A DNA stretch of 64,000 bases, from positions 2,542,001-2,606,000 of the forward strand of contig NZ_JACHZG010000001.1 in assembly GCF_014193425.1 (NCBI RefSeq), given 5' to 3'. Below, piece by piece: positions 1 through 64,000 of this stretch. The stretch comes from Microlunatus antarcticus. GTDB taxonomy: Bacteria > Actinomycetota > Actinomycetes > Propionibacteriales > Propionibacteriaceae. The translations under genes and the position numbers were made by a program. A model generated the notes under the pieces. The model saw only the letters and a program-made list of their open reading frames with translations, had not been told where the DNA came from and searched no databases. Positions within the stretch are counted from its first letter, which is position 1, and each line of letters opens with the position of its first letter.

Positions 1-234
1 GAGGGTCGGCAGCCGTCGCCAGGCGGTCAGGAACGCCTCCTGCACGACGTCCTCCGCGGCGCGCCGGTCCTGCGTCAGCCGCCAGGCGTGGCGGTAGAGC
101 GGAGCCTGGTAGCGGCGGACGAGGACGGCGAAGGCCTGGTCGTCGCCGCTGACGCTGCGCCCGACCAGGCTGGCGTCGTCCCAGTCCTCGGGTGAGTCGT
201 CAGCGTGGTCCAGAGCGAAGAGATGAGCGCTGAT
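1..234 (-). CDS. ECF RNA polymerase sigma factor, N-terminal part (cut by window edge)
   Basis: Only the first 78 or so codons are in the window. They encode a sigma-70 region 2 segment: an acidic start, an RRYQAPLYRHAWRLT stretch and the DVVQEAFLTAWRRLP core of region 2.2, typical of extracytoplasmic-function sigma factors that recruit RNA polymerase to special promoters. An in-frame TGA at 249-247 limits the upstream extent, and no ATG, GTG or TTG lies between it and the conserved region. A GAGGAG box at 246-241 is followed after 6 bases by ATC (234-232), so I place the start there; CTG at 213-211 is the alternative. The gene diverges from the Asp23 operon. Family call is firm, start is not. 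Confidence 0.75.
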   Translation of the reverse strand, partial: MSAHLFALDHADDSPEDWDDASLVGRSVSGDDQAFAVLVRRYQAPLYRHAWRLTQDRRAAEDVVQEAFLTAWRRLPTL

Positions 235-361
235 CGAGTGCTCCTCTCAGTCCCTCTTCAGAAAAACCGGGTCCCGAACAATCTTTGCCATTTCGCGTGA
301 CGAATGCTCGCTGGGCCCGTCTTACGAGGTGAAGGCCCACACCACCGAACAAGGAGACACC

Positions 362-871
362 ATGTCCCAGAGCATCATCCCCCAGACCGCCGAGGAGCGG
401 GACGCCGCCAACGCCAAGGCCGCCGCGGACGCCAAGGCGAACGCCCCCAAGCAGCTCGACGCCCTGCACACCGAGCACGGCGACACCACCATCGCCGACA
501 CGGTCGTCGCGAAGATCGCCGGCATGGCGGCCCGCGAGGTCCCCGGCGTGTACGCCATGGGCAACGCCGCGCGTCGTGCGATCAGCGGCATCACCAACCG
601 CGTCAGCGGCGGCACCGGCCAGGCCAGCGTCTCCAACGGCGTGAGCGTCGAGAAGGGCGAGAGCCAGTCCACCGTCGACGTCTCCGTCGTCGTCGAGTAC
701 GGCGCCTCGATCGTGACCGTGAGCGACCAGATCCGCGAGAACGTCATCCGCGCCGTCGAGTTCGGCACCGGCCTCGAGGTCGTGTCCGTCGACGTCAACG
801 TGACCGACGTGCACCTGCCCGACGAGGACGACGAGTCGACCGACTCCGCCTCCAGCGCCTCGCTCCGCTGA
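362..871 (+). CDS. Asp23/Gls24 family envelope stress response protein
   Basis: 169-residue Asp23/Gls24 domain protein. The diagnostic core is present: IADTVVAKIAGMAAREVPGVYAM, then the beta-strand segment VDVSVVVEYGASI and the C-terminal EVVSVDVNVTDVHLPDE. In Firmicutes these proteins are held at the membrane by AmaP and respond to envelope or alkaline stress; the role in actinobacteria is inferred. ATG at 362 is chosen because AAGGAG sits 7 bases upstream; a GTG at 329 would add 11 residues but lacks such a site. It is the first gene of a five-gene operon that ends with AmaP. Confidence 0.88.
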   Translation: MSQSIIPQTAEERDAANAKAAADAKANAPKQLDALHTEHGDTTIADTVVAKIAGMAAREVPGVYAMGNAARRAISGITNRVSGGTGQASVSNGVSVEKGESQSTVDVSVVVEYGASIVTVSDQIRENVIRAVEFGTGLEVVSVDVNVTDVHLPDEDDESTDSASSASLR

Positions 872-915
872 CCCTCGCCCCACCTGCGGCCCGGCCCCGG
901 CCGGCGCCGCACCCC

Positions 916-946
916 GCCGGGACGGACCCTCGAGGTCCGTCCCGGC
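916..946 (+). terminator. 13-bp perfect hairpin inside the Asp23 operon
   Basis: GCCGGGACGGACC (916-928) pairs exactly with 934-946 around a 5-base loop. There is no U-tract. It lies between the first Asp23 gene and the DUF2273 gene, so it may cut transcription of the membrane genes or stabilise the first message. Confidence 0.6.
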
Positions 947-1013
947 GCGCACGACCCGCACCGCACCAACTCGGGGCCCCCGTCGGGCCCTGCTCCCGGA
1001 AGGAACCCGCGCC

Positions 1014-1196
1014 ATGTCGCGCAGCACCACCGCCCTCTTCGTCGGCCTGATCCTCGGCCTGACCGCCGCCTTCGGCACGTTCGGCGCCTTCGTCATCGTG
1101 CTCCTCTTCGGCGCGATCGGCCTCGTCGTCGGTCTCGTCCTCGAGGGCAAGCTCGACCTCGCCGCCCTGGCCGGACGGGCCACGGCCAAGCGATGA
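1014..1196 (+). CDS. DUF2273-like small integral membrane protein
   Basis: 60-residue protein with two closely spaced hydrophobic helices (about residues 7-24 and 26-43) and a short basic C-terminus. Size, topology and position between Asp23 genes match the small DUF2273 membrane protein of Asp23 clusters. GGAAGG lies about 8 bases before the ATG. Its stop overlaps the next start in an ATGA, so the two are translationally coupled. Probably helps attach Asp23 proteins to the membrane (inference). Confidence 0.75.
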   Translation: MSRSTTALFVGLILGLTAAFGTFGAFVIVLLFGAIGLVVGLVLEGKLDLAALAGRATAKR

Positions 1197-1597
1197 GCGC
1201 GGTCGCCACCACCCCCGCCGAGCGGGGCGGGCGCGCCGACCCGCGCCGTCGCGGCCGGCTCGTCCTGGCCGACCGGGTCGTCGAGAAGATCGCCGGCCAG
1301 GCAGCCGCTGAGGTCGCCGCCACCGCGGGCCGCTCCGGCGGGTTCCTGGGGATCGGGTCCGACGCCGACACCACCGCCCGTCCGAAGGTCGACGTCACCC
1401 TGTCGTCCGAGTCCGCCGACCTCGCGGTCGCCGTCGGCATCGCCTACCCGGGCTCGATCCGGCGCGCGACGCAGGAGCTGCGCGACCACGTGACCGAGCG
1501 GGTGGAGACCCTGACCGGGGTCGACGTCCGCCGCGTGGACATCGACGTCACGTTCCTGGCCCTCGCCGACGGCCCCGCCAAGGGAGCCCTCCGATGA
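1193..1597 (+). CDS. Asp23/Gls24 family protein (second copy)
   Basis: 134-residue shorter Asp23 paralogue. It keeps the LVLADRVVEKIAGQAAAEVA motif, a strand-rich centre (KVDVTLSSESADLAVAVGIAYP) and the terminal DVRRVDIDVTFLA strand. It overlaps the genes on both sides by 4 bases (ATGA), placing it firmly in the operon. Two different Asp23 domains in one operon suggest a heteromeric layer at the membrane (inference). Confidence 0.82.
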   Translation: MSAVATTPAERGGRADPRRRGRLVLADRVVEKIAGQAAAEVAATAGRSGGFLGIGSDADTTARPKVDVTLSSESADLAVAVGIAYPGSIRRATQELRDHVTERVETLTGVDVRRVDIDVTFLALADGPAKGALR

Positions 1598-2166
1598 GCC
1601 GCGCCGACGGCCGTTCGCGCCGCCTGCGTCGCCGCCCGAGCCGTACGGTCCCCGCGACGATCGTCGCCGTGGTCCTGCTGGCCCTCGGCGTGCTCACCGC
1701 GATCGCCGCCGTCAGCCGCCTCGTGAACGGCAGCTGGGACACCCTGGTCACCGGGCCCGCGAGCTCTGTGGCCGGGCAGACCCTGGGCTCGGCCGCCGTG
1801 CTCGTCGCCGCGATCGTGGCCCTGGTCCTCGGCCTCGTGCTCCTCGTCGCCGGGCTCAAGCCGGGGTCGTTCCGCTCGGCCCAGCTCCGCGGCCCGTCGG
1901 GCCAGGGCATCGAGCAGACCGACTACGTCATCACCAACGGCGCGATCGCCCGCCTCGCGGCGGGTCGGGCCGACCTCGTCGACGGCGTCGACAAGGTCTC
2001 CGCGTCCGCCGACGGGCGCCGGGTCGTCCTGCGTGTCACCACCAGCTCGGAGCAGACCGCCCAGATCCGCGACCGCGTGGTCCAGGGCGTCACCGAGAGT
2101 CTCACCGCCACCGGTCTCGACCCCGCCCCGCGGGTCAGCGCGACCGTCCACCAGAAGGACCTCTGA
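1594..2166 (+). CDS. DUF6286-type membrane protein of the Asp23 cluster
   Basis: 190-residue protein with a basic N-terminus, two transmembrane segments (about residues 24-44 and 66-92) and a soluble Asp23-like or DUF6286-like C-terminal domain with alternating strands and helices (VVLRVTTSSEQTAQIRDRVV). Starts in an ATGA overlap and ends in a TGATG overlap with the AmaP gene. Family name assigned from architecture and synteny; molecular role unknown. Confidence 0.65.
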   Translation: MSRADGRSRRLRRRPSRTVPATIVAVVLLALGVLTAIAAVSRLVNGSWDTLVTGPASSVAGQTLGSAAVLVAAIVALVLGLVLLVAGLKPGSFRSAQLRGPSGQGIEQTDYVITNGAIARLAAGRADLVDGVDKVSASADGRRVVLRVTTSSEQTAQIRDRVVQGVTESLTATGLDPAPRVSATVHQKDL

Positions 2167-2783
2167 TGCGTCAGACCGCCAGCCGCCTCAACCGCACCTG
2201 GTTGACGATCCTCGGCGTCCTGCTGCTGCTCGCCGGGGCAGCCCTCCTGCTGCTCTCGATCGGGCAGGCCGCGGCGCTGACCCGGCGGACCGGCCTCGGC
2301 TGGACGCCCCCCGGGCCCGACCGGCACCTCTTCGGCGACGCGACCGCGAGCGCCTTCGGCCAGTCCTGGGTCGTCGTCGTCACGGTGGTCGTCGCCGTGG
2401 TCGTCGCCCTGCTCGGGCTCGCCTGGCTGCTCGCCCAGATCCCGCGGGCCAACAAGGCCAAGCCGTTCCGGCTGCACGACGACGCCCGTACGGGGCTGAC
2501 CCGGGTGGAATCGGACGTGCTGACCGACGCCGTCGAGGCGCAGCTGAAGACGCTGCCCGGGGTGAGCTCGGCCTCGGCCGTCCTCCGCGGGAGCGCCGAA
2601 CGGCCCGACCTGACCCTCAAGGTCACCGCCGACGACCGCACCGACATCGGCTCGCTCCTGGGTCGGATCCACGACCAGGTCGCCGCCGACCTCGGCGACG
2701 CCCTCGACACCCGCCTCGCTCGGCTGGGCGTCCAGGTGGAGGTCAGCGCCGCCAAGAGCAGCAAAGACCGCATCACCGTCTGA
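2166..2783 (+). CDS. amaP: Alkaline shock response membrane anchor protein AmaP
   Basis: 205 residues: an N-terminal helix (about 12-34), a short external loop, a second helix (about 60-82), then a cytoplasmic domain with the PGVSSASAVLRG and PDLTLKVTADDRTDIGSLLGRI segments seen in AmaP-like proteins. In the family the membrane helices anchor Asp23 proteins. It is the last gene of the operon and is followed by a strong hairpin. Confidence rests on topology plus context. Confidence 0.72.
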   Translation: MRQTASRLNRTWLTILGVLLLLAGAALLLLSIGQAAALTRRTGLGWTPPGPDRHLFGDATASAFGQSWVVVVTVVVAVVVALLGLAWLLAQIPRANKAKPFRLHDDARTGLTRVESDVLTDAVEAQLKTLPGVSSASAVLRGSAERPDLTLKVTADDRTDIGSLLGRIHDQVAADLGDALDTRLARLGVQVEVSAAKSSKDRITV

Positions 2784-2802
2784 CGCGGACCTGGTCCTCC
2801 GT

Positions 2803-2862
2803 ACGAACGGCATCTCGACGCCGGTCCGGCCTTCGCCGGACTGCCCTCGGGGTGCCGTTCGT
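2803..2862. terminator. Nested bidirectional terminator
   Basis: Outer arms ACGAACGGCA (2803-2812) and TGCCGTTCGT (2853-2862) enclose an inner hairpin GTCCGGC-cttc-GCCGGAC (2824-2841). It lies between the convergent amaP and DUF2550 genes and can serve both. Confidence 0.7.
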
Positions 2863-2893
2863 CGTGGTTCTCAGGGCAGTGTGCCGACCGCGC

Positions 2894-3355
2894 TCAGGGC
2901 GCGGACGGACCCTCGGACCGGGCCGAGCTGATCCCGGGCGGGGCTGCCTCGAGCCAGGCGAGCAGGCCGAGAACCGAGTCCTCGCTCATGGCCAGCTCGC
3001 GCGTCTCGGGTCCGACCTCGAGGGCGAGGATGCGGGAGTCCGCGGTGAGGGACACCGCCTCGACGGGGTCGGGATCGCGGCTGTCGACGACCCGGACCCG
3101 ACCGCGGGGAAAGGTCTCACGCGGCCGGACGGCGAAGGAGAAGAACCGGAACCACTCCAGCCGACCGGCGTGGTAGCGCCCGACGCCCAGCACCCAGCCG
3201 GCGCCCGGCGTGGCCGTGCGCAGGCGGAGGCTGCACTCGAACGTCCCGCCGCTGCGGGACAACCAGCGCCGGCGCGTGGCCAGCAGGAGCAGCAGCACGA
3301 CGGCCAGCACCAGCAGGAGGCCGAGGACCTCGACGACGCCGAGCCAACCGACCAC
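2894..3355 (-). CDS. DUF2550 family protein
   Basis: 153-residue protein with one N-terminal transmembrane helix (WLGVVEVLGLLLVLAVVLLLLL) followed by a small soluble domain with the GTFECSLR and GAGWVLGVGRYHAGRLEWFRFFS segments characteristic of DUF2550. GTG at 3355 is preferred because GGAGG precedes it by 7 bases; the open frame extends further upstream but is not protein-like. Actinobacterial genomes usually carry this gene directly after atpC, as here. Function unknown. Confidence 0.8.
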   Translation of the reverse strand: MVGWLGVVEVLGLLLVLAVVLLLLLATRRRWLSRSGGTFECSLRLRTATPGAGWVLGVGRYHAGRLEWFRFFSFAVRPRETFPRGRVRVVDSRDPDPVEAVSLTADSRILALEVGPETRELAMSEDSVLGLLAWLEAAPPGISSARSEGPSAP

Positions 3356-3461
3356 CCCGCGCCTCCGTCCGTCGCCTGCCACCACTCTTCGAGCACGGCA
3401 GCACCCACGGACGCGACGCTGCGCCTCGTGGGGGACGGTAGCGGGCCGGACCCGCCCGCCG

Positions 3462-3866
3462 CTACTGCCGCTTCTGCGCCGCCCGCAGCTGGGCCGTGGC
3501 CCGCTGCACGTGCTTGCGGTCGTCGTCGCTGCCGTCACCGCTGTCCAGGCGCTGCTGGGCCTCGGCGAGCTCGTGCTCCGCCTGGCTGACCGACACCTCG
3601 TCGGCCAGCTGGGCGTACTCGGACAGGATCGAGACCCGGCCCTGCGACACCGAGACGAAGCCGCCGTCGACGGCGACGACCTGACGGCTGCGGCCGTCCT
3701 CGCCGAAGATCACGACCGCGCTCGGCTGCAGCACGGCGAGCACCGGGGCGTGCCCCGGGAGGATGCCGATCTCGCCGTCCGTCGTCTTGGCGATGACGTT
3801 GGTCGAGGTGCCCGACCAGACGACCTGGTCGGCCGAGACGACCTCCACCTGCATGGGGTCGGCCAC
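3462..3866 (-). CDS. atpC: F1Fo ATP synthase epsilon subunit
   Basis: 134 residues. The N-terminal beta-sandwich is clear (MQVEVVSADQVVWSG, GEIGILPGHAPVLAVL), followed by the two-helix C-terminal domain (AQLADEVSVSQAEHELAEAQ). Epsilon forms the central stalk with gamma and can inhibit ATP hydrolysis. The start is GTG, two bases after the atpD stop, with an AAGGAAGG ribosome binding site inside the end of atpD; an internal ATG four codons later is the alternative. Confidence 0.93.
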   Translation of the reverse strand: MADPMQVEVVSADQVVWSGTSTNVIAKTTDGEIGILPGHAPVLAVLQPSAVVIFGEDGRSRQVVAVDGGFVSVSQGRVSILSEYAQLADEVSVSQAEHELAEAQQRLDSGDGSDDDRKHVQRATAQLRAAQKRQ

Positions 3867-3868
3867 GA

Positions 3869-6258
<2,390 letters not shown>

Positions 6259-6262
6259 CGGG

Positions 6263-7900
6263 TCAGCTCCGCCGCTGCTTGACGATCTGCTCCTGGTTCA
6301 CGTCGTCCGGGTCCGTCGCGTCGTGCTCCTCGCGACCGGCGAGCAGCTTGCCCTCGCTGGTCTGGAAGCCGCGCTTGAACTCGGCGATCTGCTCGCGCAG
6401 CCCGTTCGCCGTGTCGTCGTCGAAGACCTTGGTCTCACGGATGTTCTGCAGGGCGCTGCCGTTGTGGCGCAGGTAGTCCAGCAGCTCGCGCTCGAAGCGG
6501 AGCACGTCGTCGACGGGCACCTCGTCCAGGAGCCCCTGCAGGCCGGCCCACACGGAGACGACCTGCTCCTCCACCGGGTACGGCGAGTACTGCGGCTGGC
6601 GCAGCAGCTCGGTCAGCCGGCTGCCGCGATCGAGCTGGCGCCGGGTGGTGGGGTCCAGGTCGGAGGCGAACATGGCGAAGGCCTGCATGTCGCGGTACTG
6701 CGCGAGCTCCAGCTTGAGCGAGCCCGAGACCGTCTTCATGGCCTTGATCTGCGCCGCGCCGCCGACCCGCGACACCGAGATGCCGACGTCGATGGCGGGA
6801 CGCTGGTTGGCGTTGAAGAGGTCCGACTGCAGGAAGATCTGGCCGTCGGTGATGGAGATGACGTTGGTCGGGATGAAGGCCGACACGTCGTTGGCCTTCG
6901 TCTCGATGACCGGCAGACCCGTCATCGACCCGCCGCCCAGCTCCTTGGAGAGCTTGGCGCAGCGCTCGAGCAGCCGCGAGTGCAGGTAGAAGACGTCGCC
7001 GGGGTAGGCCTCGCGGCCCGGCGGGCGCCGCAGCAGCAGCGACATCGCGCGGTACGCCTCGGCGTGCTTGGTCAGGTCGTCGAAGACGATGAGGACGTGC
7101 TTGCCCTGGTACATCCAGTGCTGGCCGATGGCCGAGCCGGTGTACGGGGCGACGTACTTGAAGCCCGCGGCGTCGGACGCCGGGGCGTGCACGATGGTCG
7201 TGTACTCCAGCGCGCCGGCCTCCTCGAGCTGGCCGCGGATGCCGGCGACGGTCGAGCCCTTCTGGCCGATCGCGACGTAGATGCAGCGGACCTGCTGCTC
7301 CGGGTCGCCGGACGCCCAGGCCGCACGCTGGTTGATGATCGTGTCGAGCGCGATGGCCGACTTGCCGGTCTTGCGGTCGCCGATGATCAGCTGACGCTGG
7401 CCGCGCCCGATCGGGATCATGGCGTCGATGGCCTTGATGCCGGTCTGCATCGGCTGGCGGACCTCCTGGCGGTCCATGACGCCGGCGGCCTGGAGCTCGA
7501 GCTGACGTCGACCGTCGAGGTCGGTGATCTCGCCGAGGCCGTCGATCGGGTTGCCCAGCGCGTCGACCGTACGGCCGAGGTAGCCGTCGCCGACGGGGAC
7601 GGAGAGGACGTCGCCGGTCCGCTTGACGACCTGGCCCTCCTCGATGCCCTCGGAGTCACCCATGACGACGACGCCGATCTCGCGGACGTCGAGGTTGAGC
7701 GCGATGCCGAGGGTGCCGTTCTCGAACGTCAGCAGCTCGTTGGCCATCGCCGAGGGCAGGCCCTCGACGCGGGCGATGCCGTCGCCGGAGCTGACGACGG
7801 TGCCGACCTCCTCACGGCTGGACGTGTCCGGGGTGTAGCTCTGGACGAAGCGGTCCAGGGCCTCCCGGATCTCTTCGGGGCGGATCGTCAGTTCTGCCAT
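6263..7900 (-). CDS. atpA: F1Fo ATP synthase alpha subunit
   Basis: 545 residues. Non-catalytic nucleotide-binding subunit. Shows the [10 protein letters not shown] strand, the P-loop [14 protein letters not shown], the Walker B region [16 protein letters not shown] and the conserved arginine-finger region [11 protein letters not shown] short 67-base gap separates it from atpH. ATG is standard and the N-terminus ([17 protein letters not shown]) matches actinobacterial AtpA. Confidence 0.98.
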
Positions 7901-7967
7901 CGCCTGCTGCCTGCTCTCGTCTGTGGTGTCGTCACTCGTGCTACGTACTAGTCAAGTCGTGCGGTGG

Positions 7968-8780
7968 TTACGCGGTGCCGAACAGTCGCTGCGCCTCGTC
8001 GAGCCGGCCGGCCACCGTGCCCTCGACGACCTCGTCGCCGAGCTCCACACGGACGCCGCCGAGGACGTCGGGGTCGACGACCTCCTGCAGCACGAGGTCG
8101 CGGCCGACCTGCCGGGCCAGCGCGGCCTGGAGGCGGCGACGCTGGTCGTCGTCGAGCGGGCGGGCGACCCGGACCGTCGCCACCACGCGGTTCTTCTGCG
8201 CGGCGGCGAGGTCGACGTAGCCCTCGATCGAGTGGGCGAAGGTCCGCTCGCGCGCCACGACCGCGCGACGGGCGAGCGCCACCGTGGCGGCACCGGCCCG
8301 ACCGGAGAGGAGGTCGCCCACGAGGTCCTGCCGCGCCGACAGGGGCATGGCCCGGTCGGAGAGCGCGTTGCGCAGCTCCGGGTCGGACTCGACCAGCCGC
8401 GCGAAGCGGAACAGCTCGTCCTCGGTCTCGTCCAGCGCACCGGAACGGTCGGCGGCCAGCAGCTGGGCGCGGACCGCCTGGCGCTCGAGCGCGGCGACGA
8501 ACGTCTGACCGCTCGACCACCGCAGGCCCGCGGCGTCCACGACCACGCCCAGGGCCGTGCCCGACACCTTGCCGTCGAGCACCGCGTGCACCAGCGCCTG
8601 ACGCCGTTCCGGCTCGGCACCGGGGTCGGTGACGGCCCGGCGCAGCGCGACGGAGGAGCTGAGCGCGTCCACGACGGCGAAGAGGTCGGACGCCAGGGTG
8701 TCGGTGCCCTCCTGCGCCCGCCCGGCGTGGTCGTCGAAGACCCCGTCGAGCGCGTGCAGCTGGGTGTCGCTCACGGTCAC
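7968..8780 (-). CDS. atpH: F1Fo ATP synthase delta subunit
   Basis: 270 residues, the longer form seen in actinobacteria where delta is extended at the N-terminus but not fused to b as in mycobacteria. Conserved C-terminal half: NRVVATVRVARPLDDDQRRRLQ and GGVRVELGDEVVEGTVAGRL. The peripheral stalk joins F1 to subunit b. Start is GTG at 8780 overlapping the atpF stop by 4 bases; GTG at 8774 is also possible. Confidence 0.93.
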   Translation of the reverse strand: MTVSDTQLHALDGVFDDHAGRAQEGTDTLASDLFAVVDALSSSVALRRAVTDPGAEPERRQALVHAVLDGKVSGTALGVVVDAAGLRWSSGQTFVAALERQAVRAQLLAADRSGALDETEDELFRFARLVESDPELRNALSDRAMPLSARQDLVGDLLSGRAGAATVALARRAVVARERTFAHSIEGYVDLAAAQKNRVVATVRVARPLDDDQRRRLQAALARQVGRDLVLQEVVDPDVLGGVRVELGDEVVEGTVAGRLDEAQRLFGTA

Positions 8781-9343
8781 GACAGGCCCGCGGTGCTCGG
8801 CTCGTCGGCCGTGCTGCCTGCGTCGCGCGACTCGAGGTCGGCGATGAAGCGGTCGACCGTACGACGGGCACGCTCGTCGTCGTCGAGGCTCTCGCCCACG
8901 ATGCGCCCGGCGAGGACGGTGGCCATGCCACCGATCTCGTTGCGGAGCTGCGTCATGACCTGGGTCCGCTCGGCCTCCAGCTGGGCCTGCGTCTGGGTCC
9001 GGATGCGGTTCGCCTCGGCCTGGGCCTGCTCGCGCATCTCGGCCAGGATCTGGCTGCCCTGCGTCTTGGCGTCCTCGCGTATGCGGGCCGCCTCGCTGCG
9101 GGACTCGGCCAGCTGCGCCTGGTACTGCTCCAGCGCGTCCTGCGCCTCGGCCTGGGCGCGCTCGGCCTTCTCGATGCCGCCCTGGATCGCCTCGGTGCGC
9201 TCGGCGTAGGTCTTCTCGAAGCCGGGCACGACGTACTTGGCGATGAGGAACCACAGGAGCAGCGCGAAGACGATCGCGGCGACGATCTCGAACGGCGCCG
9301 GGAGGAGAGGGTTCTCCGCCAGGGGGATGAGAAGCGGGGTCAT
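8777..9343 (-). CDS. atpF: F1Fo ATP synthase subunit b
   Basis: 188 residues: one N-terminal membrane helix (IVAAIVFALLLWFLIAKYVV) followed by a long charged coiled coil (about residues 45-150, rich in Gln, Glu, Ala) that forms the peripheral stalk. ATG at 9343 lies 7 bases after the atpE stop. A GTG at 9361, inside atpE, would add six residues and cannot be excluded. Confidence 0.92.
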   Translation of the reverse strand: MTPLLIPLAENPLLPAPFEIVAAIVFALLLWFLIAKYVVPGFEKTYAERTEAIQGGIEKAERAQAEAQDALEQYQAQLAESRSEAARIREDAKTQGSQILAEMREQAQAEANRIRTQTQAQLEAERTQVMTQLRNEIGGMATVLAGRIVGESLDDDERARRTVDRFIADLESRDAGSTADEPSTAGLS

Positions 9344-9350
9344 CGCGAGA

Positions 9351-9578
9351 TCAGAGCCCACCGAAGACGAAGGCGAGCGCGATGCCGATGATCGCGAGCG
9401 CCTCGGTCAGCGCGAAGCCGAGGAACGCGGTGCTCAGCATCGCGCCGCGGGCCTCGGGCTGACGAGCGGTGCCCTCGATGACGGCGGCGAAGATCAGACC
9501 CACGCCGATACCGGGGCCGATGGCGCCGAGACCGTAGCCGACGATACCGAGCGAGCCAGTGAGCTCCAGGGGGATCAT
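9351..9578 (-). CDS. atpE: F1Fo ATP synthase subunit c
   Basis: 75-residue hairpin of two membrane helices joined by the polar loop ARQPEARG. The glycine-rich first helix ([15 protein letters not shown]) and the second-helix carboxylate in [11 protein letters not shown] identify the proton-binding subunit of the rotor ring. Strong AAAGGA site before the ATG. Confidence 0.97.
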
Positions 9579-9627
9579 GTGGTGGTTCCTTTCGGTTCTC
9601 CGCTGGAGGTCAGCGGAGGGGTGGCGG

Positions 9628-10419
9628 TCAGTGCTCCTCGGCGGTGGCCGAGGAGATGTACTGGGCGGTCAGCATGGTGAAGATGTAGGCCTGCAGCGAC
9701 TGCACGAAGATCTCCAGCGCGAAGATCAGCAGGCTGAAGAGCAGCGAGGCGACACCGGCGACCTTGTTGAAGATCGGCTCGCTGTGCAGGAGCAGGTACT
9801 CGCCGCCGAGGACGAACACCAGCACCAGCAGGTGGCCCGCGAACATGTTGGCGAAGAGTCGGAGCGACAGCGTGGCCGGCCGGACGATGATGTTGGAGAG
9901 GAACTCCAGCGGCGCCACGATCAGGAGCATCGGACCGGGGACGCCGGGTGGGCACGTGGTGCGCTTGAGGTAGCCGAGGGCGCCGAACTTCTTGATCCCG
10001 ATGCCGTTGTAGATCACCCACACCAGCCCGGCGAGCCCGTACGCCCAGCCCACGTGCGCGGCGGTCGGCATCAACGTCAGCGGGAAGACGCCCCACAGGT
10101 TGTTGACCAGCACGAAGCTGAACAGCGCGATGAGGAGCGGCACCCAGCGCTTGAAGTCGTGACCGATGGTGTCCCGGGCGATGCCGTTGCGGACGAACAT
10201 GTAGGCGTACTCGCCGATGAACTGGCCCTTGCTCGGCACCATCGCGTTCTTGCGCGCCATGACGACCCAGAAGCCCATGATCAGCACGAGCGAGAGCAGG
10301 GCCTGGAGCAGGAACTTGTCTGCCCATGGCACGCCAGGGATCAGGGGCGGTAGATCAAAGCTCTCGACCCCGGGTGGCTGATAGCCCTCCAGGGGGATCA
10401 GCGCGGTCCAGCCGCTCAC
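9628..10419 (-). CDS. atpB: F1Fo ATP synthase subunit a
   Basis: 263 residues, about five to six membrane helices. The essential-arginine helix is visible in [20 protein letters not shown], and the last helix contains [19 protein letters not shown]. Forms the proton half-channels. GTG start with a GGAGGGAG site 6 bases upstream, overlapping the end of the upstream small membrane protein gene. Confidence 0.96.
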
Positions 10420-10742
10420 CGTTCTCCCTCCGTCACGTCGTTGCTCGGCGAGGCCAGCTCAGAGGCCTGCAGCCGCTTGATCGTCAGATAGATGCCGAGG
10501 CCAGCTCCGAGGAGGATGCCGATCGGCAGCAAGAACTTCGTGTGCAGGAAGTGGTCACCCACCCAGCCCAGCGCACCGTAGAACAGCACCCCGGAGATCA
10601 GGTAGGAGAGCACACGCATGCCCTGGTCCATCGCCGCGTTGTCCGGCGCGGACCGGCCGTGGTCTCGCTGCACCCCCTGCGTCATCGCGCCGCTCACGCT
10701 AGCAGCCCGGGCGGGGCGCTGATCATGCGTGGGCGCGCTCAC
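10416..10742 (-). CDS. AtpZ/AtpI-like small membrane protein
   Basis: 108 residues with GTG at 10742, or 89 with ATG at 10685. The conserved part is DQGMRVLSYLISGVLFYGALGWVGDHF followed by a second helix PIGILLGAGLGIYLTI, the pattern of AtpZ/AtpI assembly or ion-handling proteins encoded just upstream of atpB. The GTG overlaps the previous stop (GTGA); the sequence before ATG 10685 looks unconserved, so the shorter form is quite possible. Confidence 0.72.
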   Translation of the reverse strand: MSAPTHDQRPARAASVSGAMTQGVQRDHGRSAPDNAAMDQGMRVLSYLISGVLFYGALGWVGDHFLHTKFLLPIGILLGAGLGIYLTIKRLQASELASPSNDVTEGER

Positions 10743-11233
10743 GGGACGGTCTCGTGCTTGGGCGCCTCGGCCGGGTCATCCGCATCGTTCGCGTCGAACG
10801 CGCTGATCCGGAGTCGAGAGAAGACGATCACCTCGACGACGAGCCAGCCCACGACCACCGCGACGGTCGACAGGAAGACCACGATCGGCAGGACCGGGAA
10901 CCGGTCGGAGAAGCGGGCGTAGAGCAGCAGGACCAGGCCGAGCACGACGACGCGGCCGGTGTAGCTGGCGAGCGCCACCGAGAGCAGCAGGCGGGCCCCG
11001 GCGTCGGCGAACCTGACCATGACGAGCTGGCCGACGCTGTAGAAGAACAGGACCATGACCGAGGCGAGCGCCGCCGACGCGAGACCCCGCGCGCCCATCC
11101 CGATGCCGAAGCCGATCATGGACAGCACGGCAGCGCTGACCCCGCCGAGGAGGCCGCCCATCAGGAGCTTGCGCGCCCGTTCGACATGCACGCTCGGGCG
11201 CGGGCGAGCACGCCCGGCTCGGGGGTTGGTCAT
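10739..11233 (-). CDS. AtpI-like four-helix membrane protein
   Basis: 164 residues: basic N-terminus (GRARPRPSVHVERARK), then four hydrophobic helices and an acidic tail. It sits between the WecA-like transferase and the atp operon, where actinobacteria encode an uncharacterised membrane protein often called AtpI. It overlaps the next gene by 4 bases. Possibly a c-ring assembly factor or Mg2+ carrier, by analogy only. Confidence 0.65.
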   Translation of the reverse strand: MTNPRAGRARPRPSVHVERARKLLMGGLLGGVSAAVLSMIGFGIGMGARGLASAALASVMVLFFYSVGQLVMVRFADAGARLLLSVALASYTGRVVVLGLVLLLYARFSDRFPVLPIVVFLSTVAVVVGWLVVEVIVFSRLRISAFDANDADDPAEAPKHETVP

Positions 11234-11417
11234 GGAGATCGGGCAGTCCTTCTGCTGGTCGGTGCGCCTTTGCGCGAGGAGCGAGGAGGCGCGGACGCCT
11301 GGGGCTGCGAGGCCAGAAAACTAGCACAGCCTGACGGTCCCGCCCGACCGCGGCTCGCGGGCCGGGCCGCTCGCCCAGGCCCTCCGGATGGCGTCAGGCC
11401 GCCCCCGGCGGGGGTGC

Positions 11418-12566
11418 TCAGTCGCGCAGGGCGACACCCGTCCGACCGGCCTCGGGGAGGGCGTCGACCGGGCGTACGGGACGTCGTCCGAGGGTGATCA
11501 GCAGCAGCACCAGGGCGAGCACGGCGACGACCGCGGCGACGGTCCACTGCCGGCTGCCGTGCACCAGGCCGAGCCCGATGACGCCGAACGAGACCAGGCC
11601 GGACCAGACGTACATGAGCAGCACCGCACGGCGCTGGCTGTGCCCGCGCTGGAGCAGGCGGTGGTGCAGGTGCTGCTTGTCGGGCAGGAACCACCACTTG
11701 CCCGCGTACGTGCGGCGGATGAAGGCCAGCGTCAGGTCGAGGAAGGGCAGCGCGAGGATCGCCAGGGGCAGCACGAGGGGCAGGATCGTCGGCACGAGTC
11801 CGCGATCACTGGCGAGCTGGGACGGGTCGATCTGACCGGTCAGACTCACGGTCGACGTCGCGAGCAGCAGCCCCAGCAGCATCGACCCCGAGTCGCCCAT
11901 GAACATCCGCGCCGGGAAGAAGTTGTGCGGCAGGAAGCCGAGGCAGACCCCGACGATCACCACGCTGATCAGGCTCGACGTCGTCGCCCGGGTGAGGCCC
12001 TGGCTGACCGTGTAGACGTACGTGTAGGTGAAGAAGGCGAAGGCCCCGATGCCCACCACCCCCGTCGCCAGCCCGTCGAGCCCGTCCGCGAAGTTCACCG
12101 CGTTGCAGCAGACGAGGATGAAGAACGCGGTGATCGCGATGGACGAGAACTGGTCCAGCAGGATGGGGTTGCCCGGGACCGGGATCCACAGCACCTTGAC
12201 CCCGAGCGCGACCGCGACGCCCGCAGCGAGGACCTGCCCCGCGAACTTGGCCAGCGCGGGCAGCTCGTAGATGTCGTCGAGCACCCCGACGACGCCGATG
12301 ACCGCCGCCGCCACGAGCACGGCCCGCGAGTCCTGCTGCACCGTCGCCTGGCTACCCAGGAACGGCAGCTGCCACGACAGCAGCAGCGCGGCCCCGACGC
12401 CACCCAGCATCGCGATCCCCCCGAAGTAGGGCATCTCGATGGTGTGCACGTCCCGGTCGCGGACCCGGGCCAGCGCCCCCACGCGGAACGCGAGCCGCCG
12501 GCAGAACGCGCTGCCGAGGTAGGTGACCGCCGCGGCGACCAGCAGGACGAGCAGGTACTCGCGCAC
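11418..12566 (-). CDS. wecA: WecA/MraY-family undecaprenyl-phosphate sugar-1-phosphate transferase
   Basis: 382 residues with about 11 membrane helices. Motifs of the polyprenyl-phosphate HexNAc-1-P transferase family: GGIAMLGG, DDIYELPALAKF, NAVNFADGLDGLATG (the Asp-rich catalytic loop), MFMGDSGSMLLG and the histidine loop DKQHLHHRLLQRGHS. It starts cell-wall polymer synthesis by loading GlcNAc-1-P onto a polyprenyl phosphate; the mycobacterial equivalent is Rv1302, also next to the atp genes. GTG start 4 bases after the tsaC stop. Confidence 0.9.
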   Translation of the reverse strand: MREYLLVLLVAAAVTYLGSAFCRRLAFRVGALARVRDRDVHTIEMPYFGGIAMLGGVGAALLLSWQLPFLGSQATVQQDSRAVLVAAAVIGVVGVLDDIYELPALAKFAGQVLAAGVAVALGVKVLWIPVPGNPILLDQFSSIAITAFFILVCCNAVNFADGLDGLATGVVGIGAFAFFTYTYVYTVSQGLTRATTSSLISVVIVGVCLGFLPHNFFPARMFMGDSGSMLLGLLLATSTVSLTGQIDPSQLASDRGLVPTILPLVLPLAILALPFLDLTLAFIRRTYAGKWWFLPDKQHLHHRLLQRGHSQRRAVLLMYVWSGLVSFGVIGLGLVHGSRQWTVAAVVAVLALVLLLITLGRRPVRPVDALPEAGRTGVALRD

Positions 12567-12569
12567 CGC

Positions 12570-13466
12570 CTAGCCCTGGTGCTCGGGCTCGGGGTCGACG
12601 CGGGGCTCGTCCGGCTGGGCGGGCGCGGCGGCGGCCGGCGAGGGCGCGGGGTCCGGCGCAGCGGCAGCCGGCGTGGGCTCAGGGTCCGGCTGGGCCGCGG
12701 GAGCCGCGGCGACGGCCTCGGGCTCCTCGAGGTCGCGCATCCCCGGAAGGGTCTGCCGCAGCGTCTCGAGGTCGATCGCGCCACGCCGCAGCAACTGCCC
12801 GTCGACGTGGCGGGTGAAGTCGACGATCGTCGAGGGCAGGGCCTGGCGCCCGCCCTCGGCCGCCGTGCCGAGGTCTCCCCCGTCGAGGTAGACCTCGACG
12901 CGGTCGCCGAGCTGGTCCACCGCCTCGTCGCAGGTCAGTGCGGCCGGACGGCCGGAGAGGTTCGCGCTGCTGACCGCGAGAGGCCCGGTCCGGCGCAGGA
13001 TCTCGCGGGCCAGCTCGTGCTCGGGGACGCGCAGGGCGATGGTCCCGTCGGTCTCCCCCAGGTCCATCCGCAGGCTGGGCTGGATCCGGCAGACGATCGT
13101 CAGAGGTCCGGGCCAGTGGACCTCGACCAGGTCGCGCGCCTCGTCGGGCACGTCGGTGGCCAGGGCCCGGATCAGGGCCCCGTCGCCGATCAGCACGGGC
13201 GGCGGCATGTCGCGGCCCCGGTTCTTGGCGTCGAGCAGCCGCTGCACGGCGGCGGGGCTGAAGGCGTCGGCGCCGATCCCGTAGACGGTGTCCGTCGGGA
13301 GCACGATGCACTCGCCGTCCGCCACCGCCCGTCGGGCCGCGTCGACCGCCTCGGCGATGGCCGCCGGGTCGTCCACGGTGCAGTCGTAGCGGGTGTACGT
13401 CGCGTCGTCGACCTCGCGGTCCTCGATCTCGACGCTCTCGCCCTCGTCCTCCGGCTCCACGGTCAC
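12570..13466 (-). CDS. tsaC: L-threonylcarbamoyladenylate synthase with Pro/Ala-rich tail
   Basis: 298 residues. The YrdC/Sua5 domain (about 35-225) makes threonylcarbamoyl-AMP for the t6A37 tRNA modification. Seen: CIVLPTDTVYGIGADAF, AKNRGRDMPPPVLIG, HWPGPLTIV, PLAVSSANLSG. After the domain comes a roughly 65-residue low-complexity tail of Pro, Ala, Asp and Glu, not a Sua5 C-terminal domain. GTG at 13466 overlaps the prmC stop (GTGA); the acidic first 25 residues are also unusual. Part of the prfA-prmC-tsaC translation operon. Confidence 0.92.
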   Translation of the reverse strand: MTVEPEDEGESVEIEDREVDDATYTRYDCTVDDPAAIAEAVDAARRAVADGECIVLPTDTVYGIGADAFSPAAVQRLLDAKNRGRDMPPPVLIGDGALIRALATDVPDEARDLVEVHWPGPLTIVCRIQPSLRMDLGETDGTIALRVPEHELAREILRRTGPLAVSSANLSGRPAALTCDEAVDQLGDRVEVYLDGGDLGTAAEGGRQALPSTIVDFTRHVDGQLLRRGAIDLETLRQTLPGMRDLEEPEAVAAAPAAQPDPEPTPAAAAPDPAPSPAAAAPAQPDEPRVDPEPEHQG

Positions 13467-14347
13467 CCCGCCATCCTGCCAGCGGTCCGGCGTACGGCCG
13501 TGACGAAGCGCGGCCGCCCGGTCAGGTCCTGGTGGTCCCGGATGCCGGTGAAGGCCTGGCTCTGCGTGACGACGTCCGGCGCGGACGCGCCCTGGACGTC
13601 GGCGTGCTCGAAGCAGAGCAGCCCGCCGGGCCGCAGCAGCCGGGCGGCGACCCGCGTGACGACCCGGATCGCGTCGAGGCCGTCGTCCCCGGAGAACAGC
13701 GCCGTCAGGGGGTCGTGGTCGCGCACCTCGGGCGCGACGGAGGCGTACGCGTCGAGCGGGATGTAGGGCGGGTTGGCGATGACGAGGTCGACCTGGCCGT
13801 CGAGCACGTGCAGGGCGTCTGCCATGTCGCCGACGTAGAGCTCGACGAGCGTGTCGGCGAGGTTGCGGCGGGCGTACGCGGCGGCCTCCGGCGAGACCTC
13901 GACCGCGTACACGTCGAGGAACGTGAGCTCGGTGGCGAGCGCCTTGGCGATCGCGCCGGAGCCCGCGCACAGCTCGACGACGCGGGGCCGGCCCCCGGTG
14001 GCGATGGCCGGACGCAGCGCGTCGACCGCCCACCCGGTCATGACCTCGGTCTCGGGCCGGGGCACGAAGACGCCCGGACCCACCTCGAGCTCGACGTGGC
14101 GGAAGTACGCCCGACCCGTCAGGTGCTGCAGCGGGACCCGGGCGGCCCGGCTCGCGACGAGGACCTCGAAGGCCGCGACCTCGTCGTCGCCCACCCCGTC
14201 GAGCAGCGGGATGCGCGCCGGCTCGATGCCGCACACGTACGCCAGCAGGGTCCGTGCGTCGGCCTCGGGCGAGGCCACGCCGGCGTCGCGCAGCCGCGCC
14301 GCGGCGTCGCTCAGGACGGCACGGACGGGGTGCGGGGCAGAGGTCAT
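13463..14347 (-). CDS. prmC: Release factor N5-glutamine methyltransferase
   Basis: 294 residues. Helical N-terminal domain followed by a SAM-binding Rossmann domain with VVELCAGSGAIAKALA and the catalytic NPPY motif (LVIANPPYIPLDA). Methylates the GGQ glutamine of RF1 and RF2; its substrate gene prfA is directly upstream. ATG at 14347 lies 16 bases after prfA. Confidence 0.95.
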   Translation of the reverse strand: MTSAPHPVRAVLSDAAARLRDAGVASPEADARTLLAYVCGIEPARIPLLDGVGDDEVAAFEVLVASRAARVPLQHLTGRAYFRHVELEVGPGVFVPRPETEVMTGWAVDALRPAIATGGRPRVVELCAGSGAIAKALATELTFLDVYAVEVSPEAAAYARRNLADTLVELYVGDMADALHVLDGQVDLVIANPPYIPLDAYASVAPEVRDHDPLTALFSGDDGLDAIRVVTRVAARLLRPGGLLCFEHADVQGASAPDVVTQSQAFTGIRDHQDLTGRPRFVTAVRRTAGRMAG

Positions 14348-14363
14348 CGGGCCGGCTCCCCCG

Positions 14364-15443
14364 TCAGGTCGGTTCGCCGACCGCGGCGAGGCGGGCGGCC
14401 GTGTCCGCCTCCTGCAGCGCCGTGACGACGGGCTGCAGCTCGCCGTTGAGGACCTGGTCCAGGTTGTAGGCCTTGAAGCCGATCCGGTGGTCGGAGATGC
14501 GGTTCTCGGGGTAGTTGTACGTCCGGATCCGCTCCGAGCGGTCGACCGTCCGGACCTGGCTGCGGCGGGCCGCGGAGGCCGAGCTCGCGGCCTCCTCCTC
14601 GGCGGCGGCGATCAGCCGGGCCCGGAGCATGCGCATGGCCTGCTCGCGGTTCTGCAGCTGGGAGCGCTCGTTCTGCATCGACACGACGATGCCGGTCGGC
14701 AGGTGCGTGATGCGGACGGCCGAGTCGGTCGTGTTGACGCCCTGGCCGCCGGGGCCGGAGCTGCGGTAGACGTCGATGCGCAGGTCGTCGGGGTTGATCT
14801 CGACCTCGGTCTCCTCGACCTCGGGCATCACCAGGACGCCGGCCGCGGAGGTGTGGACCCGGCCCTGGGACTCGGTGACGGGGACCCGCTGCACGCGGTG
14901 CACGCCGCCCTCGAACTTGAGGACGCCGTACGGCATCTGGTCCGGCTCGCCGAGGCTGGCCGCCTTGATGGCGGCCGTCACCGTGCGGTAGCCGCCGAGG
15001 TCGGTCTCCTGGGCGTCCAGGACCTCGACCTTCCAGCCGCGCAGCTCGGCGTAGCGGGAGTACATCTTCAGCAGGTCGCCGGCGAAGAGGGCCGACTCCT
15101 CGCCGCCCTCGCCGGACTTGATCTCGATCAGGGCGTCCGCGGAGTCGTTGGGGTCGCGCGGGGCGAGCAGCCGGGTCAGCCGGTCGACGACGGGGACGAT
15201 CTGCCGCTCGAGCTCGTCGGCCTCGGCCGCGAACGTCGGGTCCTCGGGCGCGAGCTCTCGCGCGGCGGTGAGGTCCTCGTCGAGGCGGTGGTACTCGTCC
15301 AGACCCTTGACGATCGGCGTCAGCTCGGCGTAGCGCCGACCGACCCGACGCGCCTTGGCGAGGTCGGTGTGCGTCGAGGCGTCCGCGAGCTGGGCCTCGA
15401 GCTGCGCGAACTCCTCACGCAACGGCTCTGCTGACTCGAACAC
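14364..15443 (-). CDS. prfA: Peptide chain release factor 1
   Basis: 359 residues. Reads UAG and UAA at the ribosome. Visible: the GGQ loop ([21 protein letters not shown], ester-hydrolysis centre), the helix [12 protein letters not shown] and the terminal [20 protein letters not shown]. The start codon is GTG or ATG-type at 15443 with GGAGGAGAT just upstream. Confidence 0.96.
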
Positions 15444-15486
15444 CGGATCTCCTCCACTCGCACCGCATCACACCTGGCGAACGCAT

Positions 15487-15527
15487 GAGCGCCGGGAGCG
15501 AGGACGTCGTCCCCGCTCCCGGCGCTC
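15487..15527. terminator. Intergenic terminator between rpmE and prfA
   Basis: Arms GAGCGCCGGGAGCG (15487-15500) and 15514-15527 pair over 14 bp, and an inner GGAC-gtc-GTCC extends the stem. It lies directly after the rpmE stop on the minus strand. Confidence 0.8.
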
Positions 15528-15534
15528 GGTGGAG

Positions 15535-15756
15535 CTAAGCCTTCTTCGCAGCCTCGGAAGCGGCGTAGCGCTTCTGGAACCGGGCGACGCGGCCGCCGGT
15601 GTCGAGGATCTTCTGCTTGCCCGTGTAGAACGGGTGGCAGGCCGAGCAGACGTCGACGCGCATGGTCTCGCCACCGGTGCTCTTGGTCGTGAACGTGTTG
15701 CCGCAGGTGCAGGTGACCTGGGTGTCCGCGTACGCGGGGTGGATGTTGGCCTTCAT
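15535..15756 (-). CDS. rpmE: 50S ribosomal protein L31, zinc form
   Basis: 73 residues. Starts [19 protein letters not shown] and contains [12 protein letters not shown], giving the four cysteines of zinc-binding (C+) L31. ATG at 15756 has AAGGAG 7 bases upstream; the longer frame lacks such a site. Followed by the C-terminal RFQKRYA segment. Confidence 0.96.
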
Positions 15757-15845
15757 GTGGGTCTCCTTGTTGTTGGACCGGGTCGCCAGACGGGCGTGAA
15801 CCGGCACCGAGGATCAATCTTGCCGTACGGGCTCTACAACGCCAA

Positions 15846-15868
15846 AGGGCGGGATTTAGTCCCGCCCT
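15846..15868 (-). terminator. Rho-gene terminator
   Basis: AGGGCGGGA (15846-15854) pairs with TCCCGCCCT (15860-15868); on the minus strand it is followed by TTTGGC. It ends the rho transcript before rpmE. Confidence 0.78.
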
Positions 15869-15878
15869 GCGACGCTCG

Positions 15879-18122
15879 TCAGGCGGGCATGGATTTCGTG
15901 ATCGCGACCATGAAGTCGCGGTTGCTCTCGGTCTTCTTGAGCCGGTCGAGCAGCGTCTCCAGGCCCTGGAGGCTGTCGAGGCCGCCGATGACGCGGCGCA
16001 GCTTCCAGACGATGTTGAGCTCCTCGCGGGACATGAGCAGCTCCTCGCGGCGGGTGCTCGAGGCGTCGACGTCGATGGCGGGGAAGATCCGCTTCTCGGC
16101 GAAGTCGCGGCGCAGCCGGATCTCGGAGTTGCCGGTGCCCTTGAACTCCTCGAAGATCACCTCGTCCATCTTCGAGCCGGTCTCGACCAGCGCGGTGGCG
16201 AGGATGGTGAGCGAGCCACCGTTCTCGATGTTGCGCGCCGCACCGAGGAACCGCTTCGGCGGGTAGAGCGCGGCCGAGTCGACACCACCGGAGAGGATGC
16301 GGCCCGACGCCGGGGCGGCGAGGTTGTACGCGCGACTCAGGCGGGTGATGCCGTCGAGCAGCACGACCACGTCCTTGCCCGCCTCGACCAGGCGCTTGGC
16401 CCGCTCGATCGCGAGCTCGGCCACCGTGGTGTGGTCACCGGCGGGCCGGTCGAAGGTCGAGGCGATGACCTCGCCCTTGACGGTCCGCTGGAAGTCGGTG
16501 ACCTCCTCGGGACGCTCGTCGACCAGGACCACCATGAGGTGGACCTCGGGGTTGTTGGCCGCGATCGCGTTGGCGATGGCCTGCATCATCATCGTCTTGC
16601 CGGCCTTGGGCGGGCTGACGATGAGGGCGCGCTGGCCCTTGCCGATCGGCGCCATCAGGTCGACGATGCGGGTCGCGAGCTGGGTGGAGGTGGTCTCCAG
16701 CTTGAGCCGCTCCTGCGGGTAGAGCGGGGTCAGCTTGGCGAACTCGGGACGGTTGCGCGCCGCCTCGGGGTCGCCGCCGTTGACGGTCTCGAGCTTGACC
16801 AGCGGGTTGAACTTGGCCTTGCTGTCGCCCTCCTTGGACTGACGCAGCTGACCGGTCACGACGTCGCCCTTGCGCAGGCCGAACTTCTTGACCATGGCGA
16901 GCGAGACGTACGCGTCCTCGGGGCTGGGCAGGTAGCCGCTGGTCCGGACGAACGCGTAGCTGTCCATCACGTCGAGGATCCCGCGCGCCGGGGTGAGCAC
17001 GTCGTCGTCGGAGACCGTCGGCTCGTTCTCGTAACCGCGCTCCAGGCCCGCGCCACCGCGACCCGTGGTGCGGGGGTTACGGGTCTGCCGGTCCCGGCTG
17101 CGACGGCGCCGCCCACGACGACCGCCGCCGTCCTCGTCGTCGTCGTAGCGGTTCTGCTGGTTGTTCTGGCCCTGGTTGTTCTGGCCCTGGTTGCCCTGGC
17201 CGTTGCCGTTCCGGTTGCCGCCGTCACGCTGCCGGTCGCCGTTGCCGCCGTCGCGCTGGCCCTGGCGGTCGTCCTGCTGGCGGCCGTTCTGCCGGTCGTC
17301 CTGCTGACGCCCGTTCTGCTGGCGGTCGTCCTGCTGACGGTTCTGGTCACGGTTCTGGTCACGGTTCTGGTCGCGGTTCTGGTCACGGTTCTGGTCGCGG
17401 TTCTGGTCGCGGTTCTGGTCGCGGTCGCGCTGGCCGTCGCGGTTGCGCTGACGGCGCTCGCCGTTCTCGTTGCCGTCACGGTCGTTGTCGTCGCGGTCGT
17501 TGTCGTCGCGTCGACGCTCGGAACGCTCCGGGGAGCTGTCCTGGCGGGCGGACTCCTGGCCGGAACCGTTCGCGTCGGCCTGCGCCGGGCGGTCCGCCGG
17601 CTCGGACGTCTCGCGAGCAGCCTGCGGTGCCTTCTCGCGCAGCTCGTGCAGGGCGTTGGCGATGTCGTCGCCGCGGCCGGTGTCGCTGGCCCGGGACTCG
17701 GCACGAGCCTCCGTACGCGTCTCGCCGCCGTCGGACGCCGTCGGCTCGCCGGCGGCCCGCGTCGCGGAACGACGCCGGCGGGAGCCGCCCTCGGGCGCGT
17801 CGCCCGAGCTGCTGCCCCCGTTGGAGCTGCCACCGTTCGTGCCGCCCCCGGTGGAGGAGCCCTCGTTCGCGGAGCCCCCGGTCGGGGCGCCGCCGGACGA
17901 GCCCCCGTTGGAGGAGCCGCCCGTCTGCGCGCCCTGGATGGCGGAGATCAGCTGGCCCTTGCGCATGGCGCCGGTGCCCTTGAGGCCCAGCGAGCTGGCG
18001 AGCTGCTTGAGCTCGGGCAGCACCATCGAGTCCAGCCCGCTCCCACGACGCTTGCGGGCGCCGCCCTCGGCGGGGCCGTCGCCAGCAGCCGCGGAGGCTT
18101 CGCTGATCAAGGTGTCGGTCAA
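15879..18122 (-). CDS. rho: Transcription termination factor Rho with long disordered insertion
   Basis: 747 residues, far longer than the ~420 of enterobacterial Rho but usual in high-GC actinobacteria. Order: a Rho N-terminal SAP-like helix domain (about 32-62, [15 protein letters not shown]), a Gly/Ser-rich then strongly charged region of about 280 residues with at least seven tandem NRDQ units and DDRQQNGRQ repeats, the RNA-binding fold ([19 protein letters not shown]), and the ATPase core with [25 protein letters not shown] and [12 protein letters not shown]. Start is TTG at 18122 with AAAGGA 6 bases upstream; no better start exists. Confidence 0.95.
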
Positions 18123-18379
18123 AGTGTGTCCTTTCGGAGCGGGCCGCTCGTGGCGTCCCAGTCCCGGGCCGGGTGTGATCACCTCGGCCGGTGGTGTGTG
18201 AGGCCCTCCCTCAACCGGCTGCCCGTCGGGGGCGCGTTGTGGCTGTGGGAAGTGACGCAGTGCTTGACACGGTTGGCGTCGCGCCATCGGGGGCGCCGCA
18301 CGACCAGTACTACGGGTGCGCTGGATCTGACCTCGGCCAGACCGGAGATGCACCGGCTGTGTCGAACACGTTCAGGCTA
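18123..18379 (-). promoter_or_regulatory. rho promoter and ~245-nt leader
   Basis: A TAGCCT -10 box lies at 18379-18374 on the minus strand. No convincing -35 box. Transcription from here gives a leader of roughly 245 nt before the TTG start. Long rho leaders commonly carry Rho autoregulation; that role is inferred here. No gene is visible in the interval. Confidence 0.5.
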
Positions 18380-18408
18380 GCACTGTCGTGGCCCGATCAC
18401 GTCGCACC

Positions 18409-19296
18409 TCACAACGCGTGCGCGGGTCGTCCGATTCCCAGGCGTCGGAAGCGGGTGCCCGGCTCGGCAACCTCCAGACCCCGCAGGTCGGCCTCGGTCC
18501 CGAGGACGACGACCGACGGACCCGCGCCGCTGATCGCCGCGGCGAAGCCGGCCGCGCGGAGCCGGGCCATCAGGGCGTAGGCCTCCGGCATGGCCGGCTC
18601 GCGGTAGCGCTGGTGCAGCCAGTCCTGCGTGCCGGCGTGCAGCAGGTGCGGGGCCTCGGCGACGGCGTGGACCAGCAGGGCGGCCCGTCCCGCGTCGGCC
18701 GCGGCGTCCGCGTGCGGCACCGTCGTCGGCAGCAGCCGGCGCGCCGCCCGCGTCTCCACCGCGACCTCCGGCACGACGACCGCCGCCCGCAGATCGTCGT
18801 GGACCCGGCCCTGCACCACCGCGACGTGCTCGCCGTGCCCGTACGCGAGCACGAAGCCGCCATGGATCGCGGCGGCGACGTTGTCGGGGTGGCCCTCGAC
18901 CCGGTTCGCGTGCCGCAGCACCCAGGCGCGGTCCTCCGCCCGCCCCGCCAGCGCCCGGGCCGCCACCAGCCCGGCCACGATCGCGGCGGAGGACGACCCC
19001 AGCCCCCGGCCGTGCGGGATCGTGTTGTGGCCGCGCAGCGCGAGACCCGGGGCCCGGAAGCCGAGGTCGTCGAGACCCTCGGTCACGCAGCGCACGACCA
19101 GGTGGGTCTCGTCGCGCGGCAGGACGTCGCTGCCCTCGCCGGTCACGTCGACCGTGACACCGGACTCGACGACCTCGATCTCGACGGTCTCGCGCCAGTC
19201 GAGCGCGAGGCCGAAGCAGTCGAAGCCGGGACCCAGGTTGGCGCTCGTCGCGGGCGCCTCGACGGTGACGCGCGTGCCCGGCTCGAGCGTCCTCAC
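18409..19296 (-). CDS. thrB: Homoserine kinase
   Basis: 295-residue GHMP kinase that phosphorylates homoserine. Motifs: VEAPATSANLGPGFDCFGLAL, the phosphate-binding HGRGLGSSSAAIVAGLVAA and the C-terminal FAAAISGAGPSVVVLG. GTG start at 19296, about 27 bases after thrC. Third gene of hom-thrC-thrB. Confidence 0.95.
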   Translation of the reverse strand: MRTLEPGTRVTVEAPATSANLGPGFDCFGLALDWRETVEIEVVESGVTVDVTGEGSDVLPRDETHLVVRCVTEGLDDLGFRAPGLALRGHNTIPHGRGLGSSSAAIVAGLVAARALAGRAEDRAWVLRHANRVEGHPDNVAAAIHGGFVLAYGHGEHVAVVQGRVHDDLRAAVVVPEVAVETRAARRLLPTTVPHADAAADAGRAALLVHAVAEAPHLLHAGTQDWLHQRYREPAMPEAYALMARLRAAGFAAAISGAGPSVVVLGTEADLRGLEVAEPGTRFRRLGIGRPAHAL

Positions 19297-19323
19297 CGGC
19301 CGCCCCGGCTCACGCGGCCCGCC

Positions 19324-20442
19324 TCACGCGAGCAGGCCGCACACCGCGGCGACGGCCGTCAGGTCGGGCGAGACGACCTCGGCCCGGACCGGGCCCCGGC
19401 CGGCGAGCGCGGTGTCGATGTCCTTCAGCCCGTGGCCGGTGACCGTGACGGTGATCTGCTGACCGGGCTCGAGCTCCCCCGTACGCCGCTTGGCCAGCAG
19501 CCCGGCGACACCCGCGGCCGACGCCGGCTCGACGAAGATGCCCTCGCGCGCGGCGAGGAAGGACTGCGCGGCCAGGATCTGCTCGTCGGTGACCATGTCG
19601 ATCAGCCCGCCCGACTCGTCGCGCGCGGCGATGGCCTGGGCGGCCGACGCCGGGTTGCCGATCCGGATCGCGGTCGCGACCGTCTCGGGGTCCAGCACCG
19701 GGTGGCCGAGCACCAGCGGCGCGGCCCCGGCGGCCTGGAAGCCCCACATCCGCGGCGTCCGGGAGGCGATCCCGGCCGCGTGGTACTGCGTGTAGCCGCG
19801 CCAGTAGGCGGTGATGTTGCCGGCGTTGCCGACCGGCAGGACGTGCAGGTCGGGCGCGTCGCCGAGGACGTCGACGATCTCGAAGGCTGCGGTCTTCTGC
19901 CCCTCGATCCGGATCGGGTTGACCGAGTTGACCAGCGCGACCGGGTAGTCGTGGGACAGCTTGCGGGCCAGCTCGAGGCAGTCGTCGAAGTTGCCGTCGA
20001 CCTGGACGACCCGGGCCCCGTGCACGATCGCCTGGGCGAGCTTGCCGGTCGCGATCCGGCCCGCCGGGAGCAGCACGATCGTCTCGAGACCGGCCTTCGA
20101 CGCGTACGCCGAGGCCGAGGCGGAGGTGTTCCCGGTCGAGGCGCAGACGACGGCCTTGGCGCCGCTGCCCGCGGCCGCGGACAGGGCGAGCGTCATCCCG
20201 CGGTCCTTGAAGGAGCCCGTCGGGTTGGCGCCCTCGACCTTGACCCAGGTCTCGCACCCGAGCTCGTCGGAGAGCCGTTCGGCCAGGACCAGGGGCGTGC
20301 TGCCCTCGCCCAGCGTGATCACCGGGTCGGTGTCGGCCAGCGGGAGCCAGGCGCGGTAGCGCGAGATCACCCCGGCGGTGGCGCGGAGGGCGATCGGAGC
20401 CTGCTCCGGCCCGGCCGCGACGTCGGCCACGGTGTCGGTCAT
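19324..20442 (-). CDS. thrC: Threonine synthase
   Basis: 372-residue PLP enzyme converting O-phosphohomoserine to threonine. The PLP lysine is in [12 protein letters not shown], with substrate-binding [12 protein letters not shown] and the glycine-rich [15 protein letters not shown] at 20442 overlaps the hom stop in ATGA with GGAGAGG upstream. Short class typical of actinobacteria. Confidence 0.96.
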
Positions 20443-21806
20443 GCCTCTCCCTCCACACGCATCACGCTGGTCACGTCCCGGACGGACGGCAGGTCGCGCA
20501 AGGCCTCCACGGTCGCACTCAACGCGGAGTCGCGGGCGCGGTGGGTGACGACGACGAGCTGCGCGTCGGCGCCGCGCCCGTTCTGCCGCACGGTCTGGAT
20601 GGAGACGTCGTGCTCGGCGAAGACCTGGGCGACCGAGGCGAGCACGCCCGCGACGTCGGCCACCTCGAGGGACAGGTGGTAGCGGGTGGTCACCTCGCCG
20701 ATCGGCGACACGCGCCGTGCGGCGTAGCTGGACTCCCCCGGCCCGAGCGCCCCGCGGACCCGGTTGCGCGCGACCGTCACGAGGTCGCCGAGGACCGCGC
20801 TCGCGGTCGGCGAGCCGCCCGCGCCGGGGCCGTAGAACATCAGCCGCCCGGCCGAGCGCGACTCCACGAACACGGCGTTGTACGCGCCGCCGACGGCCGC
20901 CAGCGGGTGCGTGCGCGGGATCATCGCCGGGTGCACGCGGACGGAGACGCTGCGGCCCGAGCCGTCCGCGGCCTCGTCCGAGAGCTGGCACAGCGCGACG
21001 AGCTTGACGACGCAGCCGATCTCGCGGGCCGAGGCGATGTCCGAGGACGACACGTCGGTGATGCCCTCGCGGTAGACGTCGGCGGCCGTCACGCGGGTGT
21101 GGAAGGCGAGGCTCGCCAGGATCGCGGCCTTGGCGGCGGCGTCGAAGCCCTCGACGTCGGCGGTCGGGTCGGCCTCGGCGTACCCCAGCTCCTGCGCCTC
21201 GGCGAGGGTCTCGGCGAATCCCGCGCCATCGGTGTCCATCTTGTCGAGGATGAAGTTCGTCGTGCCGTTGACGATGCCGGTCACCGCGGTGATCTCGTCG
21301 CCGACCAGCGACTCGCGCAGCGGCCGGATGATCGGGATCGCCCCGGCGACCGCGGCCTCGAAGTAGAGGTCGACGCGGTGACGCTCGGCGGCGGCGTACA
21401 GCGTCGCACCGTCCTCGGCGAGCAGCGCCTTGTTGGCGGTGACGACCGAGGCCCCGTTCGCCAGGGCCTCCAGGATCAGCGCGCGGGCCGGCTCGATGCC
21501 GCCGATGACCTCGATGACGAGGTCGACGTCGGGCCGGCTCACCAGCGCGTGCGCGTCGGTGGTGAACAGCGCGGGGTCGAGGCCCGGGCGCTCACGGTTG
21601 GCCCGCCGTACGGCGATGCCGACCAGCTCGAGCGGCCGGCCGACCCGCGCGCGGAGGTCGTCGGCCTGCTCCACGATGAGCCGCGCGACCTCGGAACCGA
21701 CGGTTCCGCAGCCCAGCAGCGCCACCTTGAGCGGACGGCCGGCGTCGAGCGCCGGGGCCTCGCTGGAGCGGGGCTCCGCCGAGGGTCGTACGTCCGTCAC
21801 TGTCAC
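20439..21806 (-). CDS. hom: Homoserine dehydrogenase
   Basis: 455 residues: NAD(P)-binding Rossmann domain ([18 protein letters not shown]), catalytic domain ([35 protein letters not shown]) and a C-terminal ACT domain ([20 protein letters not shown]) that usually mediates threonine feedback. GTG at 21806 is chosen because AGGAG precedes it by 7 bases; a second GTG lies two codons on. Confidence 0.96.
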
Positions 21807-21941
21807 CGAGGATCTCCTGCACCGGGTTGGCGCCGCCCGAGGGTCGCGGCGCAGCAATTGTTCCGCATCGGGGCCCTGCCCACATCCCTTGTTCCACAGT
21901 CCGGCGGGGACGAGCAGTCCTGCGGCGGGTCCTTCTCGCGG

Positions 21942-21998
21942 AAAGTGGTCGGTCCGGGCCGCTTTCTTCGCCGGATCCGGGCCCGGACCGACCACTTT
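21942..21998. repeat. Perfect 19-bp inverted repeat between hom and lysA
   Basis: Bases 21942-21960 (beginning AAAGTGGTCGG) pair exactly with 21980-21998, loop 19 bases. It starts 27 bases after the lysA stop on the minus strand and lies 136 bases upstream of hom. No U-tract follows, so it may be a terminator for lysA, a processing site, or an operator for the thr genes. Confidence 0.75.
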
Positions 21999-22024
21999 TC
22001 CGGTGCGGGAACGAAGCCCCCGGG

Positions 22025-23425
22025 CTAGCCGACGTCGAGGGCCAGGAGGTCGTCGAGCGTCTCGCGCCGGACGAGGGTGCTGATCACGCCGTCGCGGACG
22101 GAGACGACGGGCGGGCGCGGGACGTGGTTGTAGTTGCTCGCCATGCTCCGGCTGTACGCGCCAGCCGCCGGCACGGCGATCAGGTCACCGGGCGCGACGT
22201 CGGCGGGCAGGAACTCGTCGCGGACGAGGATGTCGCCGCCCTCGCAGTGCTTGCCCACCACGCGGGCCAGCGTCGGCGGCGCGTCCGAGCGCCGTGAGGC
22301 GAGGGTGGCGGAGTACTCGGCGGCGTACAGGGCCGTCCGGATGTTGTCGCTCATCCCGCCGTCGACGGCGACGTAGAGCCGGCTCGCTCCCCCGTCGAGC
22401 TGCACGCGCTTGACCGTGCCGACGGTGTAGAGCGCGAAGCCGGCCGGGCCGCTGATCGCGCGGCCGGGCTCGATCGAGAGCTGCGGGACCGCGATGCCGA
22501 GCGCGTCGCACTCGGTGCGGACGATCCGGTTCAGCGCCGCGGCCAGGTGCGCAGGGGTGGCCGGCGTGTCCTGGCTGGTGTACGCGATGCCGAAGCCCCC
22601 GCCGAGGTCGAGCTCGGGCAGCTCGAGACCGTACGCCGCCGCGAAGTCGGCGTGCAGCCGCAGCGTCCGCCGCGCCGCCACCTCGAACCCCTCGGCGTCG
22701 AAGATCTGCGAACCGATGTGGGAGTGCACGCCCACGAGGTCCAGGCGCGGGTCGAGGTGGCAGAGCTCGAGCGCCTCGGCCGCGGCCCCGCCGGCGATGG
22801 AGAACCCGAACTTCTGGTCCTCGTGCGCGGTGGAGATGTACTCGTGGGTGTGGGCCTCGACGCCGGTGGTGACCCGCACCATCACGCGCGGTCGCACCCC
22901 GAGCTCGCCGGCCAGGTGCCCCAGCCGCCCGATCTCGTCGAACGAGTCGACGATGATCCGCCCGACGCCGGCCTCGAGCCCCTGCCGGAGCTCGTCGACG
23001 CTCTTGTTGTTGCCGTGCAGCCCGACGCGGGTGAGGTCGACCCCGGCCCGCTGCGCGACCGACAGCTCCCCGCCGGTGCAGGTGTCCAGCCCGAGGCCCT
23101 CCTCGGTCACCCAGCGCGCGACCGCGGTGCACAGGAACGACTTGGCCGCGTAGTAGACGTTCCAGCCCTCGAACGCCTGGGCGAAGGCGCGGGCCCGCGC
23201 CCGCAGGTCGGCCTCGTCGATCACGTACGCCGGCGTCCCCACCTGCTCGGCGATCTCGGCGACGTCGAGCCCGGCCGCGGTCAGCACGCCGTCGTGGTCC
23301 TTGCCGACCCCCGCGCTCCAGAGGCCGGGCAGCAGCGCGTTGACGTCCTCGGGCACGCCGAGCCAGCCGGGCGCCCGAGAGGCGGCGTCGGCGTGGATCG
23401 AGCCGGCGACGTGGGTGTGGGTCAT
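22025..23425 (-). CDS. lysA: Diaminopimelate decarboxylase
   Basis: 466 residues. Last step of lysine synthesis. Fold-type III PLP enzyme: PLP lysine in YYAAKSFLC, GGGFGIAYT phosphate loop, EPGRAI, and the active-site cysteine segment GKHCEGGDIL. The catalytic domain is preceded by a ~35-residue extension. ATG at 23425. Placed upstream of hom with a hairpin between, so probably its own transcript. Confidence 0.96.
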   Translation of the reverse strand: MTHTHVAGSIHADAASRAPGWLGVPEDVNALLPGLWSAGVGKDHDGVLTAAGLDVAEIAEQVGTPAYVIDEADLRARARAFAQAFEGWNVYYAAKSFLCTAVARWVTEEGLGLDTCTGGELSVAQRAGVDLTRVGLHGNNKSVDELRQGLEAGVGRIIVDSFDEIGRLGHLAGELGVRPRVMVRVTTGVEAHTHEYISTAHEDQKFGFSIAGGAAAEALELCHLDPRLDLVGVHSHIGSQIFDAEGFEVAARRTLRLHADFAAAYGLELPELDLGGGFGIAYTSQDTPATPAHLAAALNRIVRTECDALGIAVPQLSIEPGRAISGPAGFALYTVGTVKRVQLDGGASRLYVAVDGGMSDNIRTALYAAEYSATLASRRSDAPPTLARVVGKHCEGGDILVRDEFLPADVAPGDLIAVPAAGAYSRSMASNYNHVPRPPVVSVRDGVISTLVRRETLDDLLALDVG

Positions 23426-23478
23426 GGGATCGCGGTTCCTCGGGGGCTCGGGCGGCGGGCGCGGGTCGTCCGCAGTCG

Positions 23479-23515
23479 ATCACGGGTGATCACGGGTGAT
23501 CACGGATGATCACGG
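23479..23515 (-). repeat. 10-bp tandem repeat upstream of lysA
   Basis: ATCACGGGTG occurs twice, then ATCACGGATG and a partial ATCACGG, exactly 10 bp apart. Each junction makes a TGATCA palindrome, so a regulator would find sites on one face of the helix. Located 54-90 bases before the lysA start. Confidence 0.7.
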
Positions 23516-23604
23516 AACGCGACCAGGTCGGCCGCACTGGTACATTCTTCTCTGGTCCCAGGCCGGGACGCGCAGCTGGCAGCAGCACGAGACGCGCGAC
23601 CCGA

Positions 23605-23679
23605 GCCCCCGTAGCTCAGGGGATAGAGCACCGCCCTCCGGAGGCGGTGGCGCAGGTTCGAATCCTGCCGGGGGCGCCA
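23605..23679 (+). tRNA. tRNA-Arg (anticodon CCG)
   Basis: Acceptor stem GCCCCCG (23605-23611) pairs with CGGGGGC (23669-23675), discriminator G, encoded CCA at 23677-23679. Anticodon stem CCGCC/GGCGG holds the loop CTCCGGA, anticodon CCG (codon CGG). T-loop is GGTTCGAATCC. Intact on the left side of the integrated element. Confidence 0.96.
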
Positions 23680-23680
23680 G
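23653..23680 (+). repeat. attL: 28-bp direct repeat in the tRNA 3' end
   Basis: The T-arm and acceptor 3' half of tRNA-Arg through the CCA and one further base are repeated without mismatch at 36216-36243. The flanking bases differ on both sides. This is the usual target of tyrosine integrases, and an integrase gene is present at the other end. Confidence 0.9.
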
Positions 23681-23791
23681 CGTCACACCTAGTCAGGTGC
23701 CGTTTGGCGCATGGGGAGGCCCAAGCCGTGCAACACACGTGCAACATCCTCGCTCTCCACGTTGAGCCTGGCCTCCTGGCTGGTCCCGCAC

Positions 23792-24496
23792 ATGTCGCCT
23801 GAAGACGACGAGCTGTTCCACGTGGTCGAGTTCGACATCACCCCGAATGCGGACGGGACCCCGGCGACGATCATCGCCCTCGGCGTTGGTCGCACGCCGA
23901 ACCCCCAGCACCGTGACGCCGAAGCACTCAAGGACGCCGAGACGGCCTACATGCTGCTCGTGGCGGGGATCATGGAAGCCGAGGGGCGACACACCGGCCA
24001 GGGCACGACGACGGGCAACGGCAGTCCGTGGGACTTCGAGCTGACCTACCCGGACGGTCGCAGAGGGCTCGGTGACCACGTGCTCTACACCGACCCCAAC
24101 ACAAACGAGGCGCCTGAGCAGGCAGCGTTCATGATGCGCCACGCCGCCGCCTGGGATCCTGACGGGGACTTTCGAAAGGTGCTCGCTTCGCCGGCGGTCG
24201 CCAAGCACATCCGGCGGCTGACGGCCTGGCACAGCGACCCCGACGTCTCGCTCGACGAGTCGCACCTCGTGATCGAAACTCACAGCGTGGTCCCCGCAGT
24301 CGAGCTGATCGACGTCTGGGAGCACCAGGCGGGGCACGCTCTCGAACCGCTCCGCTCGACGTTGACGCGCGACGAGGTCGGGGACGTCACCTACATCTGG
24401 GTCGTCACGGAGCGCTCGCCGAACATGATGGTGCTGGCACACGGGCTCTGGGTACCCGTCGCCTTCGGGGAAGACGTGCTGCGGGAGTCCGAGTAG
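23792..24496 (+). CDS. Hypothetical protein, element cargo
   Basis: 234 residues from ATG 23792; ATG 23711 would give 261, but that extension reads as non-protein sequence near attL. No family recognised. The protein is acidic with a strand-rich start (DELFHVVEFDITPNADGTPATIIALGV), a central WDFELTYPDGRRGLGDH, and a strand-rich end (VTYIWVVTERSPNMMVLAHGLWVPVAFG). No membrane helix or signal peptide. First gene after attL, so typical of accessory cargo. Start uncertain because no clear ribosome binding site precedes either ATG. Confidence 0.6.
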   Translation: MSPEDDELFHVVEFDITPNADGTPATIIALGVGRTPNPQHRDAEALKDAETAYMLLVAGIMEAEGRHTGQGTTTGNGSPWDFELTYPDGRRGLGDHVLYTDPNTNEAPEQAAFMMRHAAAWDPDGDFRKVLASPAVAKHIRRLTAWHSDPDVSLDESHLVIETHSVVPAVELIDVWEHQAGHALEPLRSTLTRDEVGDVTYIWVVTERSPNMMVLAHGLWVPVAFGEDVLRESE

Positions 24497-24546
24497 CCGA
24501 TGCGGTGTCGGCGCTGTCGAAGCGCTGAGCAGTGGGATGCTCGAGC

Positions 24547-24807
24547 ATGCCTAGCAGCACCCCGCCGCCGCCCAAGCCATCGTTCTGGCCCGACACCGCA
24601 GAGGGCGTCCTCATCCTGGTGCTTGGCGTCGCCGGCCTCGTCATGATCGTCGTCGGGCTGTTCCTCGGCGGGCCGCTACTGCCGGTGCTCATCGGTCTCG
24701 TGATCGTGGTCGCCTTCCTGATGGGCGGCAACCTCAGTGTCTTCAGCGTCGGCAAGCGGGGGCTGAACATGCAGAGCCGGGCGTCGTCGCAGCGCCGCAC
24801 CCGCTGA
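24547..24807 (+). CDS. Small two-helix membrane protein
   Basis: 86 residues. A Pro-rich start (SSTPPPPKPSFWPD) leads into two strongly hydrophobic helices (VLILVLGVAGLVMIVVGLFL and PVLIGLVIVVAFLMG), then a basic tail (KRGLNMQSRASSQRRTR) that should face the cytoplasm. 50 bases after the previous gene. Function unknown; small membrane proteins near unknown soluble genes in mobile elements are sometimes defence effectors, but nothing here proves it. Confidence 0.6.
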   Translation: MPSSTPPPPKPSFWPDTAEGVLILVLGVAGLVMIVVGLFLGGPLLPVLIGLVIVVAFLMGGNLSVFSVGKRGLNMQSRASSQRRTR

Positions 24808-24845
24808 AAGGGCTACCTCCGTCGCAAGATCGGCGTCGCCGGGGC

Positions 24846-24851
24846 TAGCCT
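24846..24851 (+). promoter_or_regulatory. -10 box before the 24882 gene
   Basis: TAGCCT, about 30 bases before the GTG start, followed by a short leader with GAGAGGA. Suggests the third cargo gene has its own promoter. Confidence 0.4.
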
Positions 24852-24881
24852 GACCTCCCCTTCCCCCGAGAGGACACCGTC

Positions 24882-25376
24882 GTGAACGTGACAGAGGAGT
24901 ACAAGACAGCCATCAGGGAGCTGCGAGCGGCACTCGGTGCTGACTCCGAGATGGTGCCGGTCGCGGCGCTCAACCAGGTGCTTGCCACTACCGAGATGGC
25001 GCCCATCGTCACCGCCGACACGAAGGTTGAGCACGGCGACCACACCAAGACGAGCGGTTCCTACTTCGTCCTGACGAAAGCTCTCGCGCTCATCGGCCAG
25101 TGGAAGGACGCGAAGCCGACCACCGACCCTGACGCGGGCGCGTACGAGCTCACCGTGAAGAGAAGGTCTGCTCTCCAAGACCTGAGCATCAGCTCTGCCT
25201 CAGGCACCCCGTGGGTGGGTACACAAGGGCAGGTACGTCCCTGGTCGCTCGACGGGGGCGCCACGCTCACCGCTGAGTACGAAGGCACCGCTTCCGTCAC
25301 GTTCCCGATGGGTTCGGCTTCCGCTGACGACACCGAGCGTCTGCTCAAGGAGCTCGTGGGAGACCTCAGCCGCTGA
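24882..25376 (+). CDS. Hypothetical protein, element cargo
   Basis: 164 residues, GTG start with GAGAGGA 9 bases upstream. The N-terminal half is helical (EYKTAIRELRAALGADSE, LNQVLATTE), the C-terminal half rich in Ser, Thr and strands (LTAEYEGTASVTFPMGSASADD). No signal peptide or membrane segment. I do not recognise the family. Last gene of the plus-strand cargo group; convergent with the minus-strand pair that follows. Confidence 0.62.
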   Translation: MNVTEEYKTAIRELRAALGADSEMVPVAALNQVLATTEMAPIVTADTKVEHGDHTKTSGSYFVLTKALALIGQWKDAKPTTDPDAGAYELTVKRRSALQDLSISSASGTPWVGTQGQVRPWSLDGGATLTAEYEGTASVTFPMGSASADDTERLLKELVGDLSR

Positions 25377-25427
25377 GCGGGGGGACAAAGACAGCGCCGA
25401 CGCCTTTGCGCTAGCTCGAGGCAGAAC

Positions 25428-25658
25428 CTACCGTCGAGGTACTTCGAGCTTGGTGATGTGCAGTGCGCCGGTCGTTGCTGCGACGACGGACGGCACGATC
25501 AGGAGGGCGCTCAGCCCACGGTCGGAAATCGCCAGGTAGGACAGGACTCCGAACGTGAGCCCGATCAGCAGGAGCGCCAGACCTGCCACGTCGAGGCGGC
25601 GCTGCGGACGCTGCTCGGGTGCAGGGCGGTGCGGACGGGGGCTATGCGTCATTGTCAT
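25428..25658 (-). CDS. Small two-helix membrane protein
   Basis: 76 residues: a Pro/Arg-rich cytoplasmic start (SPRPHRPAPEQRPQRR), then two helices (VAGLALLLIGLTFGVLSYLAI and ALLIVPSVVAATTGALHI). Overlaps the end of the 312-residue gene by 17 bases and must be cotranscribed with it. Unknown function; the pairing of a soluble protein with a small membrane protein is the notable feature. Confidence 0.6.
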   Translation of the reverse strand: MTMTHSPRPHRPAPEQRPQRRLDVAGLALLLIGLTFGVLSYLAISDRGLSALLIVPSVVAATTGALHITKLEVPRR

Positions 25659-26580
25659 GAGCTGCCCTCCTGTGTTCTAAGACCTCGAGCACGGTCCACG
25701 TCCGCGTGGTCCGACCGTTCTTCTCAGTCGCGTTCTCGCGGACACGCAAGTTGAAGATGTCTGTCTTGCGGATCGCCAGACCGCCGGCCACGAGGGCCAG
25801 GAAGTCTGCGTCCTCAACGGTAGCGTTCCGCTTCACCTCGGCTGTCTTGACCCGCCAGTTGTCTGGGCGGTCGAAGTCGATGGCCGACATCTGAGCCTCG
25901 GTCTCGAAGACGTTCTCCGTTTCTTCGACCTCGTCCTCCGGGCGCGCCGCGTCGTAGTCGGGCCTGGTCAGCGTGAAGTCGTCGGCGTCCTCGCCCTCAT
26001 CCGTCTCCGTCTCGGCGTCGGCCTCGATGGCGGCGACCGGCGGCGGGCTCTGCACCTGCACCTGTGTCACCCGGGAGTCGCTCAGCGGAGCCATGATCTG
26101 CCTGAGCTGCTTCTTGCGTCGGCGCTTGCGCTTGTTCAGCTCTTCCCAGACCGCCTCCGGGACCTCTTCGTAGGTGTCGTCCGACCAAGACAGGCCGACC
26201 TTCCCGTTGTCGAGGCTGTGATCCACGGCCTTGACGGTGGCCCGCGCCGACTTCGACGACCAGTAGATGATCTGGCTGACCGTGGGCACCCCTGCGTACT
26301 CGAGCGATGTCTTGATGCCGTCCTGGTTGTCGTGCACGAACCGCACGACCTCGATGAGGAACGAGCCCTCCTGAGCGGGCCGCACGAGCACCTCGGACCC
26401 TGCCGGCCCGTCGCCGAACGCACCGGCCTTGACGAAGTCGCCGGTCAGCCCCACGAGACCTTGGAGCACCTCGGCGACGTGGGAGGCACGGAGCTCGTGC
26501 AGCTTGGTGCCGTCCTCGTCCTCCCCCTCAAATCGCAGGGTCAGGGTGTCGACCACGCCGGCTGCCGGCTCCGTTGCCAT
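25642..26580 (-). CDS. Hypothetical protein with basic linker, element cargo
   Basis: 312 residues from ATG 26580. N-terminal strand-rich domain (VDTLTLRFEGEDEDGT, GSEVLVRPAQEGSFLIEVVRFV), a helical SQIIYWSSKSARATVKAVDH segment, a very basic stretch KRKRRRKKQL, an acidic low-complexity linker (ETETDEGEDADD), and a C-terminal domain ending in RKTDIFNLRVREN and TWTVLEVLEH. A TAGGTT -10 box at 26593-26588 sits 7 bases before the ATG, indicating a leaderless transcript. Domain layout resembles regulatory or membrane-coupled accessory proteins, but I cannot name the family. Confidence 0.65.
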   Translation of the reverse strand: MATEPAAGVVDTLTLRFEGEDEDGTKLHELRASHVAEVLQGLVGLTGDFVKAGAFGDGPAGSEVLVRPAQEGSFLIEVVRFVHDNQDGIKTSLEYAGVPTVSQIIYWSSKSARATVKAVDHSLDNGKVGLSWSDDTYEEVPEAVWEELNKRKRRRKKQLRQIMAPLSDSRVTQVQVQSPPPVAAIEADAETETDEGEDADDFTLTRPDYDAARPEDEVEETENVFETEAQMSAIDFDRPDNWRVKTAEVKRNATVEDADFLALVAGGLAIRKTDIFNLRVRENATEKNGRTTRTWTVLEVLEHRRAAHDNDA

Positions 26581-26654
26581 GGCGGAGAACCTACAACGGC
26601 GGACTGACGAAACGCTGTCTGCGCCACGACCGACGAGGCGGCGAACCGACCGGA

Positions 26655-27563
26655 TCAGGAGAACGCGACCCCGACCACGAGCACCCGGTGATCGCTCGCG
26701 TACGTCGGCGCGGTGTCGACGGTGCGCCGGCTGGTCAGGGTGATGCGTCCGGCTGCCTGAGCGGCAGGGCTGACCGCGACGACGTCGAGCGCTAGACCGG
26801 GCAGGTTGCGCCCGTAGTCGTGCCACGACGGCACGTCCGACCCGTACTCGTCCCACCCGGCGCAGGCGAGCTGCGAGCGCGGGCCGGGCTCGTCGCACGG
26901 CGTCTCGCCGGGCGGCGTCGAAGCGTTGAGGTCGCCCGCGAGCAGCCGCACCTTGCCGTCCATCTTGGCGAGCGCCGCCCGCATCTGTAGGTCACGCGCC
27001 TCAGGGTTGCCGCTCGAGAGGTGCGTCATCGCGACGCTGAGCATCGGGTCGGTGCCGGTCACCTTGCGGGAGAAGCCGACCTGTAGCAGCCGGCGACCGG
27101 TGTAGCCGCCGTCAGGGTCGCCGGGCAGCGTGGTCGTCGAGAGCTTGCCGGGTGACCACTTGCCGGAGTCGTAGAGCCACCCGGTGCGGTTCTGCGAGGT
27201 GTTGTCGCCGCCGATGTGCTCCCACTGCGAGCCCATCAGGTGAACGAGGTCGTCGAGCATCTGCGTGTCGCACTCGGTCAGCGCGTAGAGCGACGCCTTG
27301 ACCTGACCACGCAGCAGGTCCGCAAGGCGCTGAGCGCGGATGTAGCGGCGCGACGAGCCGCTGCCCTTCGCCCACGTCAGGTCGACGCCGTCGACGCTCT
27401 CGCCGGCGGTGTAGCCCTGCCAGTTGCAGTTCAGCTCGGCGTACGTCGTCGCGTAGGTGGTCGCGGCGCTGGCCGGCGCTGCCGGCAGCAGCGTGAAGAG
27501 CAGGGCGCCGACCAGGGCGAGGACGGCGGGCAGTCGGGGGGTGGGGACGCGCGGGTGTGCCAC
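26655..27563 (-). CDS. Secreted endonuclease/exonuclease/phosphatase-fold protein
   Basis: 302 residues. Signal peptide (LPAVLALVGALLFTLLPAAPASAA) then the EEP fold: metal-binding Glu in ALTECD, MTHLSSG, the Asp/Asn pair in LLAGDLNAS and the terminal SDH-type motif YASDHRVLVV. Members hydrolyse phosphodiesters, so a secreted DNase or phosphatase is likely. GTG start at 27563. The Shine-Dalgarno GAGAGG lies inside the 3' arm of a 9-bp hairpin at the end of the repeated leader. A secreted nuclease is unusual cargo in so small an element. Confidence 0.82.
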   Translation of the reverse strand: MAHPRVPTPRLPAVLALVGALLFTLLPAAPASAATTYATTYAELNCNWQGYTAGESVDGVDLTWAKGSGSSRRYIRAQRLADLLRGQVKASLYALTECDTQMLDDLVHLMGSQWEHIGGDNTSQNRTGWLYDSGKWSPGKLSTTTLPGDPDGGYTGRRLLQVGFSRKVTGTDPMLSVAMTHLSSGNPEARDLQMRAALAKMDGKVRLLAGDLNASTPPGETPCDEPGPRSQLACAGWDEYGSDVPSWHDYGRNLPGLALDVVAVSPAAQAAGRITLTSRRTVDTAPTYASDHRVLVVGVAFS

Positions 27564-27567
27564 GACG

Positions 27568-27750
27568 GGACCTCTCGGTGGAGATGAGAGGTCCGCGGGG
27601 ACAAGCCGCTACCTTCGCGGAGTCAGCCGCCTGACTCGAAGAGCGTGGAAGGAGGATTCGGGACACGGGTTGTCACCCGTCGTACTGGCCGCATCAGGAG
27701 CGACCCCAGGTCCCTAGTCGTTGACCTGCCGCTGTCGTGCGGTGGTTTCT
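27568..27750 (-). promoter_or_regulatory. Structured leader, copy 1 (before the secreted nuclease)
   Basis: About 183 nt that align over nearly their whole length with 34614-34829. On the minus strand, hairpins run: CCGC-acgaca-GCGG; CAGGTC...GACCTG; ACGGGT-gaca-ACCCGT; GAGTCAG-GCGG-CTGACTC; GCGG...CCGC; and a terminal GGACCTCTC...GAGAGGTCC that hides the Shine-Dalgarno box. Stem bases differ from copy 2 in a compensating way. Read on the plus strand, the end is a GC hairpin followed by TGGTTTCTT, so an antisense RNA ending there is also possible. Nothing else is coded between 27564 and 27898. Confidence 0.65.
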
Positions 27751-27886
27751 TCGACGGGTGTCGAGCAAGATCAATTCTGCCGAACGGCTGAGCCGTCTGC
27801 GCGAGGATTGTTCGGATGGCCCTCGACGGCCCCCGTCGGGCGACTGGCGCGGCGTCGAGTCGACCGTTCTTGTCGGAAGTCGGCTC

Positions 27887-27892
27887 TAGCCT
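27887..27892 (+). promoter_or_regulatory. -10 box of a leaderless small gene
   Basis: TAGCCT with 6 bases before the ATG at 27899. Same geometry as several chromosomal leaderless genes in the window. Confidence 0.45.
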
Positions 27893-27898
27893 GCCGGC

Positions 27899-28060
27899 AT
27901 GGAACCCGAAACCTGCCGATACTGCGGCGGTCCTGTCGTCCGGACGGCTATCCGCTCTCGTCCGAGGGCCGCTCCCGGCCCCGTCGAGGTGAGAGTCGAG
28001 CGACGGTGTGCGAGTCGCTGCTCGGCGAGCACACGACGACTGGGCGGCGGCGGCGCGTAG
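27899..28060 (+). CDS. Tiny zinc-finger-like protein
   Basis: 53-residue ORF starting MEPETCRYCGGPVV, with a CxxC knuckle near the N-terminus and a second CxxxC (RRCASRC) at about residues 37-41; the middle is basic. Zinc binding by these four cysteines is plausible. It ends 10 bases before the stop of the convergent 100-residue gene. Only the cysteine pattern and the promoter support it. Confidence 0.45.
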   Translation: MEPETCRYCGGPVVRTAIRSRPRAAPGPVEVRVERRCASRCSASTRRLGGGGA

Positions 28061-28070
28061 GGCGCTGCTG

Positions 28071-28373
28071 TTAACCCTGGGTTGACAGCTCGTCGCGTGC
28101 GTTCGTGACGGCAGCGAGCAACTGCCGGGCTGCCCGGTAGCCCTCCCCCGACGGTCCCAGCCCCGGCAGGCCACGGCTGCGGCGTGCCAGCGCCTCTCGC
28201 TCGGCAGCCTGACGCATCCCGCGCAGGTTGGCGACGAGCGCAGCCTCGACCCTGACCAGCCCCGCAAGCGCCGCACCGAGCTCAGGCAGAGGACCCTCGC
28301 CGAGCCGCTGCACGGCCCGCACCCTCATCGCGTGCGCCCTACTGGCAGCGCCCTCGAGCTGCGCCTCGGTCAT
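28071..28373 (-). CDS. Small Ala/Arg/Leu-rich helical protein
   Basis: 100 residues, almost entirely helical and charged (AVQRLGEGPLPELGAALAGLVRVEAALVANL, split by Pro/Gly). Starts in a TGATG overlap with the stop of the fibre-like gene. Last of five minus-strand genes that probably form one transcript. No family recognised; a small chaperone or connector for the preceding protein is a guess. Confidence 0.6.
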   Translation of the reverse strand: MTEAQLEGAASRAHAMRVRAVQRLGEGPLPELGAALAGLVRVEAALVANLRGMRQAAEREALARRSRGLPGLGPSGEGYRAARQLLAAVTNARDELSTQG

Positions 28374-29449
28374 CACGTCCGGTCGGCGAGCCGCGTGATG
28401 TAGATGCGCGACGCTGCGGTGACGGTCGTCGGCGTGCTGTCGGCGACGTTCTGCGCCCACCGCATCTGGAACCTGCCCGACGTGGCGACCCTGAGCAGGA
28501 TGTCCTCGCTGAAGGCGTCGGTCGCGGCAGCCTCGAGCCCGTACGCGACCGCCGTGTCGACGAAGTGACCGGACGACCGGGCGAGTGCCCCGGTGCCGTC
28601 CGTGCCGGCCACAGCCATGCCTCGCGCGGTCCTGTTGCCGGTCACGATGGCACCGCCCGAGTAGGACCACGCCGCCTTGATGTCGCCGCCGGAGTTCGCC
28701 CCGGTGCCGTGCACGAAGAGCTCGACCCGGTAGGTGCCGGGCACGAGGTCGACGAAGAGGTGCGGGTCGTCGATGAGGGTCGTGCTGCTCGCGACGGAGG
28801 TGTTCGCGGCCTTCTTGACGTAGACGAGCTGAGGCACCCACTGCCCGCCGGAGTAGGCGTACTGCAACCCCGTGTCGGCGAGGTAGGCGCTCATCCCCTC
28901 GAGCGGCACCGGGATCAGGGCGTCACGGCTCGCGGCGTCGTCGAAGCGCATCGTGATGAGCGCGACAAGCTGCGGGTCGAGCCGCCACTGAGCGACCACG
29001 CCCTGAGCGAGCGGCATGCCGCGCACGTCGGTGATGATGAGCGCGTCGCCGCCAGTCTCGATGGTCACCGTCTCCTGGTCGAGCGGGTCGCGGATGCCGT
29101 CCGGCAGCAGCTCGACGAGCGCGTGCGGGACGAGCACCTCCGTCGACTCTCCCCCGCCGCCCACCTCGACGGTCGCGAGCTTCTCGGGCGACGGCGGGAA
29201 CACCTCGCACCGAGAGTCGGCAGGTAGCGCCGTGGTCAGCGGCGACGCCAGCAGCAGCGTGTCGGCGTCGAGGTCGGCGCTGACGTAGGCGTAGGCGGTG
29301 CCGTCGACGAGGAAGGCACCGCTGCCGCCGGCGAAGGGTGCCGCGTCGTTCACGTAGAGCACGCTCGCGCCGACAGCGGCGTCACTGACGGTGTTCTCGG
29401 CGGCGTTGCGGGTGTCGACCGAGAGCACCCGCCCGAGCAGCTCAGCCAC
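28373..29449 (-). CDS. Phage tail/fibre-like protein
   Basis: 358 residues from GTG 29449 (GAGGCGG upstream); GTG 29467 is the alternative. N-terminal part has the actinophage minor-tail style pattern of short repeated strands (GASVLYVNDAAPF, AFLVDGTAYAYVSAD, LPDGIRDPLDQETVTIE). The C-terminal ~150 residues look like a jelly-roll or TNF-like head domain (GTYRVELFVHGTG, IKAAWSYSGG, GRFQMRWAQN). Likely a virion surface or receptor-binding part. It is the largest protein in the element's structural-like block. Confidence 0.6.
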   Translation of the reverse strand: MAELLGRVLSVDTRNAAENTVSDAAVGASVLYVNDAAPFAGGSGAFLVDGTAYAYVSADLDADTLLLASPLTTALPADSRCEVFPPSPEKLATVEVGGGGESTEVLVPHALVELLPDGIRDPLDQETVTIETGGDALIITDVRGMPLAQGVVAQWRLDPQLVALITMRFDDAASRDALIPVPLEGMSAYLADTGLQYAYSGGQWVPQLVYVKKAANTSVASSTTLIDDPHLFVDLVPGTYRVELFVHGTGANSGGDIKAAWSYSGGAIVTGNRTARGMAVAGTDGTGALARSSGHFVDTAVAYGLEAAATDAFSEDILLRVATSGRFQMRWAQNVADSTPTTVTAASRIYITRLADRT

Positions 29450-29726
29450 GGCTGAGCGCCGCCTCACGCTCGGCGTTGCCGGCCTTCGCCTGCTCGAGCG
29501 CCCGCCAGTAGTCGGCGTCCTGCTCGGCCAGCGGGCGCGTGTCCCGACGCTGCTGCTCGACCGGGTCGACGCCCATGAGCGCGAAGAGCTCGGTGAGCTG
29601 CCGGGGCTGCGCCTCAGCCGGCTCGCACCGGCTGCTGCGGTAGCCCCGACCAGCGAAGAGCGCGCACCGCTGGCCGTGAGCGACGCACTCGACGGCGGTC
29701 TGCCGCTTCGTCGTCAGCCGGGGCAC
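29442..29726 (-). CDS. Small Cys-containing protein of the structural-like block
   Basis: 94 residues, GTG at 29726 with AAAGG upstream, one base after the stop of the coiled-coil gene. Cysteines at about 14, 21 and 34 (VECVAHGQRCALF, SSRC) could bind metal. C-terminal half is helical and acidic (LTELFALMGVDPVEQQRRD, DYWRALEQAKAGNAER). Overlaps the next gene by 8 bases. Function unknown; a head-tail connector-sized protein. Confidence 0.58.
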   Translation of the reverse strand: MPRLTTKRQTAVECVAHGQRCALFAGRGYRSSRCEPAEAQPRQLTELFALMGVDPVEQQRRDTRPLAEQDADYWRALEQAKAGNAEREAALSRG

Positions 29727-29727
29727 G

Positions 29728-30510
29728 TCAGCCGACCTTTCCGGCGACCCTGGCGGCGAGGGCGTTGATGCTGTCCACGTGGCGCTGACGGCTGCGCGTC
29801 TCGCTGGCCTGCTGCTCGTCGCGCCGAGCCTGACGTCGCTCGGCGGCAGCAGCAGCCGCAGCGTCGGCAGCCGCGTAGGACGCCGCCGCCGCCTGCGTGG
29901 CGGCGCGCACGCCGGCACTGATGCTGCTGCGGAGCGCCGCGTCCTGCCGCCCGGCCAGCTCGGCGAGAAGCTTGTCCCCGCTCGATCCAGCCGAGCCGCC
30001 GACCCCGGCGAAGGGCGCGGGGGTGCCGGCGCTGGTCGTCGCCACCCAGCCGGCCAGGGCGCGCGACGCCTTCGCCCGGTCGAGGGCAGCGGCGGCGTCG
30101 TCGAGCAGCGCGAGGAAGTCGGCCTCGTCCTGGTCGGCGACGGCCAGCTCAGCGGTACGCCACTCGTCGGCGGCGCGGTAGGCGTCGTCGAGGCTCGCCT
30201 TCGCCTCGGTCACCTTCGACTGACGGGCGGTGAGCCGTGCCGTCGCCACGTCGAGCCGCGTCTTGAGCGCGGCGCTTGGCAACGTCTTGGGCTCGGTGGC
30301 CTGCTCGAAGGCGGCGGCGTCGGCAGCGGCAGCGCCGGCGTGGGCGGTCGTCGCGCTGACCAGCTCGGACCGCGCCTCGCTGACGGACACCTCGGCCTTG
30401 CGGACGTCCCGCTCGGCCTTCGCGATGGTGTCGGGCTTGCTGATGGTGGTCGTGTTGCTCATGTCGTGCCCTGTCTCTTGGTGCTTCGGGGGGTTGGTCG
30501 TGCTGGTCAT
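29728..30510 (-). CDS. Ala-rich coiled-coil protein
   Basis: 260 residues from ATG 30510, which overlaps the previous stop (ATGA) with CGAGGA upstream; ATG 30462 would give 244. Two long helical regions dominate: KAERDVRKAEVSVSEARSELVS and the Ala/Arg-rich C-terminal half with nine alanines in a row near ADAAAAAAAERRQ. No Cys or Trp-rich core. Architecture is like phage scaffold or tail-tape helper proteins, but sequence alone cannot decide. Confidence 0.6.
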   Translation of the reverse strand: MTSTTNPPKHQETGHDMSNTTTISKPDTIAKAERDVRKAEVSVSEARSELVSATTAHAGAAAADAAAFEQATEPKTLPSAALKTRLDVATARLTARQSKVTEAKASLDDAYRAADEWRTAELAVADQDEADFLALLDDAAAALDRAKASRALAGWVATTSAGTPAPFAGVGGSAGSSGDKLLAELAGRQDAALRSSISAGVRAATQAAAASYAAADAAAAAAAERRQARRDEQQASETRSRQRHVDSINALAARVAGKVG

Positions 30511-30860
30511 GCGTCCTCGGGTGGCGGCTTCTGCGCCAGCCCGAGAAGTCGGGTGCGGTCGCTCTCGATGCGGGCGAGAGCGGTCAGGGCTTGCAGCAGC
30601 ACCCGGTCGTCGTCGGTGCGTGCCGCGAGCACGGCGAGCCCGGCGGCTGCCCGGTCGAGGCGGACCTCGACGCCGGCCCGGAGGTCTTCGACCGGCTGCT
30701 CGGGCAGCTCGGCCAGCGCCGCCGAGAGGCGACGTGCTGCCTGCTGCGGCGTGATGGCGAGCCGGCGGGAGATAGCCACGACCGAGAAGCCATCGGCGAA
30801 GAGGTCGAGCACTTCGGCTTCCCGTTCGCGCTGCGCGGCGCGCTCCCCTGGTTTGGTCAT
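30507..30860 (-). CDS. HTH protein, small-terminase-like
   Basis: 117 residues. A helix-turn-helix of the sigma-region-4/resolvase type lies at about 15-50 (VLDLFADGFSVVAISRRLAITPQQAARRL), followed by an all-helical oligomerisation-like tail (DDRVLLQALTALARIESDRTRLL). Position at the head of a block with tail-like genes makes a TerS-type packaging-specificity protein attractive; a transcription regulator is the alternative. In PICI-type satellites a satellite TerS redirects helper packaging (known for that group). Confidence 0.5.
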   Translation of the reverse strand: MTKPGERAAQREREAEVLDLFADGFSVVAISRRLAITPQQAARRLSAALAELPEQPVEDLRAGVEVRLDRAAAGLAVLAARTDDDRVLLQALTALARIESDRTRLLGLAQKPPPEDA

Positions 30861-30895
30861 GAGAGAAGCCTGACACCGATTTTCCGAGCGCCTCA

Positions 30896-30907
30896 GAGGA
30901 TTGAACG
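30896..30907 (-). promoter_or_regulatory. Shared 12-bp motif, copy at the structural-like block
   Basis: GAGGATTGAACG, preceded by CCTC to form a tiny palindrome. The same 12 bases recur at 34897-34908 and, with two changes, at 27803-27814; all three are upstream of minus-strand transcription units. Candidate operator or activator site of the element. The rest of 30861-31132 holds no gene; it has GC hairpins at 31084-31120. Confidence 0.45.
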
Positions 30908-31132
30908 GGGATTTCCTCGGGGTCGTCGGGTGCCGCTGACAAGGGCAAAGGGTGCCGCAGCAGCGCCGATCTTGCACGCATGTTGCACGCCAGGGGCTCA
31001 GTCGAGCGTCTCCCGTAGTCAGAGCCTTGCGGCGGGCAGGTCCAAAGCCTGCCAACCAGCCGCCGGGCGGCGCTGACCTGCCTTCGAGAGAGCGGTGCTC
31101 TCGCGCACGTGCGCGCGAGGCCGACGGATCGA

Positions 31133-31468
31133 TCACGAGCGCGCCAGAGGCAGCCGCACGCCGGCGACCGTGACCTTCTCGCCGGCGACCTCGACCTCGG
31201 CACCGATCAGGGGCGAGGCGTAGTTGCGCGCGAGCTGCTCGAGCCACAAGCCGAGCGGGCGTGACGAGAGGTGGCCGTGACGGTGCTCGGCAGCCCGGAC
31301 ACATCGACCCTGATGGACGTGCAGGGGCGCGACAGCAGCCGACCAGGCGAGCAGCCCCGGGCGCGCCGAGTCAATGAGCTCAGAGCAGACGTCGCAGACG
31401 ATGACGGGGCAACCGAGGTCGACCGAGTAGCCCTCGGTGGGGTGAACGGGGTGTGCGAGACGAAGCAT
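31133..31468 (-). CDS. Small Cys/His protein, probable zinc binder
   Basis: 111 residues, ATG at 31468 with AGGAAGACCAGGAA upstream. The centre has CPVIVCDVCSELI and LHVHQGRC, a set of Cys and His residues suited to one zinc site. C-terminal strands (GAEVEVAGEKVTVAGVRLPL). Encoded just beyond the origin-like region, so it may regulate replication or packaging; this is inference. Confidence 0.6.
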   Translation of the reverse strand: MLRLAHPVHPTEGYSVDLGCPVIVCDVCSELIDSARPGLLAWSAAVAPLHVHQGRCVRAAEHRHGHLSSRPLGLWLEQLARNYASPLIGAEVEVAGEKVTVAGVRLPLARS

Positions 31469-31540
31469 GTTCCTGGTCTTCCTGTTGAGGTTGCGGTGCT
31501 CCCCTCACGAGGCGTGAGGGGGTTGTGCTGCGTGCCGACC

Positions 31541-31703
31541 GGGGGGGGTGGACAGGGTCGACATGTCCACCCCCGAGTCCTCTGAGATTTGGGCTCAGCC
31601 TGTGGATAACCCCCCTAACACCTCTTAGATCAGGCGTAGCCACTGGTGGGCGAGGATTTTCCACCCCGGGCGGGGGGTGGACATGTCCCCCTGTCCACCC
31701 CCC
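31541..31703. other. Putative replication origin of the element
   Basis: Two inverted repeats of the same sequence flank the region: GGGGGTGGACA (31544-31554) with its complement at 31564-31574, and GGGGGGTGGACA (31672-31683) with its complement at 31692-31703. Between them lie TGTGGATAA (31601-31609), a perfect DnaA-box complement, and the most AT-rich stretch nearby (31575-31660). It directly follows the primase-helicase gene, the usual place for a plasmid- or satellite-type origin. Confidence 0.55.
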
Positions 31704-33968
31704 TCACCGGTTCCTGACCTTGCCGTCGTTGACCTCGGCGTCGAGAGCGTTGACGAGCAGGGCGAGGGCGTCGTCGAAGGCAGCCCGGTCACGCGAGGCC
31801 AGCGTCTTGCGGACCTTCCCGACCGGCTGCCACTCGGGCAGCAGCTTGGACAGGACCGCGTCCTTGACCCGCTTCAACCGCGCCTCGTGCTGCGCGTCCT
31901 CGGCGACCGCAGCCCGCACGCCGTCGCTTCGTCCACGGGAGACGACCGACCGCTCGGCCACCTTCGACAGCGCCTCTTCGATCCCGGTCCGGCAGCGGTC
32001 GGACTCGTCCATGACGACTCCCGAGAGCCGCCAGTCGTCCTCCGTGGGCACGCGCCGACCGTCGAGCAGCGTCAACGCGACCATGACCTTCGCCCGGCAG
32101 AGCAGCGCGTGACCGTCGAGCGCCTTCGCCTCGCCGCGCTGCCGAGCACGGTGCGCCGCCTTGATGGTGTCGACCGCAACCTGAGGCACCACCAGCTCGT
32201 GCCGACCGCCGAAGTCGCTCGGCCAGCGCTGCTCGGACACGACCCACGGTTCGGGCGCGTCAGGCTCCGCGTCGGGAATGGTCGGGTCGACCGCCGACAG
32301 CCACACGAACCGCTGAGGCGTCCCCCCATCCGCCTCTGCGAACAGCCCCCCGGCCCGCTCAGGCTGCACCCCCACGACTGCGCACAGCCGGTAGGTGTGC
32401 GGGTCGAGCGGGATGTCCTTCGTCGGGTCGGCGTACGCGAAGCCGAGCCGCTCGCCCGACCACGCCTTCCGCATCACCGGCAGCAGGTTGGAGCCCTGCC
32501 GCGCCGACATCGAGGCGAGGGTGTCCACCTCGGAGATGTCGAACAGCACCGCGTCACGCAGCCGCTCGACGCCCCCCTTGGTCCGGGTCGCGTACTGCTT
32601 GACCAGCCCCTCACCCGAGCCGGCCTCGCGCTCGTAGACCTCGCCCGACACGACGACGGCGTCGCGAGCTGCGCCCGTTGCCGCCCCCTTGCCGCCACCC
32701 GACGCCGCGACGAGCGCGAAGAACAGGTTGAGCGAGGCCTGCGAGCCGATGGTCGGCGGCAGCACGACGTGCGGCGGAACGGTCGTGATGACTCGGGCGA
32801 GCGCCACGCCGAGCACGGCCCACGGCGACGCCATCCGAGCTCGCGCCCACCCGTGGATCGTCCGCAAAGACTCCCGCTCCTGCCAGAAGTCGACCTCGAC
32901 GAGCGCCCCGCCGGGCTCGAGTTCCAACGGCGCAGCGATGACCGGCTTGGCCGCGACGTGCTCGACCGCCCGCAGCCACGTCGTGCGCACGAACGCGTCC
33001 GTGAACCTCGCGTCACGCGGTGCGTGCTCAAGCACGAGCCGCCCGACGTCTTCGAGGCCGAGCCCGGACCACGGTGCGACGGCAACCTCAGCGAGCCGGC
33101 AGCACGCGCGCCACAGGGTGTCGTTCCACGCCGGCCCGGGCATCCCAGGACGCCACCCGTCAACCTTCGCCTCGCGGCACGCGTCGAGTGCAGCGAGGTG
33201 CTCCCGGAGCGGCGCATCGGCCCAAGCGTCGACGCGGGACCGCACGCCGGGCTCGAGCGCCCCGTACGTCGGCCCGGAGTAGTCGACGAGGGTCGCACCC
33301 GGACCAGCGTCCGGCGTCGCCGGCACGTCCCGGATGCCGTAGCTCAGCAGCACGTCACTCAGACCGTCGAGGGTGACAACCTCGGCGTCGGTGTCCAGGT
33401 GGTCGAGCACCGCCGAGACCGGGCTGCCCGGGTCCTTGACGTTGACTGAGCCGGGCACGCGGAGGATGCGCGAGACGTCGAAGACGTTGTCGACCGTCCC
33501 GCCGTTCTCCCCGGCCACGAGCTCGACCAGCCACCGAAAGCGAGCGACTAGCCGAGCGGCGACGTGGACGTCGCCTGCCTCGAGCCGCCAGTACGGCTGC
33601 ACGCCGTGACCGGAGTCGACGACAGCGACCGGCTGCGCGCGCAGCATCCCCGAGAGGTCGGAGACGACCCGGTCGCACGCGTCCCGGTCGGGCATGCCGC
33701 CCGCCTTGACATCGAGGTCGGCCCACAGGGCAACAACCCGGGTGACGTCGCTGGCAGCGCCGCGCCCCGTCGCGTCGGGGCTCAGCGGGTTGACGCCGAA
33801 CCAGACGTTCGCCCGGCCCTCAAGGAACGGCTGTGCCCGAGCCGGGGCCGTCGCTGCGGTGCCGAGCGTCGGTGTAAACGTCCCGCCGAAGTCGTGGCAC
33901 ACCGAGACTCGCTCGCTGTCGCCGACTGCCAGCGCCGCCAGTAGCCGCGTGAGCTGGTCGGCGCTCAT
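31704..33968 (-). CDS. Primase-helicase type replication protein
   Basis: 754 residues. The N-terminal ~230 residues carry archaeo-eukaryotic primase marks: the DxD-type VVALWADLDVK (about 85), VVDSGHGVQPYWRL (about 118) and DVSRILRVPGSVNVK (about 165). The C-terminal half is a DUF3987/D5-like ATPase region: LFFALVAASGGGKGAATG is the P-loop (Gly instead of Ser/Thr after the Lys), AVLFDISEVDTL a Walker B-like strand. Likely initiates element replication at the adjacent origin. ATG overlaps the upstream gene (ATGA). Confidence 0.78.
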   Translation of the reverse strand: MSADQLTRLLAALAVGDSERVSVCHDFGGTFTPTLGTAATAPARAQPFLEGRANVWFGVNPLSPDATGRGAASDVTRVVALWADLDVKAGGMPDRDACDRVVSDLSGMLRAQPVAVVDSGHGVQPYWRLEAGDVHVAARLVARFRWLVELVAGENGGTVDNVFDVSRILRVPGSVNVKDPGSPVSAVLDHLDTDAEVVTLDGLSDVLLSYGIRDVPATPDAGPGATLVDYSGPTYGALEPGVRSRVDAWADAPLREHLAALDACREAKVDGWRPGMPGPAWNDTLWRACCRLAEVAVAPWSGLGLEDVGRLVLEHAPRDARFTDAFVRTTWLRAVEHVAAKPVIAAPLELEPGGALVEVDFWQERESLRTIHGWARARMASPWAVLGVALARVITTVPPHVVLPPTIGSQASLNLFFALVAASGGGKGAATGAARDAVVVSGEVYEREAGSGEGLVKQYATRTKGGVERLRDAVLFDISEVDTLASMSARQGSNLLPVMRKAWSGERLGFAYADPTKDIPLDPHTYRLCAVVGVQPERAGGLFAEADGGTPQRFVWLSAVDPTIPDAEPDAPEPWVVSEQRWPSDFGGRHELVVPQVAVDTIKAAHRARQRGEAKALDGHALLCRAKVMVALTLLDGRRVPTEDDWRLSGVVMDESDRCRTGIEEALSKVAERSVVSRGRSDGVRAAVAEDAQHEARLKRVKDAVLSKLLPEWQPVGKVRKTLASRDRAAFDDALALLVNALDAEVNDGKVRNR

Positions 33969-34177
33969 CGGAGCCCCTCCGCACGGATCGCAGCGAAGAC
34001 GCTCTCAATGCGGTCGAGCCGCTCGAGGATTTCGCCCTGGTCGGCCCCGTAGAGCCACCGCTTCAAGAGCCTCGCGAGGATGCCGAGCGATACGATGAGA
34101 CCAGACCGCGTGCCCGCTGTCTTCGTCTGGTCGCCGCTTCCTGCCCGGGGGCGGCGATTGGCGTCTCCGGGGCTCAT
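33965..34177 (-). CDS. Small basic protein upstream of the primase
   Basis: 70 residues, basic N-terminus (SPGDANRRPRAGSGDQTK), one amphipathic/hydrophobic helix (SGLIVSLGILARLLKRWLYG) and a C-terminal helix QGEILERLDRIESVFAAIRAEG. It overlaps both neighbours by 4 bases, so it is coupled with the primase gene. Possibly a replication accessory or membrane tether; unknown family. Confidence 0.6.
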   Translation of the reverse strand: MSPGDANRRPRAGSGDQTKTAGTRSGLIVSLGILARLLKRWLYGADQGEILERLDRIESVFAAIRAEGLR

Positions 34178-34398
34178 GGCGCCACCTGCGCGAAGATGCC
34201 CGGCCCGTCGACGACGTCGCGGCAGGCTTCCCAGCTCGCGCTGGTCGGGTGGTCGAGGCAGTCGCCTCCGATGTTGTAGACCACCTCAGCGCCGCAGCGC
34301 GGGCAGGTGACGACGCAGGCTGACCCGTCCTCGTGCTGCTTGTTGCGCGTCGGCTTGCCGCACTCAGGGCAGGGCCACGGACGCTCACGCCGGCTCAC
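34174..34398 (-). CDS. Zinc-ribbon protein
   Basis: 74 residues with GTG at 34398 overlapping the excisionase stop (GTGA). Two knuckles, CPECG and CPRCG, about 21 residues apart, form a classical zinc ribbon; the rest (GGDCLDHPTSASWEACRDVV) is short. Probably binds nucleic acid or protein. Member of the excisionase-to-primase operon. Confidence 0.65.
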   Translation of the reverse strand: MSRRERPWPCPECGKPTRNKQHEDGSACVVTCPRCGAEVVYNIGGDCLDHPTSASWEACRDVVDGPGIFAQVAP

Positions 34399-34610
34399 GA
34401 CGCGACCTTCGTGCTCGTCACGGGGGTTACCAGGGCGTCGATGTCGGCCATGTCGACGCGGAGCAGCTTGCCGCCGACGCGGTAGCCCGGCAGCCGGCCA
34501 TCGGCGATCCACCGGCGGATGGTGCGGGGGTCGACACCGAGGGCGCTGGCGCCTGTCGCGATGTCGGTCAGGCGCCGCTTGGGCGCGGTGGGTGCGGGTG
34601 AACGAGTCAC
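34395..34610 (-). CDS. Excisionase-like MerR-type HTH protein
   Basis: 71 residues from GTG 34610; the open frame continues to 34658 but that part overlaps the structured leader. The winged HTH is clear: ALGVDPRTIRRWIADGRLPGYRVGGKLLRVD, then an MADIDALV helix, as in phage excisionases and helix_turn_helix_17 proteins. Probably controls integrase directionality and possibly its own operon. Its ribosome binding region lies in the last hairpin of the leader. Confidence 0.75.
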   Translation of the reverse strand: MTRSPAPTAPKRRLTDIATGASALGVDPRTIRRWIADGRLPGYRVGGKLLRVDMADIDALVTPVTSTKVAS

Positions 34611-34613
34611 TTC

Positions 34614-34829
34614 GGACCGTCTCTCACTCGAGCTGTGGGAGAAGGTCCGCGGGGACAAGCCGCTACCGTCGCGAGGTCAGCCGCCTGACCTGAAGAGCAA
34701 GGAAGGAGGATTCGGGACACGGGTTGTCACCCGTCCTACTGGCCTGTTCCCCTAGCGAATGGTCGCCGTGAGAACCCGACCCCAGGTCCCTAGCCGTTGA
34801 CCTGCCCGCTGCGTCTGCGGGTGGTTTCT
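34614..34829 (-). promoter_or_regulatory. Structured leader, copy 2 (before the excisionase)
   Basis: About 216 nt matching copy 1 at 27568-27750, with a ~30-nt extra segment around 34741-34772. Same order of hairpins: CCCGC-agacgca-GCGGG, CAGGTC...GACCTG, ACGGGT-gaca-ACCCGT, AGGTCAG-GCGG-CTGACCT, terminal GGACC...GGTCC next to GAGAGACGG. The first, fourth and last stems differ from copy 1 by paired changes. The plus-strand reading again ends in a GC hairpin plus TGGTTTCT. The interval 34611-34924 has no other gene. Confidence 0.65.
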
Positions 34830-34896
34830 CCGGCGCGGTCAGCGGCATCAACTTGCTGACAGGGTCAACTTTACCGGACAAGCGGGGACACCTCTT

Positions 34897-34908
34897 GAGG
34901 ATTGAACG
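34897..34908 (-). promoter_or_regulatory. Shared 12-bp motif, copy near the integrase
   Basis: GAGGATTGAACG preceded by CCTCTT, identical to 30896-30907. It lies between the integrase stop and the leader of the excisionase operon, where a promoter or operator for that operon would be. Confidence 0.45.
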
Positions 34909-34924
34909 CCAGTTTTGACCGGCG

Positions 34925-36064
34925 TCAAACCTCGACCATCCGCGACAGCAGCCGGGCAATCTCAGTGTCACGGTCGGTCGCAGCGTGTTGGTAGAGCATC
35001 GCTGCCGCCGTGGTCGAGTGCCCGAGCCGGCTCATCAGCTCGGCGAGCGTGGCACCCGTCTGAGCCGCAAGGGTGGCGCCGGTGTGCCGCAGGTCGTGGA
35101 ACCGAAGGTCGGGCCTCCCTGCCCCCGTCCTGGCCTTGTCCCACGTCTTGAAGAACGTGCCGTGCCCGAGCTGCTTCTCGCTCATCGGTGCGGGGAAGAG
35201 CAGCCCGTCACGCCCCCACGCAGCGTGATCGGCGAGGTGCTGACGGACCACGGGCAGCAAGTGCGGAGGGATCGCGACGTCACGCACGCCGGCGTCGGAC
35301 TTGGGCGCCCCAACGATGGGCTCACCGTCGACCCACGTGACGGCGCGGCGCACCATCACCTTGCCGGCCTTGAGGTCGACGTCGCTGCGGCGCAGCTCGG
35401 TCAGCTCGCCGAACCTGAGCGCACACCACGACGCGAGCAGCACCATCACGCCGTAGCGGTCGGGCAGCGCGGCGACGATGGCCTCGAGCTCGCCGAGCGT
35501 GGCCGGCTTGATCTTGTGCACCCGCTTCGTGTGGCTGCCGGCGTTGCGGATGTTGCAGGGGTTGACGGCGATGAGCTCGTCGGAGACGGCCCACCCGAGG
35601 ATGGTGCGTAGCAGGGCGTAGGCGTGCGCTCTGCGGGTTGGCAGAGCCGGGTCGAGGGTCGCGTACCACTCGCGCACGACGAACGGCGTGATCGCCTTGA
35701 GCGGCAGGTCACCGAGCGTCGGGGTGATCTTCTGCTCGAGCAGCCGCTTGTAGAGGTCGCGGGTCCGCGGCTTGAGCGGCTGACGTCGACCGTCCGTCCG
35801 GTCGAGCCACTGCGCCGAGTAGGCGGCGAGGGTGGTCGGCTGCGCGCGGTTCCGGACGGTCGGCGCGAGCCAGTCGCCGCCGTCGATGAGCTTGCGCTCT
35901 GTCGCAAGCCACCCGCGAGCGTCGAGCAGCGTGCCGAACGTGCCCGATGGTCGGTGCAGGTTGAGGTCGGGTCCGGTGTAGGCCGCTTGGTACCGACCCG
36001 AGGGCAGCTTGCGGATGCGCCCGAAGGGCTCGCGCTGCTTCCTCGCCCTGGCAGTTTTCGGCAC
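34925..36064 (-). CDS. int: Tyrosine-type site-specific integrase
   Basis: 379 residues. Arm-binding/AP2-like N-terminus (GRYQAAYTGPDLNLHRPSGTFG), SAM-like core-binding domain (about 75-170) and catalytic domain with the first Arg in CALRFGELTELRRSD, HDLRHTGATL (His-x-x-Arg), and LGHSTTAAAMLYQHA (His and nucleophile Tyr). GTG start with GAGAGGA upstream. Located 150 bases from attR, the normal arrangement for tRNA-targeting elements. Confidence 0.95.
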   Translation of the reverse strand: MPKTARARKQREPFGRIRKLPSGRYQAAYTGPDLNLHRPSGTFGTLLDARGWLATERKLIDGGDWLAPTVRNRAQPTTLAAYSAQWLDRTDGRRQPLKPRTRDLYKRLLEQKITPTLGDLPLKAITPFVVREWYATLDPALPTRRAHAYALLRTILGWAVSDELIAVNPCNIRNAGSHTKRVHKIKPATLGELEAIVAALPDRYGVMVLLASWCALRFGELTELRRSDVDLKAGKVMVRRAVTWVDGEPIVGAPKSDAGVRDVAIPPHLLPVVRQHLADHAAWGRDGLLFPAPMSEKQLGHGTFFKTWDKARTGAGRPDLRFHDLRHTGATLAAQTGATLAELMSRLGHSTTAAAMLYQHAATDRDTEIARLLSRMVEV

Positions 36065-36215
36065 TGTCGATCCTCTCGTCGTGCAACACCGTGCAATACG
36101 AGAGTACCGGAATGTCCATGCCTGTCCGGGTCTGACGACGAGCTTGAGGTGACAAAACTGCTGGTCAGGGGGCGTTTCGCCTAGCGGGGGCTATGGTGTC
36201 TGCGAAGCCTTCAGA

Positions 36216-36243
36216 CAGGTTCGAATCCTGCCGGGGGCGCCAG
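36216..36243 (+). repeat. attR: 28-bp copy of the tRNA-Arg 3' end
   Basis: Exact copy of 23653-23680. The bases to its left do not fold into a tRNA, so this is only the displaced tail. Confidence 0.9.
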
Positions 36244-36245
36244 AT

Positions 36246-36272
36246 CGCCGGGACGAGGAGAACGTCCCGGCG
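36246..36272 (+). terminator. Stranded terminator of tRNA-Arg
   Basis: CGCCGGGACG (36246-36255) pairs perfectly with CGTCCCGGCG (36263-36272) around AGGAGAA. It starts two bases after attR; before integration it would have directly followed the tRNA gene. Confidence 0.6.
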
Positions 36273-36294
36273 TCGGCCGACGGAGGGACCACCC

Positions 36295-37599
36295 GTGACC
36301 AGCGAACTTCGCGGCGACGACGACGCCACACCTCTGCGGGCCGGAGCGGCGAAGGTCGACGTCACCCCGGGACCCGACCAGCTCCCGGAACGGTTCCTCG
36401 GCGTGCTCGACCCGATCCACGTCCGCGCGCTCGTCCTCGACGACGGCCGGACGCGCGTGGCGCTCGTCTCGGTCGACGTCATCGGGATCGAGACCGCCCT
36501 GCGGGGCGAGATCGCGGGACGGGTGGAGGCGGCGACCGGGATCACGGCCGACCGGCTGCTCCTCTTCGCCTCCCACACCCACAGCGTCCCCGCTGAGCTC
36601 GGCTCGGGCTTCGTCGACGCGATCGTGGCGGCGGTGCAGGAAGCGTTCGCCGCGCTGCGGCCCGCGACGCTGGCCGTCGGGTCCGGCGCGTGCCACGTCA
36701 ACGTCAACCGCAACCTCCTCGACCCGGTGACGCACCGCTGGCGCGAGGGCCGCAACGACGAGGGCCCCTCCGACAAGACCGTCACCGTCCTCCACCTCGC
36801 CGACGCCGACGGGCGCCCGATCGCGGTCCTCTTCCACTACGCGGTGCACGCGGTCGTCACCGGGCTGCTCGACCTGATCAGCGCGGACGTCCCCGGCGCG
36901 GCCTCGGAGTACCTCGAGGAGGCGCTCGGGAACGACGCGGTGGCGCTGTGGGCCAGCGGCTGCGCCGGCGACCAGAACCCGGCGTTCTACCAGCAGACCT
37001 TCGACCTGCGGGCGCTGCGGATCGCCCAGCACGCCGCCCGGGGCGTCGACATCAGCAACGAGATGCCGGCCGGAGGGGACGGGTTGGACCGCGCCGACCC
37101 GGTCGTGGCACGGCTGATGGCCCAGCAGCGCGCGATCGCGCCCTCGCTCGGGGTCGTCCTCGCCGAGGAGGTGCTCGCCGTCCTCCGTGACCGCACCGAC
37201 ACGCCGCGGACGTCCGTGAGGCTGGCGTCGGTGCAGCGCGTGGTCCATGCCCCCGGCCGGCGGCGGACGGACAGCGGTCGCGCGGGCCGCCCGGGCACGT
37301 ACGTCGAGGACGCCCCGGTCCCGCTCCGCGTCGGGATGCTGCGGCTCGGCGACGTCGCGGTCGGCTCGGTCGACGCCGAGCTGTTCACCGAGATCGGCCA
37401 GCGGTTCCGCCGGGAGTCACCCGCGGAGCACAGCCTGATCGTCACGCTGTGCAACGGCCGCTCCCCCGCGGGCTACGTCGCCAGCGACGCGGCGGGCGGG
37501 TTCCACACCTTCGAGGTGCTCTCCAGCCGGCTGCAGCCCGGTCACGCCGAGACGTTGATCACCGAGAAGCTTGTCGACCTCTGGTCCGCGACGGTGTAG
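36295..37599 (+). CDS. Neutral/alkaline ceramidase-family hydrolase
   Basis: 434 residues. N-terminal domain of the non-lysosomal ceramidase family: RAGAAKVDVTPGP, LLLFASHTHSVP, LFHYAVHAV and ASGCAGDQNPAF supply the zinc histidines and the GDxxP-type segment. Real members cleave ceramide or other amides; bacterial relatives without signal peptide, as here, have unknown substrates. GTG at 36295 with GGAGGG 8 bases upstream. First chromosomal gene after the element. Confidence 0.72.
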   Translation: MTSELRGDDDATPLRAGAAKVDVTPGPDQLPERFLGVLDPIHVRALVLDDGRTRVALVSVDVIGIETALRGEIAGRVEAATGITADRLLLFASHTHSVPAELGSGFVDAIVAAVQEAFAALRPATLAVGSGACHVNVNRNLLDPVTHRWREGRNDEGPSDKTVTVLHLADADGRPIAVLFHYAVHAVVTGLLDLISADVPGAASEYLEEALGNDAVALWASGCAGDQNPAFYQQTFDLRALRIAQHAARGVDISNEMPAGGDGLDRADPVVARLMAQQRAIAPSLGVVLAEEVLAVLRDRTDTPRTSVRLASVQRVVHAPGRRRTDSGRAGRPGTYVEDAPVPLRVGMLRLGDVAVGSVDAELFTEIGQRFRRESPAEHSLIVTLCNGRSPAGYVASDAAGGFHTFEVLSSRLQPGHAETLITEKLVDLWSATV

Positions 37600-37663
37600 G
37601 TCGGCGTCGCGCTCCGCACCCACCAGGTGACTTCCGCTGGTCCTCGGGCCGCCACGTTCTCTC

Positions 37664-37987
37664 TCATTGCGCCGGGGGCTCCCAACGGATCGGCGAGGGA
37701 GCGAGCGCCTCCGCGGCACGCACCGCCACCTCGATGTCAGCGGTCCCACCGGAGTCCGGCCAGGTCGGCGTCGCCGTGTCACCCGCGCGACGGAAGCGGA
37801 CGTAGTAGAGGAGACCGTCGGCATCGGGCTCCGTGGGGAGCTCACCGGCCTCGAGGTTGTCGTCGGCCTCCGCCAGACGGAACCAGAAGTCGTACGTGAG
37901 CCCGAGGACGTCTACGGGCAACTCGACGCAGCCGTCGTAGACGCACCATCCCCGCCGCACGACCCGTGGTACGGCGTCGTCACCCAT
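37664..37987 (-). CDS. Hypothetical protein
   Basis: 107 residues from ATG 37987. Compact, aromatic and acidic (LGLTYDFWFRLAEADDNLEAGELP, LYYVRFRRAGDTATPTWPDSGG). No family recognised. Convergent with the ceramidase-like gene, divergent from the lactonase gene. Supported by codon-position bias and by lack of another gene on this 400-base stretch. Confidence 0.55.
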   Translation of the reverse strand: MGDDAVPRVVRRGWCVYDGCVELPVDVLGLTYDFWFRLAEADDNLEAGELPTEPDADGLLYYVRFRRAGDTATPTWPDSGGTADIEVAVRAAEALAPSPIRWEPPAQ

Positions 37988-38074
37988 GCCCACGCACCAT
38001 TCCCGGCGGAGCCGTACGGTGCAAGCCTGTTCCCGGCCGACGGCTGCCGGCGACGGTTCGGACGAAGGAGCAAG

Positions 38075-38920
38075 ATGCGCGCACAGCAGGTGACCGGACC
38101 GGCCGTGTTCCACGGGGAGGGACCGGTGTGGTCCCCGACCTGGGGCGGCCTCCGGTTCGTCGACATGCTCGCCGGTGACGTGATGACCCTGCGGTCGGAC
38201 GGCACGCTCGACCGGCTCCACGTCGGGACGGTCGCCGCGGTCGTCCGCCCCCGTACGGGCGGTGGTGCCGTGATCGCGGTCGAGCGAGGGTTCGCCCTCG
38301 AGGACGCCGACGGAACGATCCGGACCCTGCCGGCGGTCTGGGCCGAAACCGGCGTCCGGATGAACGAGGGCGGCTGCGACCCCGACGGCCGCTTCTACGC
38401 CGGCTCGATGGCGTACGACCAGGCCGAGGGTGCGGCCAGCGTCTACCGCCTCGACCCCGACGGGTCGGTCTCGGTGGTCCTGGAGCGCGTGACCGTCTCG
38501 AACGGGCTCGAGTGGAGCCCCGACGGCACCCTCGCCTACTACAACGACACTCCGACCGGCGAGATCGCGGTCTTCGACTACAGCCGCGACGCAGGCCTGA
38601 CGAACCGGCGCACCTTCGCCTCCGTGCCGGGGCCGGGCAAGCCCGACGGCCTGACGGTCGACGCCGACGGCGGCGTCTGGACCGCCGTGTACGACGGCGG
38701 CGCGGTCCTGCACTACAGCGCGGCGGGCGTGCTCGAGGACCGCATCGAGGTCCCGACGGCGAAGGTGACCGCCTGCACGTTCGGCGGGGACGACCTCGAC
38801 CGGCTCTTCATCACCACGTCCCAGGAGGACGTGGACACCGACGAGGACCAGCTGGCCGGCTCCCTGTTCGTCGCCGACGTCGGGGTCCGCGGCCGGCCGG
38901 TCCGGCCCTTCGCGGGCTGA
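38075..38920 (+). CDS. SMP-30/gluconolactonase family protein
   Basis: 281-residue six-bladed beta-propeller. Shows GPAVFHGEGPVWSP (metal-binding Glu), MNEGGCDPDGRFYAG, SNGLEWSPDGTLAYYNDT (Asn and Asp of the calcium site) and KPDGLTVDADGGVW. Probably opens sugar lactones. ATG 38075 preceded by GAAGGAG. Stand-alone gene. Confidence 0.9.
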   Translation: MRAQQVTGPAVFHGEGPVWSPTWGGLRFVDMLAGDVMTLRSDGTLDRLHVGTVAAVVRPRTGGGAVIAVERGFALEDADGTIRTLPAVWAETGVRMNEGGCDPDGRFYAGSMAYDQAEGAASVYRLDPDGSVSVVLERVTVSNGLEWSPDGTLAYYNDTPTGEIAVFDYSRDAGLTNRRTFASVPGPGKPDGLTVDADGGVWTAVYDGGAVLHYSAAGVLEDRIEVPTAKVTACTFGGDDLDRLFITTSQEDVDTDEDQLAGSLFVADVGVRGRPVRPFAG

Positions 38921-38932
38921 GCGCGAGCCCGG

Positions 38933-39748
38933 TCACACGGGGCGCTGCGCCCGTCCCACCTCGTCCACGAAGGCGTGGACCGTCGCCACGAACGGCTCGA
39001 CCGCCGACAGCGGGACCCCGTGCGGGGCGTCGGGCAGCGTCACGACCGACGCGTCCGGGAACCGGCCCGCCAGCGCCTCGACCCAGCTCGCCGACACCAG
39101 CGGGTCGCGACCGCCGTGGATCAGGAGGGTGGGCTGGTCGACCGCCTGCAGGTTGGGCTGGTCGCGACGACGGGCCGCGGCGCGCAGGCCGCGGAGCATC
39201 CCGCCCACCCCCACGCGGGGGTAGTCGGTCGCGGCGATGAGGGCCATGGCGGGACGTTCCCGGAAGCCGTCGCGCAGCAGCCGCCACCCCTGCTCGAGCG
39301 CCGACCCGCGGCCGGGGTCGGGGGCCGGGCAGGTCAGCACCACCCCGAGGACCCGTTCCGGGTGCCGGGCGGCCAGCTGCGCGACGACCTGGCAGCCGAG
39401 CGAGTGCCCGACGAGGACGGCCGGCCCGACGCCGACGACATCCATCCAGTCCCGCAGGCCGTCGGCGAGCTCGACCATCGACAGGTCGCGCGACGGCTTG
39501 CTGCTGCGGCCCACCCCGGGCAGGTCGGGGGCGAAGACGCGGTGGTCGCGGGCGAAGGCGCGCAGGGACGGCACGAGGTAGCGGTTGGAGACGCCGAGGC
39601 CGTGGACGAGGACGACGTCGAGCACCGGGGCGCCGCCCCTCGTGGCGGCGTCGCCGTCGTCCGGGCCGGCGACGATCGAGGCGACCTCGACGTCGTGGAC
39701 GCGGTCGCGACGACGCCGGGTCGGCTGGCCCTCCGAGCGCCGCCTCAC
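38933..39748 (-). CDS. Alpha/beta-hydrolase fold protein
   Basis: 271 residues. Oxyanion LVHGLGVSNRYLVP, nucleophile elbow VLVGHSLGCQ, acid in LLIHGGRDPLVSA and histidine DAPHGVPL complete a catalytic triad. Substrate unknown. Start codon 39748 overlaps the upstream hydrolase stop by 4 bases, so the two hydrolases form an operon. Confidence 0.85.
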   Translation of the reverse strand: MRRRSEGQPTRRRRDRVHDVEVASIVAGPDDGDAATRGGAPVLDVVLVHGLGVSNRYLVPSLRAFARDHRVFAPDLPGVGRSSKPSRDLSMVELADGLRDWMDVVGVGPAVLVGHSLGCQVVAQLAARHPERVLGVVLTCPAPDPGRGSALEQGWRLLRDGFRERPAMALIAATDYPRVGVGGMLRGLRAAARRRDQPNLQAVDQPTLLIHGGRDPLVSASWVEALAGRFPDASVVTLPDAPHGVPLSAVEPFVATVHAFVDEVGRAQRPV

Positions 39749-40740
39749 CGCCCGGCCCCCGCGGACGTGAGCCGACGGACGGCCGCGGCCACCTCGTCCG
39801 GCGAGGAGATCATCGTCAGGTGCCGTCCGGGCACGACGACGGGCGGCGGCGCCCCGATCGCCGTGGCTGTCGAGCCCGGCGAGTCGGGCGTGTAGGCCCC
39901 GTCGACGTCGTCGCGTCCCCAGACCACGAGCCGCGGTGTGGCCGAGCGGCGCAGCGCGTCGAGCTGCTCGGCGGTCATCGCGGGGATGACGCCCCGGGTC
40001 GCGTTGTCCAGCAGGGCCCGCTCGGTCCCGCGCTGCTGCAGCGGGCGGCGCCAGAGGTCGACCCCGGCCGCGTCAAGCGGCGCGCAGGTCGGGCCGCACT
40101 GGCTGGCGTACAGGCGCGAGACCAGCCGGTCCGAGCGCAGCGCCAGCCGGACGAGGCTCGTGCGGTAGGGCTCGACCAGCAGCCGCGGCCCCCAGGTCGG
40201 CACGTCGAGCGGCAGCGCGTCGCCGTCCAGGAACACGACCCCCGCGACCTCGTCGGGCGCCTCCAGGGCGGCCAGCCCGACGATCGCGGCCCCGGACGAG
40301 TGCCCGACCAGGACCGGGGCGTCCACGCCCACCAGTCCCAGCGCGCGGGCGAAGGCGAGCGTCTGGCGTACGTCGTGGCCGACGTCGAACGGCGCCACGG
40401 CCTCGCTCCAGCCCTGACCGGTGAGGTCGAGGGCGAAGACGCGGTGGTCGCGTCCGAGGACCTCGCCGAGGGCGTGCCAGGCGTCCGCGGTCTCGAAGGC
40501 GCCCGGCACGAGGACCACCGTCGGTCCGTGGTCGCCCCAGGTGAGGAACCGCGTCGAGACGTCGCCCGCCTGCACGAACGCGAGGCCCTCCGGCGGCGCC
40601 GGCGGGGTGCGGGTGGCCGCGTTGTAGACGACGCTCGCGGCGGTGACGACCCCCGCCGCGGCGAGCAGCACGAGCAGGACCGACCGCAGCCGGTGACGTC
40701 CCCGGGGCCTCGTCCGGGCCGTTCCTCGAGCGCGCGTCAC
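39745..40740 (-). CDS. Membrane-anchored alpha/beta-hydrolase
   Basis: 331 residues with GTG at 40740. A basic start and one membrane helix (LRSVLLVLLAAAGVVTAASVVY) precede the hydrolase domain: VVLVPGAFETADAW, VLVGHSSGAAIV (nucleophile Ser), LVVWGRDDVDGAY and PGRHLTMISSP. Two cysteines in ASQCGPTCAPL may form a disulphide, consistent with an outward-facing domain. Divergent from the GT87-like gene. Confidence 0.82.
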   Translation of the reverse strand: MTRARGTARTRPRGRHRLRSVLLVLLAAAGVVTAASVVYNAATRTPPAPPEGLAFVQAGDVSTRFLTWGDHGPTVVLVPGAFETADAWHALGEVLGRDHRVFALDLTGQGWSEAVAPFDVGHDVRQTLAFARALGLVGVDAPVLVGHSSGAAIVGLAALEAPDEVAGVVFLDGDALPLDVPTWGPRLLVEPYRTSLVRLALRSDRLVSRLYASQCGPTCAPLDAAGVDLWRRPLQQRGTERALLDNATRGVIPAMTAEQLDALRRSATPRLVVWGRDDVDGAYTPDSPGSTATAIGAPPPVVVPGRHLTMISSPDEVAAAVRRLTSAGAGR

Positions 40741-40819
40741 GGGTCCAGTCTCGCCGTCGCCGGTGATACGGTCGCGCCGACCTGGCTGCGGTGAGCCTGG
40801 CGGAGGCTGGAGGAACGCG

Positions 40820-42094
40820 GTGGTCGACGACCCGCAGCCCCGCCGGGGCGGCGCTCCGGCGGTCATCGGGCTCTGGGTGCTGACCCGAGCGCTGTCCATG
40901 GTGATCCTGGCCACCGCGGAACGTCTCGTCGTCGGCGACGTCTTCTACTACTGGCGCAAGGTGAGCGCGCTCGCCGAGGCCGGTCTGCCCGGCACGCTGC
41001 GCGAGTACCCCACCCCGGTCGTCTGGTTCCTGTCCATCCCCCAGCTCGGCGGCGGCTCGCGGACCGGCTACCTCATCGCCTTCGTCGTGCTGATGCTGGC
41101 GCTCGACGCCGTGCTGACCTACGCGCTCTGGCGCGGCGCCGGGCGGCGCCGCGACCGGGCGATCGACTTCTGGATCGCGTACGTCTTCCTGGTCGGCCCG
41201 CTCTGCTACACCCGCTTCGACATGGTCCCGGCGGTGCTGGCCGGCGGCGCGCTGCTCGCCGCCCGCCGTCGTCCCTGGCTCACCGGGGCCCTCACCGGGC
41301 TGGGCGCGGCGATCAAGCTGTGGCCCGCGCTGCTGGCCGGGGCCTTCGCGGCCCGCCGCGCCGGCCGGGGCCAGATGCTCTGCGCCTTCGTCGTCGTCGG
41401 CTTCGGCCTGGCCGCCCTGAGCCTGGTGACCGGCGGGGCGAGCCGGCTGTTCTCCCCGCTCACCTGGCAGTCGGGCCGGGGCCTGCAGATCGAGTCGGTC
41501 TGGGCCACGCCGCTGATGGTCGCCCGGGCCTTCGACCCGGCCCGCTGGACCGTGCGCTACTCGACCTTCCAGGCGTACGAGGTGTTCGGGCCCGGCGTCT
41601 CGGCCCTGCTCGTCGTCAGCACCGCGGCCACGGTCCTTGGCCTGCTCGTCACCGTGGCCCTGTTCGTGCGCGGCTACCGCAACCCGGGGGTCACGGCGGT
41701 CGGGCTGGGGCTGCTGGTCCTCGCCACGATCGCCATCACGACGATCACCAACAAGACGCTGAGCCCGCAGTACCTGCTGTGGCTGGGCGGACCCGCCGCG
41801 GCCCTGCTGCTGTCACGACGCAGCGAGGGTCCGCGCTGGCACCGGGTGCTCGGCCGCCTCGCGGTCCAGCTCCTCGTGCTGGCCCTGCTCACCCAGCTCA
41901 CCTATCCCCTCCTCTACAACGGCCTCCTCGGCCGCGCCCCGGCCCTCGCCGTCGTCTCCACCGTGGTCACCGCCCTGCGGAACCTCTCCCTCCTGGTCCT
42001 GACCGTCGAGGTCTGCCGCTACGCCTGGCTGGCGCTCGCCCGGGACAGTGCGGTGGAGCCGGGAGCGGTGGAGCAGGACCCGGACCCGGCCTGA
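40820..42094 (+). CDS. GT87-type (DUF2029) polyprenyl-linked mannosyltransferase-like protein
   Basis: 424 residues with about ten membrane helices. The family features are a first-loop acidic site ([14 protein letters not shown]), [15 protein letters not shown] and the late [17 protein letters not shown]87 members add mannose from polyprenyl-phosphate donors to cell-envelope glycolipids in actinobacteria. GTG at 40820 with GGAGG 6 bases upstream. Confidence 0.78.
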
Positions 42095-42296
42095 CCTCGG
42101 GCTCCCCGCCTCCGCGGGGCGACCCGGCCCCCCGACTCCCTCATGTCGGGACAAGGTGTGGGTATCGTGGAGCACCGTTGCGCCCGGCCCGTCCGGATGC
42201 CGCCGGTCCGCCGTACGACCTCCCTCAGGTCGCGCCGCGGTCGCGGTCAGACCCCGTCGGACGCACGGTGAGTCGAAGCAACGGAAGAAGGCGACA

Positions 42297-45200
42297 GTGG
42301 CCATCGCGCCAGGCACATCCACCACCGCGTCGAGCGGAGCAGCCGACACCGGGGTCGAGAGCGACTTCGGGGCCAACGACTGGCTGCTGGAGGAGATGTA
42401 CGAGCGCTTCACCGCCGACCCGTCCTCGGTCGACGCCAGCTGGGCCGAGTACTTCGGCGCCCACGGCGCCCCCGGCGACATCACCCCGGCGACGCCCGCC
42501 ACGGCGAAGGCGGCCCCGGCCGCTCCCGCCAAGCCCGCCGCGGCCGCTCCGGCGCCGACGGCGGCCCCGAAGACCAACGGCGGACCGGCGAAGAACGGCG
42601 CCTCCGCGGCGACGACCGTGCCCCGCGACCCCGCCGCGACCCCGACCTCCAGCTCGGGGGCCGGAGCCCCGGCCGACGACCCGGTCACCGACCGTCCGCG
42701 CGCCGTGCGCGAGCAGACGCCGGACCAGCCGGCCCCGGCCGGCAAGCGGCAGCCCACGGTCGAGACGACCACCCCGGCCAAGGAGGGCCGCCCGAGCGCG
42801 CCCGGCGCCCGCGGTGCCGTGCCCGCCGACCCGCCGAACCCGTCCGACCGGCCAGAGGTCGGCAACGAGCAGCCCACCATGACCACGCTGCGCGGCGCCC
42901 CGGCCCGCACGGCCAAGAACATGGACGCCTCGCTCAGCATCCCGACCGCGACGAGCGTCCGCTCGCTGCCGGTCAAGCTGCTGATCGACGAGCGCGTCGT
43001 CATCAACAACCACCTGCGGCGCAGCCGCGGCGGCAAGGTCTCCTTCACCCACCTGATCGGGTTCGCCATGGTCCAGGCGCTGAAGAGCGTCCCGGCCATG
43101 AACAACAGCTACGCGGTCGTCAACGGCAAGCCGACGATGGTCGAGCCGGCCCACATCAACCTCGGGCTCGCCATCGACCTCCCGCGGCCCGACGGCACCC
43201 GCCAGCTGCTCGTGCCCAGCATCAAGAGCTGCGAGACGCTCGACTTCGCCCAGTTCTGGGCGGCGTACGAGACGATGGTCGCCAAGGCGCGCAAGGGCGA
43301 GCTGGCCGTCACCGACTTCGCCGGCACGACGATCACGCTGACCAACCCGGGCACCATCGGCACCAACCACTCGGTGCCCCGCCTGGTCGAGGGCCAGGGC
43401 ACGATCATCGGCGTCGGGTCGATGGACTACCCGGCCGAGTTCCAGGGCTCCAGCCCGGACCGCCTGGCCGAGGCGGCGGTGAGCAAGATCCTCACGCTCA
43501 CCTCGACCTACGACCACCGCGTCATCCAGGGTGCCCAGTCCGGCGAGTACCTGCGTCGTCTCCACGCGCTGCTGCTCGGCGAGGAGGGTTTCTACGACGA
43601 CGTCTTCGCGGCGCTGCGGATCCCGTACGAGCCGATCCGCTGGGCGCAGGACGTCAGCACCGACCACGAGGACCAGATCCCCAAGCAGGCGCGGATCATG
43701 GAGCTGATCAACGCCTACCGGGTGCGCGGTCACCTGATGGCGGACACCGACCCGCTCGAGTACCGCCAGCGCCGCCACCACGACCTCGACGTCCAGAGCC
43801 ACGGCCTGACGCTGTGGGACCTCGACCGCGAGTTCGCGACGGGCTCCTTCGGCGGCGGCCAGGGCCGGATGAAGATGCGCAAGATCCTCGGGATCCTGCG
43901 CGACTCCTACTGCCGCACGACCGGCGTCGAGTACATGCACATCTCGGACCCGGTGCAGCGGCGCTGGATCCAGGACCGGGTGGAGCGGCCGCACGAGTCG
44001 CTGCCGCGCGAGCAGCACCTGCGCATCCTCGACAAGCTGAACGAGTCCGAGGTCTTCGAGACGTTCCTGCAGACGAAGTTCGTCGGCCAGAAGCGCTTCA
44101 GCCTCGAGGGCGGCGAGTCCGCCATCGCCGTGCTCGACGAGGTCTGCGAGCAGGCGGCCGACGCCGGTCTGGTCGAGGTCTGCATCGGCATGCCGCACCG
44201 CGGCCGGCTGAACGTCCTCGCCAACGTCGTCGGCAAGTCGTACGCGCAGATCTTCCGCGAGTTCGAGGGCAACATCGACCCCCGCACCGTCCAGGGCTCC
44301 GGCGACGTCAAGTACCACCTGGGCTCGGAGGGCGAGTTCACCGCCCTCAGCGGTAACACGATCAAGGCCTCCGTCGCGGCCAACCCGAGCCACCTCGAGG
44401 CCGTCGACCCGGTCCTGGAGGGCATCACCCGGGCCAAGCAGGACATCCTCGACCAGGGCCAGGACTTCCCCGTCCTGCCCGTGCTCATGCACGGCGACGC
44501 GGCGTTCGCGGGGCAGGGCGTGGTCGCGGAGACCCTCAACCTGTCGCAGCTGCGCGGCTACCGCACCGGCGGCACGATCCACATCATCGTCAACAACCAG
44601 GTCGGCTTCACCACCTCGCCGACCGAGTCGCGCTCCTCGGTCTACTGCACCGACGTCGCGCGGATGGTCGCGGCGCCGATCTTCCACGTGAACGGCGACG
44701 ACCCGGAGGCCTGCATCCGCGTGGCCCGCCTGGCCTTCGCCTACCGGCAGGAGTTCAACAAGGACGTCGTCATCGACATCGTCTGCTACCGCCGGCGTGG
44801 TCACAACGAGGGCGACGACCCCAGCTTCACCCAGCCGCGGATGTACGACCTCATCGAGAAGAAGCGGTCGACGCGCAAGCTCTACACCGAGGCCCTGATC
44901 GGGCGCGGCGACATCTCCGTCGAGGACGCCGAGGGCGTGCTGACCCGCTTCCAGGAGCGGCTCGAGAGCGTGTTCCGCGAGGTGCGCGACCCCGAGCTGC
45001 CGCCGCGCGACGCGACGGTGCGCTCGGTCCCGGTCTACCCCGACAAGCTCCACACGCGCGGCACCTCGGCGATCACGCTCGAGGACATGAAGAAGATCGC
45101 GGACGCCCACACAACGTTCCCCGAGGGCTTCAGCGTGCATCCGAAAGTCATGCCGCAGCTGCAGCGTCGCGCGACGGCGATCGCCCAGGGCCCGATCGAC

Positions 45201-46238
45201 TGGGCCACCGGCGAGATCCTCGCGCTGGGCTCCCTGCTGCTCGAGGGCCGTACGGTCCGGCTGACCGGTCAGGACACCCGGCGCGGCACGTTCGCCCAGC
45301 GCTTCGCCGCCATCGTCGACCGCAAGACCGGCGAGTCGTGGGTGCCGCTGAAGCACCTGGACGACGAGCAGGCCAAGTTCCACGTCTTCGACACGCTGCT
45401 GAGCGAGTACGCGGCGATGGGCTTCGAGTACGGCTACTCCGTGGCCCGGCCCGACGCGCTGGTGCTCTGGGAGGCCCAGTTCGGCGACTTCGCCAACGGG
45501 GCGCAGACGATCATCGACGAGTACATCGCCTCGGGCGAGGCCAAGTGGACGCAGAAGTCGGGCGTCGTGCTGCTCCTCCCCCACGGCCTCGAGGGCCAGG
45601 GCCCGGACCACTCGTCGGCGCGGATCGAGCGGTTCCTGCTGCTCGCGGCCGAGGAGGCGTTCGTCGTCGCCCAGCCGTCGACGCCGGCCAGCTACTTCCA
45701 CCTCCTGCGCCGTCACGCCCTCAACGAGCGGCACCGCCCGGTGATCGTGGCGACGCCGAAGTCGATGCTGCGCAACAAGCAGGCCGTCTCGATGCCGGAC
45801 GAGTTCACGTCCGGCTCGTGGCAGCCGGTGCTCGCCGACCCGACGATCACCGACCCGTCGGCCGTCGAGAAGGTCCTGCTCTGCTCGGGCAAGGTGCGCT
45901 GGGACCTCGTCACCCGGCGCAAACAGAACGGGCAGGACGGCAAGGTCGCGATCATCCCCGTCGAGCGGCTCTACCCGCTGCCGGCGCAGGAGATCGCCGA
46001 CCAGCTGGCGCGCTTCGACCAGGTCACCGAGGTCACCTGGGTGCAGGACGAGCCGACGAACCAGGGAGCGTGGCCGTTCATGGCCCTCAACCTGCCGGCC
46101 GCCCTGCGTGAGGCGGTCCCCGGCCGCCGTTGGGAGCTGCTGTCGGTCACCCGCCCGGCGTCCTCGGCGCCCTCGGTCGGCTCGGCCAAGGTCAGCGAGC
46201 AGCAGCAGAAGGCCATGCTCGACGCCGCGTTCGCCTGA
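42297..46238 (+). CDS. kgd: Multifunctional 2-oxoglutarate dehydrogenase E1/E2 (Kgd/OdhA)
   Basis: 1313 residues. Order: a short E1o-binding helix ([23 protein letters not shown]), a Pro/Ala linker of ~140 residues, an E2 succinyltransferase domain without lipoyl domain (ending in [18 protein letters not shown]), then the ThDP-dependent E1o domain ([41 protein letters not shown]) and the C-terminal transketolase part. Works with separate E2 and E3 in the TCA cycle. GTG at 42297 with AAGAAGG upstream. In related species GarA/OdhI regulates it. Confidence 0.97.
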
Positions 46239-46261
46239 GTCGAGAGGCCTGAGGAAGCACG

Positions 46262-46438
46262 GTGTACTTCACCGACCGCGGCATCGAGGAGCTGGCCGCC
46301 CGCCGGGGGGACGACAACGTCACCCTGGCGTGGCTGGCCGAGCAGCTCCAGGCGTTCGTCGACCTGAACCCCGAGTTCGAGGTCCCCGTCGAACGCCTCG
46401 CCACCTGGCTTGCCCGTCTCGACGACGAGGACGACTGA
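46262..46438 (+). CDS. DUF6104 family small protein
   Basis: 58 residues starting MYFTDRGIEELAARRG and containing LAWLAEQLQAFVDLNPEFE and an acidic end (LDDEDD). GTG start 23 bases after kgd, a position conserved for this family in related actinobacteria. Function unknown. Confidence 0.8.
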   Translation: MYFTDRGIEELAARRGDDNVTLAWLAEQLQAFVDLNPEFEVPVERLATWLARLDDEDD

Positions 46439-46511
46439 CCCCTCCTCACGGGGATCCACGGGCCGAGCCGCAGCAGCGGGGAGCGGGTACTCGCGCGTCG
46501 CCGGTGACGAG

Positions 46512-46562
46512 TGGCGCCAACGGGCACACGTACGCGGCGTGTCCCGTGTCGACTGGCGCCAA
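46512..46562. terminator. Convergent terminator flanked by two TGGCGCCAA boxes
   Basis: TGGCGCCAA at 46512-46520 and again at 46554-46562, 42 bp apart. Between them ACGGG-c-ACACG pairs with CGTGTCCCGT. Placed between the ends of the DUF6104 and GNAT genes. Confidence 0.5.
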
Positions 46563-46583
46563 TGGCCCCGTGCCGGAGCGGTG

Positions 46584-47090
46584 TCAGCCCGCCGGGGCGG
46601 GACGGACCATGCCGATCTCGATCGCGCCGAGACGGGGCTCCTCGGTCTCGATACCGTCCGGGACGAAGCCGTTGCGGGCGTAGAAGCGGCGGGCGCGCAC
46701 GTTGTCGCGGAGCACCTCGAGGGTCGCCGGCGCGTCGCCGAGGACGGCGTCGAGGAGGCGCTGGCCCAGCCCGGTGCTCCAGTGCGAGCGCCGGACGTAC
46801 AGCGACTGCAGGTGCGCGGGGACCTCGCCGTCGGCCGGTAGCACGGAGCTGAAGCCGACCAGCTCCCCGCCGTCGTCGGCCACCCGGACGTGACCCGCCC
46901 CGGTCAGCAGCGCCCGTCGCCAGCGGCCCACGAACTCGTCGACGTCGCCCAGGAACGGCGCCAGCCGCGCCGGGTCGACGAGGTCGCCGTACGCCTCCCG
47001 CCAGCACTCGAGGTGGCAGCGGCCCAGCGCCTCGAGGTCGGCGGGCCCCGGCGTGCGCACGACGACCGTCGCACCGGGCGACCTGCCCAC
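46584..47090 (-). CDS. GNAT-family N-acetyltransferase
   Basis: 168 residues. Acetyl-CoA-binding motif A is seen in LQSLYVRRSHWSTGLGQRLLDAVL, motif B in LEVLRDNVRARRFYARNGFVPDG. Substrate unknown. The GTG start is 2 bases from the aldo/keto reductase stop, so the genes are cotranscribed. Confidence 0.85.
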   Translation of the reverse strand: MGRSPGATVVVRTPGPADLEALGRCHLECWREAYGDLVDPARLAPFLGDVDEFVGRWRRALLTGAGHVRVADDGGELVGFSSVLPADGEVPAHLQSLYVRRSHWSTGLGQRLLDAVLGDAPATLEVLRDNVRARRFYARNGFVPDGIETEEPRLGAIEIGMVRPAPAG

Positions 47091-47091
47091 G

Positions 47092-48147
47092 TCAGGCGGT
47101 CCGGCGGCGCCGCAGGAACGGGTCGGCCAGGGCCGGCGGGACGTAGCCGAGGTCCGCGCGCGACAGCGTGACGCCGGGCGGGACGATCTCGTCGATCCGG
47201 TCGAGCACGTCGGTGCTCAGCACGACGTCCGCGGCGCCGAGCTGGGTCTCGAGCTGCTCCATGGTCCGCGGCCCGATGATCGGGGCGGTGACCGCGGGGT
47301 GCGCCAGGACGAAGGCGATCGCCAGGTGGACCAGGCTCAGCCCGGCCTCCTCGGCCAGCACCGCGAGCGCGTCCGCCGCCTCGAGCTTGGCCTGGTTGCC
47401 CGGCAGGGCCAGGTCGTAGCGGGCGGGCATCCGCTTGGCCCGGTTGCTGTCGGGCACGTCCTGACCGACGCGGAACCTCCCGCTCAGCCACCCGCCGGCC
47501 AGCGGGCTCCAGGGGATGACACCCATGCCGTACTTCTCGGTGACCGGCAGCAGGTCGGCCTCGATGCCGCGGACGAGGATCGAGTACGGCGGCTGCTCGG
47601 TGACGAAGCGGCCGAGACCACGACGTTCCGCGACCCACTGCGCCTCGACCGTCTCGTGCGCGGGGTAGGTCGACGAGCCGAACGCCCGGATCTTGCCCTG
47701 CCGCTGCAGGTCGGTCAGCGCGGACAGCGTCTCCTCGACGTCGGTCTCGCGCTCCGGGCGGTGCACCTGGTAGAGGTCGATCCAGTCCGTCTTGAGCCGC
47801 CGCAGGCTCGCCTCGACCTCGGTCACGATCCAGCGCCGCGAGTTGCCGCGCCGGTTCGGGTCGCCGCCCGGCTGACCCATGGCGACGTCCATCGGCCCGT
47901 GGAACTTGGTCGCCAGGATCACGTCGTCGCGCCGGCCGCCGGCCAGGGCCTCGCCGACGATCTCCTCCGACTCCCCGGCCGAGTAGACGTCGGCGGTGTC
48001 GATGAAGTTGATCCCCGCGTCCAGCGCGCGGTGGATGATCTCGGTGCTGCGGGCGTGGTCGGGCTCGCCCCACGGCCCGAACATCATGGCCCCCAGGCAG
48101 AGGGGGCTGACCATCATGCCGGTGCGTCCGAGGCTGCGGTAGTCCAT
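47092..48147 (-). CDS. Aldo/keto reductase
   Basis: 351 residues, TIM-barrel NADPH oxidoreductase. Motifs: FIDTADVYSAGESEEIVG (catalytic Asp, Tyr), LATKFHG (Lys), DWIDLYQVHRPE (His), and the cofactor-binding end APIIGPRTMEQLETQLGA. Substrate not predictable. A TAGGCT -10 box lies 7 bases before the ATG, so the transcript is leaderless. Confidence 0.92.
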   Translation of the reverse strand: MDYRSLGRTGMMVSPLCLGAMMFGPWGEPDHARSTEIIHRALDAGINFIDTADVYSAGESEEIVGEALAGGRRDDVILATKFHGPMDVAMGQPGGDPNRRGNSRRWIVTEVEASLRRLKTDWIDLYQVHRPERETDVEETLSALTDLQRQGKIRAFGSSTYPAHETVEAQWVAERRGLGRFVTEQPPYSILVRGIEADLLPVTEKYGMGVIPWSPLAGGWLSGRFRVGQDVPDSNRAKRMPARYDLALPGNQAKLEAADALAVLAEEAGLSLVHLAIAFVLAHPAVTAPIIGPRTMEQLETQLGAADVVLSTDVLDRIDEIVPPGVTLSRADLGYVPPALADPFLRRRRTA

Positions 48148-48154
48148 GGACCTC

Positions 48155-48182
48155 AGCCTAGGAACACCCCCAGCACTAGGGT
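48155..48182. promoter_or_regulatory. Divergent leaderless promoters of the reductase and galK
   Basis: TAGGCT (48160-48155, minus) and TAGGGT (48177-48182, plus) are 16 bases apart, each 6-7 bases from its start codon. Their -35 regions must overlap the other gene's start region. Confidence 0.5.
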
Positions 48183-48188
48183 GTCCGG

Positions 48189-49382
48189 GTGGTGAGGAAC
48201 AGCGCGAGGGACCGGTCGGGCACGGCGGAGGCGGCGACCGCGGAGACGGTGACGTCGGCCTTCGTGACCGAGGTCGGGCACGACCCCGCCGGCGTCTGGG
48301 CGGCTCCCGGCCGCGTCAACCTCATCGGGGAGCACACCGACTACAACGACGGCTTCGTGCTGCCCTTCGCCCTGGCCGAGTGGGTGGTCGTCGCCGCCGG
48401 GCCCCGCGACGACGGCACCTGGCGCGTCCGGTCGCTGACCCGTCGCCAGACCGTCTCCTTCGGCCCCGACGAGCTCGTCCCGGGTGGGGTCGACGGCTGG
48501 GCCGCGTACGTGGCGGGCGTCGTCTGGGCGCTGACCGAGGCGGGCCACGACGTCCGTGGTGCCGACCTCGTCCTGACGTCCGACGTCCCGGCGGGTGCCG
48601 GGCTGTCCTCCTCCGCCGCCCTCGAGTGCGCGGTGCTCACGGCCCTGGTCGACCTGTCCGACCTCCACGTCGCGCCGCTGGACCGCGCACGGCTCGCCCG
48701 CCGGTGCGAGAACGAGTACGTCGGCGCCCCCACCGGCCTGCTCGACCAGGCCGCCTCCACCCTGTGCGAGGCCGACAACGCGCTGTTCCTGGACTGCCGC
48801 TCCGCCAACCACCGCCAGGTCCCGCTCGACCTCGGCGCCGCGGGGCTCGAGCTGCTCGTCCTCGACACCAAGACCCCCCACTCCCACCTGACCGGCGAGT
48901 ACGGCGACCGGCGCCACGCCTGCGAGGAGGCCGCGAGGATCCTCGGCGTCCCCGCGCTCCGCGACGTCACGCTCGAGGGCCTCGACGACGCGCTCGCCCG
49001 GCTCCCCGACGACGTGATGCGCCGACGCGTGCGCCATGTGGTGACCGAGGACGCGCGCGTGCTCGAGGCGGTGGCGATCGCCGACGAGGGCCGGCCCGCC
49101 GACCTCGCCCCGCTGCTCGACGCGTCCCACACGTCGATGCGCGACGACTTCGAGATCACCGTGCCCACCGTCGACCTCGCCGTGGAGACGGCCCGGGCCG
49201 CCGGCGCCCACGGGGCCCGGATGACCGGCGGCGGCTTCGGCGGCTGCATCATCGCGCTGGTGCCGGAGGGTGGCTCCGACACCGTGGGCCAGGCGGTCGC
49301 GGCCGCGTTCGCCGAGGCCGGGTACGGGGCACCGGCATGGTTCGTGGGCGTGCCGTCGGCGGGTGCGCGCCGCCTGTCGTGA
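48189..49382 (+). CDS. galK: Galactokinase
   Basis: 397-residue GHMP kinase of the Leloir pathway. Signature APGRVNLIGEHTDYNDGFVLP, ATP-binding PAGAGLSSSAALE and MTGGGFGGCIIAL. GTG at 48189 (next codon also GTG). galT and galE are not beside it. Its stop overlaps the next gene in GTGA. Confidence 0.95.
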   Translation: MVRNSARDRSGTAEAATAETVTSAFVTEVGHDPAGVWAAPGRVNLIGEHTDYNDGFVLPFALAEWVVVAAGPRDDGTWRVRSLTRRQTVSFGPDELVPGGVDGWAAYVAGVVWALTEAGHDVRGADLVLTSDVPAGAGLSSSAALECAVLTALVDLSDLHVAPLDRARLARRCENEYVGAPTGLLDQAASTLCEADNALFLDCRSANHRQVPLDLGAAGLELLVLDTKTPHSHLTGEYGDRRHACEEAARILGVPALRDVTLEGLDDALARLPDDVMRRRVRHVVTEDARVLEAVAIADEGRPADLAPLLDASHTSMRDDFEITVPTVDLAVETARAAGAHGARMTGGGFGGCIIALVPEGGSDTVGQAVAAAFAEAGYGAPAWFVGVPSAGARRLS

Positions 49383-49918
49383 CCAGCCTGCTGGTCCGCG
49401 ACGCGACCTCGGCGGACGCGCAGACCTGCGCCGAGATCTACGCCCCGTACGTGGCGGGGACCGCGGCGTCCTTCGAGACCGACCCGCCGACGCCCGCGGA
49501 GGTCGCCCGGCGCATCGCCGTAGCCCAGCAGCACCACGCGTGGCTGGTCGCGGAGCGGGACGGCGCGGTGCTCGGCTACGCGTACGGGACGGACTGGAAG
49601 TCGCGGCCCGCCTACCGCTGGACCTGCGAGACCAGCGTCTACGTCGCGGACGGCCGGCGCGGCGGCGGCGTCGGCCGGACGCTGTACGACGCGCTCCTCG
49701 CCCGCCTCACCGTGCGCGGCTTCCGCACCGTCATCGCCAGCATGACGCTGCCCAACACGGCCAGCGCACGGCTGCACGAGGCTCTGGGCTTCCGACCCGT
49801 CGGCGTGCTCAGCCGCGTCGGGTGGAAGAACGGTCGCTGGCACGACGTGGCGCTGCTCCGGTGCAGCCTGGGCCCCGATCCCGCCGAAACGGACGACGCA
49901 CCGCCCGAACCCTCCTGA
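49379..49918 (+). CDS. Phosphinothricin-type GNAT acetyltransferase
   Basis: 179 residues. Matches the PAT/MnaT group: VRDATSADAQTCAEIYAPYV, TAASFETDPPTPAEV, AYRWTCETSVYVADGRRGGGVGRTLYDAL and RLHEALGFRPVG. Such enzymes acetylate amino-acid analogues such as methionine sulfoximine. GTG overlaps the galK stop. Its own stop shares the TGATCA of 49916-49921 with the convergent gene. Confidence 0.85.
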   Translation: MTSLLVRDATSADAQTCAEIYAPYVAGTAASFETDPPTPAEVARRIAVAQQHHAWLVAERDGAVLGYAYGTDWKSRPAYRWTCETSVYVADGRRGGGVGRTLYDALLARLTVRGFRTVIASMTLPNTASARLHEALGFRPVGVLSRVGWKNGRWHDVALLRCSLGPDPAETDDAPPEPS

Positions 49919-50320
49919 TCAGGAGGCGGCGGTCTCGTCCTCGACGACCAGGGCCCGCGTCGAGCGCGGGTGCAGGACCAGCACCAGGGTCAGCAGCGCG
50001 ACGACGACCATCGCCACGAAGACCCCGTTCGTCGTGCCGCCCCGAAAGCTCCAGCCGACCGGGAGCAGGATCAGCTGCACGACGACGACGGGGGCGCGAG
50101 CCCACCGGCGCAGCCGCAGCAGACCCCGGGCCGCCACGCCGAGCAGCACCGAGAAGGCGATCATGAAGAACGCGACCCCGACGCCGACGACGGCCCGGAA
50201 CAGGCGGATCTGGAAGATCTCGGCGACCCCGAAGCCCAGGGCCACCAGGCCCTCGAGGACGGCCAGCACGGCAGCGGCCAGCAGCTGCGGCGGCCGGGTC
50301 GGACGTACGGGGTCGGCCAC
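49919..50320 (-). CDS. Four-helix integral membrane protein
   Basis: 133 residues with four membrane helices (starting LLAAAVLAVLEGLVALGFGV and ending GVFVAMVVVALLTLVLVL) and a short acidic tail. Typical of uncharacterised actinobacterial membrane proteins. GTG at 50320. Function unknown. Confidence 0.75.
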   Translation of the reverse strand: MADPVRPTRPPQLLAAAVLAVLEGLVALGFGVAEIFQIRLFRAVVGVGVAFFMIAFSVLLGVAARGLLRLRRWARAPVVVVQLILLPVGWSFRGGTTNGVFVAMVVVALLTLVLVLHPRSTRALVVEDETAAS

Positions 50321-50558
50321 GGATCCATTTTAGGGTCCCGGACCGGGTCACATCCGGGTGTCGAGGACCAGACCAGCGTGCAAGTGGGCCGTAACAAGTC
50401 CGAAATGTGAGCGAACCTACGCCCGGTCCCCTTGTGCAGGTGGGCGTTAGTTGAAAGGCTGATCCCCGGTGGAAGTTGCAGTGTAAGACGCGTTGATTCC
50501 ACCCGCACACCGGGTATCCCTCGGGTACCGGTGCCGACGATCGAGGAGAGTGCAAGCC

Positions 50559-50810
50559 ATGGATTGGCGCCACAAGGCCGCTTGTCTGGACGAGGACCCG
50601 GAGCTGTTCTTCCCCATCGGGAACACCGGACCGGCCCTTCTCCAGATCGAGGAGGCCAAGCAGGTCTGCCGACGCTGCGACGTACGGGACGCCTGCCTGC
50701 AGTGGGCTCTCGAGGCGGGCCAGGACCACGGGGTGTGGGGCGGGCTCAGCGAGGACGAGCGCCGTGCGCTCAAGCGTCGCGCCGCGCGCGCACGCATCCG
50801 GACCGCCTGA
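50559..50810 (+). CDS. whiB: WhiB-family iron-sulfur transcription factor
   Basis: 83 residues. The four [4Fe-4S] cysteines are C9, C37, C40 and C46 (KAACLDEDPELFFP, QVCRRCDVRDAC), followed by the GVWGGLSEDERRAL turn and a basic DNA-binding tail (KRRAARARIRT). Length and sequence are closest to WhiB1. GAGGAGAG lies 8 bases before the ATG. A 238-base upstream region with no gene precedes it and probably holds its promoter. Confidence 0.95.
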   Translation: MDWRHKAACLDEDPELFFPIGNTGPALLQIEEAKQVCRRCDVRDACLQWALEAGQDHGVWGGLSEDERRALKRRAARARIRTA

Positions 50811-50830
50811 CCCCAGCAGCACGAGCATCG

Positions 50831-50858
50831 AACGCCGGGACGCGAGTCCCGGCGTTTT
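50831..50858 (+). terminator. Intrinsic terminator of whiB
   Basis: AACGCCGGGAC (50831-50841), loop GCGA, GTCCCGGCGTT (50846-50856) and a short T run: a classical Rho-independent terminator. Confidence 0.88.
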
Positions 50859-50894
50859 GCTTGCCCGGACGGCCTGTTCAGGGCCGGACGGGCA

Positions 50895-50927
50895 GACGGC
50901 CCGCACCCTTCAGGGGTGCGGGCCGTC
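50895..50927 (-). terminator. Terminator of the alpha-amylase gene
   Basis: GACGGCCCGCACCC (50895-50908) pairs over 14 bp with 50914-50927 around a 5-base loop, 17 bases beyond the amylase stop. Confidence 0.8.
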
Positions 50928-50943
50928 GTCGGTCCGCAGGAGA

Positions 50944-52518
50944 TCAGAGGCGGGTCTGCTTCGTGAACGCGACCGCCGCACGGGCGGGGAGCTCGACGGT
51001 CGCCCGGCCGCTCCCGGACACCGTGACCGTCGTGCCGGCGCACGCACCCTTGACCTTGCCGCCCGTGACGGCGTCGCAGTAGGTGCCCTTCTTCAGCCCG
51101 GTCTTGACCGTGATCGTCTTCGCGCTCGTGCCGTTGTTGAAGCCGGCCCAGCCCTTGGTGCCGCGGCTGAACGCCAGCACGTTCTGCTGGTCGGCGTAGA
51201 CGTGCTTCTTGGCGGCCTTGCCCACGTACTGGTGGAACTTGACCATGCCGACGACGCCGGTCTTGGCGTGGTCGCAGGTCCAGCGCCCGTCCGCGCAGCT
51301 CGCGCGGTCGATGAGCCCCTGGTCGTCCGACGGCGGGCCCTGGTTGGTGTCCGCCCCGAAGGTGAAGCTCGAGAAGACCTGCGGGGATCCGTACCCGTCG
51401 GCCAGCAGCCACTCCGTCGCCAGGAGGTACTGCGGGCCCTCCTTGTACGTGAGCGCGTTGGCCTGGTCGTGGTTGGTGTCGTGGTTGGTGATGAACGACA
51501 TCGTCCGGCTCGACCGGGTCAGGCCGGAGCCGCTGCCGAAGGTGGCCAGGCCGGAGATGTCGCCCTGGTGGTCGGAGTAGCTCGTGAAGGCGCCGTAGAT
51601 CTGCTTGACCCCGTCCAGGCCCAGGACGTCGCCGTGCTCGGTGTACGCCTCGGGGCTGAGGACCCCGGGGCTGCCCGGTCCGACCTCGAGCGCCCAGTAG
51701 GGCCGCTTCCCGTCCTTCGTGCGGTCGAGCCGGTCGTAGATCGCGTCCAGGTCGGCCGGCGCCATGTGCTTGCCCGCGTCGACGCGGAAGCCCGAGACGC
51801 CGTAGCGGAGGAGCTTGTTGAGGTAGGCGGCCAGCCGGGCCTGCACCTTGGGGGTCTCCGTACGGAGGTCCTCGAGCCCGACCAGGTTGCAGTTCCACAC
51901 CTGCGTCTTGTTGTTGAAGTCGGCGATCCCGCCGTCGGCGGACGGGCAGGCGCCGACGGTGTAGTGGAAGTCGTCGGGCACGTAGCCGGCGTCGGGGTAG
52001 GTGTACGGGGTGAAGGTCTTCCCGCCGTAGGAGACGTTCCCCTGGCCGGTGGTGTGGTTGATGACCGCGTCGACGTAGACCTTGACCCCGGCCTTGCGGC
52101 AGTCGGCGACCATGTCGCGGAACTGCTGCTCGTCGCCCATCCGGCTGGTCAGCCCGTAGTCGACGACCTGGTAGACCTCCCACCACGGGTGGAGGTAGGC
52201 GTCCGAGCCGTTGCCGGTCGAGGTCCGCTTCACCGAGTCCTGAGGCGGGGCGACCTGCACGCCGTCGTAGCCGATGGCGCCGAGCCGCGGGCACTCGGAG
52301 GCGATCGACGGCCAGCTCCACTCCCACAGGCTCGCCGTCACCCCCGGCTCCTGCATCGAGCCCGACGCCTTCGCCCCGACCGCCGCGGGGGCGGCCTGGG
52401 GGGCCAGCTGCGGTGCGGTGGGCGCGGCCTGCGCCGTGCCGGAGAGGGCCGCGGCGAGCGCGGCGGCCAACGAGGCCAGACCGACGACGGACGTGCGGAG
52501 CATGCGGGACGAAGCCAT
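50944..52518 (-). CDS. Secreted alpha-amylase (GH13)
   Basis: 524 residues. Sec signal peptide (SVVGLASLAAALAAALSGTAQA). GH13 regions: I DAVINHTTG, II GFRVDAGKH (nucleophile Asp), III ALEVG (acid Glu), IV FITNHDTNHD (transition-state Asp). The SLWEWSWPSIASECP start and the Cl-binding-type sequence place it with animal-like streptomycete amylases. C-terminal domain C ends VELPARAAVAF; no starch-binding domain. ATG 52518 with AAAGGAGG. Degrades external starch. Confidence 0.95.
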   Translation of the reverse strand: MASSRMLRTSVVGLASLAAALAAALSGTAQAAPTAPQLAPQAAPAAVGAKASGSMQEPGVTASLWEWSWPSIASECPRLGAIGYDGVQVAPPQDSVKRTSTGNGSDAYLHPWWEVYQVVDYGLTSRMGDEQQFRDMVADCRKAGVKVYVDAVINHTTGQGNVSYGGKTFTPYTYPDAGYVPDDFHYTVGACPSADGGIADFNNKTQVWNCNLVGLEDLRTETPKVQARLAAYLNKLLRYGVSGFRVDAGKHMAPADLDAIYDRLDRTKDGKRPYWALEVGPGSPGVLSPEAYTEHGDVLGLDGVKQIYGAFTSYSDHQGDISGLATFGSGSGLTRSSRTMSFITNHDTNHDQANALTYKEGPQYLLATEWLLADGYGSPQVFSSFTFGADTNQGPPSDDQGLIDRASCADGRWTCDHAKTGVVGMVKFHQYVGKAAKKHVYADQQNVLAFSRGTKGWAGFNNGTSAKTITVKTGLKKGTYCDAVTGGKVKGACAGTTVTVSGSGRATVELPARAAVAFTKQTRL

Positions 52519-52636
52519 GAGCCCTCCTTTGGGCGATGACGGGGGCACGCCGGACGACCGGCGGAGGCGCGCGCCAGCAGCTGCGCCTGAAGAGTTCTTA
52601 GCAGCCCCTCACGAAAGGGCGTCCCCGGGGGGGTCG

Positions 52637-54091
52637 TCAGCGCGGGATGTCCACCACGGCCAGCGTCCCCGGCCCGTCGGTCCGGTTGGCCAGGGTGAAG
52701 GTGCCCTTCATCTCCGCGACCAGGGTGCTGACGATGGAGAGCCCGAGGCTGCGCGACTGCCGCGCGTCGAAGTCGGGCGGGAGGCCCCGGCCGTCGTCGC
52801 TGATCTCGATGTGCAGGTGCCCGCCGGTCGTCGACGGCACGACCCGGACCTCGCCGGAGGAGTCGGCGAGCCCGTGCTCCACGGCGTTCTGGCACAGCTC
52901 GGTGACGACCATGGCGAGGCTCGTGGCGACGTCGGCCGACACGGCGCCGAAGCTGCCGTCGCGCCGCGCGGACACACCGCCCCAGCTGGCGGACACGTCG
53001 CCGACCATCCGCAGCAGGCCGTCGGCGACCCGGTCGAAGTCGACGATCTCGTCGAAGGCCTGCGACAGCGTCTCGTGCACGATCGCGATGGACGCGACCC
53101 GCGACGTGGCGTCCTCGAGCGCGACCCGCGCCTCGTCGGACGTCATCCGCCGGGCCTGCATGCGCAGCAGCGCGGCGACCGTCTGGAGGTTGTTCTTGAC
53201 CCGGTGGTGGATCTCGCGGATCGTCGCGTCCTTGGTGACGAGCTGGCGCTCCTTGCTGCGCAGGTCGCTCACGTCCCGGCACAGCACGATCGCGCCGACC
53301 CGGCCGGTGCCCTCGAGGAGCGGGATGACCCGCAGCATCAGGTGGGCGTCCCCGGACACGAGCTCACCCCGGCGGGACGTGCGACCCGCCAGGATCGAGC
53401 GCACCGAGTCGTCCACGGGCCCCTCGGACGTCGGGAAGAAGCCGGCCGTCAGCGTCGGGAGGTGCTCGTCCACGAGGTCGCCGATGAGGCCGAGCCGGCG
53501 GTAGGCGCTCAGGGCGTTCGGGCTGGCGTACTCGACGTCGCCGTCCGCGTTGACCTTGATGAAGCCGTCGCCGACGCGGGGGTTCATGGCCAGGTTGGTC
53601 TCCCCCGGCGTCGGGAACGCGCCCGTCGAGACCATCCGCGCGAGCTGGGCGCCGGTGTCGATGTACGCCTGCTCGAGGACGCTGGGGGCCCGGATGCCCA
53701 GCACGCTGGTGTGCTGCTCGACGACGGCGATCACGCGGTCGCCGAGCTTGACCGGGATGGCGCGGGTGTCCACGGGCATGCCGGCCTGGAGCTTGCCCTC
53801 GCTGGTCCGCGTCATGCCGCCGCTGACGAAGGCGTCGGACACGAGGTGCTCGGGCGAGTAGGCGATGAGGTCGCCGACCACGTCGTCGAAGAGCGACGTC
53901 GCCCCGGTCGTCGGGCGCACCTGGGCCGCGGCCCAGTAGACGTTGGGGTCGTGGTCCGGCACCCACAGGACCAGGTCGGAGAAGCTGAGGTCGGCGAGCA
54001 GCTGCCACTCCGAGACCAGCAGCTTGAGCCAGCGCTGCTCCGCGTCGTCGAGATCGGTGTGCTCGGCGACGATCTCGGACATCGACGGCAT
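52637..54091 (-). CDS. pdtaS: Sensor histidine kinase PdtaS
   Basis: 484 residues. GAF-like N-terminal domain (about 15-145), a PAS domain (about 175-270), then a HisKA_2 helix with the phospho-accepting IREIHHRVKNNLQTVAALLRM and an HATPase ending in ELCQNAVEHGL and DDGRGLPPDFD. Phosphorylates the antitermination regulator PdtaR, encoded elsewhere. No membrane helix. TAGAGT lies 6 bases before the ATG, so probably leaderless. Confidence 0.93.
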   Translation of the reverse strand: MPSMSEIVAEHTDLDDAEQRWLKLLVSEWQLLADLSFSDLVLWVPDHDPNVYWAAAQVRPTTGATSLFDDVVGDLIAYSPEHLVSDAFVSGGMTRTSEGKLQAGMPVDTRAIPVKLGDRVIAVVEQHTSVLGIRAPSVLEQAYIDTGAQLARMVSTGAFPTPGETNLAMNPRVGDGFIKVNADGDVEYASPNALSAYRRLGLIGDLVDEHLPTLTAGFFPTSEGPVDDSVRSILAGRTSRRGELVSGDAHLMLRVIPLLEGTGRVGAIVLCRDVSDLRSKERQLVTKDATIREIHHRVKNNLQTVAALLRMQARRMTSDEARVALEDATSRVASIAIVHETLSQAFDEIVDFDRVADGLLRMVGDVSASWGGVSARRDGSFGAVSADVATSLAMVVTELCQNAVEHGLADSSGEVRVVPSTTGGHLHIEISDDGRGLPPDFDARQSRSLGLSIVSTLVAEMKGTFTLANRTDGPGTLAVVDIPR

Positions 54092-54097
54092 GCGCGC

Positions 54098-54103
54098 ACT
54101 CTA
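54098..54103 (-). promoter_or_regulatory. -10 box of pdtaS
   Basis: TAGAGT on the minus strand, 6 bases from the pdtaS ATG. The rest of 54104-54309 shows no gene. Confidence 0.45.
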
Positions 54104-54309
54104 ATCGCGCGCACCGAACGCCTCGGGCCGTCGCCCGGCCCGGGTCCGGGACGAGATACGGACGGGAACTTTCCGCCCCCGCCGGGCGTACGCGCGCGCG
54201 GCGCGCCGCGCGGGGTGCTTGACCAGCGGGAGGCACCGGGCGTACTCCTGGTCAGCGGACCGGCCCCCTCCGGTCTGGTGAGTCACGCCGACGTGGCCGG
54301 AGGAGCCTG

Positions 54310-54612
54310 ATGTCGAACCACCCCTCGCCGCGGACGGGCGGCACCGACCCGCGCTGGAGGCTCAGCCCGACCAAGGTCGCCGTGGGTCTGATCCTGCTCG
54401 TGGGCATCGTCGTCCCGCTGCTGGTCCCCACCTACGCGAAGGTCGAGCCCCGGTTGTTCGGGTTCCCCTTCTTCTACTGGTACCAGCTGCTGTGGGTCTT
54501 CATCGCCGCCGGCCTGTGCTTCGCGTCCTACATGCTGCTGCGCCGCGAGAAGGCGGCGTTCGCCCGCGACCGCGACGCGGCCACCGACCGTTCCGAGGGG
54601 GGCACCCGATGA
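54310..54612 (+). CDS. DUF3311 membrane protein
   Basis: 100 residues with two helices (VAVGLILLVGIVVPLLVPTY and FYWYQLLWVFIAAGLCFASYMLL); LFGFPFFYWYQLLW is the DUF3311 signature. Encoded directly before a sodium:solute symporter and overlapping it in ATGA, as is usual for this pair; probably a small symporter subunit. GGAGGAG before the ATG. Confidence 0.88.
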   Translation: MSNHPSPRTGGTDPRWRLSPTKVAVGLILLVGIVVPLLVPTYAKVEPRLFGFPFFYWYQLLWVFIAAGLCFASYMLLRREKAAFARDRDAATDRSEGGTR

Positions 54613-56243
54613 ACATCGACTGGGTCGCGCTGATCGTCCTGATCGTCCTGTTCGCCCTCGTCACGATCATGGGCTTCCAGGCCGCCCGCTGGCGCCGGGC
54701 CGCCGACATGGACTCGCTGCACGAGTGGGGCCTGGGCGGCAAGAGCTTCGGCACCTGGACCACCTGGTTCCTGCTCGGCGGCGACCTCTACACGGCGTAC
54801 ACGTTCATCGCGGTCCCCGCGGCCATGTGGGCGACCGGGGCGGTGTCGGGCTTCTTCGCCGTCCCGTACACGATCGTGCTGTACCCGGTGATCTTCTACT
54901 TCCTGGGCCGCATGTGGTCGGTCGCGCACCGCCACGGCTACGTGACGACCGCCGACATCGTCCAGGGCCGCTACGGCACCCGCTCGCTCAGCCTCGCCGT
55001 CGCGGTCACCGGCATCCTCGCGACGATGCCGTACATCGCGCTCCAGCTCGTCGGCATCCAGGCGGTGCTCGAGGTCGTCGGCCTGGGCGGCAGCAGCCTG
55101 CTCGCCCGCGACCTGCCGCTCCTGATCGCCTTCGCGGTGCTGGCGGCGTACACGTACTCCTCCGGGCTGCGCGCACCGGCGATGATCGCGTTCGTCAAGG
55201 ACATCCTGATCTACATCGTGATCATCGTCGCGGTGGTCTACCTGCCGATGAAGCTCGGCGGCTGGCACAGCATCTTCGACGCGGCGCAGACCAAGATGGC
55301 GACGCCGTCGGCGGCCAACCCGAAGGTGCCGACCGGTGTCTTCGTCCCCGCCGCGGCCCAGCAGTGGGCGTACGCGTCGCTCGCCCTGGGCTCGGCGCTC
55401 GCGCTGTTCATGTACCCGCACTCGGTGACGGCGACGCTGTCGTCGAAGACGCGCAGCACCGGGCGCCGCAACGCGGCGATCCTGCCGGCCTACTCGCTGC
55501 TGCTCGGCCTGCTCGCCCTGCTCGGCTACGTCGCCATCAAGGCGGGGACCAAGCCGATCGGGCTGGACGGCAAGATCAACCCGCAGCTGGTCATCCCCCA
55601 GCTCTTCGAGGACCAGTTCCCGAGCTGGTTCGCGGGCGTCGCCTTCGGCGCGATCGCCATCGGCGCCCTGGTGCCGGCCGCGATCATGTCGATCGCCGCC
55701 GCGAACCTCTTCACCCGCAACATCTACAAGGCGTACTTCAAGCCCGACGCGACGAACGCGCAGGAGGCCAAGGTCTCCAAGCTCGTCTCGCTGCTGACCA
55801 AGGTCGGCGCGCTGATCTTCGTCCTGACCCTGGACAAGCAGAACGCGCTGAACTTCCAGCTGCTCGGCGGCCTGTGGATCCTGCAGACGCTCCCGGCGAT
55901 CGTGTTCGGCCTGTTCACCCGGTGGTTCCACCGCTGGGCGCTGCTCGCCGGCTGGGCCGTCGGGATGATCTACGGGACCGTGGTCGCGTACGGCGGCTGC
56001 ACGGCCTGCTCGACGCGACCGTTCGGCAACTCGCTGGCACTGGTCCCCGGGCTCGGCGACGCCGGCTACATCGGCATCACCGCCCTGGCGCTGAACGTCG
56101 TCGTCGCGGTCGTGCTGTCCGCGGTCCTCAACGCGGCCCGCGTCTCCAACGGCACGGACATCACCTCGCAGTCGGACTACTTCGCCGACCTGGGCGACCC
56201 GGACGTCGACCCCGTCCTCAGCGACGTCAAGCCGATGCACTGA
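54609..56243 (+). CDS. Sodium:solute symporter (MctP-like monocarboxylate transporter)
   Basis: 544 residues, about 13 membrane helices. SSF-family features: the LGGKSFGTWTTWFLLGGDLYTAYTF core helix, a YGTRSLSL loop and the unwound LGSALALFMYPHSVTATLS helix. Architecture and the DUF3311 partner match MctP-type transporters of lactate, pyruvate or acetate. Substrate inferred. Confidence 0.9.
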   Translation: MNIDWVALIVLIVLFALVTIMGFQAARWRRAADMDSLHEWGLGGKSFGTWTTWFLLGGDLYTAYTFIAVPAAMWATGAVSGFFAVPYTIVLYPVIFYFLGRMWSVAHRHGYVTTADIVQGRYGTRSLSLAVAVTGILATMPYIALQLVGIQAVLEVVGLGGSSLLARDLPLLIAFAVLAAYTYSSGLRAPAMIAFVKDILIYIVIIVAVVYLPMKLGGWHSIFDAAQTKMATPSAANPKVPTGVFVPAAAQQWAYASLALGSALALFMYPHSVTATLSSKTRSTGRRNAAILPAYSLLLGLLALLGYVAIKAGTKPIGLDGKINPQLVIPQLFEDQFPSWFAGVAFGAIAIGALVPAAIMSIAAANLFTRNIYKAYFKPDATNAQEAKVSKLVSLLTKVGALIFVLTLDKQNALNFQLLGGLWILQTLPAIVFGLFTRWFHRWALLAGWAVGMIYGTVVAYGGCTACSTRPFGNSLALVPGLGDAGYIGITALALNVVVAVVLSAVLNAARVSNGTDITSQSDYFADLGDPDVDPVLSDVKPMH

Positions 56244-56371
56244 GCCAGACGCCCGCCCGGGCCGGCGTCGTCGGCGCCGGCCGGGGTGGGCGTCGGCGGG
56301 TCGAGGGTGTGGAACACTGGGAGGCCGTGCCGGCGTGAGCCGACATCGGACGTCGTCGCAAGGAGATCATC

Positions 56372-56446
56372 ATGGGCAAGACCGGCCGCAAGCGTCGTGC
56401 GCGTCGCAAGAAGGGCGCGAACCACGGCAAGCGCCCCAACGCCTGA
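56372..56446 (+). CDS. 50S ribosomal protein bL37
   Basis: 24 residues, strongly basic, ending KGANHGKRPNA. It matches the tiny actinobacterial ribosomal protein bL37 (also called AURKAIP1/COX24-like). AAGGAG sits 6 bases before the ATG. Too short for most gene finders. Confidence 0.9.
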   Translation: MGKTGRKRRARRKKGANHGKRPNA

Positions 56447-56492
56447 GCCCTCTGAGCTCAGGACGTCCGGGTCCGTACGCCGGGCCTGACGT

Positions 56493-56531
56493 GAGAAGGA
56501 CCCCGCAGCCTCAGGCTGCGGGGTCCTTCTC
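56493..56531. terminator. 18-bp bidirectional terminator
   Basis: GAGAAGGACCCCGCAGCC (56493-56510) pairs perfectly with 56514-56531 around TCA. On both strands the stem ends in a CTTCTC run. It separates the convergent bL37 and rsrA genes. Confidence 0.9.
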
Positions 56532-56548
56532 GTCCGTGCTCGAGGCGC

Positions 56549-56836
56549 TCAGAGGGAGCGGTGCGTCACCGAGATCGTGGTCATGATGCTGACCCGGAGA
56601 CGGTCGGGCGCCTTGTCGTTGCCGCAGCACCGCTTGACCAGCGACTTGACGGCCTGCTCGACGTCGAAGCGGTCGAGGCAGGGCTCGCACTCGCTGAGGT
56701 GGGCCCGGATCTCGTCGCCGGTGGCGGTGTCGACCTCGTGGTCGAGGAACGCGTGGACCCGGTCCAGCACGTGCTGGCACTCGGCCTTGGTCGGGTCGCT
56801 GGCGTCCACGAAGGGCGTGGTGGCGTCGGTGGTCAT
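56549..56836 (-). CDS. rsrA: Zinc-binding anti-sigma factor RsrA
   Basis: 95 residues with the redox-switch motif of ZAS proteins: HAFLDHEVD and [12 protein letters not shown] (His-x3-Cys-x2-Cys), plus an extra CC pair near the C-terminus (KRCCGND). Thiol oxidation releases the sigma factor encoded upstream. Starts in an ATGA overlap with sigR. Confidence 0.95.
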
Positions 56837-57525
56837 GCCTTGACGTCCTCCTTGACCCGCATGCCGCGGTCCCGTGCGTAGTCCGACAGGAGGCGGCGCA
56901 GCTGCGTGCGTCCCCGGTTGAGGCGCGACATCACGGTCCCGATCGGGGTGCCCATGATCTCGGCGATCTCCTTGTAGGCGAACCCCTCGACGTCGGCCAG
57001 GAACACGGCCAGCCGGAAGTCCGGGCTCAGCTGCTGCAGGGCGTCCTTGACGTCGGAGTCCGGGAGGTTCTCCAGCGCGACCGTCTCCGCCGACTTGAGC
57101 CCGCTCGAGGTGTGCGACGCGGCCCGTGCGATCTGCCAGTCCTCGACGTTCTCGCCGTCGGAGAGCTGCGGCTGGCGCTGCTTCTTGCGGTACGTGTTGA
57201 TGTAGGTGTTCGTGAGGATCCGGTAGAGCCACGCCTTGAGGTTCGTCCCCGGCGTGAACTGGTGGAAGGAGGAGTACGCCTTCGCGTACGTCTCCTGGAC
57301 CACGTCCTCGGCGTCGCTCGGGTTGCGCGTCATGCGCAGGGCGGCGGCGTAGAGCTGGTCGAGGTACTGCAGGGCGTCCGCCTCGAAGCGCGCGTCGCGC
57401 TCGGCCGGCGTCTCGGTGGCGAGGTCGACGGGGGCCGGCTCAGCGCTGGCCAGCAGCAGCTGGTCGGCCTGGCTCTCGAGGTCGCTGGAGGCGGGGGCAG
57501 ACGGGTGCGTCGCGGGGATGCTCAT
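56833..57525 (-). CDS. sigR: RNA polymerase sigma factor SigR/SigH (thiol-oxidative stress)
   Basis: 230 residues from ATG 57525; an open frame continues to 57597 but that part looks non-conserved. Region 2: [29 protein letters not shown]; region 4: [32 protein letters not shown]. Directs disulphide-stress and mycothiol genes in actinobacteria. Coupled to rsrA. A TACTCT box lies 8 bases before the ATG. Confidence 0.93.
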
Positions 57526-57603
57526 CACGTACGAGAGTACCGGCGACCCGTTCGTCCGCGCTGCGTCCCGTGGCAACGGGGTCACGAACATCGGCATGGT
57601 GCT

Positions 57604-58317
57604 TCAACGCGTCCCCGGGTCGGGTATTCCCCCGCCCCGGACGAGCTCGTCGACGAACGCCGAGGTCGCCGCCACCACCCGCTCGCGCAGCTCGACGGCC
57701 GTCGGCGACGCCTTCGCGGGCACCCGGCCGCCGTGGTCGGCACCGTCGAGGGCCACGACCCGGACGCCCGCCGCGCCGTCCTGGCCGACCAGGTCCGTCG
57801 TCAGCTCCGCGGCGCCGCCGAAGGTGTCGCGCGTGCCCTGCAGCACGAGTCGCGGCACCGTCGGCGTCAGCAGCTCCGCCAGCCGGGACCGTTCCGGGCG
57901 TCCGGGCGGGTGCAGCGGAAAGCTGAGGCAGACCACCCCGACGGCCCCGAGCGCGGTGGCGGTGCGGCAGGCCACCCGCGCCCCGGCGCTACGTCCGCCG
58001 AGGACGAGCGGCAGACCCGCGCCCACCGCGTCGAGGACGGCCCCCAGACCGGCGAGCCAGGCCTCGTCGAGCAGCGGCGGCCGGGAGGCGACCTTGCGCC
58101 CCGCCACCCGCCAGGGCTGCTCGAAGCGCAGGACGGTGACGCCGCGGTCGGGCAGCGCGTGGGCCAGCGCGGTCAGGTCGGCCGCGTCCACCCCTCCGCC
58201 GGCCCCGTGGCCGAGGACGAGCAGGGCGACCGGCGCGGAGGACTCGCTGACGTGGAAGCGGCCCGGCCCCTGGGTCGTCGCGACCTCGACCAGCGCCACC
58301 GTCGGGCCGGGGCTCAC
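57604..58317 (-). CDS. Tex30/KANL3-type alpha/beta-hydrolase
   Basis: 237 residues. LLVLGHGAGGGVDAADL (oxyanion), LVLGGRSAGARVAC (nucleophile Ser), PRLVLQGTRDTFG (acid Asp) and LDGADHGGRVP (His). Substrate unknown. The GTG start overlaps the SRAP stop, and the two genes form a transcript. Confidence 0.82.
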   Translation of the reverse strand: MSPGPTVALVEVATTQGPGRFHVSESSAPVALLVLGHGAGGGVDAADLTALAHALPDRGVTVLRFEQPWRVAGRKVASRPPLLDEAWLAGLGAVLDAVGAGLPLVLGGRSAGARVACRTATALGAVGVVCLSFPLHPPGRPERSRLAELLTPTVPRLVLQGTRDTFGGAAELTTDLVGQDGAAGVRVVALDGADHGGRVPAKASPTAVELRERVVAATSAFVDELVRGGGIPDPGTR

Positions 58318-59135
58318 ACCAGCGGTTCCTGCTCCGGCGGGGCCGTCGGCTCGGGTCCAGACGATGACGGCGGCGACTCCGGCAACGGGCGCAGCAGCTC
58401 GGGGCCGTTGTTCTTGACGCTGTTCACCTCGGTGGAGACCGCGTACGCCTCCAGCTCGGACGCGTCGGTGTCCAGCAGCGCGAGCACCCGGGCCGGGTCG
58501 GTGAGCGTCGGGTCGAGCCACGCGTCGACGACCTCGGGCCGGACGACCATCGGCATCCGGTCGTGGATGTGGCCGGCGGCGTCCGTCGCCTCCGTCGTGA
58601 TCACCGTGCAGGTGCGCAGCCAGGCCGCGTCGTCCTCGCGGTCGAGCGCCGGGTCGCGCCAGATCTCGTACAGCCCGGCCATGACGAGCAGGCCGCCGTC
58701 GCGCCGGTGCAGGAAGAACGGCTGCTTCTTGACCTTCCCCCGCGGGGTGTCGGACTCGCCGCCGTCGGGGGTGTACCACTCGTAGTAGCCGTCGGCCGGC
58801 AGCAGGCAGCGCCGGGCGGCGAACGCCTTGCGGAACGCGGGCTTCTCCGCCACCGACTCGACGCGGGCGTTGATGAGGCGCGAGCCGATGGAGCGGTCCT
58901 TGGCCCACGACGGCACCAGGCCCCAGGTGAGTGGGGCGAGCCGGCGCCGGACGTCGCCCGACGTCGCCGTGTCCTTGCCGTCGGCGGCTTTGACCGTGCG
59001 CTCGAGGATCGCGGGGACGCTCACGGTGGGGGCCACGTTGTAGTCGGGCTCCGGCAGCCCGTCGAAGATGTCGAGCACGTCGAACTGGTCGGCCAGGCGC
59101 TCGGGTCGGGCCGAGACCGCGTATCGTCCGCACAC
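58314..59135 (-). CDS. SRAP-domain protein (YedK/HMCES family)
   Basis: 273 residues. Begins with Met-Cys: the GTG at 59135 gives MCGRYAVS, and Cys2 is the residue that forms the thiazolidine crosslink with abasic DNA. Other family residues: YNVAPT (Asn), INARVESVAEKPAFR (catalytic Arg/Glu), GYYEW (Glu) and MPMVV after HDR. The upstream ATG at 59180 would bury Cys2 and is rejected. Protects abasic sites in single-stranded DNA. Confidence 0.92.
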   Translation of the reverse strand: MCGRYAVSARPERLADQFDVLDIFDGLPEPDYNVAPTVSVPAILERTVKAADGKDTATSGDVRRRLAPLTWGLVPSWAKDRSIGSRLINARVESVAEKPAFRKAFAARRCLLPADGYYEWYTPDGGESDTPRGKVKKQPFFLHRRDGGLLVMAGLYEIWRDPALDREDDAAWLRTCTVITTEATDAAGHIHDRMPMVVRPEVVDAWLDPTLTDPARVLALLDTDASELEAYAVSTEVNSVKNNGPELLRPLPESPPSSSGPEPTAPPEQEPLV

Positions 59136-59142
59136 CCGGGGG

Positions 59143-59170
59143 ACGCTACTCGGCCCCGGATCGGTAAGAA
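59143..59170. promoter_or_regulatory. Divergent leaderless promoters (SRAP and DoxX genes)
   Basis: TAGCGT (59148-59143, minus) is 7 bases from the SRAP GTG; TAAGAA (59165-59170, plus) is 8 bases from the DoxX ATG at 59179. Only 43 bases separate the two genes. Confidence 0.5.
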
Positions 59171-59178
59171 TGAGACCC

Positions 59179-60204
59179 ATGACGTTGTTACGCGCGGCCT
59201 ACCGCACGATGTTGGCCTCCTACTTCATCTCGTCCGGGGTGAAGGCGGTCCGCAACCCGGCGCCGCTGGCCCCCCTCGCCGAGCCGATCGCCGACAAGCT
59301 CGTGCCCTTCGTGAAGAAGTACGCCCCCGACGAGGTCGCCGGCTTCGTGCCGGAGGACCCCAAGACGCTCGTCCGCCTGAACGGCGCGCTGCAGATCGCC
59401 GGCGGGCTCGCGCTCGCCACGGGTCGTGGCCGTCGGGTCGGCGCGCTCCTGCTGGCCGGGTCGCTGATCCCGAGCACGCTGGCCAAGTACCCCTTCTGGA
59501 GCCAGAGCGGCGAGGAGGCGGCCGCGTCGCGCAGCCACTTCGCCAAGAACGTCAGCCTCCTCGGCGGCGTGCTCCTCGCGTCCCGCGACACCGAGGGCAA
59601 GCCCGGCATCGCCTGGCGCGCGCAGGCCGGCGGCCACGCGATCGCCAAGAGCACCAGCCGGGCGACGAAGAAGCTCACGCACAGCGGGACGGGCGACAAG
59701 CTCGCCAAGCAGGCCGGCGAGATCGGCGACGCCGTCAGCGACGTCGCGAGCGACGTGGCCGGCAAGACGTCCGACCTCGCCGGTGCGGCCGTCGCCGGTG
59801 GTGTGGCCCTGCTGGGCGCTGCGGAGGTCGCCACCCGCGGCACCCGCAAGAAGGCGCGCAAGCAGTTCAAGGTCGCCCAGGAGGCCGCGGCCAAGCAGGC
59901 CAAGATCACCGGGAAGCACCTCGCCGAGCAGGCGCGGGAGGCCCAGAAGGTCGCCGTCGCCCAGGCGGCGGAGGCCAAGAAGGCCGCGGTCAAGCAGGGT
60001 GCCGAGGCCAAGAAGATCGCCGTCAAGCAGGCCGGCGAGGCGAAGAAGATCGCCGCGGCCCGCGCCGAGGACGCCCGCGAGGCGGCCCAGGCCGCGGCGA
60101 AGCAGGCCAAGAAGGACGCGCGCAAGCAGGGTCGTCAGACCTCGAAGAAGCTCGCGAAGAAGGCCGACGAGGTCGGCAAGCACATCAACCTCGGCGAGAA
60201 CTGA
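59179..60204 (+). CDS. DoxX-family membrane protein with histone-H1-like tail
   Basis: 341 residues from ATG 59179 (ATG 59170 adds three). Residues ~1-150 are a DoxX domain with four hydrophobic helices (ASYFISSGVKAVRN, LNGALQIAGGLALATG, RVGALLLAGSLIPSTL, NVSLLGGVLLASRD). The last ~150 residues are a Lys/Ala-rich helix with repeated KKIAVKQAGEAKK units, like H1/HU-tail proteins. Combination suggests a membrane protein that can bind nucleic acid or acidic polymers (inference). Confidence 0.85.
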   Translation: MTLLRAAYRTMLASYFISSGVKAVRNPAPLAPLAEPIADKLVPFVKKYAPDEVAGFVPEDPKTLVRLNGALQIAGGLALATGRGRRVGALLLAGSLIPSTLAKYPFWSQSGEEAAASRSHFAKNVSLLGGVLLASRDTEGKPGIAWRAQAGGHAIAKSTSRATKKLTHSGTGDKLAKQAGEIGDAVSDVASDVAGKTSDLAGAAVAGGVALLGAAEVATRGTRKKARKQFKVAQEAAAKQAKITGKHLAEQAREAQKVAVAQAAEAKKAAVKQGAEAKKIAVKQAGEAKKIAAARAEDAREAAQAAAKQAKKDARKQGRQTSKKLAKKADEVGKHINLGEN

Positions 60205-60235
60205 CCCGAGGGACGCACCTCCCCCGCACCACCCC

Positions 60236-60267
60236 GGACCGCCCGCCCCTCAGGGGACGGGCGGTCC
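60236..60267 (+). terminator. Terminator after the DoxX gene
   Basis: GGACCGCCCGCCCC (60236-60249), loop TCA, and GGGG-a-CGGGCGGTCC (60253-60267) pair with one bulge. Confidence 0.75.
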
Positions 60268-60295
60268 GTCGCGTTCCACCCCCGGTCGGTCCTTC

Positions 60296-60301
60296 TAGAC
60301 T
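60296..60301 (+). promoter_or_regulatory. -10 box of aroA
   Basis: TAGACT, 6 bases before the aroA GTG; leaderless transcript likely. Confidence 0.5.
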
Positions 60302-60307
60302 CACCGG

Positions 60308-61750
60308 GTGCCTGACCTCGACGCGACGCCGACCCCCGACCCCGCCCCGCAGCCCTGGCCCGCCCCGCAGGCCCCGGTCCCGGTCACGGCGACCGTGTCC
60401 GTGCCCGGCTCGAAGTCCGAGACCAACCGGGCGCTCGTGCTCGCCGCCCTGGCCAGCGGGCCCTCCACGATCACCAACGGCCTCGACGCCCGCGACACGC
60501 AGCTGATGCGCGACGCGCTGCGCTTCCTCGGCGTGACGATCGACGAGTCGACCGACGGCTCGGGCACCTGGCGCGTCACCCCGCCGGCCGGCTTCAGCGG
60601 CGGCGGCACCGTGGACTGCGGCCTCGCCGGCACGGTGATGCGGTTCGTCCCGCCGCTGGCCGTGCTGGCCGACGGTCCGGTCGCCTTCGACGGCGATGAG
60701 CAGGCGTACGGCCGCCCCATGCGCCCGCTGCTCGACGCGCTCCGCGACCTGGGTGCGCAGGTCGACGCGGGCGGGAGCGGCGACGGCCTCCCCTTCACCG
60801 TGGTCGGTCGCCCGGACGCCGCCGGGGGCACCGTGACCGTCGACGCCTCCACGTCCTCGCAGTTCGTCAGCGCCCTGCTGCTGGTCGGCGCCCGCCTGGC
60901 CGGCGGGCTCGAGCTCCGGCACGAGGGACCGCCGGTGCCCTCGCTCCCCCACATCGCCATGACCGTCGCGATGCTCCGCGAGCGGGGCGTCGAGGTCGAC
61001 GACAGCCAGGCCGACCGCTGGGCGGTGTCCCCCGGCCCGATCGCGCCGCGCGACGTCGTCGTCGAGCCCGACCTCTCCAACGCGGCGCCGTTCCTGGCCG
61101 CCGCCGCGGTCACGGGCGGGACGGTCACCGTGCCTCACTGGCCCACCGACACCCTGCAGCCAGGCGACCAGCTGCGCGACATCCTCTCCGTCTTCGGGGC
61201 CGAGGTCACGCTCACCGAGGCCGGCCTCACCGTGACCGGGACCGACCAGCTCCTCGGCTCCGACCTCGACCTCGCCGCGGCGAGCGAGCTGACGCCCGTC
61301 GTCGCCGCCCTGGCCGCCCTGGCCCGCGACACCAGCCACATCCACGGCGTCGCGCACGTGCGCGGGCACGAGACCGACCGGCTCGCGGCGCTCCGCACGG
61401 AGCTCGACGCCATGGGCGGCCGGGTCCACGAGACCCACGACGGGCTGACGATCCACCCGCGCCTGATGGCGGGCGGGACGTTCCAGACCTACGCCGACCA
61501 CCGGATGGCGCAGGCCGGCGCGCTGCTCGGCCTCGTCGTGCCCGACGTCGTGCTCGACGACGTGGAGTGCACGTCGAAGACGATGCCGACCTTCGTCGCG
61601 CTGTGGGAGCAGATGCTCGCCGACTCCGTGGCGGCCAGCGACACCGAGCTCGCCGTCGAGGCCGACGTCGACCCCGAGGTGGACGAGCGGCCCAGCATCT
61701 TCGACGGGCTGATCCCGGTCTCCTCCGACGAGAGCCGCAGCCGTCCGTGA
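60308..61750 (+). CDS. aroA: 3-phosphoshikimate 1-carboxyvinyltransferase (EPSP synthase)
   Basis: 480 residues, longer than usual because of a Pro-rich start (~28 residues) and an acidic tail. Motifs: [18 protein letters not shown] (Lys/Ser PEP site), [28 protein letters not shown] and [12 protein letters not shown]. Sixth step of the shikimate pathway. First gene of aroA-rsgA-hisN. Confidence 0.96.
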
Positions 61751-61757
61751 GCACCTC

Positions 61758-62771
61758 GTGAGCCAGCGGGGCGTCGGCTTCGACGACCACGCCGGCTTCG
61801 ACCGGCCCCGTCGGACCCGTCCGCGCACCAAGGACCGCCCGGACTACTCGAAGGACCCGGTCGGGATGGTCATGACCATCGACCGCGGCCGCTACCGGGT
61901 GGTGCTGACCGGACCCGACGAGGGCCGCCAGATCAACGCCGCCAAGGCCCGCTCGCTGGGCCGGATGGGCGTCATCGTCGGCGACCGCGTCCGCCTGCAC
62001 GGCGACGTGACCGGCGAGGAGGGGACGCTGGCCCGCGTCGTCGAGGTGCTCGACCGCGACACCGTGCTGCGCCGGACGGCGGACGACGACGACCCGTACG
62101 AGCGGGCGATCGTGGCCAACGCCGACCAGCTCGTCATCGTGACCGCGCTGGCCGACCCGCCGCCCCGCGTCGGGATGATCGACCGGATCATGGTCGCCGC
62201 CTTCGACGCGCGGATCGAGCCGCTGCTCCTGCTGACCAAGGCCGACCTGGCCTCGCCGGACGCGCTCGCGGCCGCGTACGCCCCGCTCGACATCGAGGTC
62301 CTGGCCACGAAGCCCGGCGACGACCTCGACGACCTCCGGGCGTGGCTGGCCGGCCACCGGACGGTCTTCATCGGCCACTCGGGCGTCGGCAAGTCGACGC
62401 TGGTCAACGCGCTCATCCCCGGGGCCGGCCGCACGATCGGCGTCGTCAACGACGTGACCGGGCGCGGCCGCCAGACGTCGACCTCGGCGATCGTGCTGGA
62501 GCTCCCCGCCCACCAGATCGACGGCGTCGACCTCGAGCCCGGCTGGGTCATCGACACCCCCGGCGTCCGGTCGTTCGGGCTGAGCCACGTGACGCGGGAG
62601 AACATCGTCGCCGCGTTCAGCGACCTCGACGTGATCACCGAGGGGTGCCCGCGGAGCTGCAGCCACGAGACGGGGGCGCAGGACTGCGCGCTCGACCTGG
62701 CGGTGGAGCGGGGCGAGCTGTCCCGCGCGCGGCTGGAGTCGTTCCGCCGGATGCTCGACTCCGGCCGATAG
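61758..62771 (+). CDS. rsgA: Ribosome small subunit-dependent GTPase A
   Basis: 337 residues. OB-fold N-terminus, then a circularly permuted GTPase in the order G4 LLLTKADL, G1 IGHSGVGKSTLVNAL, G3 IDTPGVRSFGL, and a C-terminal zinc site (EGCPRSCSHETGAQDCAL). Helps final 30S assembly. GTG at 61758 lies 7 bases after aroA; an earlier GTG at 61747 runs into a stop. Confidence 0.93.
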   Translation: MSQRGVGFDDHAGFDRPRRTRPRTKDRPDYSKDPVGMVMTIDRGRYRVVLTGPDEGRQINAAKARSLGRMGVIVGDRVRLHGDVTGEEGTLARVVEVLDRDTVLRRTADDDDPYERAIVANADQLVIVTALADPPPRVGMIDRIMVAAFDARIEPLLLLTKADLASPDALAAAYAPLDIEVLATKPGDDLDDLRAWLAGHRTVFIGHSGVGKSTLVNALIPGAGRTIGVVNDVTGRGRQTSTSAIVLELPAHQIDGVDLEPGWVIDTPGVRSFGLSHVTRENIVAAFSDLDVITEGCPRSCSHETGAQDCALDLAVERGELSRARLESFRRMLDSGR

Positions 62772-62774
62772 TGT
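62769..62774 (+). promoter_or_regulatory. -10 box of hisN, overlapping the rsgA stop
   Basis: TAGTGT begins with the rsgA TAG stop codon and is 7 bases from the hisN ATG. Confidence 0.4.
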
Positions 62775-62781
62775 CCGCCTC

Positions 62782-63606
62782 ATGCCTGCCCGCGTCGACG
62801 ACCCGCTCCTCCGTGGCCTGACCGACGACCTGCGGCTCGCGCACCTGCTGGCCGACGACGCCGACTCGATCACCATGAGCCGCTTCAAGGCCCTCGACCT
62901 CCAGGTCAGCGCCAAGCCCGACCTGACGCCGGTGACGGACGCCGACACCGCCGTGGAGGAGTCGGTGCGGCGCACGCTCGGGCGGGCCCGGCCGCGCGAC
63001 GCGGTGCACGGCGAGGAGATGTCCGACACCGGCTGGGGCCCCCGGCGCTGGGTCATCGACCCGATCGACGGCACCAAGAACTTCGTGCGCGGCGTCCCCG
63101 TCTGGGCCACGCTGATCTCGCTGATGATCAACGACGAGGTGGCCGTCGGCGTGGTCAGCGCGCCCGCCCTCGGGCGCCGCTGGTGGGCCAGCCTCGGCGG
63201 CGGCGCGTACGCGGGCAAGTCGCTGATGTCGCCCGTCGAGTGCCACGTGTCGCAGGTCGCCGCGATCGAGGACGCCTCGCTCAGCTACGCCGAGATCGGC
63301 GAGTGGGTCGACGCCGGGCAGGGCCAGGAGTTCGTCGACCTGCTCCGCAGCTGCTGGCGCACCCGGGCGTACGGGGACTTCTGGTCCTACGTCCTGCTCG
63401 CCGAGGGCGCCGTCGACATCGCGTGCGAGCCCGACCTGGAGGTCTACGACATGGCGGCCTGCTCGATCGTCGTCACCGAGGCCGGCGGGGCGTTCACCGA
63501 CCTCGACGGCAAGCCCGGGCCGCTCGGCGCCGGTGCGTACGCGACGAACGGGCTGCTGCACGAGGCCGTCCTGGCCCAGCTGCGGCCGTCCGACGACGAC
63601 GAGTGA
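62782..63606 (+). CDS. hisN: Histidinol-phosphatase, inositol-monophosphatase family
   Basis: 274 residues. IMPase-fold metal motifs: LTPVTDADTAVEE, DAVHGEEMSD, WVIDPIDGTKNFVRG and VYDMAACSIVVTEAGG. Actinobacterial relatives dephosphorylate histidinol phosphate; an inositol or other sugar phosphatase is the alternative. Confidence 0.88.
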   Translation: MPARVDDPLLRGLTDDLRLAHLLADDADSITMSRFKALDLQVSAKPDLTPVTDADTAVEESVRRTLGRARPRDAVHGEEMSDTGWGPRRWVIDPIDGTKNFVRGVPVWATLISLMINDEVAVGVVSAPALGRRWWASLGGGAYAGKSLMSPVECHVSQVAAIEDASLSYAEIGEWVDAGQGQEFVDLLRSCWRTRAYGDFWSYVLLAEGAVDIACEPDLEVYDMAACSIVVTEAGGAFTDLDGKPGPLGAGAYATNGLLHEAVLAQLRPSDDDE

Positions 63607-63607
63607 G

Positions 63608-64000
63608 CTGACGGCGCGGGTCGACGGGGTCTTGCTCGCCGCGGGCGCCGGACGTCGCGCGGGTGGTCCGAAGGGGCTGCGCCGGGACGGTGCCGGGGTG
63701 GCGTGGGTCCGCCGGGCCGCCGACGTCCTGACCGACGGCGGGTGCGACCGCGTGCTGGTCGTCGTCGGCGCCGCCGGGGACGAGGTCGCCGCCCTGCTCG
63801 ACCCGGGGACGACGGTGGTCCCCTGCCCGGACTGGGCGGACGGCATGAGCGCCTCCCTGCGGACGGGTCTGCGCGCGACGTCAGCCGATGCGGTCGTGGT
63901 CCACCTCGTCGACCTGCCCGACGTCGGCGCCGCGGTGGTGCGACGCCTCCTGGAGCAGGGCGGTCGCGGGCGCGACGCGCTCGCGCGGGCGGCGTACGGG
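63608..64000 (+). CDS. MobA-like nucleotidyltransferase, N-terminal part (cut by window edge)
   Basis: About 130 residues visible. The N-terminal VDGVLLAAGAGRRAGGPKGL is the nucleotide-binding loop of MobA/MocA-type transferases, and VVVHLVDLPDVGAAVV has the metal-binding Asp. No ATG, GTG or TTG precedes the loop in frame after the hisN stop; CTG at 63608 is the best guess. Family members load CTP or GTP onto molybdopterin. Confidence 0.7.
   Translation, partial: MTARVDGVLLAAGAGRRAGGPKGLRRDGAGVAWVRRAADVLTDGGCDRVLVVVGAAGDEVAALLDPGTTVVPCPDWADGMSASLRTGLRATSADAVVVHLVDLPDVGAAVVRRLLEQGGRGRDALARAAYG

Follow-up and report, generated by a model that had tools for sequence, protein, structure and literature searches.

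Among known systems, the locus described here resembles translational riboswitches and similar structured leaders at 5′ ends in being a long structured leader whose final hairpin is predicted to lie over the start region of the gene. Control by RNA in an integrated, phage-satellite-like element is described for P4, with its CI immunity RNA and seqA, and relatives of these RNAs are detected by the Rfam profiles C4 and isrK, according to PMC10111431. The put RNAs of HK022, two sequence-similar structured RNAs located early in two units of a phage-type element, are given a length of ~70 nt and two stem-loops in PMC9378689; they follow early promoters and act in antitermination via the zinc-binding domain of the RNA polymerase beta' subunit. 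Another point of comparison is the ar14 sRNA, which has a C/U-rich stretch resembling an anti-ribosome site between its hairpins. The literature search, which covered open-licence papers, found no system that combines an excisionase with an antisense RNA, a riboswitch or a leader RNA.

We analysed a 64,000-nucleotide stretch of the Microlunatus antarcticus genome (the window), in which a non-coding unit is present twice, in the same orientation and ~7.05 kb apart:

27568..27752, minus strand: copy A of the unit, directly before a nuclease gene
34614..34831, minus strand: copy B of the unit, directly before an excisionase-like gene

The unit measures ~185-218 nt and has six or seven hairpins. 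An ungapped block of 102 nt (27589-27690 and 34643-34744) is 92% identical between the copies, with eight differences, and a second block of 30 nt (27701-27730 and 34777-34806) is 97% identical. Elsewhere the copies have diverged: hairpin 3 differs in length by 22 nt and the inner parts of hairpin 7 are unlike. When copy B (34614-34829) was compared with the host genome by BLAST, copy A was retrieved at an E-value of 5.2e-39; of the 21 matches listed at E up to 10, two were the copies themselves and the rest had E-values of 0.24 or worse, so no third copy was found. The similarity ends before the genes, the coding starts aligning no better than shuffled sequences (763/1000). The two stretches are thus diverged copies of one non-coding unit. 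The original prediction, that two copies with long identical blocks and a common series of hairpins precede two different genes, is borne out in these respects.

Comparison with known families did not place the unit. Rfam 15 gave only tRNA matches in the whole window, and when both copies were searched with permissive filters at E up to 10 nothing reached a gathering score. The best matches were ar14 (RF02344), to which the copies do not belong at 16.7 bits (gathering score 58.8, E 0.66), and HOTTIP_1 (18.8 bits, gathering score 50). In contrast to the P4 RNAs, neither C4 nor isrK came up when the window and the copies were searched. The copies also differ from the HK022 put RNAs (PMC9378689) in size and number of hairpins. 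Translational riboswitches differ from this locus in that here there is no Rfam family, ligand, metabolic gene or detected spread. The likeness to a riboswitch drawn in the original prediction was not supported, given no Rfam match, no spread among the sampled genomes and two genes of which neither is metabolic, and a ligand-binding riboswitch is unsupported.

Both copies are located on an integrated element that was delimited by a repeat search:

23653..36243: integrated element of 12,591 bases (12.6 kb), with two identical 28-bp repeats as its ends
23653-23680 and 36216-36243: the identical 28-bp end repeats, the first in the 3′ end of tRNA-Arg
23605-23679: tRNA-Arg, the integration site of the element
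25642-26556: phage-type gene of family phrog_3243
26655..27563, minus strand: Exo_endo_phos nuclease gene (PF03372, E 6.6e-6), behind copy A
31704..33968, minus strand: DNA primase-polymerase gene (phrog_28894, E 1.3e-95)
34395..34610, minus strand: excisionase-like HTH_17 gene (HTH_17, E 1.4e-9; phrog_66 excisionase/regulator, E 5.3e-8), behind copy B
34925..36064, minus strand: integrase gene (Phage_integrase, E 1.1e-16), upstream of copy B

The Exo_endo_phos match of the nuclease is barely over the cut-off (26.5 versus 24.5 bits), and its N-terminus resembles a signal peptide, as judged by eye from the translation. The profile scan of the proteins also revealed a small HTH gene and unknown genes. 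No capsid or conjugation families were found among the element proteins scanned, several of which had no match at all. The element is a putative phage satellite. Phage relatives of two element proteins came mostly from phages of Mycobacterium and Gordonia. The phrog_3243 protein matches 37 phage records; with gene 86 of Mycobacterium phage prophiT48-1 it shares 60% identity from end to end. Beside copy A, a small frame on the plus strand (27900-28061) has a CxxC-type motif (MEPETCRYCGG..., by eye).

Evidence for RNA structure in the unit comes mainly from hairpin 5:

27620..27637, minus strand: hairpin 5 of copy A, GAGTCAG GCGG CTGACTC, with two compensated pairs relative to copy B
34674..34691, minus strand: hairpin 5 of copy B, AGGTCAG GCGG CTGACCT, with two compensated pairs relative to copy A
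27568..27594, minus strand: hairpin 7 of copy A (predicted fold), outer five pairs invariant; it includes the GAGAGG that resembles a ribosome site for the nuclease gene
34614..34648, minus strand: hairpin 7 of copy B (predicted fold), outer five pairs invariant; it includes the GAGAG that resembles a ribosome site for the excisionase-like gene

The two two-sided changes in the 7 bp of hairpin 5 account for four of the eight differences in the 102-nt block. In a simulation with eight substitutions placed at random in this block (200,000 trials), at least two compensated pairs arose in 0.023-0.026% of the trials, or in 0.16-0.17% when the changes were partly dinucleotide (P 0.0002-0.0017). These compensated changes provide fair evidence for hairpin 5. 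Each of the remaining stems either shows no change, is altered by an indel or is located in a poorly aligned part. Covariation must be weighed against the power to detect it, as PMC11234323 sets out, and two sequences give little such power. With two sequences, the hairpin series as a whole is without statistical support: 30 of the 32 pairs of the hand-written structure are constant, and the observed covariation score is reached in 136 of 500 shuffles of the columns. At least three covarying stems had been claimed. Hairpin 5 bears this out with its two pairs changed on both sides, and in hairpin 1 (CCGC/GCGG versus CCCGC/GCGGG) pairing is kept, but through an indel; the closing GGACC/GGTCC stem does not covary, since all five of its pairs are the same in copies A and B and only the poorly aligned inner part differs. 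The folding energies of both copies are unremarkable, with weak z-scores (copy A, -1.94 on the minus and -1.21 on the plus strand; copy B, -0.51 and -1.45, respectively) that changed to -2.07 (A) and -1.12 (B) on the minus strand with slightly longer ends.

With no Rfam family and no third copy in the host genome or the sampled sets, what we have is a two-copy orphan with covariation on one hairpin. From its sequence the pair is a candidate regulatory leader, of a general kind that is known and with a sequence that is new. That the two copies serve a putative regulation by RNA is likely. More specifically, we tentatively prefer, while holding it to be somewhat doubtful, the reading that the duplicated unit is a sense 5′ leader that helps to control translation of both genes and so ties production of the nuclease to excision. 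Copies A and B would be the 5′ leader RNAs of two minus-strand transcripts of one element, and in the predicted fold the last hairpin of each leader covers the start of the gene behind it, excisionase-like or nuclease. In the dormant element both genes would be poorly translated. An induction signal (an RNA, a protein or a small molecule) would bind or refold the conserved part and release both genes, and the nuclease, having its own copy of the leader, would obey the same command and share the timing of excision. This reading draws on the duplication, the positions of the copies and one compensated hairpin, all of which are observed, and on start-region hairpins that are predicted only. In its favour, each copy directly precedes a gene in the same orientation.

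We examined the start regions in the predicted minus-strand folds. In both copies, most of the GAGAG(G) stretch ahead of the start codon is base-paired as part of hairpin 7; in copy B, two of nine positions of that stretch are predicted unpaired. The mean predicted unpaired fraction from -16 to -4 is 0.17 for the excisionase-like gene and 0.26 for the nuclease; the same measure gives 0.10 for the primase-polymerase gene, 0.19 for the integrase, 0.24 for the HTH gene and 0.52 for the gene at 31133. In these models, start-site occlusion is not a distinguishing mark of the two leaders, because three of the four other element genes score as low. The minus-strand hairpin over the ribosome site named in the original prediction is therefore predicted in both copies, but it does not set them apart. 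The conserved part also contains a stretch resembling an anti-ribosome site:

27649..27656, minus strand: conserved TCCTCCTT of copy A, anti-ribosome-site-like
34703..34710, minus strand: conserved TCCTCCTT of copy B, reading AAGGAGGA on the plus strand, anti-ribosome-site-like

Its complement AAGGAGG occurs within the element only in copies A and B. On the plus strand, no start codon was seen by eye at the usual distance from this ribosome-site-like stretch. The conserved UCCUCCUU, only partly paired in the prediction, resembles the 3′ end of 16S rRNA and may bind ribosome sites elsewhere.

Upstream of the copies we identified a composite motif:

27769..27810, minus strand: putative control site ahead of copy A, CAATCCTC-N28-TTGATC
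34863..34904, minus strand: putative control site ahead of copy B, CAATCCTC-N28-TTGACC

Exact occurrences of CAATCCTC-N28-TTGAYC in the 4.37-Mb host genome are limited to the regions upstream of copies A and B, and one more place has it with one mismatch, the motif having been defined from the same two sites on which its uniqueness was then tested. CAATCCTC itself occurs three times in the 12,591-base element, always on the minus strand (34904, 30903 and 27810) and each time ahead of a gene or leader, but is absent from the remaining 51 kb of the window; from this distribution it is possibly a shared operator. As wholes, the upstream regions align no better than shuffles (269/1000). A scan for consensus promoters recognised none on either strand of either copy. 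The orientation of the genes, the end of the similarity before the coding starts and the upstream composite favour the sense strand, to the extent that sequence features can indicate it.

The main rival is a plus-strand antisense RNA of ~190 nt, which we regard as unlikely. It would begin near the gene start, run away from it over the leader and end at a small terminator. Its pairing partner would be the excisionase message at the start region and perhaps, by similarity, the same region of the nuclease message. The plus strand of copy A has a terminator-like hairpin followed by TTTCTTC; by the same rule copy B has none, so the original claim of such a hairpin in both copies stands for copy A only. 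The plus strand of the exact copies folds slightly better than the minus strand (A, -80.9 versus -75.3; B, -94.3 versus -91.1 kcal/mol), as does that of the consensus (-60.95 versus -58.4), but with longer ends the difference disappears for copy B (-102.1 minus, -102.0 plus). Against an antisense RNA, moreover, no plus-strand promoter was recognised in either copy by the consensus scan, and the sole motif that both copies share outside their limits, the CAATCCTC composite, is situated beyond the supposed antisense 3′ end.

Two further explanations dispense with RNA function, and we hold both to be improbable to a similar degree. The unit may act at the level of DNA, as a site of protein binding, replication or recombination in which the many inverted repeats are incidental. 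Such elements can have paired replication sites, as in phage P4, the present element encodes its own primase-polymerase, and sequence alone cannot decide the strand. A sequence-specific site would, however, keep its bases and not swap them in compensated pairs, and the list of repeats of at least 20 nt contained no iteron-like ones within the copies. Alternatively, the copies may be what is left of a segmental duplication, with no function in common and the compensated hairpin a coincidence. That only two copies are known, in one element of one genome, agrees with a relic; the uneven distribution of the differences, with 102 nt at 92% identity beside unalignable stretches, together with the two compensated pairs, argues against it.

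Less probable still is a cis-acting antiterminator, by which each copy, early in its transcript, would make RNA polymerase resist downstream terminators as the HK022 put RNA does; the layout of two similar structured RNAs early in two units matches, but the length and hairpin number of the present unit, and the fact that it abuts the gene start, do not (PMC9378689). A frame of 17 codons is open in both leaders:

27676-27623 (copy A) and 34730-34677 (copy B), minus strand: 17-codon frame starting with GTG

That this frame is a translated leader peptide, whose ribosome would steer how hairpin 5 and the sequence behind it fold, is very improbable: the two peptides, MTTRVPNPPSTLFESGG and MTTRVPNPPSLLFRSGG, have equal length and the same stop, and a Corynebacterium motif before ilvB first taken for a structured RNA was re-read as an upstream frame (PMC10272879), but both changed codons alter the amino acid with no sign of selection on the peptide, no conserved ribosome site is seen by eye before the GTG, and an open frame so short across so few changes is expected by chance.

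We also searched for further copies. BLAST of copy B against 196 genomes (relatives plus host) gave matches at E up to 0.001 in five; the four non-host matches were of 25-30 nt at ~5e-4 and were rejected as chance, two (L011 and L012) lying in or against ordinary genes and two (L009 and L010) judged from the alignments alone. A covariance model built from the two copies (R1), run on the window together with eight related-element loci, retrieved only these copies, other matches scoring 6.8 bits or less. Larger genome sets, partly overlapping, were searched with this model under stricter filters and with the best few first-look candidates per genome scored, such that weak or diverged copies could be missed. 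With the host included each time, 23 of 293 genomes from the order had a match (E up to 0.1; ~29 expected by chance), as did five of 396 from the phylum (E up to 0.01; ~4 expected) and four of 364 from the class (E up to 0.005; ~2 expected). The best outsider (L087) scored 23.2 bits (E 3.5e-5) against 242 and 200 bits for the copies; it spans the gap between two ordinary opposite-strand frames, overlapping both, and was put down to chance. Alignments of five weaker outsiders were inspected as well. Copy B with its flanks gave no blastn match among phages and plasmids. Five exact patterns gave one match between them in IMG/VR, and one pattern gave one match in GTDB contigs (a Pseudomonas record); both were taken as chance, and IMG/VR gave nothing with the nuclease, integrase and primase-polymerase proteins as queries, a search that reaches only close relatives. 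Relatives of the nuclease at E up to 1e-15 were confined to the host among 245 genomes, and at E up to 1e-8 none was found in phages or plasmids. The original prediction named a lack of further copies as a refuting outcome; none was found in the genomes, phages, plasmids and viral contigs sampled, which weakens the claim of a family more than the local claim.

Elements related through the primase-polymerase were present in nine of the 245 genomes, host included, and those outside the host do not share the leader. One of these (L028) has the same order of integrase, excisionase and primase; its integrase-excisionase gap (L028:1052-1245) folds strongly (z -3.81) and has no detectable similarity to copies A and B. 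In another (L029) the gap upstream of the excisionase folds no better than chance (z 0.20). Excisionase-like relatives were found in 20 of the 245 genomes, host included, and some of them (L063, L054 and L077) have a hairpin of other sequence near the gene start, as seen by eye.

We consider it rather unlikely that the two copies represent a new class of mobile-element leader RNA, which would sense an induction signal and free excision and a secreted nuclease together, by means of the anti-ribosome-site-like stretch and the start-region hairpins, the switch having been copied to a cargo gene. At present there is one orphan pair in one element of one genome, with a regulatory role that is putative on the sequences at hand. 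Because the pair stands naturally ahead of two different genes, the question is open to direct test. If the leader reading is true, duplication of an RNA leader would be the means by which an integrated element ties a cargo nuclease to its decision to excise.
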